Source of the DNA: Succiniclasticum ruminis DSM 9236
GTDB taxonomy: Bacteria > Bacillota > Negativicutes > Acidaminococcales > Acidaminococcaceae
Direction: 5' to 3'
Assembly (NCBI RefSeq): GCF_900112895.1
Contig: NZ_FONL01000004.1
Span: 1 to 64,000 of the forward strand
Length of the DNA: 64,000 nucleotides
The position numbers were made by a program, and so were the translations under genes. Positions 1 to 64,000 of this stretch are shown piece by piece. Under the pieces are notes generated by a model. That model did not search any database and was not told where the DNA came from. It saw only the letters and a program-made list of their open reading frames with translations. Numbering within the stretch: the first letter of the stretch is position 1; each line of letters opens with the position of its first letter.

Positions 1-108
1 GTAAGCCAGTAAGACGCCTTGAAGAAGACAAGGTTGATAGGCCGGGAGTGTAAGTGCAGCAATGTATTGAGCGGACCGGTACTAATCCGTCGAGGGCTTG
101 ATTTAAAG
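1..108 (+). rRNA. 23S ribosomal RNA, 3' end (partial)
   Basis: The first ~105 bases match the conserved 3' end of bacterial 23S rRNA: a stretch reading GATAGGCCGGGAGTGTAAG, then ACCGGTACTAATCCGTCGAG and GGGCTTGA. The gene begins before the window. The exact 3' end is approximate because the processing stem cannot be closed without the 5' end. Confidence 0.93.
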
Positions 109-180
109 AATGTAAGTGAGGACGAGTTAGTTTGTAAGTAGTTTCTTCTGTAAAGTTTTGAAGGTCTGAGAAGACGTTCG

Positions 181-298
181 ATCCGGTGACGATGGCTGAG
201 AGGTCCCACCTGTTCCCATCCCGAACACAGCAGTTAAGCTCTCACGCGTCGAAAGTACTTGGCTGGAAGCGGCCCGGGAGGATAGATTGTTGCCGGTT
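181..298 (+). rRNA. 5S ribosomal RNA
   Basis: The conserved 5S core GGTCCCACCTGTTCCCATCC followed by CGAACACAGCAGTTAAG is present. The ends close by pairing CCGGTGAC (183-190) with GTTGCCGG (289-296), giving a molecule of about 117 nt. It follows the 23S gene by about 75 nt and precedes a strong terminator, so it closes the rRNA operon. End positions are good to a few bases. Confidence 0.93.
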
Positions 299-305
299 AG
301 ACAGA

Positions 306-340
306 AGCCCCCGCACATTACGTGCGGGGGCTTTTTGTGT
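306..340 (+). terminator. rRNA operon terminator
   Basis: A 10-bp GC-rich stem (307-316 with 322-331, loop ATTAC) is followed by a T run. It directly follows 5S rRNA. Confidence 0.9.
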
Positions 341-407
341 TTTTATAATAGCTGGAGACGATTTACAAAAACGGAGAAAAAGTGAAACAAGAAAAATGCA
401 AAAGCAC

Positions 408-436
408 TTTACAGAAGAGTAATAATCATGTATAAT
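408..436 (+). promoter_or_regulatory. Sigma-A promoter of the queT-queF transcript
   Basis: TTTACA (408-413), a 17-bp spacer and a perfect TATAAT (431-436). The predicted start near 443 lies about 18 nt upstream of the candidate preQ1 aptamer, as expected for a leader RNA. Confidence 0.7.
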
Positions 437-460
437 AAATAAACATTAAAATTTCATAAC

Positions 461-500
461 AGACAGTTCGTGACCATCCTGTCTCTAAATAAAACTACGG
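461..500 (+). promoter_or_regulatory. Candidate preQ1-I riboswitch aptamer
   Basis: The layout fits the small preQ1-I class. P1 pairs GACAG (462-466) with CTGTC (479-483). The loop holds TTCGTGACCATC, and an A-rich tail ends AAAACTACGG. CGTG in the loop can pair with TACG in the tail to make the pseudoknot. The aptamer lies between a promoter and an intrinsic terminator, ahead of queT and queF, which handle preQ1. An alternative partner for GACAGT is ACTGTC at 517-522, a possible switching element. The class call rests on hand alignment; the gene context is the strongest support. Confidence 0.68.
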
Positions 501-567
501 GCGCAATTGAACAGATACTGTCAGAGGATTTTGCCAATATAAGTCTGTGCAATGCATTAATAATTTA

Positions 568-592
568 CGCCTATAGTTATAGGCGTTTTTTT
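568..592 (+). terminator. Intrinsic terminator, likely riboswitch expression platform
   Basis: CGCCTATA (568-575) pairs with TATAGGCG (578-585), followed by seven T. No coding gene lies between the promoter at 408-436 and this site, so it terminates a leader RNA about 150 nt long. This is what a transcriptional preQ1 switch would need. Confidence 0.75.
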
Positions 593-722
593 ATGAAGAG
601 TTTCGGTAATTTTTATACTAAGACAAACAGTAAGTTTTCTGTATCTAAGGCCGTGGAATTTAATTCATACGTGGTTACGTCCTGATGTTGCTTATCAAAA
701 TTTTGTTTGAAGAGGAGATATA

Positions 723-1235
723 ATGAATCAGGAGTACACAAAAACACAAAAATTAACAATCAGCGCGGTTTGTATAGCTTTATATCTGGTTGTGATGCTC
801 TGTACCCAGAGTTTTGCTTTTGGACAATACCAGGTCCGCATCGCTACCGCGTTATACGGTCTGTCGTACATTTTCCCGTTTTTAGTAGTTCCCTTCGGGA
901 TTGCCAATGTTATTAGCAATCTTTTGATGGGCGGATTAGGCCCCGTTGATGCAATCGGCGGCTTTATTATGGGCGTGCTGACCAGCGGCGCCATTGCTTT
1001 GGGCAAAAGATATGGTTTGGGTTGCTGGATTGTAGCGCTGTTTGTAACATTGCTTCCCGGCCTCGGAGTACCTGTATGGTTATCGTATTTATTAAAAATT
1101 CCCTATAGTGTTTTGGCAGTGAGTTTACTGGTGGGGCAGTTGATCTCGGGAATTACAGGTATGCTGCTGATCAGGGCATTGGAAAAGGCAGACGTTGCAA
1201 ACCTGGTCTTTAGGACAGACCGGAACAGGAATTAA
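723..1235 (+). CDS. queT: QueT-family queuosine precursor (preQ1) transporter
   Basis: A 170-residue hydrophobic protein with about five membrane segments. It carries motifs of the QueT family, notably the stretch around YQVRIATALYGLSYIFPFL and the GGLGPVDAIGG loop. QueT proteins are thought to be substrate-binding (S) components of ECF transporters for preQ1 or related 7-deazaguanines; the shared energising module is not in this window. The ATG has an AGAGGAG ribosome site. queF follows after about 110 bases. The candidate preQ1 riboswitch upstream independently supports the substrate. The role is inferred from family and context. Confidence 0.85.
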   Translation: MNQEYTKTQKLTISAVCIALYLVVMLCTQSFAFGQYQVRIATALYGLSYIFPFLVVPFGIANVISNLLMGGLGPVDAIGGFIMGVLTSGAIALGKRYGLGCWIVALFVTLLPGLGVPVWLSYLLKIPYSVLAVSLLVGQLISGITGMLLIRALEKADVANLVFRTDRNRN

Positions 1236-1258
1236 TGACAATACTGAAAAAATAATTG

Positions 1259-1309
1259 ATGCACAATAAGTGCACAGGTTCAGCAACACTACCCCTGAAT
1301 AGGGAGTAG
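1259..1309 (+). other. Intercistronic hairpins between queT and queF
   Basis: Two small stems lie here: TGCAC/GTGCA near 1259-1273, and CTACCCCT (1289-1296) with AGGGAGTAG (1301-1309), one bulge. No T run follows, so this is not an intrinsic terminator. It may tune relative expression or mRNA stability. Confidence 0.4.
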
Positions 1310-1346
1310 AAATACAACGGCATTATTGTTATATAAGGAGAAACCG

Positions 1347-1844
1347 ATGACAGCAGGCAGAACAAAAAAGGATTTACAGGGTGTAAAATTACTAGGAAAT
1401 AAGACGGCATACAGAGATGATTACGCGCCGGAGGTGTTGGAATGTTTTTCCAATAAACACCCGGAAAATGATTATTTTGTAAAATTTAACTGTCCGGAAT
1501 TTACCAGCCTGTGCCCCAAAACCGGCCAACCGGACTTCGCGACAATTTATATTTCGTATGTTCCGGATCAGAAGCTGGTGGAAAGTAAATCGCTGAAGCT
1601 GTATCTCTTCAGCTTCCGCAATCACGGGGATTTTCACGAAGACTGTGTGAATATTATTATGAAGGACCTTATCCGCTTATTAGATCCCAAGTACATAGAG
1701 GTCTGGGGAAAATTCCTGCCCCGGGGTGGGCTATCCATTGACCCTTATGCGAATTACGGGAAGAAGGGAACCGATTGGGAAAAAACTGCCCATCAGCGGC
1801 TGCATTTTCACGATATGCAGCCTGAAATGGTTAATAACCGGTAA
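1347..1844 (+). CDS. queF: NADPH-dependent 7-cyano-7-deazaguanine reductase QueF
   Basis: QueF reduces the nitrile of preQ0 to the primary amine of preQ1 in queuosine tRNA modification, using NADPH in the cytosol. The 165-residue length matches the short, unimodular YkvM type. The catalytic cysteine lies in [11 protein letters not shown], with the conserved aspartate following. The family signature [12 protein letters not shown] and the late FHEDC segment are present. I chose ATG 1347 because AAGGAG sits 6 bases before it; a TTG 21 bases upstream is poorly placed. It probably shares the riboswitch-controlled transcript with queT. Confidence 0.93.
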
Positions 1845-1867
1845 GTATCACAAAGACTGTTACAGCT

Positions 1868-1929
1868 AAATTTACTCTTCACTTTTAAAGGATGCTATGT
1901 TACAATATTCTTGAGAGAAGAGTAAATTT
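1868..1929 (+). promoter_or_regulatory. gap promoter enclosed by a 12-bp perfect inverted repeat
   Basis: TTCACT (1878-1883), a 17-bp spacer and TACAAT (1901-1906) form a plausible promoter for gap. It is bracketed by AAATTTACTCTT (1868-1879) and its exact reverse complement (1918-1929), 38 bases apart. The left arm touches the -35 and the right arm lies just after the expected start. This suggests a repressor operator pair. An alternative is a queF transcript terminator, because a T-rich run follows. Confidence 0.5.
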
Positions 1930-2092
1930 TCTTTTTATTTGCGGCAGACCTTTGCGACCTGCAAACAGATGGCTGCAAATGGGAAGAAAACAATAAAATG
2001 TCAACAAATATGGCATTTCTCACAGTGTTAACCGGCTGTGTTTTGAGAGTTATCAAAAGATTTAAATTTATTATTTTAAGGAGGAGTTTAGC

Positions 2093-3097
2093 ATGGTAAG
2101 AATTGGTATCAGCGGTTTTGGTCGTATTGGTCGTCTGGCATTGAGAAGGATCCTGACCCTTCCTGATGCAGAGGTTGTGGCTATTAACAACCGGACAGTC
2201 GGCGAAATAATGGCGCATCTGTTAAAATATGATTCCGTTCATGGGACAATGAAGGAAGATGTGGCCTGGGAAGATGGCTTCCTTGTGATTGACGGCAAAA
2301 AGATTCCGGTTATCAGCGAGACGGATGTTACCAAAATCCCCTGGGGCAAATACGGCGCGGATATCGTGCTGGAATGCACCGGCAAATTCAAGGATTCGAA
2401 AGAAGCTCAGGCCCATATTGATAACGGCGCGAAGAAAGTTATCATTTCCGCTCCCGGTAAAAATGAGGACATCACCATTGTTATGGGTGTAAATGAGGAG
2501 AAGTACGATCCTGCAAAACACCATATCATTTCCAATGCTTCCTGCACCACCAACTGCCTGGCTCCCTTTACCAAGGTACTGCTGGAGAAATTCGGTATTG
2601 AAAGTGGTCTGATGACAACTGTTCATTCCTATACCAATGACCAGAAGATTCTGGACGTAAGCCACAAAGACCTGCGCCGCGCCCGCGCTGCTGCCATGTC
2701 CATCATTCCTACCACCACCGGCGCTGCGAAAGCGGTAGCCCTGGTACTGCCGGAACTGAAAGGCAAACTGAACGGCTTTGCCCTGCGCGTTCCGACTCCG
2801 GACGTATCTCTGACGGACCTGACGGTAAACCTGTCGAAAGACGCTACCGTTGAAGAAATCAATGCTGCGTTAAAGGAAGCGGCGGAAGGCGAATTGAAAG
2901 GCATCCTGGGTTATACGGATTTGCCGCTGGTTTCCAGTGATTTCATCGGCTGTGAGGTTTCCTCTGTTATTGACGGTCAGTCTACTATGATGATCGGCAA
3001 ACGTCTGGCAAAAGTGGTTGCCTGGTACGACAACGAATGGGGTTATTCCTGCCGTTTGGTTGACCTTGCTCTTTACGTTGGCAAAAAAGGTTTATAA
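2093..3097 (+). CDS. gap: Glyceraldehyde-3-phosphate dehydrogenase, type I
   Basis: The enzyme oxidises and phosphorylates glyceraldehyde-3-phosphate to 1,3-bisphosphoglycerate with NAD+. The Rossmann motif GFGRIGR lies at residues 8-14 and the catalytic cysteine at about residue 151 in SNASCTTNCLAPF. The C-terminal WYDNEWGYS motif is intact, and 334 residues is the normal length. AAGGAGGAG precedes the ATG. Its own promoter and a following terminator make it a separate unit from the fused pgk-tpiA gene. I see no cggR regulator gene upstream, unlike Bacillus. Confidence 0.97.
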   Translation: MVRIGISGFGRIGRLALRRILTLPDAEVVAINNRTVGEIMAHLLKYDSVHGTMKEDVAWEDGFLVIDGKKIPVISETDVTKIPWGKYGADIVLECTGKFKDSKEAQAHIDNGAKKVIISAPGKNEDITIVMGVNEEKYDPAKHHIISNASCTTNCLAPFTKVLLEKFGIESGLMTTVHSYTNDQKILDVSHKDLRRARAAAMSIIPTTTGAAKAVALVLPELKGKLNGFALRVPTPDVSLTDLTVNLSKDATVEEINAALKEAAEGELKGILGYTDLPLVSSDFIGCEVSSVIDGQSTMMIGKRLAKVVAWYDNEWGYSCRLVDLALYVGKKGL

Positions 3098-3106
3098 TTG
3101 ACAGCA

Positions 3107-3140
3107 AGTCGGCGTCCTTCTGCAGGGCGTCGGCTTTGTT
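3107..3140 (+). terminator. Terminator after gap
   Basis: An 11-bp stem with three G-U pairs (3107-3117 with 3125-3135) is followed by a TTTGTTTG tract. It separates gap from pgk-tpiA. Confidence 0.7.
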
Positions 3141-3226
3141 TGCATTTTAGGATAAATGTTGTTTTTTCGCTTTCAAAAAGCGATTATTCGCTCTGTTGCA
3201 GATGTAAAAACTTTAATTGATTAAAT

Positions 3227-3255
3227 AAAAATCTGTCAACATATAGCAGATTTTT
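3227..3255 (+). other. Hairpin immediately upstream of the pgk-tpiA ribosome site
   Basis: AAAAATCTG (3227-3235) pairs perfectly with CAGATTTTT (3247-3255). It ends exactly where the Shine-Dalgarno GAAAGGGG begins. It may be a 5' mRNA stabiliser or modulate translation. It resembles a weak terminator but lacks a GC-rich stem. Confidence 0.4.
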
Positions 3256-3264
3256 GAAAGGGGT

Positions 3265-5199
3265 ATGATTTCTTTGGATAAAAAAATCTTGTCTGATTTG
3301 GATGTTGCCGGCAAAAAGGTGCTGGTGCGGGTCGATTTTAACGTGCCCCAGGATGCCGAAGGCAACATAACGGATGATAACCGTATGGTGGCTGCGCTGC
3401 CTACCATCCAGTATCTGCTTGACCATAAAGCGGCCGTAATTTTAATGAGTCATCTGGGCCGTCCGAAGGGAGAGCCTAATCCCAAATATACACTGAAACC
3501 GATTGCGAAACATCTGGAAGAACTGCTGGGAAAACCTGTTGCCTTTGCGGAAGACTGCATCGGGCCGGCAGCAGAAGAAGCTGCGAAGAAGCTGGAGACC
3601 GGTTCCGTATTGCTGCTGGAGAACCTGCGTTACCATAAAGAAGAAGAGAAAAATAATCTTGAATTTGCGGAGAAGCTGGCTTCACTGGCAGATCTGTATG
3701 TGAATGACGGTTTCGGCGTATCGCACCGGGCACATGCATCAGTGGAAGGCGTAACCCATTTCCTGCCCAGCGCGGCAGGTTTCCTGCTGGAAAAAGAAAT
3801 ACGTTTTATCGGCGACGCCGTCAACAATCCGGAGCATCCGTTTACTGCGATTATCGGCGGCGCAAAGGTTTCGGATAAGATTGGCGTAATCGTAAACCTG
3901 CTGGGCAAAGTAGACACACTGCTGATTGGCGGCGGCATGGCCAATACGTTCCTTGCGGCCAGAGGTATCCCCATGGGTAAATCCCTGGTGGAAGAAGATA
4001 AGATCGAAGAAGCAAAACGTATCCTGGCAGAAGCTGCAGTGAAGAATGTAAAGATCCTCCTGCCTGTTGATCTGGTGATGGCAGCAGAGTTCAAACCAGA
4101 TTCCGTGTATGAAGTGTCTGCGCTGGATGATCTGAACCAGGACTACATGGCCCTGGATATCGGTCCGGAAACCTGCAAACTGTATGCGGATGCGGTAAAA
4201 GATGCCAAACTGGTAGTTTGGAACGGGCCGATGGGCGTATTCGAAATGGATGCGTTCTGCAAAGGAACGGAAGCGGTTGCCAAAGCCGTTGCGGACAGCA
4301 ATGCAGTCAGCATCGTAGGCGGCGGCGACAGCGTGGCGGCTATCAAAAAGATTGGTCTGGAAGATAAAATCAGTCACATTTCCACCGGCGGCGGCGCTTC
4401 CCTGGAATATCTGGAAGGCAAAGTGCTGCCGGGCGTGGAGGCGCTGGATGAGGTGCGGCGCCCTTTTGTGGCCGGTAACTGGAAGATGTACAAGACCGTT
4501 GGCGAAGCGGTCGAACTGGCCCAGGATCTGGTTACCGAAACGAACGGTACTGTCAATGAAGTCGTGATTTTCCCGCCTTTTACTGCGTTGGAAAGTGTAG
4601 CGGAAGCCATTGACGGTAAATCGGTGGGCTATGGCGCGCAGGATTTGTGCTGGGAAGACGAAGGAGCTTTTACCGGTGCTGTGTCCGGCGCCCAAATCGC
4701 GGACATTGGCTGTGAATACGTGTTGGTAGGCCACAGCGAACGACGTGAAATTTTTAAAGAGGACAACGAAATCATTGCAAAGAAAATGAAAGCTGCGTAC
4801 CGCAACCAGCTGAAACCGGTACTGTGTGTCGGCGAAACAGATGCGGAACGGAAGCAGGGCGCCACCAACGCCAAAATTGATGGACAGTTGAAAAGTGCGC
4901 TGGCAGGGATTTCAGCAGAACAGGCGAAACTGCTGACCATAGCCTATGAGCCCATCTGGGCGATCGGCACCGGCAATACTGCAACGGCGCAGGATGCCCA
5001 GGAAGTCTGCCTGTTTATCCGCAACCAGTTGAATGAAATCGTTGGCGAAGAAGTTGCAAGGCATATCCGCATCCTGTATGGCGGCAGTGTAAAAGATACC
5101 AATGCGGCCCAGTTCTGCATCAACGGAATTGACGGAGTACTGGTGGGCGGCGCCAGCCTGAAAGCGGAAAGCTTTGCAAAGATTGTCCGCAGTTTTTAA
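3265..5199 (+). CDS. pgk-tpiA: Bifunctional phosphoglycerate kinase / triosephosphate isomerase fusion
   Basis: One 644-residue frame holds two full enzymes. Residues 1-395 are phosphoglycerate kinase: substrate motif [21 protein letters not shown], nucleotide-site GGAKVSDK and GGGDSVAA. Residues ~398-644 are triosephosphate isomerase: N405 and K407 in AGNWKM, catalytic H490 in VGHSERR, E562 in [10 protein letters not shown]. The usual stop after kinase residues LPGVEAL is missing, and the linker is only a few residues. GAAAGGGG lies 1 base before ATG 3265 but 10 bases before TTG 3274, so TTG may be the true start. An internal GTG at 4453 behind GGAGG could also produce free isomerase. A covalent PGK-TIM is known from Thermotoga. 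Confidence 0.96.
4437..4455 (+). promoter_or_regulatory. Candidate internal ribosome site for stand-alone TIM
   Basis: GGAGG (4437-4441) lies 11 bases before an in-frame GTG (4453-4455), codon 397, precisely at the junction of kinase and isomerase domains. Initiation there would yield a 248-residue protein starting [12 protein letters not shown], a normal TIM length. It could be a relic of the unfused tpiA start or still active. Confidence 0.4.
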
Positions 5200-5223
5200 T
5201 CATGGCAGTTTGAAGGAGAACAA

Positions 5224-6771
5224 ATGGCAAAGAAGCCGGTAATGTTAATGATTCTGGACGGCTGGGGCATTGCTCCGGCCGGTCCTTACAATGCGGCGAC
5301 GACAGCCCGTACCCCGCACCTGGACAGTTACTTTGCGAATTATCCAAACACAAGGCTGGAGGCCAGCGGGGAAGATGTGGGGCTGCCTGCAGGCCAGATT
5401 GGAAATTCGGAAGTAGGGCATTTGAACATCGGGTCGGGCCGGATCATTTATCAGGATCTCTCCCTGATTTCCCATGCCATTAGAGAAGGCAGTTTCTTTA
5501 AAAACCAGGTGTTGCTGGATGCGCTGCGGCATGCAAAAGAAAAGGAAAGTTCCCTGCACCTGATGGGGCTGTTCAGCGATGGTGGTGTTCATAGTCACAT
5601 CGATCATCTGAAAGCGCTGCTGGAGATGGCAAAGACGGCAGGACTGCAAAAAGTCTATGTACATGCTTTTCTGGACGGCCGGGACGTGCCGCCCCAAAGC
5701 GCCATTCCTTATGTGCAGGATCTGGAAGCTTTTATGAAGGAAAAAGGCATCGGCTGTTTTGCAACGGTCAGCGGCCGTTACTATGCCATGGACCGGGACA
5801 AACGCTGGGAACGTCTGGAAAAAGCCTACCGTAACATGGTACTGCGGGACGGTGCAGTTTTTGCTTCTGCTGCAGAAGGTATTCAGGCTTCTTATGAAGC
5901 GGGAGTTAACGATGAGTTTGTAGTACCGTTCTGTGTAGCGCAGAAAAATGAAGTGGCTGACGCGGGAGAGAAATCTGCTGCCTGCATCCGTAAGGATGAC
6001 AGCGTGATCTTCTACAATTTCCGCCCGGACCGGGCCCGGGAAATTACCCGTGCGCTTCACGATGAAGAGTTCCCGTATTTTGAGCGGTCTGCTGAAGCGA
6101 GGCCGGTGCATATGGTTGGCATGACCCAGTATGATGCCACCATCGACATTCCTACAGCGTATCCGCCGGAACATTATGAAGATACGCTGGGCGAAGTGTT
6201 GGCGAAGAACAACTTGCAGCAGCTGCGTATTGCGGAAACGGAAAAGTACGCTCATGTAACCTTCTTCTTTAATGGCGGCGTGGAAGAACCTAATGCCGGA
6301 GAAGACCGGATCCTGATACCGTCGCCGAAAGTCGCGACCTACGATTTACAACCGGAAATGAGCGCGCCCCTGGTAACGGAAGCGTTGCTTAAAGCACTGG
6401 ACGAAGATAAATATGATGTAGTGATCCTGAATTTTGCCAATCCGGATATGGTAGGGCATACCGGTATTATGGAAGCTGCGGTAAAGGCCATGGAAACCGT
6501 GGATTCCTGCGCCGGAAAGATTGTAGAAAAGATTCAGGCGCTGGATGGTGTAATTTGTATTACCGCGGATCACGGTAATCTGGAAAAGATGCAGAACGAA
6601 GACGGAACGCCCTGCACGGCTCACACTACAAACAAAGTTCCGTTTATTGTCATCAGTAAAGAGAAAGTTAAACTGCATGAAGGTCGGCTGGCTGACATTG
6701 CGCCTACGCTGCTGCAGTTTTTGAAGATTCAGCAGCCGAAATCCATGACAGGAAAGAGCTTAATTGATTAA
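5224..6771 (+). CDS. gpmI: 2,3-bisphosphoglycerate-independent phosphoglycerate mutase
   Basis: It interconverts 3- and 2-phosphoglycerate through a phosphoserine intermediate, using Mn2+ ions. The N-terminal metal site MILDGWG and the catalytic Ser62 in GNSEVGHLNIGSGR are present. So are the insert motif FLDGRDVPP and the C-terminal metal site ITADHGNLEKM. The 515 residues are normal for the family. The gene starts 24 bases after pgk-tpiA with GAAGGAG ahead of the ATG, so both share a transcript. eno follows after 30 bases. Confidence 0.97.
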   Translation: MAKKPVMLMILDGWGIAPAGPYNAATTARTPHLDSYFANYPNTRLEASGEDVGLPAGQIGNSEVGHLNIGSGRIIYQDLSLISHAIREGSFFKNQVLLDALRHAKEKESSLHLMGLFSDGGVHSHIDHLKALLEMAKTAGLQKVYVHAFLDGRDVPPQSAIPYVQDLEAFMKEKGIGCFATVSGRYYAMDRDKRWERLEKAYRNMVLRDGAVFASAAEGIQASYEAGVNDEFVVPFCVAQKNEVADAGEKSAACIRKDDSVIFYNFRPDRAREITRALHDEEFPYFERSAEARPVHMVGMTQYDATIDIPTAYPPEHYEDTLGEVLAKNNLQQLRIAETEKYAHVTFFFNGGVEEPNAGEDRILIPSPKVATYDLQPEMSAPLVTEALLKALDEDKYDVVILNFANPDMVGHTGIMEAAVKAMETVDSCAGKIVEKIQALDGVICITADHGNLEKMQNEDGTPCTAHTTNKVPFIVISKEKVKLHEGRLADIAPTLLQFLKIQQPKSMTGKSLID

Positions 6772-8088
<1,317 letters not shown>

Positions 8089-8167
8089 TTTGCAAACAGA
8101 TGGGAATGGTTGTTTAGCAAATCAAAATGCAGATTCAAACGGTAAACATCATTTACTGATCGAAACA

Positions 8168-8206
8168 AATGGGGGAACTGTGTTAAAGCAGTTCCCCCAT
8201 TCTTTT
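8168..8206 (+). terminator. Terminator of the glycolytic operon
   Basis: A perfect 13-bp stem, AATGGGGGAACTG (8168-8180) with its complement at 8189-8201, is followed by CTTTT. It lies in the 311-base gap between eno and secG. Confidence 0.9.
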
Positions 8207-8313
8207 AAAGATTGTAACATAGAGGGGTTTTCGTTTCAGGTGTAATGAAACAGTAAGTTTTATGGTGAATTAACCTTTGACAAAATTCTGTGAAAAAAAT
8301 TTGTCATTTATTA

Positions 8314-8342
8314 TTGCCACGTTGATAAAGGTATGGTAAAAT
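8314..8342 (+). promoter_or_regulatory. secG promoter
   Basis: TTGCCA (8314-8319), 17-bp spacer, TAAAAT (8337-8342). It lies about 55 bases upstream of the secG start. A separate TTGACA at 8276 has no matching -10. Confidence 0.6.
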
Positions 8343-8399
8343 ACTGTGGTACTAACACAGAGTATATAATCATATAATATGAAAAAAGGAGGTAAGTAA

Positions 8400-8630
8400 A
8401 TGCTGGTAACTGTCTTGATGGTAGTGGACTTTATCGTCTGTGTCGCCCTGATTGCGGCTGTGCTGATGCAGACCGGCAGAGGCGCAGGCCTGTCCAGTTC
8501 CTTCGGTGGCGGTGATGGTACCTTCTTTGGCAAGGGAAATGATCTGGATACGATTTTGTCTAAGGCGACGATTGCGCTGGGGACTGCATTTGGTGTCATC
8601 ACGTTAGCTCTTGCCAAGCTCAATGCATGA
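8400..8630 (+). CDS. secG: Preprotein translocase subunit SecG
   Basis: SecG is the small accessory subunit of the SecYEG channel in the inner membrane. The 76-residue protein has two hydrophobic segments (about 1-22 and 52-73) joined by the family loop LMQTGRGAGLSSSFGGG. AAGGAGG precedes the ATG. In many Firmicutes secG begins a cluster with a carboxylesterase, rnr, smpB and tmRNA; the same genes follow here, spread over 20 kb. Confidence 0.93.
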   Translation: MLVTVLMVVDFIVCVALIAAVLMQTGRGAGLSSSFGGGDGTFFGKGNDLDTILSKATIALGTAFGVITLALAKLNA

Positions 8631-8646
8631 CCATAGTTTTATTAAT

Positions 8647-8670
8647 AAAGGGTTTTACCCTTTAAAATTT
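8647..8670 (+). terminator. Weak terminator-like hairpin after secG
   Basis: AAAGGG (8647-8652) pairs with CCCTTT (8658-8663), followed by AAAATTTTT. The stem is short, so partial read-through into hppA is likely. Confidence 0.4.
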
Positions 8671-8710
8671 TTAAATTATATTTTTATTTTTGTCGAAAGG
8701 GGATAACATC

Positions 8711-10741
8711 TTGAGTAGTTTTATCATGTTTTCCATTGGCGCCGGTATCCTTGCGCTTTTGATCGCTGCCATGCTGAGCAGCTCTATCATGAGGGCGGAA
8801 GCCGGTAACGCACTGATGCAGGAAATTTCCGGACACATCCACGAGGGTGCCATGGCTTTCCTGTACCGTGAATACAAAGCACTGGCTGTATTCATCCTGG
8901 TTGTTGCAATTCTTATTGGCATTTTCCTGAAACCCATGACCGCAGTCTGCTTCGTTGCAGGCGCAATCTTCTCCATTCTGGCCGGTTACTGCGGCATGAA
9001 CGTAGCTACCAAAGCCAACGTCCGTACTACCGCGGCCGCTGAGCACGGTATGCCCCAGGCGCTGCAGATTGCGTTCTCCGGCGGTTCCGTTATGGGCCTG
9101 GGCGTTGTCGGTCTGGGTATCACCGGCGTAGCGCTGGCCTTTGCACTGTTTGGCGAGAACGGAGCAAACATGGACATCGTAACCGGTTTCGGTCTGGGCG
9201 CTAGCTCCATCGCGCTGTTCGCCCGTGTAGGCGGTGGCATTTACACCAAAGCGGCCGACGTAGGCGCCGACCTGGTAGGTAAGGTTGAAGCCGGTATTCC
9301 GGAAGATGACCCCCGTAACCCCGCTACCATCGCAGATAACGTAGGCGATAACGTAGGCGACGTTGCCGGTATGGGCGCCGACCTGTTTGAATCCTATGTA
9401 GGCGCAATCATCTCTGCCCTGACTCTTGGCGCTGTTGCGTTCAAAGGCGGCGAAGGCGTTCAGTATCCGTTCTTGCTGGCTCTTGCCGGTATCGTTTCTT
9501 CCATCATCGGTATCCTGTATGTCCGTCACAGCAAATCCACCAACCCCCAGGGCGCGCTGAACACCGGCACCTACATCGCCGGTATCCTGACTATCGGCGC
9601 GGCTGCTTATCTGTCCAACTCCCTGTTTGGCAATATGAACGCTTTCTGGGCGATTGCTGCCGGCCAGGTTGTAGGCCTGCTGATTGGTAAGATTACCGAA
9701 GTTTACACCTCTGCTGATTACAGTTCTGTTAAGAGAATCGCTGATCAGGCAGAAACCGGTCACGCAACCGTAATCATCGCAGGTCTGGCAGTTGGTATGT
9801 ATTCCACCTTCCTGCCTATCGTATTCATCTGCATCGCAGTATTCATTGCGTTCTTCGTAATGGGCGGCATGGCCAATCCGGCGTTGGGCATTTACGGTAT
9901 TGCCCTGTCCGCAGTCGGCATGCTGGCCACCACCGGTATTACCGTAGCGGTTGACGCTTACGGTCCTATCTCCGATAACGCAGGCGGCATTGCGGAAATG
10001 GCAGAACTGCCCGCAAGCGTTCGTGAAATCACCGATACCCTGGACTCCGTCGGCAACACCACTGCTGCTATCGGTAAAGGTTTTGCCATCGGTTCTGCAG
10101 CGCTGACTGCACTGGCTCTGTTCTCCGCGTACTCTCAGGTTGTGAAGCTGAAAGCCATTGACCTGCTGGATCCGGTTGTTCTGATTGGCGTATTCATCGG
10201 CGCCACCCTGCCGTTCGTATTTGGTGCTATGACCATGGAATCCGTAGGTGAAGCTGCTAACGAAATGGTAGTGGAAGTCCGCCGTCAGTTCCATGAGATT
10301 CCCGGCCTGCTGGAAGGCAAGGCCCGCGGCGACTATCGCCGTTGCGTAGATATCTCTACTGCTGCTGCACTGAATAAAATGATTGCCCCCGGCGTCATCG
10401 CTATTGCGTTCCCGATCCTGGTTGGCATGCTGTTAGGGCCTGCCGCTCTGGGCGGAATGATTGGCGGCGCGCTGGCTGCCGGCGTACTGCTGGCTATCAT
10501 GATGGCCAATGCGGGCGGCGCATGGGATAACGCGAAGAAGTACATTGAATCCGGCGTACACGGCGGCAAAGGTTCCGACCCGCACAAGGCGGCGGTTACC
10601 GGTGACACTGTAGGCGATCCTTTCAAAGATACTTCCGGACCGGCTATGAACATCCTGCTGAAGCTGATGACCATCGTTTCTCTGGTATTTGCTCCGGTGC
10701 TGGCTGCTCACGGCGGCATTCTGCTGGGAATGTTTAAATAA
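8711..10741 (+). CDS. hppA: Membrane-bound, ion-translocating pyrophosphatase
   Basis: This integral membrane enzyme couples hydrolysis of pyrophosphate to H+ or Na+ export. The 676-residue protein has about 16 membrane helices. The substrate and metal motif [20 protein letters not shown] continues into [16 protein letters not shown] second acidic motif, [16 protein letters not shown], and a third near the C-terminus, [12 protein letters not shown], are intact. The segment [10 protein letters not shown] has alanine where K+-independent enzymes carry lysine, so this is a K+-dependent type; that does not settle H+ versus Na+. TTG 8711 is chosen because GAAAGGGG lies 8 bases upstream. Confidence 0.95.
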
Positions 10742-10756
10742 TATGAATAAAATTTA

Positions 10757-10785
10757 AAAGGACTGCTTTGGCGGTCCTTTTTTTA
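10757..10785 (+). terminator. Terminator after hppA
   Basis: AAAGGAC (10757-10763) pairs with GTCCTTT (10774-10780), with T-G and G-C pairs extending inward, followed by a long T run. Confidence 0.85.
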
Positions 10786-10806
10786 TGCCTGAAAGTAGGG
10801 TTGGTA

Positions 10807-10815
10807 TGATATAAT
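10807..10815 (+). promoter_or_regulatory. Extended -10 promoter of the esterase gene
   Basis: TG-A-TATAAT (10807-10815) is an extended -10 element with no clear -35. It overlaps an upstream ATG at 10814, which argues that the coding start lies at 10877. Confidence 0.5.
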
Positions 10816-10876
10816 GGAATTGGAAACCATGAATTTGTATGCGCATAAATTTCAATTTACATTTGCGGAGGCAGCC

Positions 10877-11716
10877 ATGACCAGAATCATTCCCAAAGAA
10901 GCAGGTGCGTTTTTTCTGCAGGGCAGCAGGGACGCAGGTATATTGCTGGTTCATGGTTATACCGGCGCTCCGGCTGAAATGCGTATGTTAGGTGACTATT
11001 TGCAGGCAAAGGGCGGTTATACTGTGCAGGGCGTCTGTCTGGCCGGACACTGCGCAACGGTAGAAATGCTTGAGCAGACCACTTGGCACGACTGGTATAA
11101 AGCTGTGGAAGACGGAGTGAAAAAATTGCACCGACACTGCCGCCATATCTATATAGCAGGGCAGTCCATGGGCGGCCTGCTGGCCATCAAAGCTGCGTCA
11201 GGGCTTCCTCTGACGGATTCTTCGGAAGGATTGCTTATCAATGGAAACAGGGAAGATCCGGCAGAAAAACGTGCAAAGACCTGTTCTGTGGAAAAACTGA
11301 TACTGCTGGCAACGCCAGTATTTTTACAGGACTGGCGTGTTCCTTTCGTAAAACTTTTGCGTTATTTTATTCCGCGTCTGTACACAGGTCAGCACAGTTA
11401 CAACGTGCCGGAAGAATATATGCAAGGCTACACGGAGATGCCGACGAAACCGGTGCCAAGCCTTTTGGAACTGATAGAGCTTTGTAAAAAAGAATATCTG
11501 GGGAAAATAAAAATACCTACCCTGATTGTGCAGGGGAACGCGGACCGTACAGTAAAGCCGGAAAGCGCGACATACATTTACGAACACTTAAAACGTGTTC
11601 CGGATAAGCAGAAAGAACTCCTCTGGCTGCCGAAAGCAAGGCATGTGGTGACACTGGACGATGCACGGGAAACGGTGTATGAAAAGTGCCTGGAATTTAT
11701 TGAAAAGCAATTTTGA
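10877..11716 (+). CDS. Carboxylesterase / alpha-beta hydrolase (Est30/YvaK-like)
   Basis: A 279-residue alpha/beta hydrolase. The oxyanion motif is LLVHGYTGAP, the nucleophile serine sits in GQSMGGLLA, the acid lies near VQGNADRTV and the histidine in KARHVVTLD. Est30-type enzymes hydrolyse short acyl esters; the natural substrate is unknown. Its position after secG and before rnr-smpB matches the conserved secG-esterase-rnr-smpB order of Firmicutes, supporting this assignment. ATG 10877 follows GGAGG by 5 bases. Confidence 0.82.
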   Translation: MTRIIPKEAGAFFLQGSRDAGILLVHGYTGAPAEMRMLGDYLQAKGGYTVQGVCLAGHCATVEMLEQTTWHDWYKAVEDGVKKLHRHCRHIYIAGQSMGGLLAIKAASGLPLTDSSEGLLINGNREDPAEKRAKTCSVEKLILLATPVFLQDWRVPFVKLLRYFIPRLYTGQHSYNVPEEYMQGYTEMPTKPVPSLLELIELCKKEYLGKIKIPTLIVQGNADRTVKPESATYIYEHLKRVPDKQKELLWLPKARHVVTLDDARETVYEKCLEFIEKQF

Positions 11717-11734
11717 AACAGGGAGGCTGTGCCG

Positions 11735-12136
11735 ATGTTGTTTGATTTGATTGCTCCCACACCGCTGATTCCCGGAACCAGGATTTTTGTAGACTGGGCG
11801 GAAATAGAAGAAGCATTTCTAATGGCAGCGTTGCTTACCGTGCTGATAGAAGTTCCGTTATTTTATTTTTGCGGTTACCGCAAACCAAAAGAACTGGCAG
11901 GCTTTGCTGTTGTTAATATTATCAGCAACCTGCTGCTGAATGAATTTTTGGAACAGGATCCTTTTGACTGGTTTTGGGTGGCTGTTGTCTTGGGAGAACT
12001 TGCAGTGATACTGCTGGAATTTTGCCTGTGCTGTTATTTCATCCAGGGTGACAGGAAGAAGCTGTTCTGGACTCTCGTGTTGGTGAACGTGTGCAGCATC
12101 GTGCTGGGTGAAATTCTGTTTTGGTTTTATTATTAA
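11735..12136 (+). CDS. Small integral membrane protein, unknown function
   Basis: I do not recognise this family. The 133-residue protein begins with a polar, possibly periplasmic stretch (about 1-25). Roughly four hydrophobic helices follow (near 27-46, 53-72, 82-106 and 113-132), with an acidic EFLEQDPFDW loop between the second and third. ATG 11735 has GGGAGG 8 bases upstream; a GTG at 11729 is too close. It begins 18 bases after the esterase stop, so the two are probably co-transcribed. Confidence 0.7.
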   Translation: MLFDLIAPTPLIPGTRIFVDWAEIEEAFLMAALLTVLIEVPLFYFCGYRKPKELAGFAVVNIISNLLLNEFLEQDPFDWFWVAVVLGELAVILLEFCLCCYFIQGDRKKLFWTLVLVNVCSIVLGEILFWFYY

Positions 12137-12255
12137 TCAGTGATTCTTTATGTTTCTGAATGTGAGTTATTTTCGCATCGTTATTTGATACAACGGTTTA
12201 TTCTATAAACTTTTTAAATAAAGAAGTAAAAGAAAAGTATAAAGGGGGATTTAAC

Positions 12256-12882
12256 ATGAAAAGACTTTTAACATTATTTATGACAGTTCTTTTAATGGTT
12301 TTATTTGCTTTGTCTGCAGGCGCTGCAAACCGCGCGGAATTAGATGCTGCGCAACGGGACAAGCTGGACATCTTCTTCAGTAATTTTGCGGAAGCGCATG
12401 TGGGGAGTTTTGTGGTGAACAACGAGATTCCCATGGATTCTTTTGTCAATTTCGGTATAAGACACAATCTGATTAACCGTAAGTATGACCTGGTGAATGT
12501 AAACGACGGGTACTGGGGCGTGAAGAAGGAAGCGGTAGAGGCTGCCATTTATAAATATTTTGGCCGCAGCATCCAGGCTGCTTCGTCCCGCCAATACACA
12601 CTGACGAATGATCTGTATATTGTTCCCAAAGCCGGTGGGGAAGCCTTTACTTTTGCCCAGGTGGCGGATTGGAACGAAAGCGGGAACGGTGTGTGGACAG
12701 GCTTGGCCAATGTTTACACCGCTTCTTCCGGGTTTACCGGAAATGTGCACGGCACGGTTGAACAATGGAGAAGGGAAGCGCCGGAAGATGTTCCTGCACT
12801 TACCGGCCGCTATATGTTTACCGTGACCCGTTCGCCTGCTGATGCGGAACGCTATGTGTTGGTGGACTGGCTGGGTCAGTAA
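12256..12882 (+). CDS. Exported protein of unknown function
   Basis: The 208-residue product has a clear signal peptide: KR, a hydrophobic run to residue ~18, then a probable cleavage after SAGA. The mature part begins NRAELDAAQRDK and has no cysteine or obvious catalytic motif. Repeated aromatic and glycine-rich strands (VWTGLANVYTASSGFTGNVHG) suggest a beta-rich fold. AAAGGGGG precedes the ATG. It stands alone between the esterase pair and a convergent AAA ATPase gene. Function unknown. Confidence 0.75.
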   Translation: MKRLLTLFMTVLLMVLFALSAGAANRAELDAAQRDKLDIFFSNFAEAHVGSFVVNNEIPMDSFVNFGIRHNLINRKYDLVNVNDGYWGVKKEAVEAAIYKYFGRSIQAASSRQYTLTNDLYIVPKAGGEAFTFAQVADWNESGNGVWTGLANVYTASSGFTGNVHGTVEQWRREAPEDVPALTGRYMFTVTRSPADAERYVLVDWLGQ

Positions 12883-12941
12883 CCGGATCCGGCAATAATT
12901 GTATTGGTACTAAATAACGGATTGTCTGGAAAAAACAGAAA

Positions 12942-12980
12942 GCCTTCGCTGCCATGGCCGACAGCGAAGGCCTTGTTTAT
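12942..12980 (+). terminator. Bidirectional terminator between convergent genes
   Basis: GCCTTCGCTG (12942-12951) pairs with CAGCGAAGGC (12962-12971). T-rich tracts follow on both strands, so it can end the exported-protein gene (+) and the AAA ATPase gene (-). Confidence 0.75.
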
Positions 12981-13056
12981 TTTGCGGCTGAAACCGGGAA
13001 ACAAATGAATTCTGAATTACAGATCTGCGTTACAAACTATGAAGGCGGCCTGATAT

Positions 13057-14532
13057 TTATTCTTTCACACTCTGCAGTGCGTTTATAATTGCATCGCGCT
13101 TTGTTTCATTATATACTTTTTCCTCGTAACCGTGTTCAATCTGGCGGAAGTACACGTTACGCATGTTGTTGGTGCGGGCAATGCTCTTCAGCTGTACATA
13201 ACGGTCCTTCGGGTCGGTGCTGGTGAAAAACAAAAACTTTTTATTGATGACTTCCAAAGGCCGAAGGTTGTGCGCAGTGAAGATTAGCTGGCCTAAGCCT
13301 CTATCCGCAAAAATCTCCAGCATTTCACCCCAGATATATTCAAAGATTCCTGCGTCAAATTCGTCAATGGCAAGAGTGAAGGAAGGGTCATTATAAGCAG
13401 CGGTAAAAAGGCTCAGCATGGAGATAAGGCGGCGGACCCCGTCGGATTCGTCTCTCAGAGGCAATACCACCCCTTTGCGGTGGGCAATCGCTTCCACCAT
13501 TTGCCCGACAGAACCATCCTTCATGACAGGCCGGGCGATGGTGCGTAGCTCGATGGACAGGCCGGGGATTAACTGCTCAATGACTGTATTCACCTTGGAG
13601 ATATATTGGTCAACGACTTTAAACATATCCTGAGGCATGGCAGTGGGGCGGTCCATCTGGATAGGGAAGGAACCTGCCGGCGTGTGCAGCAGCAGTGCCA
13701 GATTCAGACGGATCAGGCCGGAGGAGCGGGTGTTGACTACAAAGAAATAGTTTAACCCGTAATAGTTCAGTTCCAGTATCACCTGCAGATATTCAGAATA
13801 ATCAGCGCATTCTTTCAAATACTTCAGTGTTTCCGGCATGAAGATGAAAGACTGGGAACGTTTGCTGGCCAGCCTCTTGTTTACTTCGAGATCCACTGCC
13901 TTCTGGTTATTTTTATCCGGGCCAATCATGAACTTATGGCGTGATTTAGGTCCGAAAGGACGCTCGTCGCCTGTGGTGTCAATAACCGGATTCATGCGCT
14001 GGTCGCTGCCATGGAAGGGACCGGACATACTGAGGACTTCGTTAAAGATACAGACCCTTTGGCTGGAAAAAGGAAGCGTGTTGAAATCAGGGGAGTCACC
14101 AAGCCCTGATTCTGTGTCAACCGCATTCTCTTCCGCTTTCATACAGAACTCATACATGGCTTTGCGTATGCGGCCATCCTCGTATTGCAGTTCGAACTGG
14201 AAAGAAAGCTTTGCGGACTCCGCATTCTTGTTGACACATTCAGAAAACAGGTTCTGCACCTTGCTGCCCCGCAACAGCTGTTTTAAAATGTACAGTGCCT
14301 CGATCAACGCCGTTTTGCCGGAGCCGTTCTGTCCATACAGACCCAGGATGTCGGATTGGGTGCCGTATGGGACGAAATATTTGCCGCAGTTGAAATCTAT
14401 TTCGCCAAACTCTACGTTCTTGAAGTCCTGTAAAACGATCTTTGTGATACGTACTACAGGAAGACGTGCGCCGTGCTCATCCGTGATTAAAATGTTTTTT
14501 GATTTAGATTGCATCTGTAATGACAGTTTCAT
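13057..14532 (-). CDS. AAA family ATPase (OLD/AAA_15-like), unknown function
   Basis: A 491-residue SMC/OLD-type ATPase. The N-terminus reads ITKIVLQDFKNVEFGEIDF, typical of these proteins, followed by Walker A GQNGSGKT at about 67-74. Walker B is LAIDEFD near residue 389, and an H-loop-like ifTAHNL follows about 30 residues later. Such proteins occur in phage defence and DNA processing, but no toxin, nuclease or partner gene adjoins it. No TOPRIM motif is obvious, so it is not a complete OLD nuclease. ATG 14532 has a GAGGA site. It is on the opposite strand to its neighbours in an AT-rich setting, consistent with insertion. Confidence 0.8.
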   Translation of the reverse strand: MKLSLQMQSKSKNILITDEHGARLPVVRITKIVLQDFKNVEFGEIDFNCGKYFVPYGTQSDILGLYGQNGSGKTALIEALYILKQLLRGSKVQNLFSECVNKNAESAKLSFQFELQYEDGRIRKAMYEFCMKAEENAVDTESGLGDSPDFNTLPFSSQRVCIFNEVLSMSGPFHGSDQRMNPVIDTTGDERPFGPKSRHKFMIGPDKNNQKAVDLEVNKRLASKRSQSFIFMPETLKYLKECADYSEYLQVILELNYYGLNYFFVVNTRSSGLIRLNLALLLHTPAGSFPIQMDRPTAMPQDMFKVVDQYISKVNTVIEQLIPGLSIELRTIARPVMKDGSVGQMVEAIAHRKGVVLPLRDESDGVRRLISMLSLFTAAYNDPSFTLAIDEFDAGIFEYIWGEMLEIFADRGLGQLIFTAHNLRPLEVINKKFLFFTSTDPKDRYVQLKSIARTNNMRNVYFRQIEHGYEEKVYNETKRDAIINALQSVKE

Positions 14533-14862
14533 AAAATCCTCACTTATAATAAAAAATAAAAACAAATAAAAAATAATAATTGGCAAATAATTCCTTAAAA
14601 TATTCTAACACAAGTTTGGATTCAAATTCAATAATTGATTTCAAAATATAAATTTTAGTATATTATAAATATGATCAGCGTTAGGGAAAAAGGGGGAATT
14701 GTATCGAAATATGTGGTAAAATATAAATAACAGGACAATTCTGCAAATCCGGACGATATAATGAAAAACGAAGAAAGATTATGCCAGATTGCGAAGGAAA
14801 TATACAAAGATTTCGTTTGTTAGACCTTAGCACATGAAATGTGAGGCTGGAAAGGGGCGTCT
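14533..14862 (+). other. AT-rich divergent intergenic region
   Basis: A 330-base gap between the divergent AAA ATPase gene and yjbQ. It holds the yjbQ promoter at 14699-14727. A 20-codon frame beginning at ATG 14759 has no good ribosome site, so I do not call it a gene. Nothing else is evident. Confidence 0.6.
14699..14727 (+). promoter_or_regulatory. Candidate yjbQ promoter
   Basis: TTGTAT (14699-14704), 17-bp spacer, TATAAA (14722-14727). It lies about 135 bases upstream of yjbQ. Confidence 0.45.
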
Positions 14863-15258
14863 ATGTTTATCAAATTGGATGTAACGACAAAAAATCATAC
14901 CGAGTTGCAGGATATTACCCGGCTGATACAGAAAGCCGTTACGGACAGCGGTGTAAAAGATGGGCTCTGCATTGTGTTTATCCCGCACACGACTGCGGCG
15001 GTCACCATCAATGAGAATGCGGATCCTGACGTGGTGAAAGATTTTACGAAAGAAATCAATAAAATCGTTCCCTGGGAAGACGGATACCTTCACATGGAAG
15101 GAAATTCCGCAGCTCATTTGAAATCAAGTATGATTGGTTTTTCGGAACAGATTATCATAGAGAATGGCAGACTTGTCCTGGGAACCTGGCAGGGCATTTA
15201 TTTTTGCGAGTTTGACGGGCCAAGGCCTCGGAAAGTTTACGTTAAGATCATAAATTAA
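14863..15258 (+). CDS. yjbQ: YjbQ family protein (UPF0047)
   Basis: A 131-residue protein of the YjbQ/UPF0047 family. The signature FIPHTTAAVTINENADPDV is clear, followed by DGYLHMEGNSAAHLKSS and the C-terminal LGTWQGIYFCEFDGPR. Conserved histidines in PHTT, HMEGN and AAHLK probably bind metal. Family members have a weak thiamine-phosphate synthase activity, but the physiological role is unsettled. GGAAAGGGG precedes the ATG. A hydrolase gene follows 12 bases downstream. Confidence 0.9.
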   Translation: MFIKLDVTTKNHTELQDITRLIQKAVTDSGVKDGLCIVFIPHTTAAVTINENADPDVVKDFTKEINKIVPWEDGYLHMEGNSAAHLKSSMIGFSEQIIIENGRLVLGTWQGIYFCEFDGPRPRKVYVKIIN

Positions 15259-15270
15259 TTTGGAGGCTTT

Positions 15271-16017
15271 ATGAGACAGAATTTTACCATTGCCGGACCG
15301 TTTGGCAAGTTAAGTGGCGTGATCAATTTGTGTGGGGAAGAGCTGGGACGGCGTCATGTGCTCGTGATGGCCCATGGATTCCGGGGTTCGATGGATGGAG
15401 CCGGACGAGCTGCCACATTGGCGGATGAAATCGGGGAAAATATTTGCAGCGTGGTCCGGTTCAATTTCAGCTGGTGCACCATGCTGAGCAATCAGGTTGC
15501 GGAACTCAAAGCCGTTTTGGATTTTGTCCGCGAAACGATGCAACCGGAAAAAGTATTCCTGCTGGGACGCAGTTTCGGCGGGGCTACGTGCATTGTTACA
15601 GCCTGTGGGGGTGAGAATGCGTATCGACCTTACGGCATGGTATTGTGGTCTGCGCCCAACAGTCTGAAGCAAACTTTTATACAGGTGCTGGGGGAAGATG
15701 CATTTCAGGAAGCGTTGCATGGTAAGACCATTGTTTTGGACGATGAAAGGGGACACGATGAAATTCCGGCAGCGTTTGTTACAGATCTGTTCCATTATGA
15801 TGTGGCGGAGCTCTTAAAAAAATGGAAAAAGGGTCCATTGTTAATCATCCACGGGGAAAACGATACCACTGTCACGCCGGACCAGGCAAAAGAGAATTTC
15901 GAAATTGCCGGGGGCGAAAAGCAGTTGCATTACATGGAAGGCGACAATCACCATCTGGATCTGCGCTTTAAAGAAGCCGGTGAATTGGTGAAAAGTTGGC
16001 TCAAGAAAAATATCTAA
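15271..16017 (+). CDS. Alpha/beta hydrolase
   Basis: A 248-residue alpha/beta hydrolase with oxyanion motif MAHGFRGSMDG, nucleophile serine in GRSFGGATC, aspartate near IHGENDTTVTP and histidine in GDNHHLDLR. The layout resembles small cytosolic esterases or acyl-peptidases. The substrate is unknown. Ribosome site TGGAGG precedes the ATG. It lies 12 bases after yjbQ and is probably in the same operon. Confidence 0.82.
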   Translation: MRQNFTIAGPFGKLSGVINLCGEELGRRHVLVMAHGFRGSMDGAGRAATLADEIGENICSVVRFNFSWCTMLSNQVAELKAVLDFVRETMQPEKVFLLGRSFGGATCIVTACGGENAYRPYGMVLWSAPNSLKQTFIQVLGEDAFQEALHGKTIVLDDERGHDEIPAAFVTDLFHYDVAELLKKWKKGPLLIIHGENDTTVTPDQAKENFEIAGGEKQLHYMEGDNHHLDLRFKEAGELVKSWLKKNI

Positions 16018-16133
16018 AAAGATGAATTTAATATCTAATAAAACTAAATGACGCAACAATAAAGTCTAAATGACGCCACAAATTATTCGAATAATCGAAC
16101 TGGGTGAATGATAAAATTGGGAGGGGAACTGAT

Positions 16134-16640
16134 ATGGGAGAAATACAGAACCAGGTTGTAACGCAGCACTTACAGATGAACGAAACAGAAAAAAAGCTTC
16201 TGGCAGCGGAAGAGGAAAAGTACGGCAGGAAGCTGGTGGAAATGTCGAAAGACCAGAAATACGGTATGTGTTTTGCCTGCGGGGAGCAAAACCCCATAGG
16301 ACTTCATTTACATTTTTTCTGGATTCCTAACGGCGTGCTGGCATTTTTTACGCCGAGGCAGGAACATCAGAGTTACGACGGACGGATGCACGGCGGTCTG
16401 ATTACTGTACTGCTGGATGAGATTATGGGAAATTACATTTTTAAGAAAGAAGGCGTGCCTGCCTATACGGCACGCATCGACCTGCGTTTCCGCACGCCGG
16501 TAATGATTGGCAGTACCATACGCTGCGAAGGGCACGAAGTAAAACGAAAAGGTCGTCTGGTAATCATGGAAGGTGTTATAACCAATCCGGACGGGACTGT
16601 AGCAGCGGAGGCCACCAGTACTTTGATGCTGGAAAGATAG
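16134..16640 (+). CDS. PaaI-like hotdog thioesterase
   Basis: The 168-residue protein has an N-terminal helical extension of about 50 residues, then CFACGEQNPIGLHLHF, and a 4HBT/PaaI hotdog domain. In HGGLITVLLDEIMG the conserved HGG and an acidic residue form the acyl-CoA thioesterase active site. The likely reaction is hydrolysis of an acyl-CoA, substrate unknown. ATG 16134 follows GGGAGGGG by about 7 bases, better than ATG 16104. rnr begins 110 bases later. Confidence 0.82.
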   Translation: MGEIQNQVVTQHLQMNETEKKLLAAEEEKYGRKLVEMSKDQKYGMCFACGEQNPIGLHLHFFWIPNGVLAFFTPRQEHQSYDGRMHGGLITVLLDEIMGNYIFKKEGVPAYTARIDLRFRTPVMIGSTIRCEGHEVKRKGRLVIMEGVITNPDGTVAAEATSTLMLER

Positions 16641-16749
16641 ACAAGGATGGAGCGTGAATGGCCCCGTTTCATAGTTTCGTTGATGCCCTTCCACAAAGAA
16701 AAAGAAAGAACAGCTGAGAATATAAAAAAACAGCAAAGGATTGTTGAAT

Positions 16750-19272
16750 ATGGCTACACTCTCACTGAAAGATAAGATTATGGCTTTCATGCAGCGGGAA
16801 AGTTACGCTCCCATGACGGCGGAGGAGATGATATTCGCCATTCCCGTCAAAGAAGAACCCATGCATGAATTCTGGGATGCCATCATGGAACTGGAAAAAG
16901 ACGGCTATGTGGTAAAAACCCGTTTTGAGACTTACGGCCTGCCGGAAAAGATGGGACTGGTGGCCGGGCGGTTCCAGTTAAGCAGCAAAGGGTTCGGTTT
17001 CCTCATTCCCGATAACAAGGGAACAAAGCCGGATGTATTCATACCGCCCCGTAAGCTCCACGGTGCCATGAACAACGATCGTGTCATGGCCCGTATCGAC
17101 AGCCATGCGCCGGGCCGCCGGCCCGAAGGAGAGATCATCCGTATTATCCAGCGGGCCAACACCAGGGTGGTGGGTATATTCAAACGCACCATGGATTTTG
17201 CGTTTGTGATTCCTGACGACAAACGGATCGGCAGCGACATTTATATTTTACGCAGGAATTTTGGCGGCGCGGCCAACAATCAGAAAGTGGTTGTGGAAAT
17301 TACGGATTGGCCCACGGAAGAACATAATGCGGAACGTCGAAGCGCAGAAGGCCGTGTGGTGGAAGTGCTGGGCTACGTAGGTGACCCGGGACTGGAAATA
17401 TTGTCTATCATCAAGCAGCATGATCTGCCTTTGGATTTTCCGGAAAATGTGAAACGGGCGGCGGCCCGGATTCCGGACGAAATTCGGGAAAAAGACTGGC
17501 AGGGCAGGGAGGACCGGCGGGACTATCCTGTCGTGACGGTAGACAGCGAAGACGCCAGGGATCTGGATGACGCGGTGTATGTGCGGCGTCTGGATAACGG
17601 GCGTTACCTGCTGGGGGTTTACATTGCCGACGTCAGTTATTACGTGAAAGCGAAAACCCTGCTGGATCAGGAAGCACAGGAACGGGGCACCAGTGTGTAT
17701 CTGGTGGACCGGGTACTGCCCATGCTGCCCCAACGGTTAAGCAACGGCATCTGCAGCCTGAACGAAAAGGAAGACCGCCTTGTTATGAGCTGTGAAATGG
17801 AAATCGAAGCGGAGACGGGCCGGATTGCAAAATACAGGATATTCCCGGCGGTGATCCATTCCCATCACCGGCTCAGCTATAATCTGGTGCGTGCCATTCT
17901 GGAAGAGGGGGACAAAAAGGCCAGAGAAGATTATGAGGACATCGTTCCCATGTTGGAAGAAATGCGGGAACTCTGCCGCATTTTGCAGAAGAAGAGAGCC
18001 CGGCGCGGCGCCATTGAGTTTGACCTGCCGGAGCAGAAAGTGATATTGGATGAAGCCGGTAAGCCGTTAGATATTAAACAGCGTATTCACGGACTGCCGG
18101 AATCCATCATTGAAGAGTTTATGCTGGCGGCCAACGAAACGGTGGCGCGACATCTTTCCATGCTCCAGTGGCCCTGCGTGTACCGGGTCCATGAGTCTCC
18201 GGCGGAAGACAAGATGGAAGGACTGGGCAAACTGCTGCAAAGCTTCAATGTGAAACTGCGCATTCCCAAAAACGGGGAAGTGCGTCCCAAAGATGTGCAG
18301 GCAGCCTTGGCGGAAATGAAAGAGCGGCCTGAAGAACGGCTGGTGAACACGGTAGCCCTGCGCTGTATGCGGCAGGCCGTGTACCAGACGGAAAACATCG
18401 GACACTTCGGGCTGGCCGCGGAATACTATTGCCACTTTACGTCGCCTATTCGCCGTTATCCGGATTTGCTGGTGCACCGTATTTTGCACGCCTGGCTGAA
18501 AGATCCGGACCTGACGCAGCATTTGTCTGCGCTTTCGGAAGACAGTCTGGAAAGTATGGCGGAGCATTCTTCCGTACAGGAGCGCAACGCAGCGGAAGCG
18601 GAACGGGAAACCGTGGATTTAAAGAAAGCCGAATACATGCTGGAACACATTGGAGAAACCTATGAAGGCGTGATCTCCGGCGTGACCTCCTTCGGTATGT
18701 TTGTGGAACTGGCCAATGGAGTGGAAGGGCTCGTCCACATGTCCAGTCTCACGGATGATTATTACGAATTCATTGAAGATCGTTACTGTCTGACGGGAAC
18801 CCATACCGGCAACACCTACCGGTTGGGTGACACGGTGCAAATCGAAGTGCTGCAGGTGAACATGGAAGACCGCAGTATTGATTTCATTATGGCCGGGGAA
18901 AATGATGCCATGCGGGATTATATTAAGACACAGCTTGGCAGCACCGGAGACCCTGGAAGACCGGACCACAGGGGCAACACCCGGCGTGGTGGCAGCAGAA
19001 TGAAAAAGTCCGGAGGCATTGCAGGGCAAAGGGCGGAGGGTTCGGGTAAAACATATAAATCCGGTCACAGCAGTGTGGCCGTTTTACTGGAAGAAATCCG
19101 TCAGGACGCGGCCCAGGCTACCGGCGGCGGACACAGGAAAAACAAACGGCGTCACGGCAGCCACGAGCAAGTTAACGGTGTGACACGTCCTTATGCCAAG
19201 CGGGGCAAGGGCGGTATCGGCGGTAATAAATACGCGGGCATGAATAATAAGAAAAAACGGAGACGGAGATAA
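16750..19272 (+). CDS. rnr: Ribonuclease R
   Basis: RNase R is a processive 3'-5' exoribonuclease that degrades structured RNA and works with tmRNA and SmpB on defective mRNAs. The 840 residues hold an N-terminal winged helix (about 10-70), cold-shock domains, and an RNB catalytic domain with the metal site DSEDARDLDDAVYV and SPIRRYPDLLVHR. An S1 domain follows (YEGVISGVTSFGMFVELANG). The last ~110 residues form a basic, Gly/Arg/Lys-rich tail ending KKKRRRR, likely disordered and RNA-binding. ATG 16750 has AAAGGA 9 bases upstream. Confidence 0.96.
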   Translation: MATLSLKDKIMAFMQRESYAPMTAEEMIFAIPVKEEPMHEFWDAIMELEKDGYVVKTRFETYGLPEKMGLVAGRFQLSSKGFGFLIPDNKGTKPDVFIPPRKLHGAMNNDRVMARIDSHAPGRRPEGEIIRIIQRANTRVVGIFKRTMDFAFVIPDDKRIGSDIYILRRNFGGAANNQKVVVEITDWPTEEHNAERRSAEGRVVEVLGYVGDPGLEILSIIKQHDLPLDFPENVKRAAARIPDEIREKDWQGREDRRDYPVVTVDSEDARDLDDAVYVRRLDNGRYLLGVYIADVSYYVKAKTLLDQEAQERGTSVYLVDRVLPMLPQRLSNGICSLNEKEDRLVMSCEMEIEAETGRIAKYRIFPAVIHSHHRLSYNLVRAILEEGDKKAREDYEDIVPMLEEMRELCRILQKKRARRGAIEFDLPEQKVILDEAGKPLDIKQRIHGLPESIIEEFMLAANETVARHLSMLQWPCVYRVHESPAEDKMEGLGKLLQSFNVKLRIPKNGEVRPKDVQAALAEMKERPEERLVNTVALRCMRQAVYQTENIGHFGLAAEYYCHFTSPIRRYPDLLVHRILHAWLKDPDLTQHLSALSEDSLESMAEHSSVQERNAAEAERETVDLKKAEYMLEHIGETYEGVISGVTSFGMFVELANGVEGLVHMSSLTDDYYEFIEDRYCLTGTHTGNTYRLGDTVQIEVLQVNMEDRSIDFIMAGENDAMRDYIKTQLGSTGDPGRPDHRGNTRRGGSRMKKSGGIAGQRAEGSGKTYKSGHSSVAVLLEEIRQDAAQATGGGHRKNKRRHGSHEQVNGVTRPYAKRGKGGIGGNKYAGMNNKKKRRRR

Positions 19273-19312
19273 AGGAATTTTTGCATTTTTGGTGAATATT
19301 ATTTAGTAAAGT

Positions 19313-19347
19313 AAATAATGCAGCCAGAAAAATACGTCGCATTATTT
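19313..19347 (+). other. Hairpin in the rnr-smpB intergenic region
   Basis: AAATAATGC (19313-19321) and GCATTATTT (19339-19347) pair perfectly around a 17-base loop. No T run follows. It may affect processing or differential expression of rnr and smpB. Confidence 0.35.
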
Positions 19348-19383
19348 CACATATATCCTTTTCGTATTTTTTCAGGAGTTACT

Positions 19384-19854
19384 ATGGCGGAAACAAAAAT
19401 CAAAATCATTACGGAAAACCGGAAAGCCCGCCACGATTACAATATCGTGGAAGCGATGGAAGCCGGCATGGAGTTGGTGGGCACTGAGGTAAAATCGTTG
19501 CGGGCAGGCAAGGTCAATTTAAAAGACAGTTTTGTACGGATTAGCAAAAAAGGGGAACTGGTTGTGATGAACATGCACATCAGTCCTTACGATTTTGGCA
19601 ATTACAATAACCACGATCCGTTACGTACCAGGCGTCTGCTGATGCATCGTAGGGAAATCGATCGGTTGCTGGGTAAAGTTAAGGAAAAAGGTTATTCCCT
19701 TATTCCCCTGAAGCTGTATTTCAAGCGTGGCTTCGTGAAAATGGAATTGGCGCTTTGTACCGGCAAGAAGATTTACGACAAACGTCGCGATATGGCAGAC
19801 CGGGACGCGAAGCGTGAGATGCAGCGGGTGCTGAAGGAACGGAATAAACTGTAG
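19384..19854 (+). CDS. smpB: SsrA-binding protein SmpB
   Basis: SmpB binds the tRNA-like domain of tmRNA and guides it into stalled ribosomes for trans-translation. The 156-residue protein carries the family motifs [24 protein letters not shown] and the C-terminal [19 protein letters not shown] tail that enters the mRNA channel. ATG 19384 follows CAGGAG; the upstream in-frame ATG at 19318 lies within the intergenic hairpin and has no ribosome site. Its RNA partner ssrA lies 8.4 kb downstream rather than adjacent. Confidence 0.97.
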
Positions 19855-19882
19855 TTAGGATACAATCAGGACTGGTTTAATA

Positions 19883-20656
19883 TTGAGACGAAGACCAAGT
19901 GAAGTAGAAGAACATCAAATCGGTGAAATTGAATATCTGCTGCAGTATAAACGAATCCGTCGTATGTACCTCCGGTTAAGACCTCAGGAGGCAAAGGTGT
20001 TTGTGACAGCGCCCTATCATACGCCCCTGTCTGAGGTGGAACAGTTTGTTTCCCGGAACCGGGAGTGGATCCGGCGGCAGCAGCAAAAGCAGGAGCAGAT
20101 GATACCGAAACCGGTTCATTATTATGTGACCGGGGAGCAGGTATATGTCTGGGGAAAAGCCTATGAATTGCTGGTGCTGACTGACCAGGAGATGGTTCAC
20201 CAGTTGTGTGGGGAAGAAGCCGCAGAAGCGTTGCAAAAGCATGGCATGGCTGCGGTAAAAATTGAAAACACGAAATTATTGTTAGCCTGTCCCGTGGATT
20301 TTGATGCATCAAGACGGGAACAATGCCTAGACTTGTGGCTGAAGCGCCAGATGGAAGCTTTTTTGCCTGCCGTCTTTCAGGGCTGCGGGTCCCTGGTGGG
20401 CAAGCGGGAGTCCAGCTGGTATGTGCGTAAGATGAAAACCCGCTGGGGAACCTGTAATATTAAAACGGGGCGTATCTGCATCAATTTAAACCTCGGTCAT
20501 CTGCCGCCGGAATATCTGAGCTACATCGTGACGCATGAACTGACCCATCTGTGGGAGAAAGGGCACGGTGAACCGTTCAGGGCGCGGATGGACCTGTACT
20601 ATCCCAAATGGCGGGAGCGTCGTCAGGAAATCGGGAAACTGGCGTATATGTTGTAA
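19883..20656 (+). CDS. YgjP/SprT-like zinc metallopeptidase
   Basis: The 257-residue protein matches the YgjP-type (DUF45) M48-related metallopeptidase family. The zinc site is HELTH in IVTHELTHLWEKGHGEPF, with the further ligand in the downstream GHG. The family motifs YVRKMKTRWGTCN and GRICINLNL precede it. The substrate is unknown. The proposed start is TTG 19883 with a weak CAGGA site; the next ATG would truncate conserved sequence. It sits 28 bases after smpB. Confidence 0.85.
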   Translation: MRRRPSEVEEHQIGEIEYLLQYKRIRRMYLRLRPQEAKVFVTAPYHTPLSEVEQFVSRNREWIRRQQQKQEQMIPKPVHYYVTGEQVYVWGKAYELLVLTDQEMVHQLCGEEAAEALQKHGMAAVKIENTKLLLACPVDFDASRREQCLDLWLKRQMEAFLPAVFQGCGSLVGKRESSWYVRKMKTRWGTCNIKTGRICINLNLGHLPPEYLSYIVTHELTHLWEKGHGEPFRARMDLYYPKWRERRQEIGKLAYML

Positions 20657-20771
20657 GGAAACATGAATTAGTTTCAGTTTTCTAAATACTGGCTCTGGAA
20701 GTATCGGCAGCAGGAACCGGAATCCGGCTTGTAAATAATCCAAACTATGCATTTTCCAACGTCTGTTTCTA

Positions 20772-20780
20772 TGATATAAT
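20772..20780 (+). promoter_or_regulatory. Extended -10 promoter of the rubredoxin gene
   Basis: TG-A-TATAAT at 20772-20780, about 80 bases upstream of the rubredoxin start. The -35 region is poor. Confidence 0.5.
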
Positions 20781-20859
20781 ACACATAAATGATGAGTTGG
20801 TTACTTATCTTTGTATTTTTGTGTTTTTTACCGGTAGTAATGCAGAAAGGAGCATGAAC

Positions 20860-21018
20860 ATGAAAAAATTTGTGTGCAACGTGTGCGGTTATGTATATGA
20901 CCCTGCGGAAGGCGATCCGGATAACGGCGTAGCGGCAGGTACTGCATGGGAAGATGTTCCGGAGGAATGGGTCTGCCCTTTATGCTCTGCCCCCAAAGAA
21001 GATTTTTCGGAAGAATAA
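20860..21018 (+). CDS. Rubredoxin
   Basis: A 52-residue one-iron electron carrier. The two metal loops are CNVCGY and CPLCSAPK, and the fold marker [22 protein letters not shown] lies between them. Rubredoxins in anaerobes pass electrons to reductases that detoxify oxygen or peroxide; no partner reductase is adjacent. ATG 20860 has AAAGGAG 7 bases before it, and 52 residues is the canonical length; ATG 20854 is too close to the ribosome site. Confidence 0.96.
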
Positions 21019-21056
21019 ATGATTTATGATTACGTAAAGCAGAGGTGACGTGTAAC

Positions 21057-21623
21057 ATGAAGATGAAAAAGGTTCTGTTAGGCGCATTGCTTTTGACGTT
21101 CCTGTGTTCATGTGTGCCCGGAAAGGCGGTTAATGCTATGGAAAGCAAGAAAGTAGTTCTTAACCCGCTGCCGAAATCTTCGGCAGAAATCAAACCTGCA
21201 AATACGCCGCAACAGACTGCTGCCTATGCCATTGCCGCATTGGTCCGGTATACGGAGAATGCAGAGGCGGGAATTGCCATGTTGGATGTACTGAGAGGGC
21301 CCCGTCCTTTGAATAATTTTAACAAGCAGTTTCTACGGGATCAGCTACGGGGTAAGGAATATACGGCAAAGTCCTATTTTGACGGGGCGAACCCCGACAA
21401 CAATTACACGCCGTCCATGCCTTATACGCTCACAGTTTCCGAAACTCCGTACAGTTATCAAAATAAAGATTACGCTCAGTTGTGGGTAAGGAGCGGTGGC
21501 GCAGATAATCCCAGGCCGATTACCATGCGGTTGAAACCGTCAACCGGCGAGTGGTATCTGTGGGAGTATGAAGGGCTGCTGGCGGGAATCCGTATTCCGG
21601 CAAAAGATGATCCCTGGAAATAA
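21057..21623 (+). CDS. Exported, possibly lipid-anchored protein, DUF6935-like
   Basis: The 188-residue product begins with a signal sequence (KMKK, hydrophobic run, LTFLCSC). The cysteine at about residue 19 sits in a lipobox-like LCSC, so it may be a lipoprotein. The mature part contains AAYAIAALVRYTENAEAGIAM and a YTPSMPYTLTVSETPYSYQ segment, and ends in a beta-rich region with WVRSGGADNPRP. It resembles DUF6935-type proteins by memory only. GAGGTG lies 9 bases before the ATG. Confidence 0.65.
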   Translation: MKMKKVLLGALLLTFLCSCVPGKAVNAMESKKVVLNPLPKSSAEIKPANTPQQTAAYAIAALVRYTENAEAGIAMLDVLRGPRPLNNFNKQFLRDQLRGKEYTAKSYFDGANPDNNYTPSMPYTLTVSETPYSYQNKDYAQLWVRSGGADNPRPITMRLKPSTGEWYLWEYEGLLAGIRIPAKDDPWK

Positions 21624-21675
21624 AGGCATATAAGTTTTTTGAAAAAGGTTTGGTTTAAAGGAAAATAAAACAAAT

Positions 21676-21712
21676 CAGGGTTGCGGCACATTGCTGCAGC
21701 CCTGTTTCCTTA
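21676..21712 (+). terminator. Terminator between two exported-protein genes
   Basis: CAGGGTTGC (21676-21684) pairs with GCAGCCCTG (21696-21704), followed by TTTCCTT. Confidence 0.7.
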
Positions 21713-21848
21713 ACTTCACAGATTTTTTGTTTTTATTTTCATGTAATTGCAAAGGCATTGTGGTATAATCAATAAATAATAATCATACTCTGGTTGTGGG
21801 TTAATGCTGTTTTGTTTTTGCTGAATGACTGGAAGGAGGATTTTCTGT

Positions 21849-22418
21849 ATGAAAAAGTTACTGTTGGGGTTGTGTGTCCTTTTAACGTTATGCACTTCGG
21901 CGTTTGCTGACGAAGTCGACAAATCAGATGTTGCAACGGATTACCAGGCGGTTTTGGGCGGAGGAAACGCTGTTGTGGAATTGACGGATCATACCGTGAT
22001 GGCTGCGGTAGCGAATTTAAAAGTATATCCGAAATTGAACGGGGTCATCCTGCCTTCCGGCCTGAAAAACTATTTTGTAATCCGTACGGGCAAAGAGCAG
22101 GCTTTTCTGATTATGCCCCACTATAAGAAGACACGTATAACCGTCAGGAAAGCGGCAACCGGTAAGAAAGAAGGAACATTAAAGGGCGAAATGGAAGGCC
22201 GTTCTTTGGTGTTGTTCTGTAACAAGGGTGACGCGATGATTGATATGCTGGTCCGCAGCGGCTATGGTATCCAGCTGATAAACTTTGTGCCGGAAGCAGA
22301 AGAAATGCAGGAAAACGGACAACCGGGCGGAATGATAATCCCGGAACGCAGACAACGCTTCCTGAAAGATGTTACGGGTCGGATTCGTCATGACGGAGAA
22401 ATAATCAAGGTGGAATAA
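21849..22418 (+). CDS. Exported protein of unknown function
   Basis: A 189-residue protein with a signal peptide cleaved probably after TSAFA (residue ~21). The mature part starts DEVDKSDVATDYQ. It has several basic and hydrophobic strands and a single cysteine in VLFCNKGDA. No catalytic motif or known domain is evident. GGAAGGAGG precedes the ATG. It lies between a terminator and the pncB promoter, so it is probably a single-gene unit. Confidence 0.7.
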   Translation: MKKLLLGLCVLLTLCTSAFADEVDKSDVATDYQAVLGGGNAVVELTDHTVMAAVANLKVYPKLNGVILPSGLKNYFVIRTGKEQAFLIMPHYKKTRITVRKAATGKKEGTLKGEMEGRSLVLFCNKGDAMIDMLVRSGYGIQLINFVPEAEEMQENGQPGGMIIPERRQRFLKDVTGRIRHDGEIIKVE

Positions 22419-22464
22419 TATTCTAAAAGTTATTTGTTAAGCTTTAGATAGTTGCACAAGCGAA

Positions 22465-22493
22465 TTGGTCTGTCGCTGTCTTTTTGATATACT
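22465..22493 (+). promoter_or_regulatory. pncB promoter
   Basis: TTGGTC (22465-22470), 17-bp spacer, TATACT (22488-22493) preceded by an extended TG-A. It is 24 bases upstream of the coding start. Confidence 0.55.
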
Positions 22494-22516
22494 GTCGAAA
22501 TGAGGTGAAGGAGATA

Positions 22517-23980
22517 ATGCCGACTGTTGCAGAGCAAAATTTAACCCTGTTGACAGACTTTTATGAGCTGACAATGGGGAACGGGTATTTTTTGAACGGA
22601 TTTTATAAAAAGCAGGCCTATTTTGATGTATTTTACCGCAGTGTTCCCGATAATGGCGGCTTTGCCATCGCCTGCGGGCTGACGGATATCATTGAGTATG
22701 TAAAGAACCTGCATTTCAGTGAAGCGGATATCGAGTTCTTACGCAGCAAGGGCATCTTTGATGAAAAGTTCCTGAAATACCTGCGTAAGTTTAAGTTTAC
22801 GGGAGATATCTATGCAGTGCCGGAAGGCACGCCGGTTTTTCCCTATGAGCCGATTATTACTGTAAAAGCGCCGGCGGCGGAAGCGCAGCTGATGGAAACG
22901 TTTATTCTCCTGTGCATCAACCACCAGTCCTGCATTGCCACAAAAGCAAACCGCATCGTGCGTGCGGCGGGAGGACGGCCGGTGATGGAATTCGGTTCCC
23001 GCCGGGCCCAGGGCGTTTCCGGCGCGGTGATCGGGGCGCGGGCTGCTTATATCGGAGGCTGCGTGGCCACGGCCTGTACCCTGACGGATGAACTGTACGG
23101 CGTTCCGGCAGCAGGTACCATGGCCCATTCCTGGGTGCAGATGTTCGATACGGAATACGAAGCTTTTAAGTTCTACGCAGAAACCTATCCTAACAACGCA
23201 GTGCTGCTGGTGGATACCTACAACACGTTAAAGAGCGGCATTCCCAATGCGATTAAAGTATTTAAAGAATATCTGTCAACAGGCAAAAAGTTTGGCAACT
23301 TCGGCATCCGCCTCGACTCCGGCGACTTGGCTTACTTAACAAAAAAAGCCCGTGTCATGCTGGATGAAGCAGGACTGAACGATGCAAAAATCGTAGTTTC
23401 CAATTCTTTGGACGAATACCTGATCCGGGATCTGCTGCAGCAGGGAGCCAAGATTGATTCCTTCGGCGTTGGCGAACGGCTCATCACCAGCAAGAGCAGT
23501 CCTGTATTCGGCGGCGTGTACAAGTTGGTTGCGGTGGAAAAAGAAGACGGAACCATCGTTCCCAAAATCAAAATTTCCGAGAACACAGCCAAGATCACCA
23601 ACCCCGGTTTCAAAAAGGTGTACCGTTTCTACGATAAGAAAACGGGCAAGGCCATTGCGGATGAAATTTGCATGCGTGACGAGATGGTTTCTGAAGCGCT
23701 GCCCCATACCATCTTTGATCCGGAAGCAACCTGGAAGCAGCGGACGCTGACAGATTTCCGAATTAGAGAGCTGCAGGTGCCCATTTTCAAAAAAGGAAAG
23801 CTGGTGTACAAGCAGCCCGGTCTGAAAGAACTGCAGGAATACTGCGCCAAGGAAGTGGCCGGCCTGTGGGACGAAGTGAAACGGTTTGAAAATCCCCACA
23901 AGTACAACGTGGATTTGTCCAAAAAGCTGTGGACGCTGAAGCACGATATGCTGGCGCAGTCAGGGAAGAAAGAAATATGA
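22517..23980 (+). CDS. pncB: Nicotinate phosphoribosyltransferase
   Basis: It converts nicotinate and PRPP to nicotinate mononucleotide with ATP, the entry step of the NAD salvage route. The 487-residue length fits the Gram-positive type. The start TLLTDFYELTMGNGYFLNG, the active-site region EFGSRRAQG and the PRPP-site IRLDSGDL are present, followed by VSNSLDEYLI and GVGERLITSKSSPVFGGVYK. ATG 22517 follows AAGGAG. It appears monocistronic, with a terminator at 24065-24100. Confidence 0.95.
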   Translation: MPTVAEQNLTLLTDFYELTMGNGYFLNGFYKKQAYFDVFYRSVPDNGGFAIACGLTDIIEYVKNLHFSEADIEFLRSKGIFDEKFLKYLRKFKFTGDIYAVPEGTPVFPYEPIITVKAPAAEAQLMETFILLCINHQSCIATKANRIVRAAGGRPVMEFGSRRAQGVSGAVIGARAAYIGGCVATACTLTDELYGVPAAGTMAHSWVQMFDTEYEAFKFYAETYPNNAVLLVDTYNTLKSGIPNAIKVFKEYLSTGKKFGNFGIRLDSGDLAYLTKKARVMLDEAGLNDAKIVVSNSLDEYLIRDLLQQGAKIDSFGVGERLITSKSSPVFGGVYKLVAVEKEDGTIVPKIKISENTAKITNPGFKKVYRFYDKKTGKAIADEICMRDEMVSEALPHTIFDPEATWKQRTLTDFRIRELQVPIFKKGKLVYKQPGLKELQEYCAKEVAGLWDEVKRFENPHKYNVDLSKKLWTLKHDMLAQSGKKEI

Positions 23981-24064
23981 TTTTGTGGCTGCTTGATGTT
24001 GCAATAATAACAGAAAAAGAGTGCCACCGATGAACGGTTGGTCAAAAGAGCTATTTACTCAAAC

Positions 24065-24100
24065 GTAACCGCTGTCTTTTCCGAGAGCGGTTACTTTTTT
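24065..24100 (+). terminator. Terminator after pncB
   Basis: GTAACCGCT (24065-24073) pairs with AGCGGTTAC (24086-24094), followed by six T. Confidence 0.85.
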
Positions 24101-24126
24101 ACAGAAGGTCCTGAAAAATTTAATAA
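24098..24126 (+). promoter_or_regulatory. Possible promoter of the structured RNA
   Basis: TTTACA (24098-24103), a 17-bp spacer and a poor -10, TAATAA (24121-24126). The predicted start (~24132) coincides with the 5' arm of the RNA's closing stem, which is why I record it. Confidence 0.35.
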
Positions 24127-24130
24127 AAAA

Positions 24131-24307
24131 GCAAGCGCACAGGGAATGAGCAAAATATCGGGAGTGTTTGCGTCATTCCATGAGGCGAAATGTGCCGCGG
24201 TGGCGAGACTGTCTGAGGGCGAAGCCCGAGTTTCGAAGCCACAGGCACATAAGTCCATGGAATAGCATACACGTCCGGTTTTGAGAAACCCTGTGCGCTT
24301 GTTTTTT
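24131..24307 (+). ncRNA. Rod-shaped structured RNA, candidate 6S RNA
   Basis: About 177 nt closed by a perfect 13-bp stem: CAAGCGCACAGGG (24132-24144) with its complement (24289-24301), then a T run. Inside is a large unpaired region (30 nt on the 5' side, 25 nt on the 3' side). An extended arm follows: ATTCCATG/CATGGAAT, ATGTGCC/GGCACAT, GTGGC/GCCAC, CGAGACT/AGTTTCG and an apical GGGC-GAA-GCCC. Closing stem, central bubble and long terminal arm at this size are the layout of 6S RNA, which binds RNA polymerase. I see no sequence identity strong enough to be sure. The minus strand also ends in T, so it could serve mrp termination. Confidence 0.5.
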
Positions 24308-24324
24308 GTAAAATTGTACGCTTC

Positions 24325-25152
24325 TTACAGCATCTTCAGCAACAGCTCTGTCGTCTGTGGCAGGGCAGGAACGTTGGCTTCCTCCAGTTTGCCGTTGTCT
24401 ACCGCTTCTGCCAGAAGAGGATCCACCGGCAGCTTGTCCTGACAGACGACGCCATGCGCTGCTGCAGTTTCAGCCAGCCTGCTTTTGCCGAAGATGGAAT
24501 GTTCTTTGCCGCAGTCCGGACATTTGAAATAGCTGAAGTTTTCCACGATGGACAGTACGGGAACGTCCATCATCTTTGCCATGTTGCAGGCTTTTTCCAC
24601 AATCATGCCTACCAGTTCCTGGGGGGATGCGACGACGATAATGCCGTCTACCGGCATGGTCTGGAAAACGGTGAGGGGAACATCTCCGGTTCCCGGGGGC
24701 ATGTCAACCAGCAGAAAATCCACGTCGCCGTAAATCACATCGGTCCAGAACTGCTGGATAGCTCCGGCGATAATGGGGCCCCGCCATACCACGGGGTCGG
24801 TTTCATTCTGCAGCAACAGGTTGATGGACATGACTTTGATACCCATGCGGGTCTCCATGGGGAACACGCCCCGGTCTGTCATAAGAGCCTGCCCGTGAAG
24901 GCCGAAGGTTTTGGGGATGGACGGTCCCGTTACGTCCGCGTCCAGAATCGCCACTTGTTTGCCCGCGCGACAAAGCGCCATGGCCAGCAGGGAAGTGACC
25001 ATGGATTTGCCCACGCCGCCTTTGCCGCTGACAATGCCGATGACTTTTTTAATGTGACTCTCTTTATGGGCCGGTTTTTTGAAAGAGGCCGGATCCTGCC
25101 GTTCACCGCAGCTGGCGCTGCAACTTTCACAATCGTGATTACAATTTGCCAT
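24325..25152 (-). CDS. Mrp/NBP35 family P-loop ATPase, iron-sulfur carrier
   Basis: Mrp (ApbC) proteins carry and transfer Fe-S clusters in the cytosol. The 275-residue protein begins with a cysteine cluster CNHDCESCSASC, like the N-terminal cluster site of NBP35. The deviant Walker A is GKGGVGKS, followed by DADVTGPS and DMPPGTGD. A CPDC motif near residue 205 is the bridging cluster site. AGGAG precedes the ATG. It heads a minus-strand group with the TSUP permease and the racemase further upstream; co-transcription is uncertain. Confidence 0.92.
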   Translation of the reverse strand: MANCNHDCESCSASCGERQDPASFKKPAHKESHIKKVIGIVSGKGGVGKSMVTSLLAMALCRAGKQVAILDADVTGPSIPKTFGLHGQALMTDRGVFPMETRMGIKVMSINLLLQNETDPVVWRGPIIAGAIQQFWTDVIYGDVDFLLVDMPPGTGDVPLTVFQTMPVDGIIVVASPQELVGMIVEKACNMAKMMDVPVLSIVENFSYFKCPDCGKEHSIFGKSRLAETAAAHGVVCQDKLPVDPLLAEAVDNGKLEEANVPALPQTTELLLKML

Positions 25153-25242
25153 GATGGTTCGTCTCCTAAAAATGATTTACTAAGTCAGACAGGGTTAAAC
25201 AATTGTTGAGTCGAGTTTTGTACTTGTATATCTAATTCGTTT

Positions 25243-26001
25243 CTATTTCATTACAATTTTGATAAACAGCAGCGTCAATACCACAATGACCAGCGGTTTA
25301 ACAATTTTGTTGGCTTTGGTCAGCACCATGCCGGCTCCGATGTATGCGCCTATGAAATTGCACACGGCGCCAGCCAGGCCTAGCTGGTAATCCACATTGC
25401 TGCTGAGAATGAAAGTAATCAGTGCAGCAATGTTGGAAGTCAGGTTGGCGGCTTTCGTCAGCCCCGCCGCATTGCGGACATCCAGCATGGCCCAGCCCGT
25501 TAAGGCCAGCAGCAGGAATGTACCTGCGCCGGGGCCGTAAAAGCCGTCGTACCCGCCGATGAAAAATGCAATGACAGCAATCCGCAAGGGCGTTCTGTTG
25601 TCTGTCTTGTCTACATACGAATTGGGGTCTTGGCTCAGTCCTTTGTTGCGCATAACGTAAAATGCTGCAATGGGAAGCACGATAATCAGCAACTTGTTGA
25701 AAACTTCATCGCTGATGAGCAGTGTCAGCCTTGACCCGATGGAAGAACCGATAAAGGCGCCGACGATGCAGATCAGGGCAGGACGCAGTTTGATAAATCC
25801 GTTGAGGGCCAGACGTGCAGTAGAAACACTGGTGCCGATAGCCGAACTGAATTTATTGGTGCCCAAAGCCAGGTGGGGAGGCAGTCCCGCCAGCAGATAG
25901 GCGGGCAGGGTGATAAGACCGCCGCCTCCGGCGATGGAATCCACAAAGCCGCCCAGAAACAGCAATGGGCAGATGATCAGGTATTGTGTATAAGAATCCA
26001 T
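25243..26001 (-). CDS. TSUP (TauE/SafE) family membrane permease
   Basis: A 252-residue protein with about seven to eight membrane helices. The family marker FVDSIAGGGGLITLPAYLLAGLPP lies near the N-terminus and is echoed by the internal half-repeat GGYDGFYGPGAGTFLLLAL. TSUP proteins export or import sulfur-containing or organic anions; the substrate cannot be read from sequence. ATG 26001 has AAGGA 8 bases before it; GTG 26004 is the alternative. It begins 11 bases after the racemase stop, so both are in one operon. Confidence 0.88.
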   Translation of the reverse strand: MDSYTQYLIICPLLFLGGFVDSIAGGGGLITLPAYLLAGLPPHLALGTNKFSSAIGTSVSTARLALNGFIKLRPALICIVGAFIGSSIGSRLTLLISDEVFNKLLIIVLPIAAFYVMRNKGLSQDPNSYVDKTDNRTPLRIAVIAFFIGGYDGFYGPGAGTFLLLALTGWAMLDVRNAAGLTKAANLTSNIAALITFILSSNVDYQLGLAGAVCNFIGAYIGAGMVLTKANKIVKPLVIVVLTLLFIKIVMK

Positions 26002-26012
26002 CACAACATTCC

Positions 26013-26732
26013 TTACTTATTACTCCGGCGGGGCAGGCTGCTGATGACTTCGCCGCCGGCCCAGGCTACCGCTTTTTCCGCCAGTACTTCCGTGGCGTCT
26101 ACAAAGCAGCCCTGCAGTTTGTACATCTGTACAGCAACCGGCACTTCCGTGCAGCCTAGAATGAAAGCTTCCACGCCCCGTTGTTCCATGGCACGCAGCA
26201 CGTTTTGGGCCGGTGCAGCGTCATAGTTATAGTTTGTAGCTTTCACACCGTCGTAAATCATTTCGTGTATGATTTCCTGTTCGGCTTCTTCCGGGTGGAG
26301 CAAAGTCATACCCAGCTTTTCAAATTCCTTTTTATAAATGCCGGAGGCACAGGTGCCTGCCGAGGCCAGAAGCCCGAGGGTACGGTAGCCTTCTTCCGCA
26401 CAGAACTTTGCTGTTTCCTCAATCATGTTGATGAATGGCGTTTTAACCAGTTTCTGTACTTCCGGAAGGAAGTAATGGGCTGTGTTGCAGCCGATAATGA
26501 TTACGTCTGCTCCCATGGTGGTGAGTCGTTCTGCAGATTTTACCATCTCCGGAACCGGGCTCGGTCCTTTGCCGAAGATGCATTCGGAACGGTCCGGGAT
26601 GTTAGTGTTATTGTCTATGACCGTGTGGATGTGCTCCTGGTCTTTGATGGCTTTCGTTGCCACGATGACTTTCTGCATCAGATCTACGGTTGCCATGGGG
26701 CCCATGCCCCCCATAATGCCGATGGTTTTCAT
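26013..26732 (-). CDS. Aspartate/glutamate racemase family protein
   Basis: The 239-residue protein matches the Asp/Glu/hydantoin racemase superfamily. It begins with the phosphate-loop-like MKTIGIMGGMGPMAT. The two catalytic cysteines lie in IIIGCNTAHYF and FILGCTEVPVA. The motif VIDNNTNIPDRS suits aspartate racemase rather than MurI glutamate racemase. ATG 26732 is preferred because GGAG lies 8 bases upstream; the ATG at 26744 has no ribosome site. The neighbouring permease may move its substrate or product; this is inference. Confidence 0.88.
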   Translation of the reverse strand: MKTIGIMGGMGPMATVDLMQKVIVATKAIKDQEHIHTVIDNNTNIPDRSECIFGKGPSPVPEMVKSAERLTTMGADVIIIGCNTAHYFLPEVQKLVKTPFINMIEETAKFCAEEGYRTLGLLASAGTCASGIYKKEFEKLGMTLLHPEEAEQEIIHEMIYDGVKATNYNYDAAPAQNVLRAMEQRGVEAFILGCTEVPVAVQMYKLQGCFVDATEVLAEKAVAWAGGEVISSLPRRSNK

Positions 26733-26882
26733 TTCTGTCTCCATTCTGCCGCTGCGTTGGCGGCGTAAGTAATTGCAGGTTTAATGAACATTGTGTACTA
26801 AAAATTATACCACAGAATTCCCGGAAGTTGTAAAAAAACTGCAGAATCAGAAAAACCTTATCTAACATAATAATACTAACAT

Positions 26883-26900
26883 AACTGTAATGTTACAGTT
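26883..26900 (+). promoter_or_regulatory. Perfect palindrome, candidate operator of ridA
   Basis: AACTGTAA-TG-TTACAGTT (26883-26900) ends 4 bases before the TATAAT of the ridA promoter and would cover its -35 to -10 spacer. That is a classical repressor site position. It also lies between divergent genes. The regulator is unknown. Confidence 0.55.
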
Positions 26901-26901
26901 G

Positions 26902-26910
26902 TGATATAAT
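26902..26910 (+). promoter_or_regulatory. Extended -10 promoter of ridA
   Basis: TG-A-TATAAT at 26902-26910, about 90 bases upstream of the ridA start, directly after the palindrome. Confidence 0.55.
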
Positions 26911-26998
26911 TAAAATTGGAAAACCGGAGAAAAGATATTCCGTCCTTCCATAATTCTGGCACACTTTTTTTATGCAATATATTAAGGAGGTAATGAAC

Positions 26999-27379
26999 AT
27001 GGCTAAAGCAATTATCGCTACAACCAAAGCACCGGGGGCAATCGGGCCCTATTCTCAGGGAATTACCGCTAACGGTTTTGTGTTTGCATCAGGTCAGCTT
27101 GGACTGATTCCGGGGACGGGAGAATTTGCGGAAGGCGGTGTGACAGGACAGACCCGCCAGTCTCTGACGAATGTAAAGCAAGTGCTGGAAGCAGCCGGCT
27201 CCGGTCTGGAAAAAGTTGTGAAGGTTACTGTTTTTCTGAAAGACATGAAGGATTTCGCCGCGATGAATGCTGTGTATTCCGAATTTTTTACAGAGAATTT
27301 CCCGGCCCGTTCCGCGGTTCAGGTGGCGGCCCTTCCCAAAGAGGGATTAGTAGAGATTGAAGTGATTGCGGAAGCGTGA
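26999..27379 (+). CDS. ridA: RidA family reactive-intermediate deaminase
   Basis: RidA hydrolyses reactive enamine/imine intermediates such as 2-aminoacrylate released by PLP enzymes. The 126-residue protein has the usual landmarks: PGAIGPYSQGI, FASGQLGLIPGTG, the region around VKVTVFLKDM, and the C-terminal PARSAVQVAALPKEGLVEIE with its catalytic arginine. ATG 26999 lies 8 bases after AAGGAGG. A SIMPL-domain gene follows 11 bases later, probably on the same transcript. Confidence 0.95.
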   Translation: MAKAIIATTKAPGAIGPYSQGITANGFVFASGQLGLIPGTGEFAEGGVTGQTRQSLTNVKQVLEAAGSGLEKVVKVTVFLKDMKDFAAMNAVYSEFFTENFPARSAVQVAALPKEGLVEIEVIAEA

Positions 27380-27390
27380 CGGGGGTTTTT

Positions 27391-28107
27391 ATGAAACAAA
27401 AATTCATTGCTTTGCTGCTTGTGATGGCGGCAATGTTTACCGTTTTCTGCAGCGGTTCGTTCGCAGCGGAGCGGGACAGTATCTCTGTTAACGGGCACGC
27501 CAGCGCGGAAGTCGCACCGGACATGGCGACGCTCTATGGTAATCTGGAAAAACGGGCGGCCGTCGCAGAGACCGCGAGGGAAAACCTGGCGAAGGATATG
27601 GCATCATTCAGACATATGCTGTTGGGACAGATGGTTGCCGGACAGGATGTCCAGACCGTCCGTTATACGCTGCAGCCGGAATACAACTATGAAAAGAATA
27701 AACGCAGGCTCGCCGGTTATGTTGCCCGTGCGGATTACAAAGTGAAAATCAAAGATCTGGAAAAGCTGGGCGCAGTGATTGATAAGTCCATCGGCTGCAA
27801 CTTCACTGTAGACAGAGTGGAGTTCGGCCTGAACAACCGCTCCCTGTTTGAAAACAGCCTGCTGGAGGAAGCGGTGGCCAACGCCAGGAACAAGGCTGCA
27901 GTGGTTGCCCGGGCGGGCGGGCGTACCCTGGGTCGCCTGATACATGCGGGCTTCAGTACATCAGGCAACGTGACACATACCATGAACCGCAACATGATGA
28001 TGGCAAAAGCAGCCAACCTGGATGCGGCGGAAGTTGCGCCCACAGAACTGGATCCGGGTGTCATCACAGTGAATGCGAATGTAGATCTTGAGTTTGCGCT
28101 GGAATAA
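27391..28107 (+). CDS. SIMPL (DUF541) domain exported protein
   Basis: The 238-residue product begins with a signal peptide, probably cleaved after SFAA (residue ~27). The mature part is a SIMPL/DUF541 domain: SISVNGHASAEVAPDMATL near the N-terminus, RLAGYVARADYKVKIKDLEKLGAVIDKSI in the middle, and VITVNANVDLEF at the end. These periplasmic proteins form oligomeric rings in some bacteria; their role is unclear. A GGGGG-rich site 5 bases upstream serves the ATG. Confidence 0.88.
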   Translation: MKQKFIALLLVMAAMFTVFCSGSFAAERDSISVNGHASAEVAPDMATLYGNLEKRAAVAETARENLAKDMASFRHMLLGQMVAGQDVQTVRYTLQPEYNYEKNKRRLAGYVARADYKVKIKDLEKLGAVIDKSIGCNFTVDRVEFGLNNRSLFENSLLEEAVANARNKAAVVARAGGRTLGRLIHAGFSTSGNVTHTMNRNMMMAKAANLDAAEVAPTELDPGVITVNANVDLEFALE

Positions 28108-28148
28108 TATTTAATCATGGTATCTTTAAAAATTCACATTTCGTTTGA

Positions 28149-28177
28149 TTGATTTTGTAACTGACTTGTGCTATAAT
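28149..28177 (+). promoter_or_regulatory. ssrA (tmRNA) promoter
   Basis: TTGATT (28149-28154), 17-bp spacer, perfect TATAAT (28172-28177) preceded by an extended TG-C. The start near 28184 leaves a leader of about 119 nt. Confidence 0.65.
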
Positions 28178-28183
28178 CCGTTA

Positions 28184-28302
28184 TACACGAAATCTGCGGC
28201 AACGGTGCTGTTTTAGCACCCTGTTCTGACAGCGCGGCGTACCGGGTTGCAATCCGGCGCTCAGCTGTTACTCTTTCCTGTCGTTGGCAGGGGCCTTTAA
28301 CC
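28184..28302 (+). other. Structured 5' leader of the tmRNA precursor
   Basis: Three hairpins are visible: GGTGC/GCACC (28204-28220), a longer stem from CTGA (28226) to TCAG (28264) with inner GCGC/GCGC and CCGG/CCGG pairings, and CCTG...CAGG near 28278-28290. The leader must be removed to form the mature tmRNA 5' end. Confidence 0.4.
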
Positions 28303-28654
28303 GGGGGTGTAAAGGCTTCGACGGGTATAGGTGGTGTACGATAAGCGAGCCGTGGTTCCATCAGCACGTTAAACGGTGGACGTTTAAATTTAAACGCAGA
28401 TAACGAATTAGCACTGGCTGCTTAATTAAAGCAACCCGTTCTGTCATTCCGGCTCCCGCAGGAACGGCAAGAACGTCACTTAGCGGGATCGTCTGAGAGC
28501 AAGGTTCGTAGCTCCGGATTAAATCTTACGAACTAGTGAAGGTACAGCCGGTCGGCAGGCGGTGCCGGAGCGAAACACAATATGCTGTCTGCGCTCGGAG
28601 AAAGTTGTATAACAATATGTTCGGACGAGGGTTCGACTCCCTCCACCTCCACCA
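28303..28654 (+). ncRNA. ssrA: Transfer-messenger RNA
   Basis: The 352-nt RNA has an alanine-type acceptor stem, GGGGGTG (28303-28309) pairing with CACCTCC (28644-28650), then ACCA encoded at the 3' end. The 5' GGCTTCGACGGG motif and the 3' T-arm GGTTCGACTCC are standard. The tag frame ends at TAA 28423-28425. It encodes ...ADNELALAA; a GCA resume codon at 28396 is the natural guess, though the frame stays open upstream. The one-piece (not permuted) form works with SmpB and RNase R. Confidence 0.97.
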
Positions 28655-28828
28655 GATTAAATTCCGCTTTTAACATATTTTAAGAGTGGCACAATATAAA
28701 GGAGATACCGCAACGCATCCGGTATCTCCTCTTTGTTTTCAGATTATTACCCTTGCTTTGGTAGTAAAAACGGCTGCCTTTCAAATTAAAACGTGTATAA
28801 TCCCTGCGGTATGTACGTTTTATTTTAC

Positions 28829-29881
28829 TTATTCATTAAATTCAAAGCTCTTCAGAGCGGCTTTCCGCAGAGCAATACGCTCTTCCGCAGGCAGCCTGCG
28901 GAATTTTTGCGCCAGATTGTATTCCCAGTCGCCGTACATGGGATTGGGCAGTAAAATAAATGCGGCTCCGAAAGATTTTTTGTGCGCGTCAATAATCCGG
29001 TTGCGGGTCGCGTTTTTATCCCGTTTCAGCATGGCCTGAATATCCAGCGGCATTCCGGTCTTTTGTTTTCCGCTTTGCATATCGGTTTCAGGTATGCCGG
29101 ACTTATTGTCAGCAAAATCTTTTTTATAAATGACAGGGTTTTCATCCCGGGATGCACCGATGGGGAAATCTGCAACGTTATCTCCCAGGTAGCAGATGAT
29201 ATCATAACGTCGCGCCAGCTTTGCGAAATAATTCATCTTTCCGCCGCTTCCGTCATTCATCAGAAGATGGAATCCATCCGGGAAGGGGAGACCTGCTTTT
29301 TGCAGGAAGTCTTCGGTTATCCTTCTGTCCTGGGGGCCACGGCCCGTTACATAAAACACCTGAACACCGTTACTGTCAGCGTATTTCAGAAAATCCGCGG
29401 CGCCGGGCAGCAACAGTCTATGGCTGGAAATCCACTGCCTCCAGGCATTGTAGTCTGCTTTTGCTTCAGGGTGTTCTGTATAGTAAGCTTCAAGGGGCGC
29501 ATGGCAGGCGATTGTGTCGTCAATGTCCATGACGACAGCCAGAGGAAGAAGGCGGTTATGCGGTTCTGGGAGTTTTTCTTTTGTTTTACGTAAGTTTTTT
29601 TCTTCCTTCCTGCGCTGTGTGACGGCTTTGTCTACCTCCCTTGCTGCCAGATTGTATGCCTGGTAACTCAGGCCGCGGAATTCGGCAGAGCGTTGTACCC
29701 ATAAAATCGCCATCAGGTTTTCTTCTTCGGCTAACTCGGAAGCGGTAAGGTACAGCATTTCTTCCTGCGGAAGAGCAGAAGATACAGCGTCGGCATCAGC
29801 AGGAACTGTTGAACAGAAAAGGCTGGCAGTAATTATAAACAAAGCACCGGATACGAGGGACAAACGACGGATAATACTCAT
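28829..29881 (-). CDS. Exported 5'-nucleotidase/acid phosphatase, lipoprotein e(P4)-like HAD protein
   Basis: The 350-residue protein has an N-terminal signal sequence, then a class C acid phosphatase domain. HAD motif I is VVMDIDDTIA, motif II is VFYVTGR, and the acidic loop is YLGDNVADF. Enzymes of this type remove phosphate from nucleotides outside the cytoplasm, for example in NMN or NAD scavenging. The segment SLFCSTVPADADA is a poor lipobox, so it is more likely soluble and cleaved after ADADA. ATG 29881 has GGGAGGT 6 bases upstream. The nearby pncB gene fits NAD precursor salvage but is not adjacent. Confidence 0.86.
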   Translation of the reverse strand: MSIIRRLSLVSGALFIITASLFCSTVPADADAVSSALPQEEMLYLTASELAEEENLMAILWVQRSAEFRGLSYQAYNLAAREVDKAVTQRRKEEKNLRKTKEKLPEPHNRLLPLAVVMDIDDTIACHAPLEAYYTEHPEAKADYNAWRQWISSHRLLLPGAADFLKYADSNGVQVFYVTGRGPQDRRITEDFLQKAGLPFPDGFHLLMNDGSGGKMNYFAKLARRYDIICYLGDNVADFPIGASRDENPVIYKKDFADNKSGIPETDMQSGKQKTGMPLDIQAMLKRDKNATRNRIIDAHKKSFGAAFILLPNPMYGDWEYNLAQKFRRLPAEERIALRKAALKSFEFNE

Positions 29882-29990
29882 ATTCAGACCTCCCGGAACT
29901 TGAAAGTAAATCTGCTGAGATGTTTTATCTATACCGTTATTATAACACGGCAACTTAGTTTATAATAGTTTTACAGGAGGGTCACAGACT

Positions 29991-30653
29991 ATGAGAAAAC
30001 AAGTACAGGCTGTCATCTTCGACATGGATGGCGTAATCTTTGATTCAGAGCGGTTGGTAATCGAATGCTGGAAAGTGGTCGCGGCAGAGCATAACATCCC
30101 GGATATTGTGGAAATCTGTATGCGGGTTCAGGGAAACAATCGGGAGGAAACGGGGAAACGTTTCCGGGAAAAATACGGGAGGGATTTTCCGTATGAAGCG
30201 TATAAAAAGGAAGTCACTGCCTTGTTCCGTGATCGGTACGGCGAGGGCAGGCTTCCGTTAAAACCCGGCGTTGTAAAAATTTTGGAAGAACTGAAACGCA
30301 ATAATATTCCTTTGGCCCTGGCTTCTTCCACCCGCTCGGATATTGTAAAACAGGAAATGGAAGAAGCAAACCTGCTGCCATATTTTGATGCAGTTCTGGG
30401 AGGGGACATGGTGTCCCGCAGCAAACCGGAGCCGGATATTTTTCTGGCTGCGGCAGCGGCTTTGCAGGCTGAACCGAAATGTTGTTATGTACTGGAAGAT
30501 TCCCATAATGGCATCCGGGCAGCGTACCGGGCCGGCATGCATCCTGTCATGGTGCCGGACATGCAGCAGCCCACGGAAGAAATCCGGGGGATAGCAGAAG
30601 CGATTGTGGAAAATTTGCTGGCAGCACTGGAGTATCTGCAGGCAAGAATGTAA
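29991..30653 (+). CDS. HAD phosphatase, beta-phosphoglucomutase-like
   Basis: A 220-residue HAD hydrolase with C1 cap. Motif I is IFDMDGVIFDSE with both catalytic aspartates, motif II is LASSTRS, the lysine lies in SKPEPDIF and motif III is VLEDSHNGIRAA. This matches the large beta-phosphoglucomutase/phosphatase subfamily; the substrate is unknown. CAGGAGGG precedes the ATG. It is divergent from the P4-like phosphatase gene, with 109 bases between starts. Confidence 0.88.
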   Translation: MRKQVQAVIFDMDGVIFDSERLVIECWKVVAAEHNIPDIVEICMRVQGNNREETGKRFREKYGRDFPYEAYKKEVTALFRDRYGEGRLPLKPGVVKILEELKRNNIPLALASSTRSDIVKQEMEEANLLPYFDAVLGGDMVSRSKPEPDIFLAAAAALQAEPKCCYVLEDSHNGIRAAYRAGMHPVMVPDMQQPTEEIRGIAEAIVENLLAALEYLQARM

Positions 30654-30760
30654 ACAGCTTTACGTGAACATACTGTTTTCTGAAATTTCAGGTTGACTTT
30701 GGCATTTTGATTTTGTATCATTAATTTATGTAATTATATTAGCGAAAGAAGGTTAAGTTT

Positions 30761-31768
30761 ATGTTTTTTAAAAGCAAAAAGTTATTGGCAGCCGGTATGC
30801 TTTTGTCCATGATGGCCTTTGCTGCGGTCGGTTGCGGCGGCGGAGATAAGAAAGCGGAAGCCCCGAAAAAAGACGCGGCCAAAATATACAATGTAGGCAT
30901 CGTCCAGATCGTACAACATGAAGCACTGGACGATTCCCGCAAGGGATTCATCGAAGGCATGAAGAAAAAAGGCTTCGTGGAAGGCAAGAACGTAAAATAC
31001 GATGCGCAAAATGCACAGGGGGACCAGTCCAACCTGCAGACCATTGCCCAGCGTTTTGTGAATAATAAGGTTGACCTTATCTGCGCTATTTCCACACCGG
31101 CAGCCCAGACCATGGCCAACGCAACGAAAACCATTCCGATTGTCGGTAATGCTATCACCAGTTTTGAAACTGCCAAGCTGGTCAAATCCGATAAAAAACC
31201 TGAAACCAACGTGACCGGCGCCAGCGATATGGCTCCGGTAGCGGCACAGCTGGATCTGGGCCTGAAACTGAAACCCGGCGCGAAGAAAGTGGGGCTGATG
31301 TTTACTTCCAGTGAAATGAATTCCCAGATTCAGATTAAAATGGCGGAAGAGCATCTGAAAAAGGTGGGCGTTGCGTTTGAAGAAGGCAGCGTAAACACCG
31401 TTAACGATATTCAGGAAATTGCCCGGAGCCTGGTAAGCAAGGGCGTTGACTTCATTTATGTTCCCACCGACAACATCATTGCTTCTGCTACGCCGGCGCT
31501 GGTCGCCATCACCAATGAAGCAAAGATTCCTGTTGTTGCGGCAGACGCAATCCTGTTAAAGAACGGTGCTACTGCAAGCGTTAACATCGAATTCTTCCAA
31601 TTGGGCGTTATCAGCGGCGAAATGGCCGGCGATATTCTGCTGGGCAAGGCGAAACCCCAGGATATGCCTATTGCTTTCCAGAAAGAGTTCACCCCCAGCA
31701 TCAACAAAGCTCAGGCTGAAAAGCTGGGTCTGAAAGTTCCGGAAGATATTGCGAAGTTTGCAAAATAA
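30761..31768 (+). CDS. ABC transporter substrate-binding lipoprotein (TrpX/ABC_sub_bind family)
   Basis: The 335-residue protein has a lipoprotein signal ending AAVGC (lipidated cysteine ~26), then a Gly- and Lys-rich linker. The mature domain fits the ABC_sub_bind/TrpX family: YNVGIVQIVQHEALDDSRKGF and later STPAAQTMANATKTIPIV, DFIYVPTDN and VAADAILLKNGA. Family members bind aromatic amino acids or other small ligands. No permease or ATPase gene adjoins it, so it must use a transporter encoded elsewhere. A strong terminator follows. Confidence 0.88.
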   Translation: MFFKSKKLLAAGMLLSMMAFAAVGCGGGDKKAEAPKKDAAKIYNVGIVQIVQHEALDDSRKGFIEGMKKKGFVEGKNVKYDAQNAQGDQSNLQTIAQRFVNNKVDLICAISTPAAQTMANATKTIPIVGNAITSFETAKLVKSDKKPETNVTGASDMAPVAAQLDLGLKLKPGAKKVGLMFTSSEMNSQIQIKMAEEHLKKVGVAFEEGSVNTVNDIQEIARSLVSKGVDFIYVPTDNIIASATPALVAITNEAKIPVVAADAILLKNGATASVNIEFFQLGVISGEMAGDILLGKAKPQDMPIAFQKEFTPSINKAQAEKLGLKVPEDIAKFAK

Positions 31769-31853
31769 TCTGTTGCGGTTTCCTGTTATTTGCGGAATTG
31801 GCGATTCAAGCTTGCAACGCAAAACATAAAAGATGAGTTTAACTGTAAGGTGA

Positions 31854-31890
31854 AATCCCGGTCCTGAAAACGGACCGGGATTTTCTTTTT
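31854..31890 (+). terminator. Terminator after the substrate-binding protein gene
   Basis: AATCCCGGTCC (31854-31864) pairs perfectly with 31872-31882, followed by TTCTTTTT. Confidence 0.9.
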
Positions 31891-32027
31891 AAAAAATATG
31901 TTGTATATTATTATTATAAATCATCCTGATAGTGTATAATAAGTAAAAAAGAAATACCGGAGTGACGAACTTTAAAGCTTATGAATTATAATGAAGTGAA
32001 AGGCTTTGGGAAGAAAGGGTGGACCAT

Positions 32028-32627
32028 ATGGATGCGCTGACCTTGATTAAGACACGTCACAGTACACGCAAATTTTCAGATAAACCTGTAGAAAAAGAAA
32101 AACTGGAACAGGTCATCGAAGCGGGACGCTTTGCACCCAGTGGCGGCAACAACCAGACCACACATTTTATTGTGATTCAGGATAAGTCAGTGCTGTCGGA
32201 ACTGGTCCGTATTACCCGGGAAGAATTCGCAAAGATGAACTTGAAGCCTGATACGTATGCGTCGCTGGCTACGTCTATCAAACTGAGCAAAAAAGGAACG
32301 TATGTATTCCATTACAATGCACCGGTGCTGATTCTGACAGCGAACCGGATCGGTTACGATAACAACATGGCGGACTGCAGCTGCGCAGTGGAAAACATGA
32401 TGCTGATGGCCAATGCGCTGGATCTTGGCAGCTGCTGGATCAACCAGATTAACTGGCTGAACAGCAACCCTGTCATGGTTGCCTATCTGAAAACCCTGGG
32501 CATGCAGGACGGGGAGACGGTCTATGTCAGTATGGCGCTGGGGTATCCCGATTCACCGGACGGGCTGCCTCTAAGACGGATTGTGGAACGGAAAGGAAAT
32601 CCCGTAACGTATGTAGGGGAGGCATAA
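32028..32627 (+). CDS. Nitroreductase family flavoprotein
   Basis: A 199-residue FMN-dependent oxidoreductase. The start is IKTRHSTRKFSDKPV, with the flavin-binding RFAPSGGNNQTTHFIVI, and the C-terminal region has MALGYPD. Such enzymes reduce nitro groups, quinones or flavins with NAD(P)H; the natural substrate is unknown. ATG 32028 lies 8 bases after GAAAGGG. It is the first of four closely packed genes running to the DMT transporter. Confidence 0.87.
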   Translation: MDALTLIKTRHSTRKFSDKPVEKEKLEQVIEAGRFAPSGGNNQTTHFIVIQDKSVLSELVRITREEFAKMNLKPDTYASLATSIKLSKKGTYVFHYNAPVLILTANRIGYDNNMADCSCAVENMMLMANALDLGSCWINQINWLNSNPVMVAYLKTLGMQDGETVYVSMALGYPDSPDGLPLRRIVERKGNPVTYVGEA

Positions 32628-32629
32628 TT

Positions 32630-32890
32630 ATGAATCTGTATATCTGGCGGCATAATAAAACTTATCACAGCCACAGTATGATTAACGAGCCCTGTGTTGT
32701 GAACGAGTTTTATCTGGACGCGCTGGCGATCGTGGAAGCGGAAACGCTGGACGATGCGCTGAAACTGCTGGAGGAACGGAAAGAAGGCTGGAGGGTGGAA
32801 GACCTGCGGGAGCTGGAACCCATCGTGGTGCCGCTGACAGGGGCAAAAGTAATCTACACCCACATCCGGGGTTCTATCGATCATCTGTAA
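32630..32890 (+). CDS. Small conserved-looking protein, unknown function
   Basis: An 86-residue acidic protein that I do not recognise. It starts MNLYIWRHNKTYHSHSMI and contains a helix-forming central stretch ETLDDALKLLEERKEGW, ending in HIRGSIDHL. It has one cysteine and no membrane segment. AGGGGAGG precedes the ATG. It starts 2 bases after the nitroreductase stop and ends 8 bases before the cupin gene, so it is an operon member. Confidence 0.7.
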   Translation: MNLYIWRHNKTYHSHSMINEPCVVNEFYLDALAIVEAETLDDALKLLEERKEGWRVEDLRELEPIVVPLTGAKVIYTHIRGSIDHL

Positions 32891-32898
32891 AGGAGTGA

Positions 32899-33240
32899 AT
32901 GACCGTGCGTTTTGATTATACAAAAATAGAAGAAAAGGCTCTGCCGCATTTTAAAGGCGGGGAAAAAGAACTGAACGCCAAAATGTTTGCAGATGCAAAC
33001 AATAAGATTCTGCTGGGGCGCCTTGTGCCGGGTGCGACTGTAGGCGAGCACAAACACGAAGGCAGCAGCGAGATAATTTTTGGTTTATCCGGTAAAGGTT
33101 ACATCGTGTGTGACGGGGAAAAGGAAGTCCTCGAATCCGGCGTGGCCTGCTACTGTCCGGAAGGATCAACCCATACTGTGATTAATGACGGCACGGAAGA
33201 TTTAACGTTTTTTGCCGTTGTGCCTGAGCATGGAAAGTAA
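32899..33240 (+). CDS. Cupin domain protein
   Basis: A 113-residue single-domain cupin. Motif 1 is PGATVGEHKHEGSSEIIFGLSGKG, with metal-binding histidines and glutamate; motif 2 is YCPEGSTHTVINDG. Small cupins of this form may be sugar isomerases, dioxygenases or ligand sensors; this one cannot be assigned. AAGGAG is 3 bases before ATG 32899 and 9 before GTG 32905, so the real start may be the GTG. It is part of the nitroreductase operon. Confidence 0.85.
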   Translation: MTVRFDYTKIEEKALPHFKGGEKELNAKMFADANNKILLGRLVPGATVGEHKHEGSSEIIFGLSGKGYIVCDGEKEVLESGVACYCPEGSTHTVINDGTEDLTFFAVVPEHGK

Positions 33241-33248
33241 GTGACGGC

Positions 33249-34121
33249 ATGCAATCTACGGTTTTTCTGTACGGTTCACTGGGATTAGGCGTATTGTTCC
33301 TGTCTACATCAGCGATTTTTGTCAAAATGGCGGAAGCACCCTCCGGTATCATTGCCTTTTACCGTCTGCTGTTTACCCTGTTTTTTTTAGTACCTGTCCT
33401 ACTGTACCGGAAAAAGGAACGGGAACAACTGTATCAGCTTGATGGACGACAGATCAGGCTGGCAGTTGTTTCGGGGGCGTTGCTGGCCGTTCACTGGGTA
33501 ATGTGGTTTGAATCCCTGCGGTATACATCGGTGGCCAGTTCCACGGTGTTGGTTTCCCTGCAACCGCTTTTTTCCATATTGTGGGGCGGTCTGCTGTTGC
33601 GCGAAAAAGTTTCCCGGAAGGGTATGATTGGTGTGTTTCTGGCTATTGCCGGGTCCATCATCATCGGCTGGGGGGATTTTCAGGTCAGCGGTTCAGCGTT
33701 CTGGGGGGATTTGCTCTCTTTTACGTCTGCAGGGGTCATCAGCCTGCACTTTCTCTTCGGGCAGATTCTCCGGAAAGAACTGGATGTACTGCCTTATACG
33801 ACAGTGTGTTATTCGGCCAGCACTGTATGTCTGGCTGTATATGCGCTGGTTTCTGATCAGGCCTTTACAGGCTATTCCCTGCAGACCTGGGGATGTTTTT
33901 TAGGTCTCGCTTTGTTTGCCACGGTTGGCGGGCAGTGTGTGTTTAATCTGTTGCTGAAGTATCTTCCGGCTACGGCTGTCACCATGGGGATTTTAGGCGA
34001 ACCGGCAGGAACAATCATACTCGCGTTCCTGATTTTTGGTGAAAGCATCGTGTTGCAACAGGGGCTGGGAATGCTCTGCATTTTAGGCGGGCTGTGGATT
34101 TATTTTAGTAAGAAGAAGTGA
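33249..34121 (+). CDS. EamA/DMT family transporter
   Basis: A 290-residue inner-membrane protein with ten predicted helices in two EamA repeats. Repeat one contains FYRLLFTLFFLVP and the region around SVASSTVLVSLQPLFSILWG. Repeat two contains the paired motif AVTMGILGEPAGTIILAFLIFGE. Such transporters often export amino acids or metabolites. It starts 8 bases after the cupin gene and closes the four-gene operon, whose common pathway is unknown. Confidence 0.88.
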   Translation: MQSTVFLYGSLGLGVLFLSTSAIFVKMAEAPSGIIAFYRLLFTLFFLVPVLLYRKKEREQLYQLDGRQIRLAVVSGALLAVHWVMWFESLRYTSVASSTVLVSLQPLFSILWGGLLLREKVSRKGMIGVFLAIAGSIIIGWGDFQVSGSAFWGDLLSFTSAGVISLHFLFGQILRKELDVLPYTTVCYSASTVCLAVYALVSDQAFTGYSLQTWGCFLGLALFATVGGQCVFNLLLKYLPATAVTMGILGEPAGTIILAFLIFGESIVLQQGLGMLCILGGLWIYFSKKK

Positions 34122-34217
34122 TTTTCCGAAAGGATTCGTTCTGTCTGCCAGTAAAAATTAAATCGAAATAATTAGTGATAGACTTTAAATTGAAAAATGG
34201 AAGGTTACGTTTGAAAG

Positions 34218-35042
34218 ATGGCGGAATTAGATAAAGCCGGGATTGACAAAGATAAAACAGAAGAAAGTACCGTCGGGCAGGAGATTGATGAGAAGATACC
34301 TGAAAGTATCGAAAATCAGATTGAAAACCGAATCAATGAGATAAGGGATGGAATCGGCAGCCGGATCAATCCGATTTTTATGGCGGCTAATAAGTTTTCC
34401 AGTAATGTGCGGCAGGCACTGGATCTGGAAACAGATCCGGGACTGCTGGAAGAGCCGGAGTATGGGGATGTGATATGTGTGCACCGCATCGGATTTGAAC
34501 ATTATGGCATCTATGTAGGCGATGATAAGGTGATTCACTATGACATCGATCCTTCGGACCATTATAAGATATGTATCCATCAGGCTCCCCTGGAAGAATT
34601 CCTGAACGGAAGCCTTGTCTACAGCATATGTGAATTTCCGAAAGTGTACGGGCGCCCTACGGAAGAGATTCCTTTTGCGGAATTCCGGAAGAAGTTTGCC
34701 CATCCCGAAAAAGCCCAGACCTTGTGGGATGTACTGAAAATCAGTAATTACCATCTCTATACGCCGGAGGAAACGGTAATCCGTGCCCGGGAACGTATCG
34801 GGGAGACGCAGTACAGTTTGTGGACGAACAATTGCGAACATTTTGCCATCTGGTGCAAGACAGGGATTTCCGAATCCCATCAGATTGAAGACTTGCTGAG
34901 TGCGGTGGCGGAAACCGGCCGGCAGATCAGGAAAGGGCTGCAGGTTGGAATGGAACTTGCCGCGGATTTTGCGGAAGAAGTGGGCAAACGTATCGAAGAA
35001 CGGGAAAAGGAGCAGACGAAGCAGGGAACAAATTCGGTGTGA
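34218..35042 (+). CDS. LRAT-like (NlpC/P60 superfamily) domain protein
   Basis: The 274-residue protein has a charged, helical N-terminus (about 1-80), then a lecithin:retinol acyltransferase-like domain. The histidine lies in FEHYGIYVGDDKVIHY and the catalytic cysteine in the typical NCEHFAIWCKTG. The C-terminal ~60 residues form a long charged helix ending in KRIEEREKEQTKQ. LRAT-type enzymes act on lipid acyl chains or peptides by a thioester intermediate. There is no signal peptide, so it is probably cytosolic. Bacterial members are little studied. Confidence 0.8.
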   Translation: MAELDKAGIDKDKTEESTVGQEIDEKIPESIENQIENRINEIRDGIGSRINPIFMAANKFSSNVRQALDLETDPGLLEEPEYGDVICVHRIGFEHYGIYVGDDKVIHYDIDPSDHYKICIHQAPLEEFLNGSLVYSICEFPKVYGRPTEEIPFAEFRKKFAHPEKAQTLWDVLKISNYHLYTPEETVIRARERIGETQYSLWTNNCEHFAIWCKTGISESHQIEDLLSAVAETGRQIRKGLQVGMELAADFAEEVGKRIEEREKEQTKQGTNSV

Positions 35043-35073
35043 CGAAGCAGTATGAAACGGAGGATGTATCACT

Positions 35074-35463
35074 ATGAAATTTGCGGAAGTACAAGTGGGA
35101 GTACCTTATCCTGAAAAGATATTCAAAGTGACAGAGGAAGCGGTGAAAGCTTATTTGACAGCAGTGGAGGATGATTCACCGCTGTATGTGGACGAACAAT
35201 TGGTTCCACCTGCTTATGCTGCTGTCTATACCCGTTGGGAGGCGCTGACCGGCGAACAGCTGGAGGACGGAACCGTCCATGCGAAGCAGGTGTTCCGTTA
35301 TCTGAAACCCATTTACTGGGAGGATACTCTGACACTGCGGGGCAGGGTGAAGGAAAAGATGGAAAAACGCGGCCTGAAATTCGTGGTGCAAAAGGTAGAA
35401 GCCTTTAATGGAGCCGGAGAACTGGCAGTGGAAAGTGAGATTACCATTATTTTGCCGGCATAA
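35074..35463 (+). CDS. MaoC-like hotdog protein (HadA/FAS1-dehydratase type)
   Basis: A 129-residue hotdog-fold protein similar to MaoC N-terminal dehydratases. It starts EVQVGVPYPEKIFKVTEEAVKAY and has VLPPAY-like VPPAYAAVYTRWE, VHAKQVFRYLKPIYWEDTL and VQKVEAFNGAGELAVES. It lacks the D-x4-H hydratase motif, as does the non-catalytic HadA subunit of mycobacterial dehydratases. The next gene has that motif, so the two may form a heterodimer. CGGAGG precedes the ATG. Confidence 0.75.
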   Translation: MKFAEVQVGVPYPEKIFKVTEEAVKAYLTAVEDDSPLYVDEQLVPPAYAAVYTRWEALTGEQLEDGTVHAKQVFRYLKPIYWEDTLTLRGRVKEKMEKRGLKFVVQKVEAFNGAGELAVESEITIILPA

Positions 35464-35576
35464 TTAATCAGTGTTTCCTAAAAATGCTTTAACAAATAGT
35501 TGTGAAAAACAGCATTCATAAATCAGGAGTACGTCATTTCGGCTAATTAATAATGGATGGCGGGAAGAGGGAAAGT

Positions 35577-35993
35577 ATGAAAGAAATCAGTAAAGGCGAT
35601 GTTTTTATATTGCCTGCAAAAAATGTGACTCAGGCAATGATCAATCATTATGCGGATGCGGCGGAAGATCACAACCCGCTGCATATTGATCCGGAATTTG
35701 CCAAAACCACACGTTTCGGAGGAACTATTGCCCATGGCATGTTAAGCGTGGCATTCATTCAGGAACTGATGATTCGTACGTTTGGCAGGGTCTGGCTGGA
35801 AAACGGTGTGATTGAAGTGAGCTTTATGGCGCCGGTTCGTCCGGGAGAGGTTATTACTACAGAAGCAAAAGTAACAAAGGCCGTACCTGCAGAAGGCCAG
35901 GGGGATAAACTGCAAATCCGGATGCAGGTGGTGTGCCTGAACGGGAAGAAGGAAAAAGTAATTAAAGGGACAACGGAAGTAATAGTTTCATGA
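35577..35993 (+). CDS. MaoC-family (R)-hydratase
   Basis: A 138-residue hotdog hydratase. The catalytic Asp/His motif lies in YADAAEDHNPLHIDPEFAKTT, followed by GGTIAHGMLSVAFI. It should hydrate or dehydrate enoyl/3-hydroxyacyl thioesters on CoA or ACP. ATG 35577 follows GAGGG by 5 bases; an upstream ATG at 35553 lacks a site. It overlaps the following hydrolase gene by 4 bases (ATGA), which implies translational coupling. With the preceding gene it resembles a HadA/HadB pair. Confidence 0.85.
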   Translation: MKEISKGDVFILPAKNVTQAMINHYADAAEDHNPLHIDPEFAKTTRFGGTIAHGMLSVAFIQELMIRTFGRVWLENGVIEVSFMAPVRPGEVITTEAKVTKAVPAEGQGDKLQIRMQVVCLNGKKEKVIKGTTEVIVS

Positions 35994-36952
35994 GCATACA
36001 GTTGACCATCACGAAGCTGCTGGTACGTCTGTCGGGGAGCAAGCGTATCACCGGTCTGCCAAAGGACAAGCTGCTGAAGCAGATACACAGACGCAACAAG
36101 CTGAACCGTTTCTACATCCCGACAGACGGGAAATTTCTTTATCGGGATGAAACGGTACGGGTTGTTGGTCTGGACGGTGCTGGCGGGGAAAGCGGGTTGT
36201 CAGTTTCTGCAGAGAGGCTTTCTGAAGCGTTTCACTGCCTGGCAATCTGTCATAAAAATAAAACGGGAAAAGCTGTCCTGTGTGTATATGGCGGAGGACT
36301 TTTACTGGCGCCGCCCCGGATGTTCGTTGGTTTTGCAAAAAAGATAGCGGCCAATACGGGAGCGGATGTGTGGTTCCCCTATTATCCGCTATGCGATGAA
36401 TATACGATTCGGGACAGCGTCCGCATGCTGCAGGAAGTGTATGCTGCCATGTGCCGGGAATATGAAGATGTGCGATGGTATGGCTATTCCTCCGGCGGGG
36501 CATTGCTGCTGTTGCTTGGAGCCTACCTGAATGAGAATAATAACCCTTTGCCCATGCCGGAAAAGCTAATACTGATTTCTCCTGGTGGTATACCGTCTAC
36601 GGAGGAAGAGTGGGAGAAGATGCAGTCCCTGAACAGCAAGGATATCATGCTTTCGGCACAGTATATGAAAACGATACAACCGCTGCTGTCCCACGGTAAT
36701 ACGACGATTCCCCGGTGGATGCAGAGCTGTGACGGGGCAGATTTTTCGGGTTTTCCGGAGACGTGGATTTATTACGGAACTTCGGAAGTGCTTTCTGCCA
36801 AAGCTGCGGCCTATGACGAAATGCTGACGAAAGCCGGGGTAAAGCACCATTTGAAAATGGCGAAAGACATGCCGCACTGTTATTGCGCCACGGTATTTTT
36901 CCCGGAAGCAAGGGAAGATTACGAAGAGACGATGCGGATTTTGAGGGAATGA
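35990..36952 (+). CDS. Alpha/beta hydrolase fold-3 (HSL-like) protein
   Basis: A 320-residue hydrolase of the hormone-sensitive lipase type. The oxyanion region reads CVYGGGLLLAPP, with tyrosine where HGGG enzymes have histidine. The nucleophile serine is in GYSSGGALLLLLG. The acid position reads YYGTSEVLSA, with glutamate in place of the usual aspartate, and the histidine lies in MPHCYC. The substrate is unknown, perhaps an acyl ester related to the preceding MaoC genes. A terminator follows. Confidence 0.78.
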   Translation: MSIQLTITKLLVRLSGSKRITGLPKDKLLKQIHRRNKLNRFYIPTDGKFLYRDETVRVVGLDGAGGESGLSVSAERLSEAFHCLAICHKNKTGKAVLCVYGGGLLLAPPRMFVGFAKKIAANTGADVWFPYYPLCDEYTIRDSVRMLQEVYAAMCREYEDVRWYGYSSGGALLLLLGAYLNENNNPLPMPEKLILISPGGIPSTEEEWEKMQSLNSKDIMLSAQYMKTIQPLLSHGNTTIPRWMQSCDGADFSGFPETWIYYGTSEVLSAKAAAYDEMLTKAGVKHHLKMAKDMPHCYCATVFFPEAREDYEETMRILRE

Positions 36953-37049
36953 AATAGCAACCAGGTGTTTTAACGGCAACAGCTTACGAAACAGTACGTA
37001 TTTACAAACAAATGGAACCGCCTTTTCTGAAGCGGAAATCAAGACAAAA

Positions 37050-37080
37050 ACAGCCAGCCGGTTCATTCGGCTGACTGTTT
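37050..37080. terminator. Bidirectional terminator between convergent genes
   Basis: An 11-bp stem with one mismatch (37050-37060 with 37068-37078). T-rich tracts lie on both strands. It separates the hydrolase (+) from the zinc-ribbon protein (-). Confidence 0.65.
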
Positions 37081-37153
37081 AATGTTTGTCGTTTCATAAA
37101 AACAACCGATATGCGATGTAACTCGGGGAAATAACCAAAGTGGCGATGCTCAG

Positions 37154-37966
37154 TTACTTCTTGTAAGTATAAATTTTTTTCAGTGCTTCCGCTGCATCTG
37201 CGCATTTCAGGTAAGGCGGATGAGTTTTCTGTTCTCCTGCGGCGCTGCGTAAGGAATTATTGTAATAATAATAACCTGCAAACTCATTTGTTTTAGGATT
37301 TTCAGCGGAAAGGCTGTAGTAAGTTCCGTATTTAAAGAGCAGGGCGCGGGCAGTAATGTGCTCCGGGTCCGTGTAGACTGCCAGTTTGAAAGCATTTTCT
37401 TTCGTCATGTCGAACTCGATTTCAACCGTTTCAGCATGTTCGCCCTGTTTGTTCAGAACTGTTTCGTTGGTTTTGGCGACTTTATAATATATTACGTTTG
37501 CAGTTTCAGAGTTGACAGCCTTTTCTGTCCGGAAAAAGTGAAGTTTGTGCTTTTGGGCCAATGTTTCTACATCCCGCGTTGTACCGTCCGGTCTCAGTTC
37601 CATAAAGAAACGGTGCAGGTCAGTTTTGGGCACGATGTCCTGCGGTTTATTTTTGTCCAGCAGCAGGGAAAGGGCAAGACCTGCCGTAACAATAAGAAAA
37701 ACTATGATAAAATCGCGGACCCGGGAGGCTTTGCGTTTTTCCGGGCTGGCGGTTTCTTTTTGCGCCGCTGGACGTTTCTCAGGCACTTCAGTTCCATTTT
37801 CTGCAGCTTCTTTCATCTTTCCGCATGCGGATCGCTTTTCATCTGTTTCCGTATCTTCGGAAATCATAAATTCATTGCCGCAGTATTGGCATTTTGCGTA
37901 GTTGTTATTAACGTCAGTTGTGAGCGTGGCGCCGCAATTGGGACATTTCAGGTTGTATATTTTCAT
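37154..37966 (-). CDS. Zinc-ribbon membrane protein, unknown function
   Basis: The 270-residue protein starts with a zinc ribbon, CPNCGATL...CQYCGNEF. A polar linker of about 50 residues follows, then one membrane helix at roughly 86-103 ([17 protein letters not shown]) and a C-terminal domain of about 165 residues. The topology implies a cytoplasmic zinc ribbon and an external domain. That domain has repeated beta strands ([21 protein letters not shown]) and no known catalytic motif. AAAGGAG precedes the ATG. It is transcribed alone. Confidence 0.75.
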
Positions 37967-37987
37967 GACAGATGTCTCCTTTCGCTA

Positions 37988-38026
37988 TAAAAAAACCGGA
38001 AGCCAGATACCTACTGACTTCCGGTT
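37988..38026 (-). terminator. Terminator of tRNA-Pro
   Basis: On the minus strand AACCGGAAG and CTTCCGGTT pair, then seven T follow. It lies about 10 bases beyond the tRNA 3' end. Confidence 0.8.
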
Positions 38027-38036
38027 GTTTTTAACC

Positions 38037-38113
38037 TGGTCGGGGCGGCGAGATTCGAACTCACGGCCTCTTGTACCCGAAACAAGCGCGCTACCAAACT
38101 GCGCCACGCCCCG
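38037..38113 (-). tRNA. tRNA-Pro (CGG)
   Basis: The 77-nt cloverleaf on the minus strand closes with acceptor CGGGGCG/CGCCCCG, and discriminator A plus CCA are encoded. The D-arm has AGTTTGGTAGC, the anticodon stem is CTTGT/ACAAG with loop TTCGGGT (anticodon CGG, G at position 37), and the T-arm has GTTCGAATC. Confidence 0.96.
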
Positions 38114-38169
38114 ACAACATAATTATTATAGTAAATTCATTTCAATTTGTCAACAGCAAAATAAAAAAC

Positions 38170-38505
38170 TTATCCCTGCGTCACCACACGGATGTTGCTT
38201 ACATTAAATGCTTTGGAGATGGCAGGAATAGCGTCCCGCAGGATAAAGGTGCGGTGCAGTTCGCTTTCAGCTACGATCAGACAGCGTTCACCGGATACGT
38301 TAATGTTATGGATGCGGTTGATAAGCCTGTCGAATTCGGCATCGCCCAATTCTTCCCGCAACATTTTCAAGCCGGGCATCAGTTGGGGCTTTTCCTTGGC
38401 AAAACGTTTTTCAATCGGGGAAAAGGGTACAGTTACAACACGGGTATCGCGGGCGGCGACAAAGTTCTCCTCGTTCTCGCCCGGTACGACTAAATCAGGT
38501 CTCAT
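38170..38505 (-). CDS. Small conserved protein, unknown function
   Basis: A 111-residue protein, not confidently recognised. It begins [20 protein letters not shown], has a central [20 protein letters not shown], and ends in a mixed alpha/beta stretch ([19 protein letters not shown], then [11 protein letters not shown]). The last part loosely recalls the DnaA N-terminal domain pattern, but this is weak. AGGAGG precedes the ATG. It lies between tRNA-Pro and the divergent tyrS. Confidence 0.7.
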
Positions 38506-38751
38506 TCTATTATCCTCCTGTTTGTAAGAAATACTTTTAATAATATTATCCAAATATTATCTCTGCCTGGGCAGGGTGTATTCTGATACATCAATATTAT
38601 AAGTAATTGTGATAGGTACGTCAAGGAACCAAAAACAAAATAGTTCTATAAAAAGGGGGGTTTTAGCACACAACAGTCTTGTAATAAGATAAGAAATGGG
38701 TTAGAATAATACATACTTACTTATTTAAAATTACAGGAGGGTTTTAAACCG

Positions 38752-39972
38752 ATGTCTGTTTTTGATGTGTTGCAGGAACGTGGTTTTATCGCACAGGTTT
38801 CCCATGAGGATGAAATCCGGGAAATGCTGGAGAAGAAAAAAATTACGTTTTATATTGGCTTTGACCCGACGGCGGACAGTCTGCATGTCGGTCACTTTAT
38901 TGCTCTGATGGCTATGGCCCATATGCAGCGGGCAGGGCATCGTCCCATCGCACTGCTGGGCGGCGGCACCGGTATGATCGGCGACCCCAGCGGCAAGGAC
39001 GATATGCGCAAGATGCTGACGCCGGAATTTATCAACCACAACATTGAGTGCTTCAAAAAGCAGATGAGCAAGTTCATTGATTTTTCCGACGGCAAGGCGC
39101 TGATGGTGAACAATGGAGACTGGCTGCTGAGTTTAAATTACGTGAACCTGCTGCGGGAGGTGGGCACGCATTTTTCCGTGAACCACATGCTGGCGGCCGA
39201 GTGCTATAAGAAGCGCTGGGACAAAGGCCTGACATTCTTTGAATTTAACTATATGATTATGCAGGCGTATGATTTTTATACGCTGCATAAGAACTATAAC
39301 TGTGTGCTGGAAATGGGCGGCGACGACCAGTGGTCCAACATGCTGGCCGGCGTGGAACTGATCCGCCGCAAAGACCAGAAACCGGCTTTCTGCATTACCT
39401 GTAAGCTGCTCACGACCAGTGACGGCCGCAAAATGGGCAAAACGGAAAAGGGCGCCCTGTGGCTGGATGCGGAAAAATGTTCGCCTTATGATTTCTATCA
39501 GTACTGGCGCAATGTGGACGATTCTGACGTGGAAAAATGCCTGGCGCTGCTGACCTTCCTGCCTATGGAGGAAGTCCGCCGTCTGGGAGCGTACAAAGAC
39601 GAAAAAATCAACGAAGCGAAAAAGGTGCTGGCCTATGAAGTGACCAGGCTGATCCACGGCCAGGAGGAAGCGGACAAAGCGGTGAAAGCTACGGAAGCCC
39701 TGTTTGGCGGCGGAGCGGATATGGAAAATGTGCCCACGCTGGAGATTTCCGAAGCAGATAAGACTGCCAAACTGGTTGACGTCCTGACTGCGCAAAAAGT
39801 ATTCGGCAGCAAGCGGGAAGCACGGCAGATGATTGCCCAGCGGGGTCTGTATCTGAACAATGCGGCGGTGGAAGATGCGGAATTTGCGCTGACACCGGAG
39901 CTGTTCGCGGAAGATGGCGGCGTGCTGATCCGTAAAGGCAAGAAGAAGTATTATCGTATTGTTGTAAAGTAA
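38752..39972 (+). CDS. tyrS: Tyrosyl-tRNA synthetase
   Basis: It charges tRNA-Tyr with tyrosine using ATP. The class I HIGH motif appears as HVGHF in [12 protein letters not shown], and KMSKS as KMGKT in [11 protein letters not shown]. The tyrosine site [10 protein letters not shown] and the C-terminal S4 RNA-binding domain ([18 protein letters not shown]) are intact. 406 residues matches the bacterial type. CAGGAGGG precedes the ATG. The 200-base upstream gap is too short for a complete T-box and shows none of its motifs. Confidence 0.97.
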
Positions 39973-40008
39973 ACGTTTGAAAGTTGCATTATCTTAATTA
40001 TTATTTTG

Positions 40009-40039
40009 AAAACGCACGTCAGGTGCGTTTTCGTTTTCT
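40009..40039 (+). terminator. Terminator after tyrS
   Basis: AAAACGCAC (40009-40017) pairs with GTGCGTTTT (40023-40031), followed by CGTTTTCTT. It ends 16 bases before brnQ. Confidence 0.75.
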
Positions 40040-40054
40040 TATCAGGTGATTTTT

Positions 40055-41356
40055 ATGAACAATTCCCTTTCTCTCAATAAACTGATTCCGGTAAGCTTAG
40101 TTTTGTTTTCTTCGTTTTTCGGCGCCGGCAATCTGCTGTTTCCACCGCTGTTCGGGTATTTGGCTGGCAGCAACCTGAACATTGCTACGTTAGGCTTTTG
40201 CATTACCGGCGTGAGTCTTCCCATTCTGGGGGTGCTGGCCATCGCTATGACCGGCGGTACCGACCTGACGGAAGTAGCGGCGCCTGTTAATATTGCGTAC
40301 GCAAAGATTGTCATGTTTTTGTCCAGCATGGCCATCGGGCCGTTGTTCGCTATTCCCCGCACGGCTGCGTTCAGTTATGAAATCGGTATCAAACCGCTGC
40401 TGGGAACTACGGAAACATGGCAGCTGGCTCTGTATTCCGCCCTGTATTTTGCATTCAGCTTCTATGTGGCGAATAATCCGTCCAAAGTGCTGAACTGGCT
40501 GGGAAAAATCCTGACACCTGCATTGCTGGTATGCCTTGCGGTACTGTTCGCGAAAGTACTGCTGGCGCCGTCTTTCGTGCCGGGCGCGCCTCAGGATGCC
40601 TATCTGAACACCCCTTTCCTGAAAGGATTCCAGGAAGGGTACAATACCATGGACTTACTGGCATCTTTTCTGTTTGGCGCGGCAACACTGACTTCCATTA
40701 AGACACTGGGGATTGAAGGCAAAAAAAATCTGATCCGTGCCTGTCTGTGCGCGGGTCTCATTGCCGCAGCCCTGCTGGCCGTCATCTATTACTTCCTGGG
40801 GTATGCGGGAGCGGAAGCGCACCGTTACCTGTCTGGTGAGTTTTCCAACGGCGCCGGCATCCTTGTGGCAACGGCCCATGAATATCTGGGTGCAGGCGGT
40901 ACCGCTATCCTTTCCGCCATCATCATTCTGGCCTGTCTCACTACCAGCATCGGTCTCATTGCTGCTATTGCCGATTATTTCCATATCCTGTTCAACCAAA
41001 AGCTGTCCAAAAAAGCGATGGGATTTCTGGTGGCGCTTCTCAGCTTCCTGCTCTCCAACTTCGGGCTGGATATGATCATCAAGATGGCGATTCCCGTTCT
41101 GTGTTTCTTATATCCGGTTATGATTGCCCTGGCCTTGTTAAATGTGTTTGGCTTTGGTGGTAACAAGCGTGTGTTCCGCTGTACGATGTGGATCGTTACG
41201 TTGTTTGCTGTTGTGGAAGGGCTGAAGGCAGCAGCTATCCCGGTTCCTATGGAAAGTATCCTGGCATCGGTGCCTTTGTATATGGAAGGATTCGGCTGGT
41301 TCACTGTGGCGGTGATAGGCGCTGCAGTAGGAGTCATCTGGGACAGGGTAAGCTGA
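40055..41356 (+). CDS. brnQ: Branched-chain amino acid transport carrier BrnQ
   Basis: A 433-residue, 12-helix cation symporter for leucine, isoleucine and valine. The family hallmark SSFFGAGNLLFPP lies at the N-terminus, with PLFAIPRTAAFSYEIGI and the central GFQEGYNTMDLLASFLFG. ATG 40055 is preferred to GTG 40046 because CAGGTGA lies about 7 bases before it. The gene begins right after the tyrS terminator and is followed by tRNA-Val. Confidence 0.95.
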   Translation: MNNSLSLNKLIPVSLVLFSSFFGAGNLLFPPLFGYLAGSNLNIATLGFCITGVSLPILGVLAIAMTGGTDLTEVAAPVNIAYAKIVMFLSSMAIGPLFAIPRTAAFSYEIGIKPLLGTTETWQLALYSALYFAFSFYVANNPSKVLNWLGKILTPALLVCLAVLFAKVLLAPSFVPGAPQDAYLNTPFLKGFQEGYNTMDLLASFLFGAATLTSIKTLGIEGKKNLIRACLCAGLIAAALLAVIYYFLGYAGAEAHRYLSGEFSNGAGILVATAHEYLGAGGTAILSAIIILACLTTSIGLIAAIADYFHILFNQKLSKKAMGFLVALLSFLLSNFGLDMIIKMAIPVLCFLYPVMIALALLNVFGFGGNKRVFRCTMWIVTLFAVVEGLKAAAIPVPMESILASVPLYMEGFGWFTVAVIGAAVGVIWDRVS

Positions 41357-41433
41357 AGACTTTCTGAAATTCTGTAAAAAAAGCTGGTATTTTTTCCGTT
41401 ACAGGTGTATAATACCTCTTGTAAACAAAATAT

Positions 41434-41510
41434 GCTCGGATAGCTCAGTTGGTTAGAGTGCTGCCCTCACATGGCAGAGGTCCAGGGTTCGAGCCCCTGT
41501 CCGAGTACCA
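41434..41510 (+). tRNA. tRNA-Val (CAC)
   Basis: The 77-nt tRNA closes with GCTCGGA/TCCGAGT, with discriminator A and CCA encoded. The anticodon stem CTGCC/GGCAG carries loop CTCACAT (anticodon CAC). D-arm AGCTCAGTTGGTTAGAG and T-arm GGTTCGAGCCC are standard. A TATAAT at 41408-41413 may be its promoter. Confidence 0.96.
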
Positions 41511-41516
41511 GAAAAA

Positions 41517-41555
41517 AATCCCCGGAATCATGTTTTTATGATTCCGGGGTTTTGT
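41517..41555. terminator. Bidirectional terminator after tRNA-Val
   Basis: CCCCGGAATCAT (41520-41531) pairs with 41538-41549, with A and T tracts on the two sides. It can serve tRNA-Val (+) and the convergent deacetylase gene (-). Confidence 0.85.
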
Positions 41556-41574
41556 ATTATAGGATATCTGAATT

Positions 41575-42456
41575 TTACCTGTTCTTAAAAATAGATTCGA
41601 TATGTTCATTCCAACTGAACACACCATAACGCTGCAATGTGTACATCGTCTGTTTTGTTTCCGGCCTGACCGTGGCTACAAACGCCATTTCATAACAGGA
41701 TTTTGCTTTGTCAGATACAGTGTCATTTACCTTGCCGCCGGGGTAGGCCAGTGCGCAGACCGGTTTCCCCAAAATTTTTTCGAGCGTTTCTTTGGATGAA
41801 CGCAGTTCAAAATCAATTTCGTTTGCGCCCATATCGGTTAAGTTTACATGATTCGCGGTGTGGGAGCCGATTTTCATTCCGTTTGCCTGCATTTCCCGCA
41901 GTTGGGCTGCGGTCATCCGGTTTTCTTTCCCAATGGTACTGCTTACCACAAAAAAAGTGCCAGGCACCTGCTCTTCCCGTAAAACAGGGTACGCATAATT
42001 ATAATTGTCAGCATATCCGTCGTCGAACGAGATCAGCAGTGCTTTCGCGGGAAGTGGTGCCAAACCTGACGCATAGTTTTGCAGATCGCCTACATGGATA
42101 AACACATAGCCTGCTTCCTTAAACTCCCTTATATGTCGGCGAAAAATTTCCGGCTTTACGTTCATACAATCATTTTCGCGGTCTGGCGTCACTTCATGGT
42201 AGCAAAGAGCAGTGACGACCGGTAACCCCGGCGCAATATCTTTTGCGCGTTTCAGCCGGGCCATTTCCTGTCGGATATCCGGTCCGTAGACCGTTCTGGC
42301 AATCGTTGACAATAATCCTGAATTCTGTAGCCAGCCCATGTACCGGGCAAAGGAAAACAGACCTATGCATATGCATATAAAACCAATGATTATAAATTCA
42401 AAATTAATCTTTTTAAAGGGCAACTGGCAAACCTTCTTTTCGATTATTGGTAACAA
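41575..42456 (-). CDS. Membrane-anchored polysaccharide deacetylase
   Basis: The 293-residue protein has an N-terminal membrane anchor (about 20-42) and an external NodB-type deacetylase domain. The metal and catalytic motifs are LLISFDDGYADN, with the Asp-Asp pair, and MKIGSHTANHVNL, the SHTxxH zinc site. CALAYPGGKV corresponds to motif 3. It should remove acetyl groups from a glycan such as peptidoglycan or an exopolysaccharide. The start is TTG 42456 behind GAGG; a start nearer the membrane segment is possible. Confidence 0.88.
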   Translation of the reverse strand: MLPIIEKKVCQLPFKKINFEFIIIGFICICIGLFSFARYMGWLQNSGLLSTIARTVYGPDIRQEMARLKRAKDIAPGLPVVTALCYHEVTPDRENDCMNVKPEIFRRHIREFKEAGYVFIHVGDLQNYASGLAPLPAKALLISFDDGYADNYNYAYPVLREEQVPGTFFVVSSTIGKENRMTAAQLREMQANGMKIGSHTANHVNLTDMGANEIDFELRSSKETLEKILGKPVCALAYPGGKVNDTVSDKAKSCYEMAFVATVRPETKQTMYTLQRYGVFSWNEHIESIFKNR

Positions 42457-42751
42457 GCAACCTCATTGTACAACGGCTATTCTTTAAATTCAAATGTTTT
42501 TTTGAAAAAACTGAAAGGAATTATGTACAATTATTGAGCCTGTTCTGATTCTGTTGCGGACACAGTCAAAACCAATACCGGGTTCTGTATAGTATTTAAT
42601 CAATATCTGCCGCTATTCCGTACGTGTAAATTATCTGCAAAACCATGTAAAATGTGATAAAATCAAATTGGAAAAAGATGTAGTGAATTATAATGAATGG
42701 TACGTATGATGTGAAAATAATAATACGTTTGGTGTTACGGGAGGTATTTTC

Positions 42752-43303
42752 ATGAGCGCTTTGGTAAGTATTCTGATGGTCGTTGTGCTGGCGGTTGGAT
42801 CGGTGTTCGGCTTTTACAATGGTATGGTTTCTGCCCGGGAGAATGTGGATAGTAAGTGGTCCCAGGTAGATAACCAGCTGCAGCGTCGCAGTGACTTGAT
42901 TCCCAATCTGGTAAATACGGTAAAGGGCTATGCGGCTCACGAGAAAGAAGTGTTCCAGTCCGTGTCCGATGCCCGGGCAAAAATGGCCGGCGCCAGGTCA
43001 GTAAGCGATAAGCTGGCGGCCAATACGGAGATAAACAGTGCGCTGTCGCGTTTGCTGGCAGTGGCTGAGAATTATCCCCAATTGAAAGCGGATCAGAATT
43101 TTCGGCAGCTGCAGGACGAACTGTCTGGCACGGAAAACCGTATCGCGGTGGCCAGGAAGGACTACAATGACGCGGTTCAGAGTTACAACACGAAGATAAA
43201 ATCACTGCCATATTCCCTGTTCGCCGGGGCATTAGGCTTTACGGCGCGGGATTATTTCAAGGTAGAAGAAACAGCCAGGACAGTTCCGAAAGTGCAGTTT
43301 TAA
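42752..43303 (+). CDS. LemA family protein
   Basis: A 183-residue protein with one N-terminal membrane helix (about 4-24), then a long helical LemA domain. Motifs are NVDSKWSQVDNQLQRRSDLIPNLV, VKGYAAHEKEVFQSV and the late DYNDAVQSYNTKIKSLP. The N-terminus outside, helical-bundle arrangement is typical. The function is not defined. GGGAGG precedes the ATG. LemA genes are often paired with a TPM-domain gene, as here. Confidence 0.93.
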   Translation: MSALVSILMVVVLAVGSVFGFYNGMVSARENVDSKWSQVDNQLQRRSDLIPNLVNTVKGYAAHEKEVFQSVSDARAKMAGARSVSDKLAANTEINSALSRLLAVAENYPQLKADQNFRQLQDELSGTENRIAVARKDYNDAVQSYNTKIKSLPYSLFAGALGFTARDYFKVEETARTVPKVQF

Positions 43304-43385
43304 GGATGGTCTGCCGGATTGCCGGTTTGAGCCCTTTCAAACCGGTTACAGGATTATTCTGTGATATGAAAGCGCAGTATAAAGA

Positions 43386-44480
43386 ATGAAATATTTTTTA
43401 AGACTGCTGTTGGTGGCGGTCTATGCTATGATAGCTGGCATCTGGTTCTTTGTGGACGATGAGCCTGCTGGAACAACCGTTCAGGTTCCACCGAAGCCGT
43501 CTGCATCTTCTGGCATTTATGTGCAGGATTATGCAGGCGTTATTTCTGCGCCTGCCCGCACCTATCTTCGGGACCTGGGTCGCCAGCTGGACCAGAAGAC
43601 TACGGCCCAGCTCACGGTGGTGACGGTGAAGAGTCTGAACGGCGCACCGCTGGAGGAGTATTCCCTGAAACTGTTGCGGGACTGGGGTATCGGCAATAAG
43701 GAAAAGAATAATGGCGTGCTCCTGCTGATTTCCACCGGGGACCGCAAGTCACGAATTGAAGTGGGCTACGGGCTGGAGGGTGCCCTGACGGACAGTCTTA
43801 CCGGGCAGATTCAGGATCGGTATATGATTCCTTATTTCCGAGAAGGGACCTATGAGGAAGGAATTGCCCGCGGGTATGAGGCCCTGGCCCTCCGGATTGC
43901 GAAGGAATACAATGTGCAATTGGCAGCCAGCGGCTACAACAATCATTCTTCGGGTACGGTCAAGGCTGGCGCTGACGGACAGTCCACTGCGGCGCTGTTT
44001 GAAAAGGCCCTCAAGGAACAGAACGGAACGGAGAACGCGACAGGGAATGCAATAATTGGAACAGAGGTAAATCGGGGTGCTGATTCGCAGAACGGAAGGG
44101 AAAGTGCTGCTCAGCAGGCAGATCAGCCAAAAGGGCAGGACGATGATTCGCGGAATCAGTCGGTAAACAGTGGCGGAACTGCTCCCCCCGTTACGGATCC
44201 CCCCCTGCTGGCGGGAGCCTTTAGCGTATTCGGTTTTCTGCTGATGAAAGGCGAGTGGCTGGTAGATACTTTTGGCTGGGTTCCGGTCATAGTTGCACTG
44301 CTGCTCATTGATTTTATCTTGTTCAACGGCGCAATCACCAGTCTGTTGCTGCGCGTTCTGGGGTTCTTCTTCAGCGGTGGTGGCGGCTCCGGCGGTGGTG
44401 CTTCCGGCGGTGGAGGATACAGCGGCGGCGGTTTTGGTGGCGGCTCCGGTGGTGGGGGTGGGTCATCCCGCAGTTGGTAA
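43386..44480 (+). CDS. TPM domain membrane protein (YgcG-like)
   Basis: A 364-residue exported protein with an N-terminal membrane/signal segment (1-21). The TPM domain spans about 40-180: YVQDYAGVISAPARTYL, TAQLTVVTVKSLNG, NNGVLLLISTGDRKSRIEVGYG. A Gln/Ser/Asp-rich linker follows (about 190-270), then two membrane helices and a C-terminal tail made of GGG and SGGG units, ending SSRSW. Such Gly tails are common in the family. The start codon has a weak ribosome site. It lies 82 bases after lemA. Confidence 0.87.
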   Translation: MKYFLRLLLVAVYAMIAGIWFFVDDEPAGTTVQVPPKPSASSGIYVQDYAGVISAPARTYLRDLGRQLDQKTTAQLTVVTVKSLNGAPLEEYSLKLLRDWGIGNKEKNNGVLLLISTGDRKSRIEVGYGLEGALTDSLTGQIQDRYMIPYFREGTYEEGIARGYEALALRIAKEYNVQLAASGYNNHSSGTVKAGADGQSTAALFEKALKEQNGTENATGNAIIGTEVNRGADSQNGRESAAQQADQPKGQDDDSRNQSVNSGGTAPPVTDPPLLAGAFSVFGFLLMKGEWLVDTFGWVPVIVALLLIDFILFNGAITSLLLRVLGFFFSGGGGSGGGASGGGGYSGGGFGGGSGGGGGSSRSW

Positions 44481-44747
44481 CCGTTTTTTCTGTTCCGCTG
44501 TGTATTATTTCCCGAACGGAATGGTTACGGAAAAATGGGGTTATAAGGCAAAATCATACTATATTTTGTGTTTTTCACAGATTTGTTACAATATTTAGCA
44601 ATAGGAAAGTGACAAAACGGCAGTTTTGTTGTATGATAAGTAAGAATATTAATGTCCTGCGATGTTCAGTGTAAAAGAAAAACCGCAGGTACGCCGGTTC
44701 CCGGAAAATATTGCTTTGACCGGCAGAAAGGCGCGGCCTGAAACGCG

Positions 44748-45305
44748 ATGCGAATTATTACGGGAAAGGCACGGGGGCTGCACCTGAACGTGCCGAAAAA
44801 TTATGATGTGCGTCCTACGGCGGACCGGGTGAAAGAGTCCCTGTTCAGTATTATCGGCAGCAAGGTAGTGGGCGCAGCAGTGTTGGATCTGTTCGCCGGC
44901 AGCGGTAATCTGGGGCTGGAATCCTGGAGCCGCGGGGCTCGGTTTGTGCAGTTTGTGGATAACAGTCGGATGTCTCTGCAACTGACAGACAGCAATATCC
45001 GTAAATGCCGGGCAGAAGCGGACTGCAAGGTGTTAAAGCATGACGCTGAGGCAGCGGTGGACCTGTTGTACAAACAGGGGCAACGGTTTGATTTGATTTT
45101 CGTGGATCCTCCTTATAATAAAGGCTGGGTGCAGAAAATCCTGGCGAAGCTGGAAAAAAATCAGCTTCTGGCAGAAAACGGCTGGCTGGTTGCAGAGCAT
45201 TCAGCCCATGACGACATTGCGGACGCTGTGCCGGAAAGCTATGAAATTTTTCGAAACCGGCAATACGGGGAAACGGTATTGAGTTTTATAAAAAGGATTT
45301 TATGA
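44748..45305 (+). CDS. rsmD: 16S rRNA (guanine966-N2)-methyltransferase RsmD
   Basis: RsmD methylates G966 of 16S rRNA in the assembled small subunit, using S-adenosylmethionine. The 185-residue Rossmann protein begins MRIITGKARG, has RPTADRVKESLFSI and SAM motif VLDLFAGSGNLGLE, and the amino-methyltransferase motif DPPY. It is followed by coaD, the order found in many Firmicutes. The ribosome site is weak. Confidence 0.95.
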   Translation: MRIITGKARGLHLNVPKNYDVRPTADRVKESLFSIIGSKVVGAAVLDLFAGSGNLGLESWSRGARFVQFVDNSRMSLQLTDSNIRKCRAEADCKVLKHDAEAAVDLLYKQGQRFDLIFVDPPYNKGWVQKILAKLEKNQLLAENGWLVAEHSAHDDIADAVPESYEIFRNRQYGETVLSFIKRIL

Positions 45306-45368
45306 AACGGTGTCGAAGCTTATTAAAATTAAATAAGTTTTAAATTTGTCGCCTAAGGGGGAGCAATG

Positions 45369-45860
45369 ATGCGCAAGGCTGTATGTTCAGGCAGTTTTGA
45401 CCCAGTGACCATAGGGCATATCGATATTATCGAGCGTGCCAGCCGGATGTTTGACGAGATAATAGTCTGTGTGTTCTACAATCCGGGAAAAGCAACGTCT
45501 CTGTTTACTCCAAAGGAAAGGGTAGAAATGCTGAAAGCGGCTACATCCCACCTGCCGAATGTGCGGGTGACCAGCTGCAGCGGGCTTTTAAACGAGTTCT
45601 GCGAAAAGGAAAAAGCTTCGTTTATTGTCAGGGGTTTAAGGGCTTTCACAGATTTTGAATATGAATTCCAGCGGGCGTTGTTGTTGAAAAAGATTAATGA
45701 ATCACTGGAGACGGTTTTTATCATGACGAATGCCAACTATTCATATATCAGTTCATCCGGTGTGCGGGAGCTGTTAGCATTTGGCGGCGACATAGGGCAG
45801 CTTGTGCCGGCTGGCGTGGAAGAGCTGATCCGCAAATACCAGAAACGTAAAACAAAGTGA
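45369..45860 (+). CDS. coaD: Phosphopantetheine adenylyltransferase
   Basis: It transfers AMP from ATP to 4'-phosphopantetheine, the penultimate step of coenzyme A synthesis. The 163-residue protein has the nucleotidyltransferase motif GSFDPVTIGHIDII, the substrate segment VRGLRAFTDFEYE and the ISSS motif in YSYISSSGVRE. ATG 45369 lies 6 bases after GGGGGAG and is preferred to the adjoining ATG at 45366. It follows rsmD by about 60 bases. Confidence 0.96.
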   Translation: MRKAVCSGSFDPVTIGHIDIIERASRMFDEIIVCVFYNPGKATSLFTPKERVEMLKAATSHLPNVRVTSCSGLLNEFCEKEKASFIVRGLRAFTDFEYEFQRALLLKKINESLETVFIMTNANYSYISSSGVRELLAFGGDIGQLVPAGVEELIRKYQKRKTK

Positions 45861-45961
45861 GTGAGGCTGCATCTGGAGTATAAGTAACTGGCGCAGATGG
45901 GATAATACAATAAACAGCTGGCGGCAGGGCTGCCAAATTGAAAAAGAAAGAGGATATGAAA

Positions 45962-46612
45962 ATGCTGGAGAGACTTAGCACAAACGTAACACTTGACCAG
46001 ATTTTTGACGACTTATACAATTTGATTTCGGAAGCGAACCGGATTCCGCTGACAGACAAAATCATCGTGGAAGAAAGCGATTTGTCTGCGATTCTGGATG
46101 ATTTGAAGGAAGCGATTCCCAAAGAAGTAAAACGTGCGTCGGAAGTTCTGACAGAATCACAGAAAATAATGAGTTCTGCAAAAGAAGAAGCTGCCGCAAC
46201 GGTGGAAAAAGCCAATTTGGAAGCGGAACATATCATCACAGCTGCCAAGGAAGAAGCAGACCGTCTGGTTCGCCAGGAAGAAATCGTACGACAGGCCGAG
46301 ATGCTTTCCAAAGATATTAAAACTTCTGCCCAGCGCTATGAAGATGAAGTGAAACAGGGGGCGGACCAGTACGCGGATCAGGTGAAGACCGATTCTCTCC
46401 AATATGCGGACGATATGCTGGGGTACCTGGGCAACAGTTTGCAATCTGCCCTGCGGGCTATTGAAGACAACCGCAATAGTGTGAATGAGGAACGGAAAGG
46501 ATTGGCGGAACTTATCGCATCCCGCGTGCAGCATGCGGCTGCCCAACCGGAAGCAATCCCGGCGCCTGTAGCAGCGGAAGAAGCGGAAGAGGTGCCTGCT
46601 GAAGAAGAATAA
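45962..46612 (+). CDS. Coiled-coil protein, unknown function
   Basis: A 216-residue acidic protein. Residues ~1-45 form a small N-terminal domain (MLERLSTNVTLDQIFDDLYN). Residues ~55-160 are a long coiled coil rich in Ala, Glu and Lys, including AKEEAAATVEKANLEAEHI. The C-terminal ~30 residues are Ala/Glu/Pro-rich and probably disordered. DivIVA-like or ATP-synthase-b-like proteins show similar patterns. ATG 45962 is 7 bases after AAAGAGGA. It lies in the position between coaD and tmcAL where Firmicutes often carry such a gene. Confidence 0.75.
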   Translation: MLERLSTNVTLDQIFDDLYNLISEANRIPLTDKIIVEESDLSAILDDLKEAIPKEVKRASEVLTESQKIMSSAKEEAAATVEKANLEAEHIITAAKEEADRLVRQEEIVRQAEMLSKDIKTSAQRYEDEVKQGADQYADQVKTDSLQYADDMLGYLGNSLQSALRAIEDNRNSVNEERKGLAELIASRVQHAAAQPEAIPAPVAAEEAEEVPAEEE

Positions 46613-46673
46613 CCGGGCGTGATTTGACCGGAATTGCGCGTTAGTTTGTGTTGGGCCTCATTGTACGAACGAA

Positions 46674-46729
46674 AAAACTCCTTATATGCGGCAGGATCGT
46701 TTGCAATCAAACCGTAGATAAGGAGTTTT
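46674..46729. terminator. Convergent terminator-like inverted repeat
   Basis: AAAACTCCTTAT (46674-46685) pairs exactly with ATAAGGAGTTTT (46718-46729) around a 32-base loop. A and T tracts at the ends allow termination in both directions, between the coiled-coil gene (+) and tmcAL (-). Confidence 0.55.
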
Positions 46730-46762
46730 GATTTCATTATGGGGATATTCAGATACAGGCTG

Positions 46763-46782
46763 TTCCGGAAAGCTTTCCGGAA
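46763..46782. repeat. Perfect 20-bp palindrome downstream of tmcAL
   Basis: TTCCGGAAAGCTTTCCGGAA reads the same on both strands. It lies 21 bases past the tmcAL stop and 34 bases from the convergent terminator. It could be a protein site or an RNA hairpin; no T run follows. Confidence 0.6.
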
Positions 46783-46802
46783 AATCTAAAGCAATCCGCG
46801 AT

Positions 46803-48026
46803 TTACTTTACATAAAGTGGTGACGTGGTAAAACAGGTTCCGTATATTCCAATGTTGCCGTTCAACAACTGATACAGATCGGCGGCATCGGCGTCCAGTT
46901 GAAACAGCGGATACAGGGCAGTGTTTTTGTAGTGCTCTATGCGGCCTGGTTTTGTTACGACAGGTAGTTTTGCGGTTTCTTTCATTTTTTTTAGCAGGTT
47001 GCGGCCCCGGTTATTGAAAGCCAGTACCCGTAGGTAAGCCGGTTCCGGTGTTTCTGTCCAAAATGCCCGGCCTTTATGTAACAGCAGTTGCAGTGCGAGC
47101 CGACGGACAGAGGGCAGCGGATTTCGTTTGCTGGTAATACTCCGGCAGAAGGAACGGTAGCCCTGCTGCAATTCTGACTTTCCATTATGGAAGCGGTCAC
47201 ATAATTCCCGGCTTCCGCTGCTGTGTTCATACAGGTCATGGCTGTTGCATCTGGCAAGCAGACTACCCAGAAGCAAGGCCAGGGTTTCTTCCTGCTGTAC
47301 AAAGCGGGCGGCATAATTGGTTTCATTTGGTTTTAGTAAAGCTAAGGAGTCTTCCGGCATAACGGAAGAAAGGGAAACGGAAGCACCGTTGTTTCGCAAT
47401 GCTGTACGAATGGCGGAGGCGGACGCGTAAGGCGGCGTCAGTACCGTGTCGTTGTAATTGCTCCCCTGGCGCGGCAGAGTAATCAGTTCGAAAGACAGAT
47501 TGTTCTGTATAACAACTTTTTGATATGCCAGCGCCAGCAGGTTGTTTGCTCCTTTGAACCAATTGGCGTCTTTGTGTTTTTGCATGGCTGCGGTTTCCCA
47601 GGCTGCGCCGTAGGACAGACCCTTTTGCAGTAACGTTTTTATCTGCTGTTCGGTTTCTGCCTGCAGCGACCAGGCAGCAGTTTCTGCAAGATTGTGCCCG
47701 GCATCCTGCTCCGTACCGCACACCAGTGTGTTAACAAGGCCTGTGGCAGCCAGCGTTTTTACTGCCCCGGCAGCAAAATAATCTGCGCTGCGCAGGCTGT
47801 ACCATGAAGGCAGCAACAAGACCAGGTCTGCGCCGGCATGCACAGCTGCGGCGGCCCGGGACCAGGGATCGGTCAGGGCGATTTCGCCCCGTTGCACGAA
47901 AAAGCCGCTCATGCAGGCAATAACCGGAACATTGCCAAATTTTTCCCGGATTGCCTGAAGCTGCCATTTATGCCCATTATGGAAAGGATTGTATTCAGTT
48001 GTGATTCCGATTATCTGCAAATTCAT
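46803..48026 (-). CDS. tmcAL: tRNA(Met) cytidine acetate ligase TmcAL
   Basis: TmcAL uses acetate and ATP to form N4-acetylcytidine at the wobble base of elongator tRNA-Met. The 407-residue protein starts with the HIGH-like nucleotidyltransferase motif EYNPFHNGHKWQL, followed by MSGFFVQRGEIALTDPWSRA. The later PLPSVRRLALQLLL matches the family C-terminus. ATG 48026 has GAGGAG upstream. It is inverted relative to the surrounding genes but retains the usual position between coaD and DUF177-rpmF. Confidence 0.92.
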   Translation of the reverse strand: MNLQIIGITTEYNPFHNGHKWQLQAIREKFGNVPVIACMSGFFVQRGEIALTDPWSRAAAAVHAGADLVLLLPSWYSLRSADYFAAGAVKTLAATGLVNTLVCGTEQDAGHNLAETAAWSLQAETEQQIKTLLQKGLSYGAAWETAAMQKHKDANWFKGANNLLALAYQKVVIQNNLSFELITLPRQGSNYNDTVLTPPYASASAIRTALRNNGASVSLSSVMPEDSLALLKPNETNYAARFVQQEETLALLLGSLLARCNSHDLYEHSSGSRELCDRFHNGKSELQQGYRSFCRSITSKRNPLPSVRRLALQLLLHKGRAFWTETPEPAYLRVLAFNNRGRNLLKKMKETAKLPVVTKPGRIEHYKNTALYPLFQLDADAADLYQLLNGNIGIYGTCFTTSPLYVK

Positions 48027-48219
48027 AGGGAACTCCTCTTGCAATATTGCCCCGGCTGTTATACAATCGTTTCAGCCAAAAAGAATCATGAAGGGATTAG
48101 TCCTTTTTTCCTTTTTTATTATTTTATCATAAAATCAGGAAAGCTCGGATAAATTCCTTTGTTGATTTTATCTTGACAAAGGTTTTATGTATGGCTATAA
48201 TTGTAACGATTGGTGAAAC

Positions 48220-48723
48220 ATGATTAAGATAAATGTCGCTGAGATACGAAGACACCTGACAGGAAATAAACTCCTGCAGTTTGACGCGAAACCCGAAGAA
48301 CTGGATATCGCTGAAACGGAACTGCCCATTGCCGGCACGGTCCGTATTGATGGTGAAATATCCAATGTAGGGGATGTGCTTTTGCTGCAAGCCCGTGTCA
48401 GCGCAAGGGTGAACCGTATGTGTTCCCGCTGCCTGAAAGAGTTTACGGCGGATTCAGCTGCTGAAGTCGTAGAGAAATATTATCCGTCAGGAAGTCCGGG
48501 TGTTGAAAATGATGCTTATGTCTACGAAGCGGATATTGTTGATATAACAGAGCCGCTGCGTGAGAGCCTGCTGTTGGCAGAACCTCTGAGAGTCTTGTGT
48601 AAAGAGGATTGCCTGGGAATCTGCCCTGTGTGCGGGGCGGACCGTAACGTCCATCCCTGCAGCTGCGATACCGGCACCATCGATCCAAGACTTGCGGCAT
48701 TAAAGCAGTTCATCAAATATTAA
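48220..48723 (+). CDS. YceD/DUF177 family protein
   Basis: A 167-residue member of the DUF177 (YceD) family, linked to 23S rRNA accumulation and ribosome assembly. It has MCSRCLKEF, DITEPLRESLLLAEP, and the terminal CKEDCLGICPVCGADRNVHPC, giving several Cys pairs that may bind zinc. It is followed 31 bases later by rpmF, the standard arrangement. The ATG has a GGTGA site. Confidence 0.92.
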   Translation: MIKINVAEIRRHLTGNKLLQFDAKPEELDIAETELPIAGTVRIDGEISNVGDVLLLQARVSARVNRMCSRCLKEFTADSAAEVVEKYYPSGSPGVENDAYVYEADIVDITEPLRESLLLAEPLRVLCKEDCLGICPVCGADRNVHPCSCDTGTIDPRLAALKQFIKY

Positions 48724-48754
48724 ATACCATTTTTGCTTAGGAGGTGTATGGAAA

Positions 48755-48934
48755 ATGGCAGTACCGAAAAGGAAAATGACCAAAGCACGCCGCGATTCCC
48801 GCCGCGCGAACTGGAAGCTGACTGCTCCGGGCCTGGTTGAATGCCCGCAGTGCCACGAAATGAAGATGCCGCACCGTGTGTGCCCGGAATGTGGTTACTA
48901 TAACGGGAAAGAAGTTATCAAAACCGAAGAATAA
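48755..48934 (+). CDS. rpmF: 50S ribosomal protein L32
   Basis: A 59-residue protein beginning MAVPKRKMTKARRDSRRANW, the canonical L32 start. A zinc ribbon CPQC...CPEC follows, then ends YYNGKEVIKTEE. It belongs to the large ribosomal subunit. AGGAGG lies about 10 bases upstream of the ATG. It is placed between DUF177 and the fapR-fab operon, as in many Firmicutes. A hairpin with T tract near 48951-48985 probably ends the transcript. Confidence 0.96.
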   Translation: MAVPKRKMTKARRDSRRANWKLTAPGLVECPQCHEMKMPHRVCPECGYYNGKEVIKTEE

Positions 48935-48950
48935 TCTAAAAACGAGAATT

Positions 48951-48986
48951 GACCCTGAAGATGTAAGTCTTCAGGGTTTTTTCGTT
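48951..48986 (+). terminator. Terminator after rpmF
   Basis: ACCCTGAAGA (48951-48960) pairs with TCTTCAGGGT (48967-48976), followed by TTTTTTCGTTTTG. Confidence 0.85.
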
Positions 48987-49054
48987 TTGCTTACAATATT
49001 CCGTGTTTCCTTTTTATTAATAATGTTCAACACAAGCGGACCCGTTTCAGCTTC

Positions 49055-49072
49055 TTAGTATATTTGTACTGA
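49055..49072 (+). promoter_or_regulatory. Possible upstream FapR half-site pair
   Basis: TTAGTA-N6-TACTGA lies upstream of the fapR -35. The half-sites resemble the FapR TTAGTAC element but the spacing is one base off the usual 17-bp palindrome. I rate it below the site at 49132. Confidence 0.35.
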
Positions 49073-49087
49073 TTTTTCAAAAAGGGC

Positions 49088-49116
49088 TTGCATTAGAAAA
49101 GGAAAAATAGTATAAT
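49088..49116 (+). promoter_or_regulatory. Promoter of the fapR-fab operon
   Basis: TTGCAT (49088-49093), 17-bp spacer, perfect TATAAT (49111-49116). The expected start is near 49123. Confidence 0.75.
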
Positions 49117-49131
49117 GCATACAAGTAGGTG

Positions 49132-49148
49132 TTATAACCAGGTATTAA
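49132..49148 (+). promoter_or_regulatory. Probable FapR operator
   Basis: The 17-bp imperfect palindrome TTATAACCAGGTATTAA resembles the Bacillus FapR site (TTAGTACC...TACTAA type). It lies about +10 to +26 of the transcript, between promoter and fapR start, where a repressor would block initiation or clearance. Autoregulation by FapR is known in Bacillus; its use here is inferred. Confidence 0.6.
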
Positions 49149-49163
49149 AAGCGAGGTGATAAA

Positions 49164-49736
49164 ATGAATTCTTCGAAAAAACTGGTTCGTCATGGGAAGT
49201 TGCAGAAGTTGATTCAGAAGGATCCATTTTTAACCGACGAACAGCTGGCAAAGACCTTAAAGGTCAGTGTGCCAACTGTGCGGCTTGATCGCCTTTCGCT
49301 GAATATACCTGAACTGCGGGAGCGGATCCGCGCGATGGCCAGCGCGGCCAGCACACGCCTGAAAGCAATCGATCAGAAGGATATTGTAGGCGAGCTGATT
49401 GATCTGGAACTTAACAAGTCCGCCATTTCAACCCTGACTGTCACCAATGAGATGGTACTGGGAAAAACCGGAGTGGGCCGGGGCTATTTCATGTATGCGA
49501 TGGCAGATACGCTGGCTCTTGCGCTGGTAGATACTGAATTTGCCTTAACGGCTGTCGGTAATGTAAAGTATAAAGTGCCTGTGTATCCCGATGACAGGCT
49601 GGTAGCCAAAGCGGATGTGACCAACATCAAAGACGGAAAATATTACATCAGAGTCATTATTAAAAAGGAAAATACGGAAGTTTTCAGAGCGAAGTTTATT
49701 ATTGCCGCAGTAGGTAACGGTGAAGAGTTTAATTAG
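49164..49736 (+). CDS. fapR: Fatty-acid and phospholipid synthesis regulator FapR
   Basis: FapR represses lipid synthesis genes and is released by malonyl-CoA. The 190-residue protein has an N-terminal helix-turn-helix (about 20-45, LTDEQLAKTLKVSVPTVRLDR), a linker helix with LRERIRAM, and a C-terminal hotdog ligand domain (RGYFMYAMADTLALALVD). GCGAGGTGA precedes the ATG. It heads the operon plsX-fabH-fabD-fabG-acpP-fabK-fabF-rnc and has a likely operator in its own leader. Confidence 0.95.
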   Translation: MNSSKKLVRHGKLQKLIQKDPFLTDEQLAKTLKVSVPTVRLDRLSLNIPELRERIRAMASAASTRLKAIDQKDIVGELIDLELNKSAISTLTVTNEMVLGKTGVGRGYFMYAMADTLALALVDTEFALTAVGNVKYKVPVYPDDRLVAKADVTNIKDGKYYIRVIIKKENTEVFRAKFIIAAVGNGEEFN

Positions 49737-49842
49737 TAAAGCGTTGTTACAGCAGAACGTGTAATTGACGATAAACGCACTGAGAAATTGATCAGCGGCT
49801 TTGCAAGTGGTTCCGCTGACTGGAAAGGATGCTGAAAAACGC

Positions 49843-50874
49843 ATGAAAATTGCGCTGGATGTAATGGGTACCGATTACGGCCCGAAGGAACTGGTTCTGG
49901 GCGCTGTAATGGCGGTAAAAGAATATAATTGTGACGTAGTGCTGGTGGGGGATGAGCCTACCATTGTAAAATTGCTGAAAGATTACGGTGCTGATAAGAA
50001 TCCGCATCTGACTACCCGGCATGCGTCGGAAGTCATTGATATGCACGAGCATCCCGGCATTGCGGTAAAGACAAAAAAGGATGCCTCTATCGTGGTGGCT
50101 ACCGACCTTTTGCGCAACAAAGAATGCGATGCGCTGGTGTCTTCCGGCAGTACGGGGGCGGCAGTAGCAGCGGCTCTGTTCCATCTGGGACGAATCCGTG
50201 GCGTAGGCCGGCCGGCGATTGCCACGCCTATCCCCAGTCTGACGGGCACTACGGTGTTGCTGGACAGCGGGGCCAAGGTGGACGCCAAACCACAGCACAT
50301 GCTGCAGAATGCCATCATGGGTTCCATTTATGCGGAATTGATGCTGAACATAAAAAATCCCCGGGTGGGGCTGCTAAACATCGGCGAAGAAGAGATAAAA
50401 GGCAATGAACAGACACTGGCGACATACCCGCTGATGAAAGAAGAGAAACAAATCAACTTTATCGGCAACGTGGAAGGCCGCGACATCAATAAAGGCAATG
50501 TGGACGTGGTAGTCTGCGACGGCTTTGTGGGAAACGTGGTGCTGAAAGCGGCGGAAGGCCTGGCAACGGCCATCCTTACCATGGTAAAGGAAGCTATTAT
50601 GAACGGAGGCTTCTTAGCCAAGGTCGGCGGACTGCTGATCCGTCCGGCCCTGAAAGGTCTCAAAAAACGGCTGGATCCGGAAGCCTACGGTGGCGCGTTG
50701 TTGCTGGGGGTACGGGCACCTTTCTTTATCTGTCACGGCTCTTCCAGGGCAAAAGCAATCAAAAATGCCATAGGTGCGGCGGTTGACGGCGTGGAACGAA
50801 ACATCTGCAGCCGTATTGCTGAGGATATTGCAAGACAGACAAAAGCTGACAAGAAAGTGGGCAGTCTGCGGTAA
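49843..50874 (+). CDS. plsX: Phosphate acyltransferase PlsX
   Basis: PlsX converts acyl-ACP to acyl-phosphate, the donor for PlsY in phospholipid synthesis. The 343-residue protein starts MKIALDVMGTDYGPKELV and contains ALVSSGSTGAAVAAALF, RPAIATPIP and CDGFVGNVVLKAAEG. ATG 49843 matches the family start, although the nearest ribosome site (AAAGGA) is about 14 bases away; an upstream TTG at 49801 exists. It is the second gene of the fapR operon. Confidence 0.95.
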   Translation: MKIALDVMGTDYGPKELVLGAVMAVKEYNCDVVLVGDEPTIVKLLKDYGADKNPHLTTRHASEVIDMHEHPGIAVKTKKDASIVVATDLLRNKECDALVSSGSTGAAVAAALFHLGRIRGVGRPAIATPIPSLTGTTVLLDSGAKVDAKPQHMLQNAIMGSIYAELMLNIKNPRVGLLNIGEEEIKGNEQTLATYPLMKEEKQINFIGNVEGRDINKGNVDVVVCDGFVGNVVLKAAEGLATAILTMVKEAIMNGGFLAKVGGLLIRPALKGLKKRLDPEAYGGALLLGVRAPFFICHGSSRAKAIKNAIGAAVDGVERNICSRIAEDIARQTKADKKVGSLR

Positions 50875-50912
50875 AAAAATGAAGTACAAAGGTTCATATA
50901 AGGAGAAACATA

Positions 50913-51902
50913 GTGACATTTGCTGCTGGTATAATAGGTATAGGCTGTTATCTTCCTGAAAAGAAACTGACGAACCAGGACCTGGAGAAAATGGTTGACA
51001 CCTCCGATGCCTGGATTACCGAACGTACGGGTATCAAGACGCGTCATATTGCTGCTCCGGATCAGGCGACCAGTGACCTGGCCTACGAGGCGTCGTTGCA
51101 GGCGCTGGCTGATGCGAAAACAAAACCGGAAGAACTCGACATGATTATTGTGGCGACTGAGACACCGGATTATAAATATCCGTCTACGGCCTGTCTCCTG
51201 CAGGCAAAACTGGGTGCGAAAAATGCGGCGTGCTTTGATCTGTCTGCCGGTTGCAGCGGTTTTGTGTATGCCCTGGGTATAGGCAGCCAGAGTATCGTAA
51301 GCGGGTTGTATAAAAAGATTCTGTTGGTGGGAGCGGAGACTCTTTCCCGGATTATCAACTGGACGGACCGCAATACCTGTGTGCTGTTCGGTGACGGCGC
51401 AGGCGCTGCGGTACTGGGACGGGTGGATGACGGTTATGGTGTGCTGAGTCTTGAGCTTGGAGCAGACGGAACGGGTGGAGAGCATCTGATTCAGCCTGCC
51501 GGGGGAAGCCGCAATCCGACCACTCACGAGACGGTAGATGCTTACGGGCAATGTGTGCACATGGACGGTCAGGATGTATTCAAGTTTGCGGCGCGCAAAA
51601 TGCCTGCAGCCTGTAAAAAGGTGCTGCAGAAAGCCGGCATGACCATAGATGATATTGCATTGCTGGTACCTCATCAGGCGAACCTGCGCATTATCGATAA
51701 TGCCATAGACCGTCTGAAAATAAATAGGAACAGGGTCTGGATCAATATTGAAAAACACGGGAATATGTCAGCAGCGTGCGTTCCCGTCTGTCTGACGGAA
51801 GCGCAGCAAGCCGGACGGTTAAAAAAAGGTGACAATGTGATTATGGTTGCCTTCGGCGCAGGGCTGACATGGGCCGGCGCATTACTGAAATGGGCAAAGT
51901 AA
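50913..51902 (+). CDS. fabH: 3-oxoacyl-ACP synthase III
   Basis: FabH starts fatty-acid synthesis by condensing acetyl-CoA or a branched primer with malonyl-ACP. The 329-residue thiolase-fold protein has the catalytic cysteine in DLSAGCSGFVYAL, histidine in VPHQANLRII and asparagine in KHGNMSAACVP. The start codon is GTG, 9 bases after AAGGAG. The position in the fab operon is standard. Confidence 0.96.
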   Translation: MTFAAGIIGIGCYLPEKKLTNQDLEKMVDTSDAWITERTGIKTRHIAAPDQATSDLAYEASLQALADAKTKPEELDMIIVATETPDYKYPSTACLLQAKLGAKNAACFDLSAGCSGFVYALGIGSQSIVSGLYKKILLVGAETLSRIINWTDRNTCVLFGDGAGAAVLGRVDDGYGVLSLELGADGTGGEHLIQPAGGSRNPTTHETVDAYGQCVHMDGQDVFKFAARKMPAACKKVLQKAGMTIDDIALLVPHQANLRIIDNAIDRLKINRNRVWINIEKHGNMSAACVPVCLTEAQQAGRLKKGDNVIMVAFGAGLTWAGALLKWAK

Positions 51903-51972
51903 TTCTGATGTTTTAACGTGATTTCTGGGATATAAATAATACATTTAAGTATGGAAAGTGAGGTTGGTTCCA

Positions 51973-52920
51973 TTGTCAAAAGTTGCATTTGTATTTCCGG
52001 GACAGGGTTCCCAAAAAGTTGGTATGTGTAAGGATTTTTATGACAACTACGCCTGCGCAAAAAAGGTGTTTGAAGAAGCAGATGACGCGCTGGGTTTTTC
52101 TATTACGAAGATGTGTTTTGAGGGACCGGAAGAAGATTTGCGACTGACAAAGTATACCCAACCGGCTATTCTGACCTGCAGCGTAGCAGCGCTGGCTGTG
52201 ATGCGCGAACACGGGCTGGAGTGTGAGGCGGCCGGCGGCCACAGTCTGGGTGAATATTCCGCGCTGGTAGCAGCTGACGTTATGAGGCTGCAGGATGCGG
52301 TGGTGGCGGTCCACAAGCGTGGCGAGTTCATGCAGGAAGCGGTTCCTGTCGGGGAAGGCGCCATGGCGGCAGTGATGGGACTGACGCCGGATGAAATCGT
52401 GGCAATTTGCCAGAATGTGGAAGCAGAATGCGGAGAAGAAGTGCAGGCTGTTAACTTCAACTGTCCCGGTCAGGTTGTTATTGCGGGGGCGACAAAAGCA
52501 GTGGATAAAGCATCGGAAGCCTTAAAAGCGGCAGGTGCCAAACGAGCCATCCCACTGCCGGTAAGCGCACCTTTCCACAGCACTCTGATGAAACCGGCTG
52601 CAGAACGCCTAAAGGAAGTGTTGGACAAGATTGAATTCCGGGATGCAAAGTTCCCGGTATTCTCCAATGTAACTGCCGAGCCGGTTGTCAAAGCGGAAGA
52701 AATCCGAGCTCTGCTTGTTAAACAGGCTGCCAGTCCGGTTAAATGGGAGATGTCCATGCACAGGATGATCAAAGACGGCTTCGATACGTTTGTTGAAGTG
52801 GGTCCGGGTAAGGTCCTGACGGGCTTTACCCGCAAAATTGACCGTGCCATGAATGCTTTAAACGTGGAAGACATGGCAAGTTTGGAAAAAACACTTGCTT
52901 ATTTTAAGGAGGTTCGCTAA
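51973..52920 (+). CDS. fabD: Malonyl-CoA:ACP transacylase
   Basis: FabD transfers malonyl groups from CoA to acyl carrier protein. The 315-residue protein begins [18 protein letters not shown], with catalytic serine in [10 protein letters not shown], arginine in [11 protein letters not shown] and histidine in [11 protein letters not shown]. The start is TTG 51973, 9 bases after GTGAGG; a GTG at 51958 overlaps that ribosome site. It ends 1 base before the fabG ATG, so translation is probably coupled. Confidence 0.95.
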
Positions 52921-52921
52921 A

Positions 52922-53668
52922 ATGCAGTTAGAAGGTAAAGTTGCACTGGTTACAGGTGCTTCCCGCGGAATCGGTAGAAGCATCGCCCTTTTGCTGGCTT
53001 CCCGGGGCGCTGATATTGCAATCAACTACGCCGGCAATACTGAAGCTGCCGAGAAAACCAAAGCGGAAGTAGAAGCGCTGGGACGCAAAGCGATTCTGGT
53101 GAAGACGGATGTGGCAGACGCAGAAGCCTGTGTCACCATGATTGACGAAGTAGTTAAGGCTTTTGGAAAGATTGATATTTTGGTAAACAATGCGGGTATT
53201 ACACGGGATGGACTGCTGATGCGTATGAAGGAAGCAGACTGGGATGCGGTACTGCTCACCAACCTGAAAAGCGTATTCAACTGTACCAAGGCTGCCATTA
53301 AGTATATGATGAAAGCCCGCAGCGGCCGGATTGTCAATATCAGTTCTGTAGTAGGTGCTATGGGAAATGCCGGCCAGGCAAACTATGCCGCAGCTAAGGC
53401 AGGCATCCTGGGCTTTACCAAAGCCACGGCGAAAGAAGTCGCGGCCCGGGGCATTACAGTGAATGCTGTGGCTCCCGGTTTTATTGCTACCGATATGACA
53501 GCAGTGCTGCCGGAAAAGGTCGTGGAAAGTTTGAAAGCAGGTATCCCCATGGGACGCCTCGGCGACCCGGAGGATATTGCAAAAGCGGTTGCATTCCTGG
53601 TATCGGATGAAGCTGCATATATTACTGGCCAGACATTGCATGTAAATGGCGGTATGTTTATGAATTAA
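52922..53668 (+). CDS. fabG: 3-oxoacyl-ACP reductase
   Basis: FabG reduces 3-oxoacyl-ACP to (R)-3-hydroxyacyl-ACP with NADPH. The 248-residue short-chain dehydrogenase has the nucleotide motif [19 protein letters not shown], the catalytic serine in [11 protein letters not shown] and the YxxxK motif YAAAKAG. AAGGAGG, located inside the end of fabD, serves the ATG at 52922. Confidence 0.96.
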
Positions 53669-53716
53669 GGAAAAGGAGACTGACCGGTAACAGGTCTTGA
53701 GAGGAGGTGAATCGTG

Positions 53717-53953
53717 ATGGGCACTTTCGAAAAAGTAAGAGATATTACAGTTGAACAGTTAAGCGTTGACGCTGATGAAGTAAAGATGGAATCTGCGTTC
53801 ATTGATGATCTGGGAGCTGACTCCCTGGATATCGTTGAACTGATTATGGCTTTTGAAGAAGAATTCGGTGTAGAAATTCCGGATGAAAAAGCTGAAAAGA
53901 TCCGTACTGTTGCCGACGCAGTTAAAATGTTGGACGAAGAAAAAGAGGCATAA
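53717..53953 (+). CDS. acpP: Acyl carrier protein
   Basis: The 78-residue acidic carrier holds growing acyl chains on a phosphopantetheine arm. The attachment serine lies in [30 protein letters not shown], about 7 bases upstream, is a strong ribosome site fitting the high demand for this protein. It lies between fabG and the fabK-like gene. Confidence 0.97.
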
Positions 53954-54050
53954 TGCTGATCAGTTCGGGGATGCTCTGGGAAAGGGCATCCCTGTAAACT
54001 GTTTTATGTTTGTGAATCGTGAATTTGTTTCCTGAAATGGGGGATATCTG

Positions 54051-55007
54051 TTGAAATTACCAGTGCTTAAAATAGGGAATTTAGTTGCGCAGGTTCCGAT
54101 TATCCAGGGCGGCATGGCAATTAGATTATCAACGGCACGTCTGGCTGCTGCGGTAGCCAATGAAGGGGGTATCGGTCTGATTGCTGCTTCTGGTATGGAG
54201 GAGCAGGAATTAAGGACGGAGATCCGTCTTGCCCGTAAGCTGACCAACGGCAAGGGTATCATTGGGATAAACTGCATGGTAGCGGCCCGTGCGTTTAAAA
54301 ACTTAATTGTGACTGCTGCGCAGGAAGGCGTGGATCTGATTGTGGCCGGCGCCGGTTTTTCAAGAGATATTTTTGCCGTCGGCAGGGAATACAATGTGGC
54401 GGTTGTACCGATTGTATCGTCTGTAAAGCTGGCAAAGATTTCTGAAAAGCTGGGTGCTTCCGCAATTGTGGTTGAAGGTACGGAAGCCGGCGGTCATTTG
54501 GGAACGCAACAGTCAATCAAAGAGATTCTTCCGGACATTGCGAAAGCGGTGAAGATTCCGGTTATTGCGGCTGGCGGAGCTACCTGCGGAAAGGATATTG
54601 TGGACCTTCTGAACCTGGGGGCTGACGGTGTACAGATGGGCAGCCGGTTTGCGGCCAGCGAGGAGTCCAACGGCGCGCGTTTCCTTAAGGAAATGTACCT
54701 GAGGATGGTAAAAGAGGACGTCGTACAGATTGACAGTCCGGTAGGTTATAAGGGTCGCGCCATCCGCAGTCCTTTCGCCCAACTTTCCTTGGAAGGCAGG
54801 GCACCTCTGCCGGTAACCTGTGATGCATGTCTGAAACATTGCACGCATCAGTTCTGTATAATTCGTGCCTTGTCCCGGGCTCAGCAGGGAGATGTGGAAA
54901 CAGGTCTGATTTTTACCGGGGCTCACATGTGGAAGATTCATGAAATTTTGCCGGTGAAAGAAATTTTCCGGCGCATTAAGGATGAAGTGTCAGCTATCAA
55001 CAGCTAA
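54051..55007 (+). CDS. fabK: Enoyl-ACP reductase II (FabK) / nitronate monooxygenase family flavoprotein
   Basis: The 318-residue FMN TIM-barrel protein has PIIQGGMAIRLST, the phosphate-binding AAGGATCGKDI and GVQMGSRFAASEE. The family includes nitronate monooxygenase and FabK, which reduces enoyl-ACP with NAD(P)H. The location between acpP and fabF favours FabK. The C-terminus has CDACLKHCTHQFC, four cysteines in a C-x2-C-x3-C-x4-C pattern not found in classical FabK, perhaps a metal or Fe-S site. The start is TTG 54051. Function as FabK is inferred from context. Confidence 0.78.
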   Translation: MKLPVLKIGNLVAQVPIIQGGMAIRLSTARLAAAVANEGGIGLIAASGMEEQELRTEIRLARKLTNGKGIIGINCMVAARAFKNLIVTAAQEGVDLIVAGAGFSRDIFAVGREYNVAVVPIVSSVKLAKISEKLGASAIVVEGTEAGGHLGTQQSIKEILPDIAKAVKIPVIAAGGATCGKDIVDLLNLGADGVQMGSRFAASEESNGARFLKEMYLRMVKEDVVQIDSPVGYKGRAIRSPFAQLSLEGRAPLPVTCDACLKHCTHQFCIIRALSRAQQGDVETGLIFTGAHMWKIHEILPVKEIFRRIKDEVSAINS

Positions 55008-55088
55008 AAGGAAGCGGGGCAGTAAGGCGAGCGGGCAGACCGTCCGGTGCACGGTCCTGTGGTTCCCAATAATTTTGAGGTGATGATT

Positions 55089-56339
55089 TTGAAGAAACGC
55101 GTGGTAATTACCGGGTTAGGCGTTGTTACACCAATCGGTAATGATGTAGAAACATTTTGGAACAATCTGATTGCCGGGAAATCGGGTATCGATACGATAA
55201 AAGCATTCGATACTTCGGCATTGAAAACGAAAATCGCAGGAGAAGTCAAAAATTTTGATTACACCCAGTATGTTGATAAAAAAGAAGGGCGTAAAATGGA
55301 CCGGGTGGCTCATTTTGCAGTGGCCGTTGCCAGGCAGGCGGTGGCGGATGCCGGCATTGATGTGGCGCAGGAAAACCCTGCACGCCTGGGCGTGTGTGTC
55401 GGTACCGGCATCGGAGGAATCATTACGTTCCTGGAACAGTCCCTGAAATACGGGGAAAGAGGGCCGGGGCGTATCAGTCCGTTCTTTATTCCCATGGAAA
55501 TCCCCAACATGCCGGCGGCCCATATCGGTATAGCGCTGGGATGGAAGGGACCCAACACGGCTATCGTGACAGCCTGCGCTACAGGCACCAACTGCATCGG
55601 AGATGCACTGCGTACCATTCAGTACGGTGATGCTGACGTGATGATCGCCGGTGGCGTGGAAGCAGCGGTGAATCCCATTGCTATCGCCGGTTTCGAAAAC
55701 ATGAAGGCCCTTTGCACCGACAGCAATGAGAATCCCCAGGCAGCTTCCCGTCCGTTTGACAAGACCCGGAGCGGCTTTGTGATGGGTGAAGGCGGCGGTG
55801 TAATAGTGTTGGAAGAACTGGAACACGCAAAGAAACGGGGCGCCCATATTTATGCGGAGCTGGCAGGTTTCGCCATGAACACGGATGCTTACCATATCAC
55901 TGCTCCAGACCCGGCAGGAGAGATGCCTGCGGTCTGCATGGAAGCAGCAATCAAAGACGCGGGCCTGACCCCGGACGATATTGATTACATCAACGCTCAC
56001 GGAACTTCTACCCATCGCAATGATTTGAATGAGGTTATCGCATCCAAGAAGATTTTTGGGGAACGGGCTTACAAAGTTCCCATGAGTTCCAATAAATCAA
56101 TGACCGGTCACCTGTTAGGCGGGGCCGGCGGCATGGAAGCAGTTGCAACGGTTCTCACCATTGTGAACGGCATCATTCCGCCCACTATAAACTATCATGA
56201 AGTGGATGCGGAAGATGGTATGGATCTGGACTTCGTTCCTAACGAAGCAAGAAAACAGGACGTCCGGGCTGCCTTGTCCAGCAATTTCGGCTTTGGCGGA
56301 CATAATGCGGTTATCGTGATTCGAAAGTACGAAGCATAA
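55089..56339 (+). CDS. fabF: 3-oxoacyl-ACP synthase II
   Basis: FabF elongates acyl-ACP chains by condensation with malonyl-ACP. The 416-residue protein starts MKKRVVITGLGVVTPIG. The catalytic cysteine is in TACATGTN, the two histidines in NAHGTSTH and MTGHLLGGAGG. TTG 55089 has GAGGT 7 bases upstream; ATG 55083 is only 1 base from the site. It is followed by rnc after 20 bases. Confidence 0.96.
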   Translation: MKKRVVITGLGVVTPIGNDVETFWNNLIAGKSGIDTIKAFDTSALKTKIAGEVKNFDYTQYVDKKEGRKMDRVAHFAVAVARQAVADAGIDVAQENPARLGVCVGTGIGGIITFLEQSLKYGERGPGRISPFFIPMEIPNMPAAHIGIALGWKGPNTAIVTACATGTNCIGDALRTIQYGDADVMIAGGVEAAVNPIAIAGFENMKALCTDSNENPQAASRPFDKTRSGFVMGEGGGVIVLEELEHAKKRGAHIYAELAGFAMNTDAYHITAPDPAGEMPAVCMEAAIKDAGLTPDDIDYINAHGTSTHRNDLNEVIASKKIFGERAYKVPMSSNKSMTGHLLGGAGGMEAVATVLTIVNGIIPPTINYHEVDAEDGMDLDFVPNEARKQDVRAALSSNFGFGGHNAVIVIRKYEA

Positions 56340-56359
56340 GAGACAGGCGCACAGTGACC

Positions 56360-57115
56360 ATGAAAAATTCTGCAGGATTGACCTGCTGTAGCGAAGAACG
56401 AAAAGAACAACTGAAAGAACTGTGCGCAGGGCTGGGAATCACAATGCAACACTTTGAGTTGCTGAATCTGGCTCTGACGCATACTTCTTTTGCCCATGAA
56501 ACGCCGCACTATCCTCACAATGAGCATAATGAACGGCTGGAATTTCTGGGGGATTCTGTCCTGGGTCTCATTGTCAGCACCTATATGTTTGAGCATTTTC
56601 CCCATTTTGATGAAGGCCGGATGACCAAGCTGCGTGCCCAGGTAGTATGCGAGGCTTCGCTGTATCAGTGCGCGAAACGTATCGGACTGGGGGATTACCT
56701 GCGTATGGGTAACGGCGAACTGTCTTCCGGTGGGAACAAACGCCCCTCTATACTGGCTGATGCCTTTGAAGCGGTGCTGGGAGCTTACTATCTGGATCAG
56801 GGCTTTGCGGCGGCGCAACAGTATCTGCTTGGTCTGTTAGAAGAAGAAATCAACGCGGTTTGTAACGGGCAGTTAGTCATGGGAGATTATAAGAGCATGT
56901 TGCAGGAACGGTTGCAGCATGAGGCCCAGTATGAGATTGTGTACGAAATGCTGGATTTTGAAGGCCCGGAACATAACCGTATCTTTACGTCCGGGGTTTT
57001 TATTAACGGTATGGAATACGGCAGCGGAAAAGGACGCACCAAAAAGGAATCGGAACAGCAGGCGGCCCGTGAAGCGCTGGAACGACTGAAAAAGGAAGAG
57101 CCTCCGCAGCAATAA
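56360..57115 (+). CDS. rnc: Ribonuclease III
   Basis: RNase III cleaves double-stranded RNA in rRNA processing and mRNA decay. The 251-residue protein has the catalytic signature ERLEFLGDSVLGLIVS, a second metal-site region ADAFEAVLGAYYLD, and a C-terminal dsRNA-binding domain (DYKSMLQERLQHEAQYEIV to KESEQQAAREALERL). The ATG has a weak ribosome site. It ends the fapR operon, a common Firmicutes arrangement. Confidence 0.96.
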   Translation: MKNSAGLTCCSEERKEQLKELCAGLGITMQHFELLNLALTHTSFAHETPHYPHNEHNERLEFLGDSVLGLIVSTYMFEHFPHFDEGRMTKLRAQVVCEASLYQCAKRIGLGDYLRMGNGELSSGGNKRPSILADAFEAVLGAYYLDQGFAAAQQYLLGLLEEEINAVCNGQLVMGDYKSMLQERLQHEAQYEIVYEMLDFEGPEHNRIFTSGVFINGMEYGSGKGRTKKESEQQAAREALERLKKEEPPQQ

Positions 57116-57436
57116 ATCCGTCTCCGTCTACTTTTTTGGAAAAGAGCCAGGAACTGATTTACTTAAATTTTTCAGTTGCAGGGGCAGTGAGTGAAACACA
57201 TCATGTATTGCGGAATGAATAACCGCAAAAGGGTGTGTTTTTCTTTTTTTCGGCTGTTTGATAAGTGGTTTTGTTTACGATTTTGCCGCGGTCTGCAGGG
57301 TAAATTATTCTTGAATCTTTTTTCGAGTTGTAGTATAGTTAATGTATCGGTTGTACAGAAATTTTGCGCCCGTCCGGACCGTTTTGGACGGGAGCACAGT
57401 TTTGTAAAATTGAATTTAATGAAGGAGGAGAAACTC
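57116..57436 (+). other. Intergenic region with the tctCBA promoter and leader
   Basis: This 321-base gap after rnc holds the promoter at 57311-57339. In the leader a GC-rich hairpin pairs CCCGTCC with GGACGGG (about 57369-57392). No gene is evident; an open stretch upstream of tctC in frame lacks start signals. Confidence 0.6.
57311..57339 (+). promoter_or_regulatory. Promoter of tctCBA
   Basis: TTGAAT (57311-57316), 17-bp spacer, TATAGT (57334-57339). The leader from about 57346 to the tctC start is about 90 nt. Confidence 0.65.
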
Positions 57437-58444
57437 ATGAAAAAATTTCTTGCTGTAGCAGGGTCCCTGATGTTAGCTGCTTCTGTCTTGATGACGGGTT
57501 GCGGTGGCGGTGGTGGCGGAGACAAGAAGGCTGCCGATACCAACAAGGAATGGAAACCCACGAAGGATGTCAAGGTTATTATCGCCTATAAAGCCGGTTC
57601 CGGTACGGATACAGGCGCCCGCCTGCTGCTGAACAATGCCAAACCCTATGTAGGGCAGACCATGGTCATTGAAAACAAACCGGGTGCTGATGGCAAGATT
57701 GGCTGGACCGAGCTGACCAAAGCAAAACCTGACGGATATACCATCGGTTTCATCAACCTCCCGACTTATACCACGCTGGCTATTCAGCCGAATGCTCCGT
57801 TTAACGATCAGAGCATTGTTCCCATCTGCAACCACCTGACGGAGACCGGTGTTGTTGTAGTTAAGAAAGATGCAAAATGGAAGACCCTGAAAGAACTGGT
57901 TGCCGATGCACAGGCAAAACCTGGCGAATTGAAGGCTTCCACTAACGGTGTAAAGGCTTCCAACCATACGGCAGCCCAGCTGCTGGCACAGTCTGCCAAA
58001 TTCCAGTACAAGGCTGTACCTTACGGTGGCACGGCCGACCAGTTGCTGGCTCTGCGCCAGGGCGAGGTTGATTTCTCCTGCGCCAAAGTGGCAGATATTG
58101 CCAAGCTGATTAACGGCGACAAAGCGGAACTGCGTGTATTAGGCCTGTTTGCTGAAAAACGCGATCCGCAGTTAAAAGACGTTCCGACATTAGGCGAACT
58201 GGGTTATTACAATAAATGGTACGGCTCTGCCCGCGCTCTGGTAGCTCCGAAGGGAACTCCGGAAAACATTATCAAATTCTATGAAACCGCTATGAAGAAG
58301 ACCATGGACGATCCGAAGGTTAAAGAAGCTCATCAGAAAGCCGGCATGGCTACCGATTACAAAGACAGCAAGGCTCTGGGCGCTTTGATTAAGGAACAGA
58401 TGGATTTCTGCAAGAACGTAGTTACCAAGTTGTATGATAAATAA
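57437..58444 (+). CDS. tctC: Tripartite tricarboxylate transporter, substrate-binding lipoprotein TctC
   Basis: The 335-residue periplasmic protein captures a carboxylate for the TctAB permease. A lipoprotein signal ends VLMTGC, followed by a run of six Gly and Lys residues. The TctC/Bug fold is marked by VKVIIAYKAGSGTDTGARLL, ENKPGADGKIGWTEL and YGGTADQLLALRQGEVDF. ATG 57437 has GAAGGAGGAG upstream. The natural ligand (citrate or other acid) cannot be read. Two hairpins follow before tctB. Confidence 0.92.
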   Translation: MKKFLAVAGSLMLAASVLMTGCGGGGGGDKKAADTNKEWKPTKDVKVIIAYKAGSGTDTGARLLLNNAKPYVGQTMVIENKPGADGKIGWTELTKAKPDGYTIGFINLPTYTTLAIQPNAPFNDQSIVPICNHLTETGVVVVKKDAKWKTLKELVADAQAKPGELKASTNGVKASNHTAAQLLAQSAKFQYKAVPYGGTADQLLALRQGEVDFSCAKVADIAKLINGDKAELRVLGLFAEKRDPQLKDVPTLGELGYYNKWYGSARALVAPKGTPENIIKFYETAMKKTMDDPKVKEAHQKAGMATDYKDSKALGALIKEQMDFCKNVVTKLYDK

Positions 58445-58461
58445 TCGGATTCATGAGGGCT

Positions 58462-58489
58462 GAAAGAGGCCCGGCAACGGGTCTCTTTC
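58462..58489 (+). other. Strong hairpin between tctC and tctB
   Basis: GAAAGAGGCCCG (58462-58473) pairs with 58478-58489 around a GCAA tetraloop, one G-U pair. No T run follows. It probably protects the tctC mRNA 3' end and sets the binding-protein to permease ratio. Confidence 0.6.
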
Positions 58490-58518
58490 CTCTGTATTAC
58501 GGTTATCCTTTAAAAACT

Positions 58519-58572
58519 GAAGCCGGCTGAGGCGGCTGCCTGTGTGACGGCTGCTTCAGGCCGGCTTTATTT
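58519..58572 (+). terminator. Second, attenuator-like hairpin before tctB
   Basis: AAGCCGGC-type arm (58519-58526) pairs with GCCGGCTT-type arm (58560-58567), followed by TATTTCT. It may partially terminate transcripts leaving tctC. Confidence 0.45.
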
Positions 58573-58608
58573 CTGGTTGGTTGAGATTATGATCGCGAGG
58601 TTGCTTTT

Positions 58609-59067
58609 ATGAAAAGGACCGATCTTTATATCTGTGGCTTCATGTACCTGTTCTGCGCCTTTTTCCAGCATGAGACGCAGAAGTTTCCGGAAGGCGCCCG
58701 CCATTATCCCCATTTTGTCATCGGACTTTTGTTTTTGCTTACCACCATCCGCCTGTATGATATGGTAAAGCAATATTTGAAAGACAGGCATGTGATTAAT
58801 GATTTGTCGGAAACATTCAAAGGATTCCAACCCAAACAGTTTTGGACCATGTTTGCGGCTTTCCTGGGGTTCTTTGCTCTGATGTACTTTTTCGGGTTTT
58901 ATGTGGCGTCCCTCATTTATATTCTGTTCTGCCTGCAATACTTCCATATTCCCAAAAAGTACATGGCGCTTGTGTTGCTGGTCATGCTTGTCCTGACGTA
59001 TTTCACCTTCAGCTGGTTCCTGAATGTGCCGCTGCCCAAAGGTGAGATACTGGGAGAATTCTTGTAA
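58609..59067 (+). CDS. tctB: Tripartite tricarboxylate transporter, small membrane subunit TctB
   Basis: The 152-residue protein has four predicted membrane helices (about 5-20, 37-53, 77-98 and 118-140) and the short loop pattern of TctB proteins. TctB partners with TctA in the membrane. GCGAGG precedes the ATG. It lies between tctC and tctA, in the usual C-B-A order. Confidence 0.88.
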   Translation: MKRTDLYICGFMYLFCAFFQHETQKFPEGARHYPHFVIGLLFLLTTIRLYDMVKQYLKDRHVINDLSETFKGFQPKQFWTMFAAFLGFFALMYFFGFYVASLIYILFCLQYFHIPKKYMALVLLVMLVLTYFTFSWFLNVPLPKGEILGEFL

Positions 59068-59085
59068 GAGGGGAGGCTGTTACTT

Positions 59086-60597
59086 ATGGATGCAAATACC
59101 TTGGGATTGATGGCCGCCGGTTTCTTGCATGTGTTTTCACCCATGAACCTGGGCATGATGATCCTTGGCGTAACGATTGGTATTGTCATCGGCTGTATGC
59201 CGGGTCTTTCCGCAGCCATGGGCGTGGCGCTGCTCCTGCCCCTGACTTTCGGCATGAAACCGGAAACCGGCCTGATTATGTTAGGCGCCATTTACTGCGG
59301 CGCCATCTTTGGCGGTTCCATTTCCGCTATCCTGATTCACACGCCGGGCACGCCGGCTTCGGCTGCCACGGCCATTGACGGCTATCAGCTGACCCTGAAA
59401 GGCAAGGCTGGTAAAGCACTGGGTACAGCCTGTACCGCTTCTTTCTTCGGCGGACTTCTCAGCTGTATTTCCCTGTATTTTTTTGCTCCGGCATTAGCTC
59501 AGCTGGCCATGAAGTTCGGCAGCCCGGAATATTTCTGGCTGGCGCTGTTCGGCCTTACCATTATTGCGGGTGTGACTTCCGGGTCTATGGTCAAAGGCCT
59601 GATGTCCGGCGCGTTCGGCCTGATACTGTCCACCATTGGCATGGACCCCATGGAAGGGGTGGAACGGTATATGTTCGGCATCGACGCTCTGTATAACGGC
59701 ATCAATGTGACCTGCGCCATGATAGGCCTGTTCTCTATGTCACAGGTGTTCATGCTGATTGAAAAAGCCATTAAGGAGCGGGGCAACGTTATTGATTTTG
59801 AAGATTCTGTAATCCTGAAAGCCAAAGAACTGGCCCAGATATTCCCTCATGTGATCCGTTCCTGGATCATCGGGAACATCATCGGTATCCTGCCCGGTGC
59901 TGGCGCATCTATCGCCTGCTTCCTGGGGTACGATACTGCCAAGAAGTTTTCCAAACGGAAAGACGAGTTCGGCAAAGGCTCCATTGAAGGCGTGGCGGCT
60001 TCGGAAGCGGCCAATAATGCCGTAACCGGCGGATCCCTGATTCCCACGCTGACGCTGGGCATACCCGGTGAATCGGTAACCGCTGTGCTCATGGGCGGTC
60101 TGATTATTCAGGGGCTGCAGCCCGGTCCTGAACTGTTCACCAAATATGCGGAGATGACCTACACCTTCTTCGCAGGTTTTGTAGTCACGCAGTTCTTCAT
60201 GTTGATGATTGGTTTGGGGGGCTGCCGTCTGTTCGCGCACATCTCCCGCCTGTCCGATGCTATCCTGATTCCCTGCGTATTCGTATTGTGCGTGGTAGGT
60301 TCTTTTGCCATTAACAACAGTTTTGTGGAAGTGGGCATCATGTTCCTGTTCGGCTTTTTCGGCTATCTGATGCGGAAACTGGATCTGAATACAGCGGCAG
60401 TGGTACTGGCGCTGATTCTGGGGCCGATAGGGGAACGCGGCCTGCGCCGCAGCCTGACTCTGTCCGGCAATGATATCAGCATCCTCTTCAGTACTCCCAT
60501 TTGCTGGATATTGATTGCGATGTGCATTCTGTCCTCTTTCTCACCACTTCTTATGAAAGTGCTGAAGAAACGGGAAAAGGGCGGAGAGGCCAAGTAA
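59086..60597 (+). CDS. tctA: Tripartite tricarboxylate transporter, large permease TctA
   Basis: The 503-residue protein with about 11 to 12 membrane helices is the ion-coupled permease. The family hallmark [20 protein letters not shown] is followed by [25 protein letters not shown]. The second-half counterpart is [17 protein letters not shown], with [27 protein letters not shown] precedes the ATG. It ends the tctCBA operon. Confidence 0.95.
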
Positions 60598-60614
60598 ATA
60601 ATTCATAAAAAGAA

Positions 60615-60657
60615 CGAGGGTAACTGAGCTTGCTCAGTTACCCTCGCTGTATTTTAT
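60615..60657 (+). terminator. Terminator of tctCBA
   Basis: CGAGGGTAACTGAGC (60615-60629) pairs with GCTCAGTTACCCTCG (60632-60646), followed by a T-rich tract. Confidence 0.85.
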
Positions 60658-60742
60658 TATGTACCTGTTTGCCTGTGACGCAGTTTGAACATTCAATTCC
60701 AAAACTGCGTTTTACAGAAACGTGTTTTTTGTGGCTGATAGT

Positions 60743-61417
60743 TTAATCCCATTCCAGCGTGTCGCCCGGGTCAACAAGAATGACCTGTGTACCGGGAACA
60801 TTCTTTTCTACGTCGGCCTTGTATGCTTCCGGATCCTGGGCGATGACCGGCCAGGTGTTGTAATGGATGGGGATGACCACCGGTGCTTTCAGGAATGCGG
60901 CAGCTTTGGCAGCATCGTGGGGATCCATGGTGAAGTTGCCGCCGATTGGCAGCAAAGCGTATTTAAACGGATCCAGATCCTGTAACAGCTGCATATCGCC
61001 GAAGAGGGAGGTATCGCCTGCAAAATAGAACTTCACACCGTGGAAATCGATGATGAAACCGCAGGCATGTCCGCCGGCAATACCGCTGCCGTGGAAAGCA
61101 GGAGTAACGCGTACTTTCCCGAATGGGAATTTGTAAGTTCCGCCAACATGCATGGCATGTGCTTTGCAACCGTTTTCCGAGGCCTGGCCGGCGATTTCTG
61201 CCGTGGTAATGATCAGGGCGTCGCACTGTTTGGCAAGTTCATATGCGCAGCCCAGGTGATCGCCATGAGCATGGGAAACAAAAATATAATCTACCTTCAG
61301 GTCTTGCATGGAAACGTGGATGGGGTTGCCATCAATAAACGGATCGCAAATCAGCGTCTCGCCGCCGGCTGTAACGGTAAAGCAGGCATGGTGGATAAAT
61401 TTGAATTCTGCAGACAT
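60743..61417 (-). CDS. UPF0173 metal-dependent hydrolase (metallo-beta-lactamase fold)
   Basis: A 224-residue MBL-fold hydrolase of the UPF0173/YtkL type. The metal motif HAHGDHLG, the histidine in HGSGIAGGHACG, the aspartate in FAGDTSLFGD and the late IPIHYNTWP are all present. The substrate is unknown. AAGGAGG precedes the ATG. It is convergent with tctA and divergent from the glucosaminidase gene. Confidence 0.9.
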   Translation of the reverse strand: MSAEFKFIHHACFTVTAGGETLICDPFIDGNPIHVSMQDLKVDYIFVSHAHGDHLGCAYELAKQCDALIITTAEIAGQASENGCKAHAMHVGGTYKFPFGKVRVTPAFHGSGIAGGHACGFIIDFHGVKFYFAGDTSLFGDMQLLQDLDPFKYALLPIGGNFTMDPHDAAKAAAFLKAPVVIPIHYNTWPVIAQDPEAYKADVEKNVPGTQVILVDPGDTLEWD

Positions 61418-61628
61418 GATGATTCCTCCTTTTTGTTCTTTATGACATCATAATACTATGATTTCGTAATAGTATTATAACATATCCAACGTGATTCTGT
61501 CAGACGCTGCGGGAAACATTTCTAATCAGGATAAAACTTTACAGACAGGCGAAATTTGGAATATAATTATATAATATAAGCATAATATCAAAATCAGGGA
61601 GACACGGAAAGAGTCAGGAGAAAAAACA

Positions 61629-62669
61629 ATGAAAAAAATGACGAAGATGGCCTGTGCGGTGGCAGTTGCGTTGTTGCTGCTTCCTGTTCCGGGGCAGGCT
61701 GCTCGCACTGCTTCTGCCAACCGGGGAGGGAAACCGGTTGTTACAATGGGGGATCGTCCGGGGGCGGTTGTTCCCGGCGTCGGTCAAAACAAGAATGATA
61801 CGAAGCAAAATAAAGCTGCCAAGGGCAGCAATACGGAAATAAAGAATAAAAAGAACAGCGGGACACAGGCATCTCAGGGAAACAAGACGGATACAAAGCG
61901 TGAGGTTAAAACGAAACAGACCGTAGCGCCCAAACGGAATCTGAACGCCATTTACATTTTGCCGAAAGGCTATAAAGATATTACCATCAAGGGTAAGGCG
62001 GAGGCTACCAAAAAGCAGGCGGCCCAGCTGATTGTGGCAAACAATAAGAATCTGCCCATCGGTTGCAACGTGGGAGAAATCGTGGACCTGTACTGGGAAG
62101 AAGCGGAACGGGAAGGCATCCGTCCGGACATGGCCTTATCCCAGGCGTTGCTGGAGACCGGCTACTTTAATTTCGGCGGCGCCGTGGAACCCTGGCAACA
62201 CAATTTCTGCGGATTGGGGACTGTTGGTAACGGAGTCCAGGGAGCCGCTTTTAAAACAACCCGGGAGGGTGTGCGGGCTCATATCCAGCACCTGCTGGCT
62301 TATACGAGCCATGACATGCCCAAAACAGAATTAATAGATCCACGTTATGAAAAGGCACATAATCTGCGCCTGCAGAAGGGGCTTATTACCAAATGGTCCG
62401 GTCTGAACTGGACCTGGGCCATGGGCGGCGAATACGCGGAAAAAGTCATCAACACGCATCAGTTGATGCTGCGTTGCCCGGACAAGGAACCGGAAGGAAT
62501 GTGGACAGACCACAAAAAACAGCAAAAAGAGCTGGAAAAACTGTATGAAAAGAAAATGAAGGAACGCAATAAACTGGAACAATATAAATATGAAAAACCT
62601 AAACATGAAAAATATAAAAGTGAAAACCGTAAAAATGAAAAGCATAAGAATGAAAAACGCAAAAAGTAA
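61629..62669 (+). CDS. Exported glucosaminidase-domain protein with repeat tail
   Basis: A 346-residue secreted protein predicted to cut peptidoglycan glycan strands. The signal peptide is cleaved after GQAA (residue ~25). A low-complexity Lys/Asn/Thr-rich linker spans about 30-105. The glucosaminidase domain (about 125-285) shows the catalytic region MALSQALLETGYFNFGGAV, then NFCGLG and FKTTREGVRAHIQHLLAY. The tail is a coiled, charged region ending in six E-x-x-K-x pentapeptides. CAGGAG precedes the ATG. trmL follows by 12 bases. Confidence 0.86.
   Translation: MKKMTKMACAVAVALLLLPVPGQAARTASANRGGKPVVTMGDRPGAVVPGVGQNKNDTKQNKAAKGSNTEIKNKKNSGTQASQGNKTDTKREVKTKQTVAPKRNLNAIYILPKGYKDITIKGKAEATKKQAAQLIVANNKNLPIGCNVGEIVDLYWEEAEREGIRPDMALSQALLETGYFNFGGAVEPWQHNFCGLGTVGNGVQGAAFKTTREGVRAHIQHLLAYTSHDMPKTELIDPRYEKAHNLRLQKGLITKWSGLNWTWAMGGEYAEKVINTHQLMLRCPDKEPEGMWTDHKKQQKELEKLYEKKMKERNKLEQYKYEKPKHEKYKSENRKNEKHKNEKRKK
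62577..62666 (+). repeat. Six 15-bp tandem repeats encoding E-x-x-K-x
   Basis: Six in-frame 15-base units at the 3' end of the glucosaminidase gene encode EQYKY, EKPKH, EKYKS, ENRKN, EKHKN and EKRKK, ending directly at the stop codon. The units share a GAAAA-purine backbone and are slightly diverged. Confidence 0.85.
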
Positions 62670-62681
62670 AGAGGCCTGACC

Positions 62682-63197
62682 ATGCATATCGTTTTATACC
62701 AGCCGGAGATTCCGGCTAACACCGGCAACGTCGTTCGTCTGTGTGCAGTAACAGGCTGCCATTTGCACCTGATCCGTCCTCTGGGCTTTTCGACGGATGA
62801 TCGGCAGCTGAAACGGGCAGGGCTGGACTACTGGCACCTGCTTACGATAGACTACTGGGACGACATACGCGAGTTGTTTGAAGCGTATGAAGATAGTCCT
62901 AAATTTTTTCTGACGAGTAAAGCATCGAAAGGTTACACTGAGGTGCACTATGATTCGGAAAGTCTGTTGGTCTTCGGCAGGGAAACCTCCGGGTTACCGG
63001 ATTGGATCCACGAAGAATTTCCGGATCAGTGCCTTCGTATTCCCATGATTCCGGATCCCAAGGCGCGTTGCCTGAACCTGTCCAATGCGGTGGCAGTAGT
63101 GACATATGAAGCCTTCCGCCAACAACCGGATTTTGGCGGACTAAGCCTGACGCCGACGTTTCATTCCGGCAAACTGAATTCACAGTATGAATCATGA
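62682..63197 (+). CDS. trmL: tRNA (cytidine/uridine-34-2'-O)-methyltransferase TrmL
   Basis: TrmL methylates the ribose of the wobble base in tRNA-Leu isoacceptors, using S-adenosylmethionine. The 171-residue SPOUT protein starts MHIVLYQPEIPANTGNVVRL. The knot motifs are FGRETSGLP, LRIPMIPDPKARCLNLSNAV and AVVTYEAFRQ. AAAGAGG precedes the ATG. It is close behind the glucosaminidase gene and precedes queD by 84 bases. Confidence 0.94.
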   Translation: MHIVLYQPEIPANTGNVVRLCAVTGCHLHLIRPLGFSTDDRQLKRAGLDYWHLLTIDYWDDIRELFEAYEDSPKFFLTSKASKGYTEVHYDSESLLVFGRETSGLPDWIHEEFPDQCLRIPMIPDPKARCLNLSNAVAVVTYEAFRQQPDFGGLSLTPTFHSGKLNSQYES

Positions 63198-63281
63198 ATA
63201 AGCAGCGAATCTCAACAATTCTGCTTTTGATAACAGATGAAGAAATGGATATATCTTGTCTGAACAGTTACAGGAGGCGCC

Positions 63282-63659
63282 ATGATCGTTTTGAAAGAGT
63301 TTGAATTTGACGCGGCCCATTATCTTCCCAGCTATAACGGGAAGTGCGAGCACTTGCACGGGCATACTTATAAACTGGTGGTAAAAGTGGACGGGCGTCC
63401 GGATATGGAAGGCATGGTACTGGATTTTTCCCTGCTAAAAAAAATCGTGCAGACGAAAGTACTGCGTAAGCTGGATCACAAGCTGCTGAACGATGTACTC
63501 CCCAATCCCAGCGCGGAAAACATTGCAATCTGGGTTTGGGATCAGCTGGCCAAACCGTTATATGCGGAAAACCGGCGGCTGTATGAAGTGGAAGTATGGG
63601 AAACCCGGACCAGCGGCTGCATATACCGCGGCGAATTTTACGAAGGTGAATTATGTTAA
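63282..63659 (+). CDS. queD: 6-carboxy-5,6,7,8-tetrahydropterin synthase QueD
   Basis: QueD turns dihydroneopterin triphosphate into 6-carboxytetrahydropterin, the first dedicated step towards preQ0. The 125-residue protein has zinc ligands in FDAAHYLP and CEHLHGHTY, where the cysteine is catalytic, plus LDFSLLKKIV and the base-binding glutamate near NPSAENIA. CAGGAGG precedes the ATG. It overlaps the following folE2 by 7 bases. The adjacent FolE2 supplies its substrate, which supports QueD over other PTPS homologues. Confidence 0.92.
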   Translation: MIVLKEFEFDAAHYLPSYNGKCEHLHGHTYKLVVKVDGRPDMEGMVLDFSLLKKIVQTKVLRKLDHKLLNDVLPNPSAENIAIWVWDQLAKPLYAENRRLYEVEVWETRTSGCIYRGEFYEGELC

Positions 63660-64000
63660 ATGAGGCATTGGAAAAAAAGAAACAGTTTTTGAAAGATGTG
63701 CAGTCAGAACAGGACAGCCGCAATATCCCACTGAAACATGTGGGTATCAGCGATTTGCGCTGGCCTCTGGTGCTGCGCGACCGGCAGAAAGGGGAGCAGC
63801 ATACGGTGGCCACGGTATCCGTGGCGGTGGATTTGCCGAAAGACCTGCGGGGTACTCATATGAGCCGTTTTGTGCAGTGCCTGCAGAAGCTGGATATCGT
63901 CAATCTTTCCGCACTGGAAGAGGTGCTGGACGATTTGAAAGAAAGCCTGTTGGCCGACCGGGCCTTCCTGAAGCTGGAATTTCCTTATTTTATCCAGAAG
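63653..64000 (+). CDS. folE2: GTP cyclohydrolase FolE2 (partial, runs off the window)
   Basis: The open frame begins at ATG 63653, inside the last codons of queD, and stays open to the end (116 codons). The segment VDLPKDLRGTHMSRFVQCL matches the FolE2 (type IB) GTP cyclohydrolase signature. IPLKHVGISDLRWPL also fits. FolE2 makes dihydroneopterin triphosphate from GTP without requiring zinc, for folate or queuosine synthesis. AAGGTG lies about 6 bases upstream. Overlap with queD implies a common operon. Confidence 0.88.
   Translation, partial: MLNEALEKKKQFLKDVQSEQDSRNIPLKHVGISDLRWPLVLRDRQKGEQHTVATVSVAVDLPKDLRGTHMSRFVQCLQKLDIVNLSALEEVLDDLKESLLADRAFLKLEFPYFIQK

Follow-up and report, generated by a model that had tools for sequence, protein, structure and literature searches.

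A predicted class I type I preQ1 riboswitch with a termination platform ahead of queT-queF in Succiniclasticum ruminis

The window analyzed here, the first 64,000 nucleotides (forward strand) of contig NZ_FONL01000004.1 of Succiniclasticum ruminis DSM 9236, carries near its start a leader followed by queT and queF, which a sequence-only reading had described as a preQ1-I riboswitch controlling both genes. The question raised by this locus is whether the leader holds a preQ1 aptamer and, if so, through which RNA structure it would act on the genes downstream. Comparison with related leaders supports an aptamer with conserved contact bases and a terminator, as well as an alternative fold in which the aptamer tail pairs with the terminator and covaries with it.

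Layout of the queT-queF locus

Positions 1-298 of the window correspond to the end of an rRNA operon (the end of the 23S rRNA and the 5S rRNA), separated from queT-queF by a strong terminator at 303-335; the same placement, immediately after an rRNA operon, recurs in the related leaders L004 and L009, where 5S rRNA was matched. From 5' to 3', the promoter (408-436) is followed by a compact stem-loop (461-500) whose tail is rich in A, then by a long spacer, the terminator (567-593), queT, and queF. The features considered below are the following:

408-436, + strand: promoter, with -35 TTTACA, a 17-nt spacer, and -10 TATAAT; transcription start expected at about 443
461-484, + strand: aptamer hairpin, with P1 at 461-466/479-484 and the loop (L1-L2) at 467-478; basis: R1 model, P1 covariation, contact bases
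485-503, + strand: A-rich L3 and 3' tail, with the contact bases A494 and C495 and the CUA of P2; 493-503 doubles as the predicted 5' strand of the antiterminator
506-553, + strand: spacer hairpin filling the gap in the antiterminator loop and containing 517-522; basis: predicted fold of transcript 437-580
567-593, + strand: intrinsic terminator, stem 567-574/579-586, T tract from 587; found after the aptamer in most relatives
568-578, + strand: predicted 3' strand of the antiterminator, made of the terminator 5' arm and loop; basis: matched versus permuted duplexes, covariation
671-686, + strand: conserved block complementary to aptamer positions 464-466 and 469-477 (anti-aptamer)
713-717, + strand: queT Shine-Dalgarno sequence AGGAG, outside the aptamer
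723-1235, + strand: queT, predicted component of an ECF-type preQ1 importer (Pfam PF06177 QueT, E 1.6e-24)
1347-1844, + strand: queF, preQ0 reductase forming preQ1 (Pfam PF14489, E 8e-34; NCBIfam TIGR03139 preQ1 synthase, E 3e-53)

Every element named in the sequence-only reading was recovered, to within one or two bases. The TTTACA-17-TATAAT promoter was present at 408-436, where 11 of 12 bases matched and a similar -35/-10 pair preceded the aptamer in close relatives; promoter-like sites showed no enrichment in the region (one found, 3.0 expected). The terminator, given earlier as 568-592, was correct to within 1-2 bases, its stem being followed by the T run, and terminator-like sites numbered seven in the region against 0.9 expected. 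The claim of a preQ1 transporter and a preQ1-forming enzyme downstream agreed with the Pfam and NCBIfam matches of queT and queF. The host genome also encodes queC and tgt, so that repression by preQ1 of both its uptake and the last step of its synthesis makes sense.

Leaders nearly identical to that of the window came from genomes of uncultured Succiniclasticum and Acidaminococcaceae. The genome of the window also encodes, at L002 (G000:C27:337686-338105), a second and distant QueT-like protein (29% identity, E 2.6e-4), and the preQ1 aptamer model had no match near that gene. Elsewhere in the window, a tmRNA gene was located at 28303-28654 (Rfam, 179 bits) and tRNA genes at 38040-38113 (- strand) and 41434-41507 (+ strand).

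The aptamer and its type

The Rfam PreQ1 model gave no match at its cut-off, nor any up to an E-value of 10 in a 3-kb scan. When 81 bases were scanned, RF00522 aligned from its first to its last position (1-45), with 4 nt inserted after P1, and scored 12.5 bits (E 1.5) against a cut-off of 39, while preQ1-II and preQ1-III, whose architecture differs from that of the window aptamer, had no match in permissive-threshold Rfam scans of the leader. Since the RF00522 score alone was weak, queT homologues were collected by protein search (73 loci, 234 kb in total) and their upstream regions were inspected. A stem-loop of the same form was found upstream of queT, on the same strand and within 1 kb, in 70 of the 73 loci, with no further aptamer match elsewhere in the 234 kb on either strand. 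A covariance model (R1) built from 30 aptamers, all from outside the family of the window, scored the window aptamer at 64.3 bits (E 5.2e-17; runner-up 15.2 bits) as the sole significant match in the entire genome. Within the family, 43 of 59 genomes had an R1 match, as did 76 of 200 across the class. RF00522 passed its own cut-off in none of the 200 genomes of the class; its shortfall is class-wide, and the Rfam model misses the window switch together with its relatives.

The stem itself is well conserved. P1 consists of GACAG (462-466) and CTGTC (479-483) plus the pair A461-U484, encloses a 12-nt loop (467-478), and is followed by the tail AAAACUA (491-497). Across 30 distinct sequences 98.9% of the P1 cells were paired, and two pairs changed on both sides (A-U to G-C and A-U to U-A), giving a covariation score reached in none of 500 shuffles. 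The overall fold energy of 455-600 was unremarkable (z -0.6) and is uninformative. The preQ1-I aptamer placed at 461-500 by the sequence-only reading is borne out by the R1 score, by the stem-loops at the queT loci, and by the compensatory changes in P1. That reading had named as contrary evidence the lack of a covariance hit together with the lack of a conserved stem in related queT leaders; the Rfam PreQ1 match stayed below threshold, and the stem was retained in those leaders.

Type features were taken from PMC8752633 and PMC11625349. Type I preQ1-I aptamers carry UU above the P1 5' strand, UC before the P1 3' strand, and a CUA tail, and contact two stacked preQ1 molecules through U6, U7, U16, C17, A30, and C31 (PMC8752633, PMC11625349). 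Equivalents of all six contact bases, mapped from PMC8752633, are present in the window as U467, U468, U477, C478, A494, and C495, and the positions G466, U467, U468, C469, A473, U477, C478, and C479 have the identical spacing of G5, U6, U7, C8, A12, U16, C17, and C18. Compared with the type I RNAs of PMC8752633, PMC11625349, and PMC12519234, the window shares the equivalents of U6, U7, U16, C17, A30, C31, C8, and A12 and an equal hairpin spacing; the UU, UC, and CUA tail are common to it and the type I aptamers of Carnobacterium antarcticus, Haemophilus influenzae, Neisseria gonorrhoeae, and Listeria monocytogenes queT, the last of which also has queT as its target. The A-rich L3 (A491-A494) followed by CUA that characterizes type I was found in the window, in the tail A494-C495-U496-A497, its L3 being 3 nt longer than that of C. 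antarcticus by residue count. In 33 aligned aptamers, the closing pair G466-C479, U467-U468, and U477-C478 were invariant or nearly so. The equivalents of A12-U32, A473 and U496, were conserved as well, while P2, the putative H-type pseudoknot helix of the tail, is very short in type I and showed no covariation; the folding tools used cover pseudoknot-free structures. The signature is that of type I and not of type II, which has AC before the P1 3' strand. The comparison confirmed that the observation is real, with 461-503 reading as a preQ1 aptamer of class I, type I, that precedes queT-queF. By its contact bases, its ligand is very likely preQ1 and, by analogy with other type I aptamers, each aptamer probably binds two molecules.

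Terminator, alternative pairings, and rival readings

The predicted partner of the aptamer tail is the terminator. The tail AACUA-C-GGGCG (493-503) and CGCCU-A-UAGUU (568-578) form 10 pairs with one C.A mismatch, and the duplex energy was -13.3 kcal/mol as computed in L003, whose two strands equal those of the window. In a permutation test of 75 distinct leaders, with relatives unweighted for phylogeny, the true tail-terminator combinations had a mean of -9.7 kcal/mol against -8.6 (sd 0.26) for permuted ones, and one of 20,000 permutations was as low. The tail motif ACUA-N-GG has a variable N that is tracked by its terminator partner (C-G in 22 leaders, A-T in 6, G-C in 5, T-A in 1, and G-T in 3), with the C.A mismatch as the chief departure, found in 8-9 leaders, mostly of Succiniclasticum and including the window, and fixed in the genus. 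In L101, L111, and L114, CCGTAGT at the top of the terminator is the exact complement of ACTACGG. The pairing covaries across Negativicutes, Clostridia, and Synergistota.

Predicted ensembles were consistent with this arrangement. For transcripts ending at 576-580, P1 had a probability of 0.98 and the antiterminator one of 0.79-0.93 (0.93 for 437-580), while at end 588 the terminator dominated (0.95). Among truncated leaders of relatives, 59 of 84 had a tail-type antiterminator with more than four expected pairs, the mean being 6.6 against 2.0 in dinucleotide shuffles and the window reaching 9.3 against 0.5. The earlier suggestion of an intermediate structure in the long spacer fits the hairpin predicted at 506-553 inside the antiterminator loop. 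By computation, the leader combines an intrinsic terminator with a mutually exclusive antiterminator. In the full-length transcript the terminator was about 3 kcal/mol better than the antiterminator, a comparison made with tools that cover pseudoknot-free folds. As the terminator is the more stable fold after its complete transcription, the choice must be made kinetically, and ligand-free read-through would depend on kinetics.

The pairing of 493-503 with 568-578 is likely the switch, replacing the helix proposed earlier, and the leader very probably acts as a class I type I preQ1 riboswitch that represses queT-queF through premature transcription termination. When preQ1 is scarce, the tail would be free as the polymerase reaches about 575-584 and would pair with 568-578, allowing read-through into queT, encoding the importer, and queF, whose product makes preQ1. 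When preQ1 is bound, the pseudoknot (P2 and L3) would hold the tail, as known structures suggest, and the 5' arm of the terminator would then pair with its own 3' arm, so that transcription would stop near 590.

Four other explanations were weighed against this termination mechanism. The sequence-only reading placed the switch in an alternative fold of the preQ1-I aptamer, between the P1 5' strand GACAGT (462-467) and ACTGTC (517-522). The hexamer is present where it was described, the 6-bp match is exact in the window, and folding predicts the helix for a transcript that ends at 530; in the full-length ensemble it has a probability of 0.28. However, its conservation is poor: ACTGTC was kept exactly in none of the 11 relatives compared, and four retain, at that position, a version weakened by GU. 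For transcripts cut off ahead of the terminator 3' arm, the pairing of the P1 5' strand with the spacer had a probability of 0.00, and, as the helix makes no contact with the terminator, a further link would be needed. A switching role for this helix is very unlikely; the core of the sequence-only reading, in which a preQ1-I riboswitch acts on queT-queF through premature termination, is strongly supported, and the helix is not. A preQ1-I aptamer acting on queT translation and not on transcription would follow the type I RNAs of PMC8752633, PMC11625349, and PMC12519234, which regulate translation, and the Veillonella aptamer of the same kind, which runs into the queT Shine-Dalgarno sequence. 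In the window, however, that sequence lies more than 200 nt downstream, behind a terminator with a covarying antiterminator, and forcing the aptamer to fold left the accessibility of the start region undiminished, which makes translational control very improbable.

A same-fold aptamer could also sense a related ligand (preQ0, queuine, or guanine) in place of preQ1, as the gene set handles preQ0 as well as preQ1; yet the contact bases match those of type I RNAs that bind preQ1, and queT with queF suit feedback by preQ1, leaving such a ligand scarcely probable. Finally, the low Rfam score (12.5 bits, E 1.5) and the ordinary fold energy of 455-600 (z -0.6) would suit a chance hairpin next to an ordinary terminator, with no riboswitch at all. 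This is contradicted by the E-value of 5e-17 from an independent model, by the 70 of 73 queT loci, and by the compensatory changes, and we consider it exceedingly improbable.

A conserved block between the terminator and queT may add to the termination mechanism. Block 671-686, which reads GUGGUUACGUCCUGAU in the window, is common to seven Succiniclasticum leaders (the window, L003-L006, L008, and L010) within an otherwise diverged untranslated region. In each of the seven, none of 200 shuffles matched the aptamer as well, and, judged by eye, substitutions largely keep the pairing through G-U/G-C or A-U/G-U changes. Its second half (680-686) is also complementary, less consistently, to queT codons 2-4, and the block is transcribed after the termination decision. 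A gating of the queT start codon was rejected, the start region remaining as accessible with the aptamer forced and the predicted fold holding both helices side by side; a coding origin is unlikely, as candidate reading frames upstream of the block, judged by eye, were not conserved. Possible roles include a cis lock on the aptamer in the read-through mRNA and a trans target of the terminated leader. We consider it doubtful, although conceivable, that after read-through 671-686 forms a second layer by pairing either in cis with the aptamer or in trans with the terminated leader once released, tuning queT-queF translation or stability according to preQ1; if true, a single aptamer would govern decisions at the transcriptional and the post-transcriptional level alike.

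Relatives, known systems, and significance

Other genes found downstream of the aptamer in relatives are queuosine genes too, namely queC, queF, a radical-SAM gene next to a transporter-like gene, and the queE region. In L099, L101, L103, L111, L114, and L116, the aptamer and a tail-type antiterminator precede a radical-SAM gene with a weak NCBIfam likeness to an archaeosine radical-SAM enzyme. In L099 and L114, a gene for a COG1738/QrtT-like membrane protein comes after it; this pair is possibly the queuine-salvage pair QueL-QrtT, as described in C. difficile. In L012, L014-L016, L021, L106, and L107 (Acidaminococcaceae, Phascolarctobacterium and others), the aptamer is situated ahead of a queC-like gene, directly followed by queT in L012-L021, and P1 is often GACTG/CAGTC, a compensatory change. 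The aptamers of L147, L148, and L149 have a longer loop (TTCGTTTGTACCATC). Two of them, those of L147 and L148, are followed at a distance of about 500 nt by a queE-like radical-SAM gene, and in these two the terminator is complementary to the loop rather than to the tail.

Such loop-type leaders are the less common kind, 24 of 77 when judged by duplex energy, and in them the terminator matches the aptamer loop and the P1 3' strand, for example CCAUCC/GGAUGG. They include those of Phascolarctobacterium faecium and Pyramidobacter as well as L147 and L148 of the queE region. Since shuffles often reach a loop-type match, the loop antiterminator is only suggestive as a second platform. In Veillonella (L022-L032, L034), the aptamer ends in ACTAAGGAG, overlapping the queT Shine-Dalgarno sequence; these leaders had neither a tail-type nor a loop-type antiterminator, and the tail runs straight into the ribosome-binding site, which reads as a translational arrangement of the same aptamer and the same gene.

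Regarding known systems, the predicted platform of the window, a terminator with a tail antiterminator, differs from that of the type I RNAs of PMC8752633, PMC11625349, and PMC12519234, which are translational; among these, transcript levels were reportedly unchanged in C. antarcticus, and the Listeria queT type I riboswitch is translational (PMC8752633, PMC11625349, PMC12519234). The likeness is to the class I type II que riboswitch of Bacillus subtilis, in which the A-rich L3 joins the antiterminator and preQ1 favors the terminator (PMC11625349), whereas that RNA, which binds a single ligand, has AC instead of UC ahead of the P1 3' strand, and the window has an extra spacer hairpin between aptamer and terminator. 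The mechanism would be that of a textbook termination riboswitch like B. subtilis que, on a type I aptamer. Likewise, preQ1-II and preQ1-III riboswitches have been described upstream of queT (also PMC11625349). It is quite possible that type I aptamers ahead of terminators were predicted earlier, and the combination is not claimed as new; judged by its sequence features, the window RNA is a known kind of riboswitch that Rfam misses.

With this finding, a known riboswitch class comes to include a large set of bacteria of the gut and rumen, for which Rfam PreQ1 yields nothing above its cut-off. It also offers a testable case in which a dual-ligand type I aptamer, elsewhere translational (PMC8752633, PMC11625349, PMC12519234), would be coupled to termination. 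Among the relatives, a nearly invariant aptamer is joined to varied platforms, namely a tail antiterminator, probably a loop antiterminator, and an overlap with the ribosome-binding site, and one aptamer with different platforms makes this group a good comparative system for the evolution of expression platforms.
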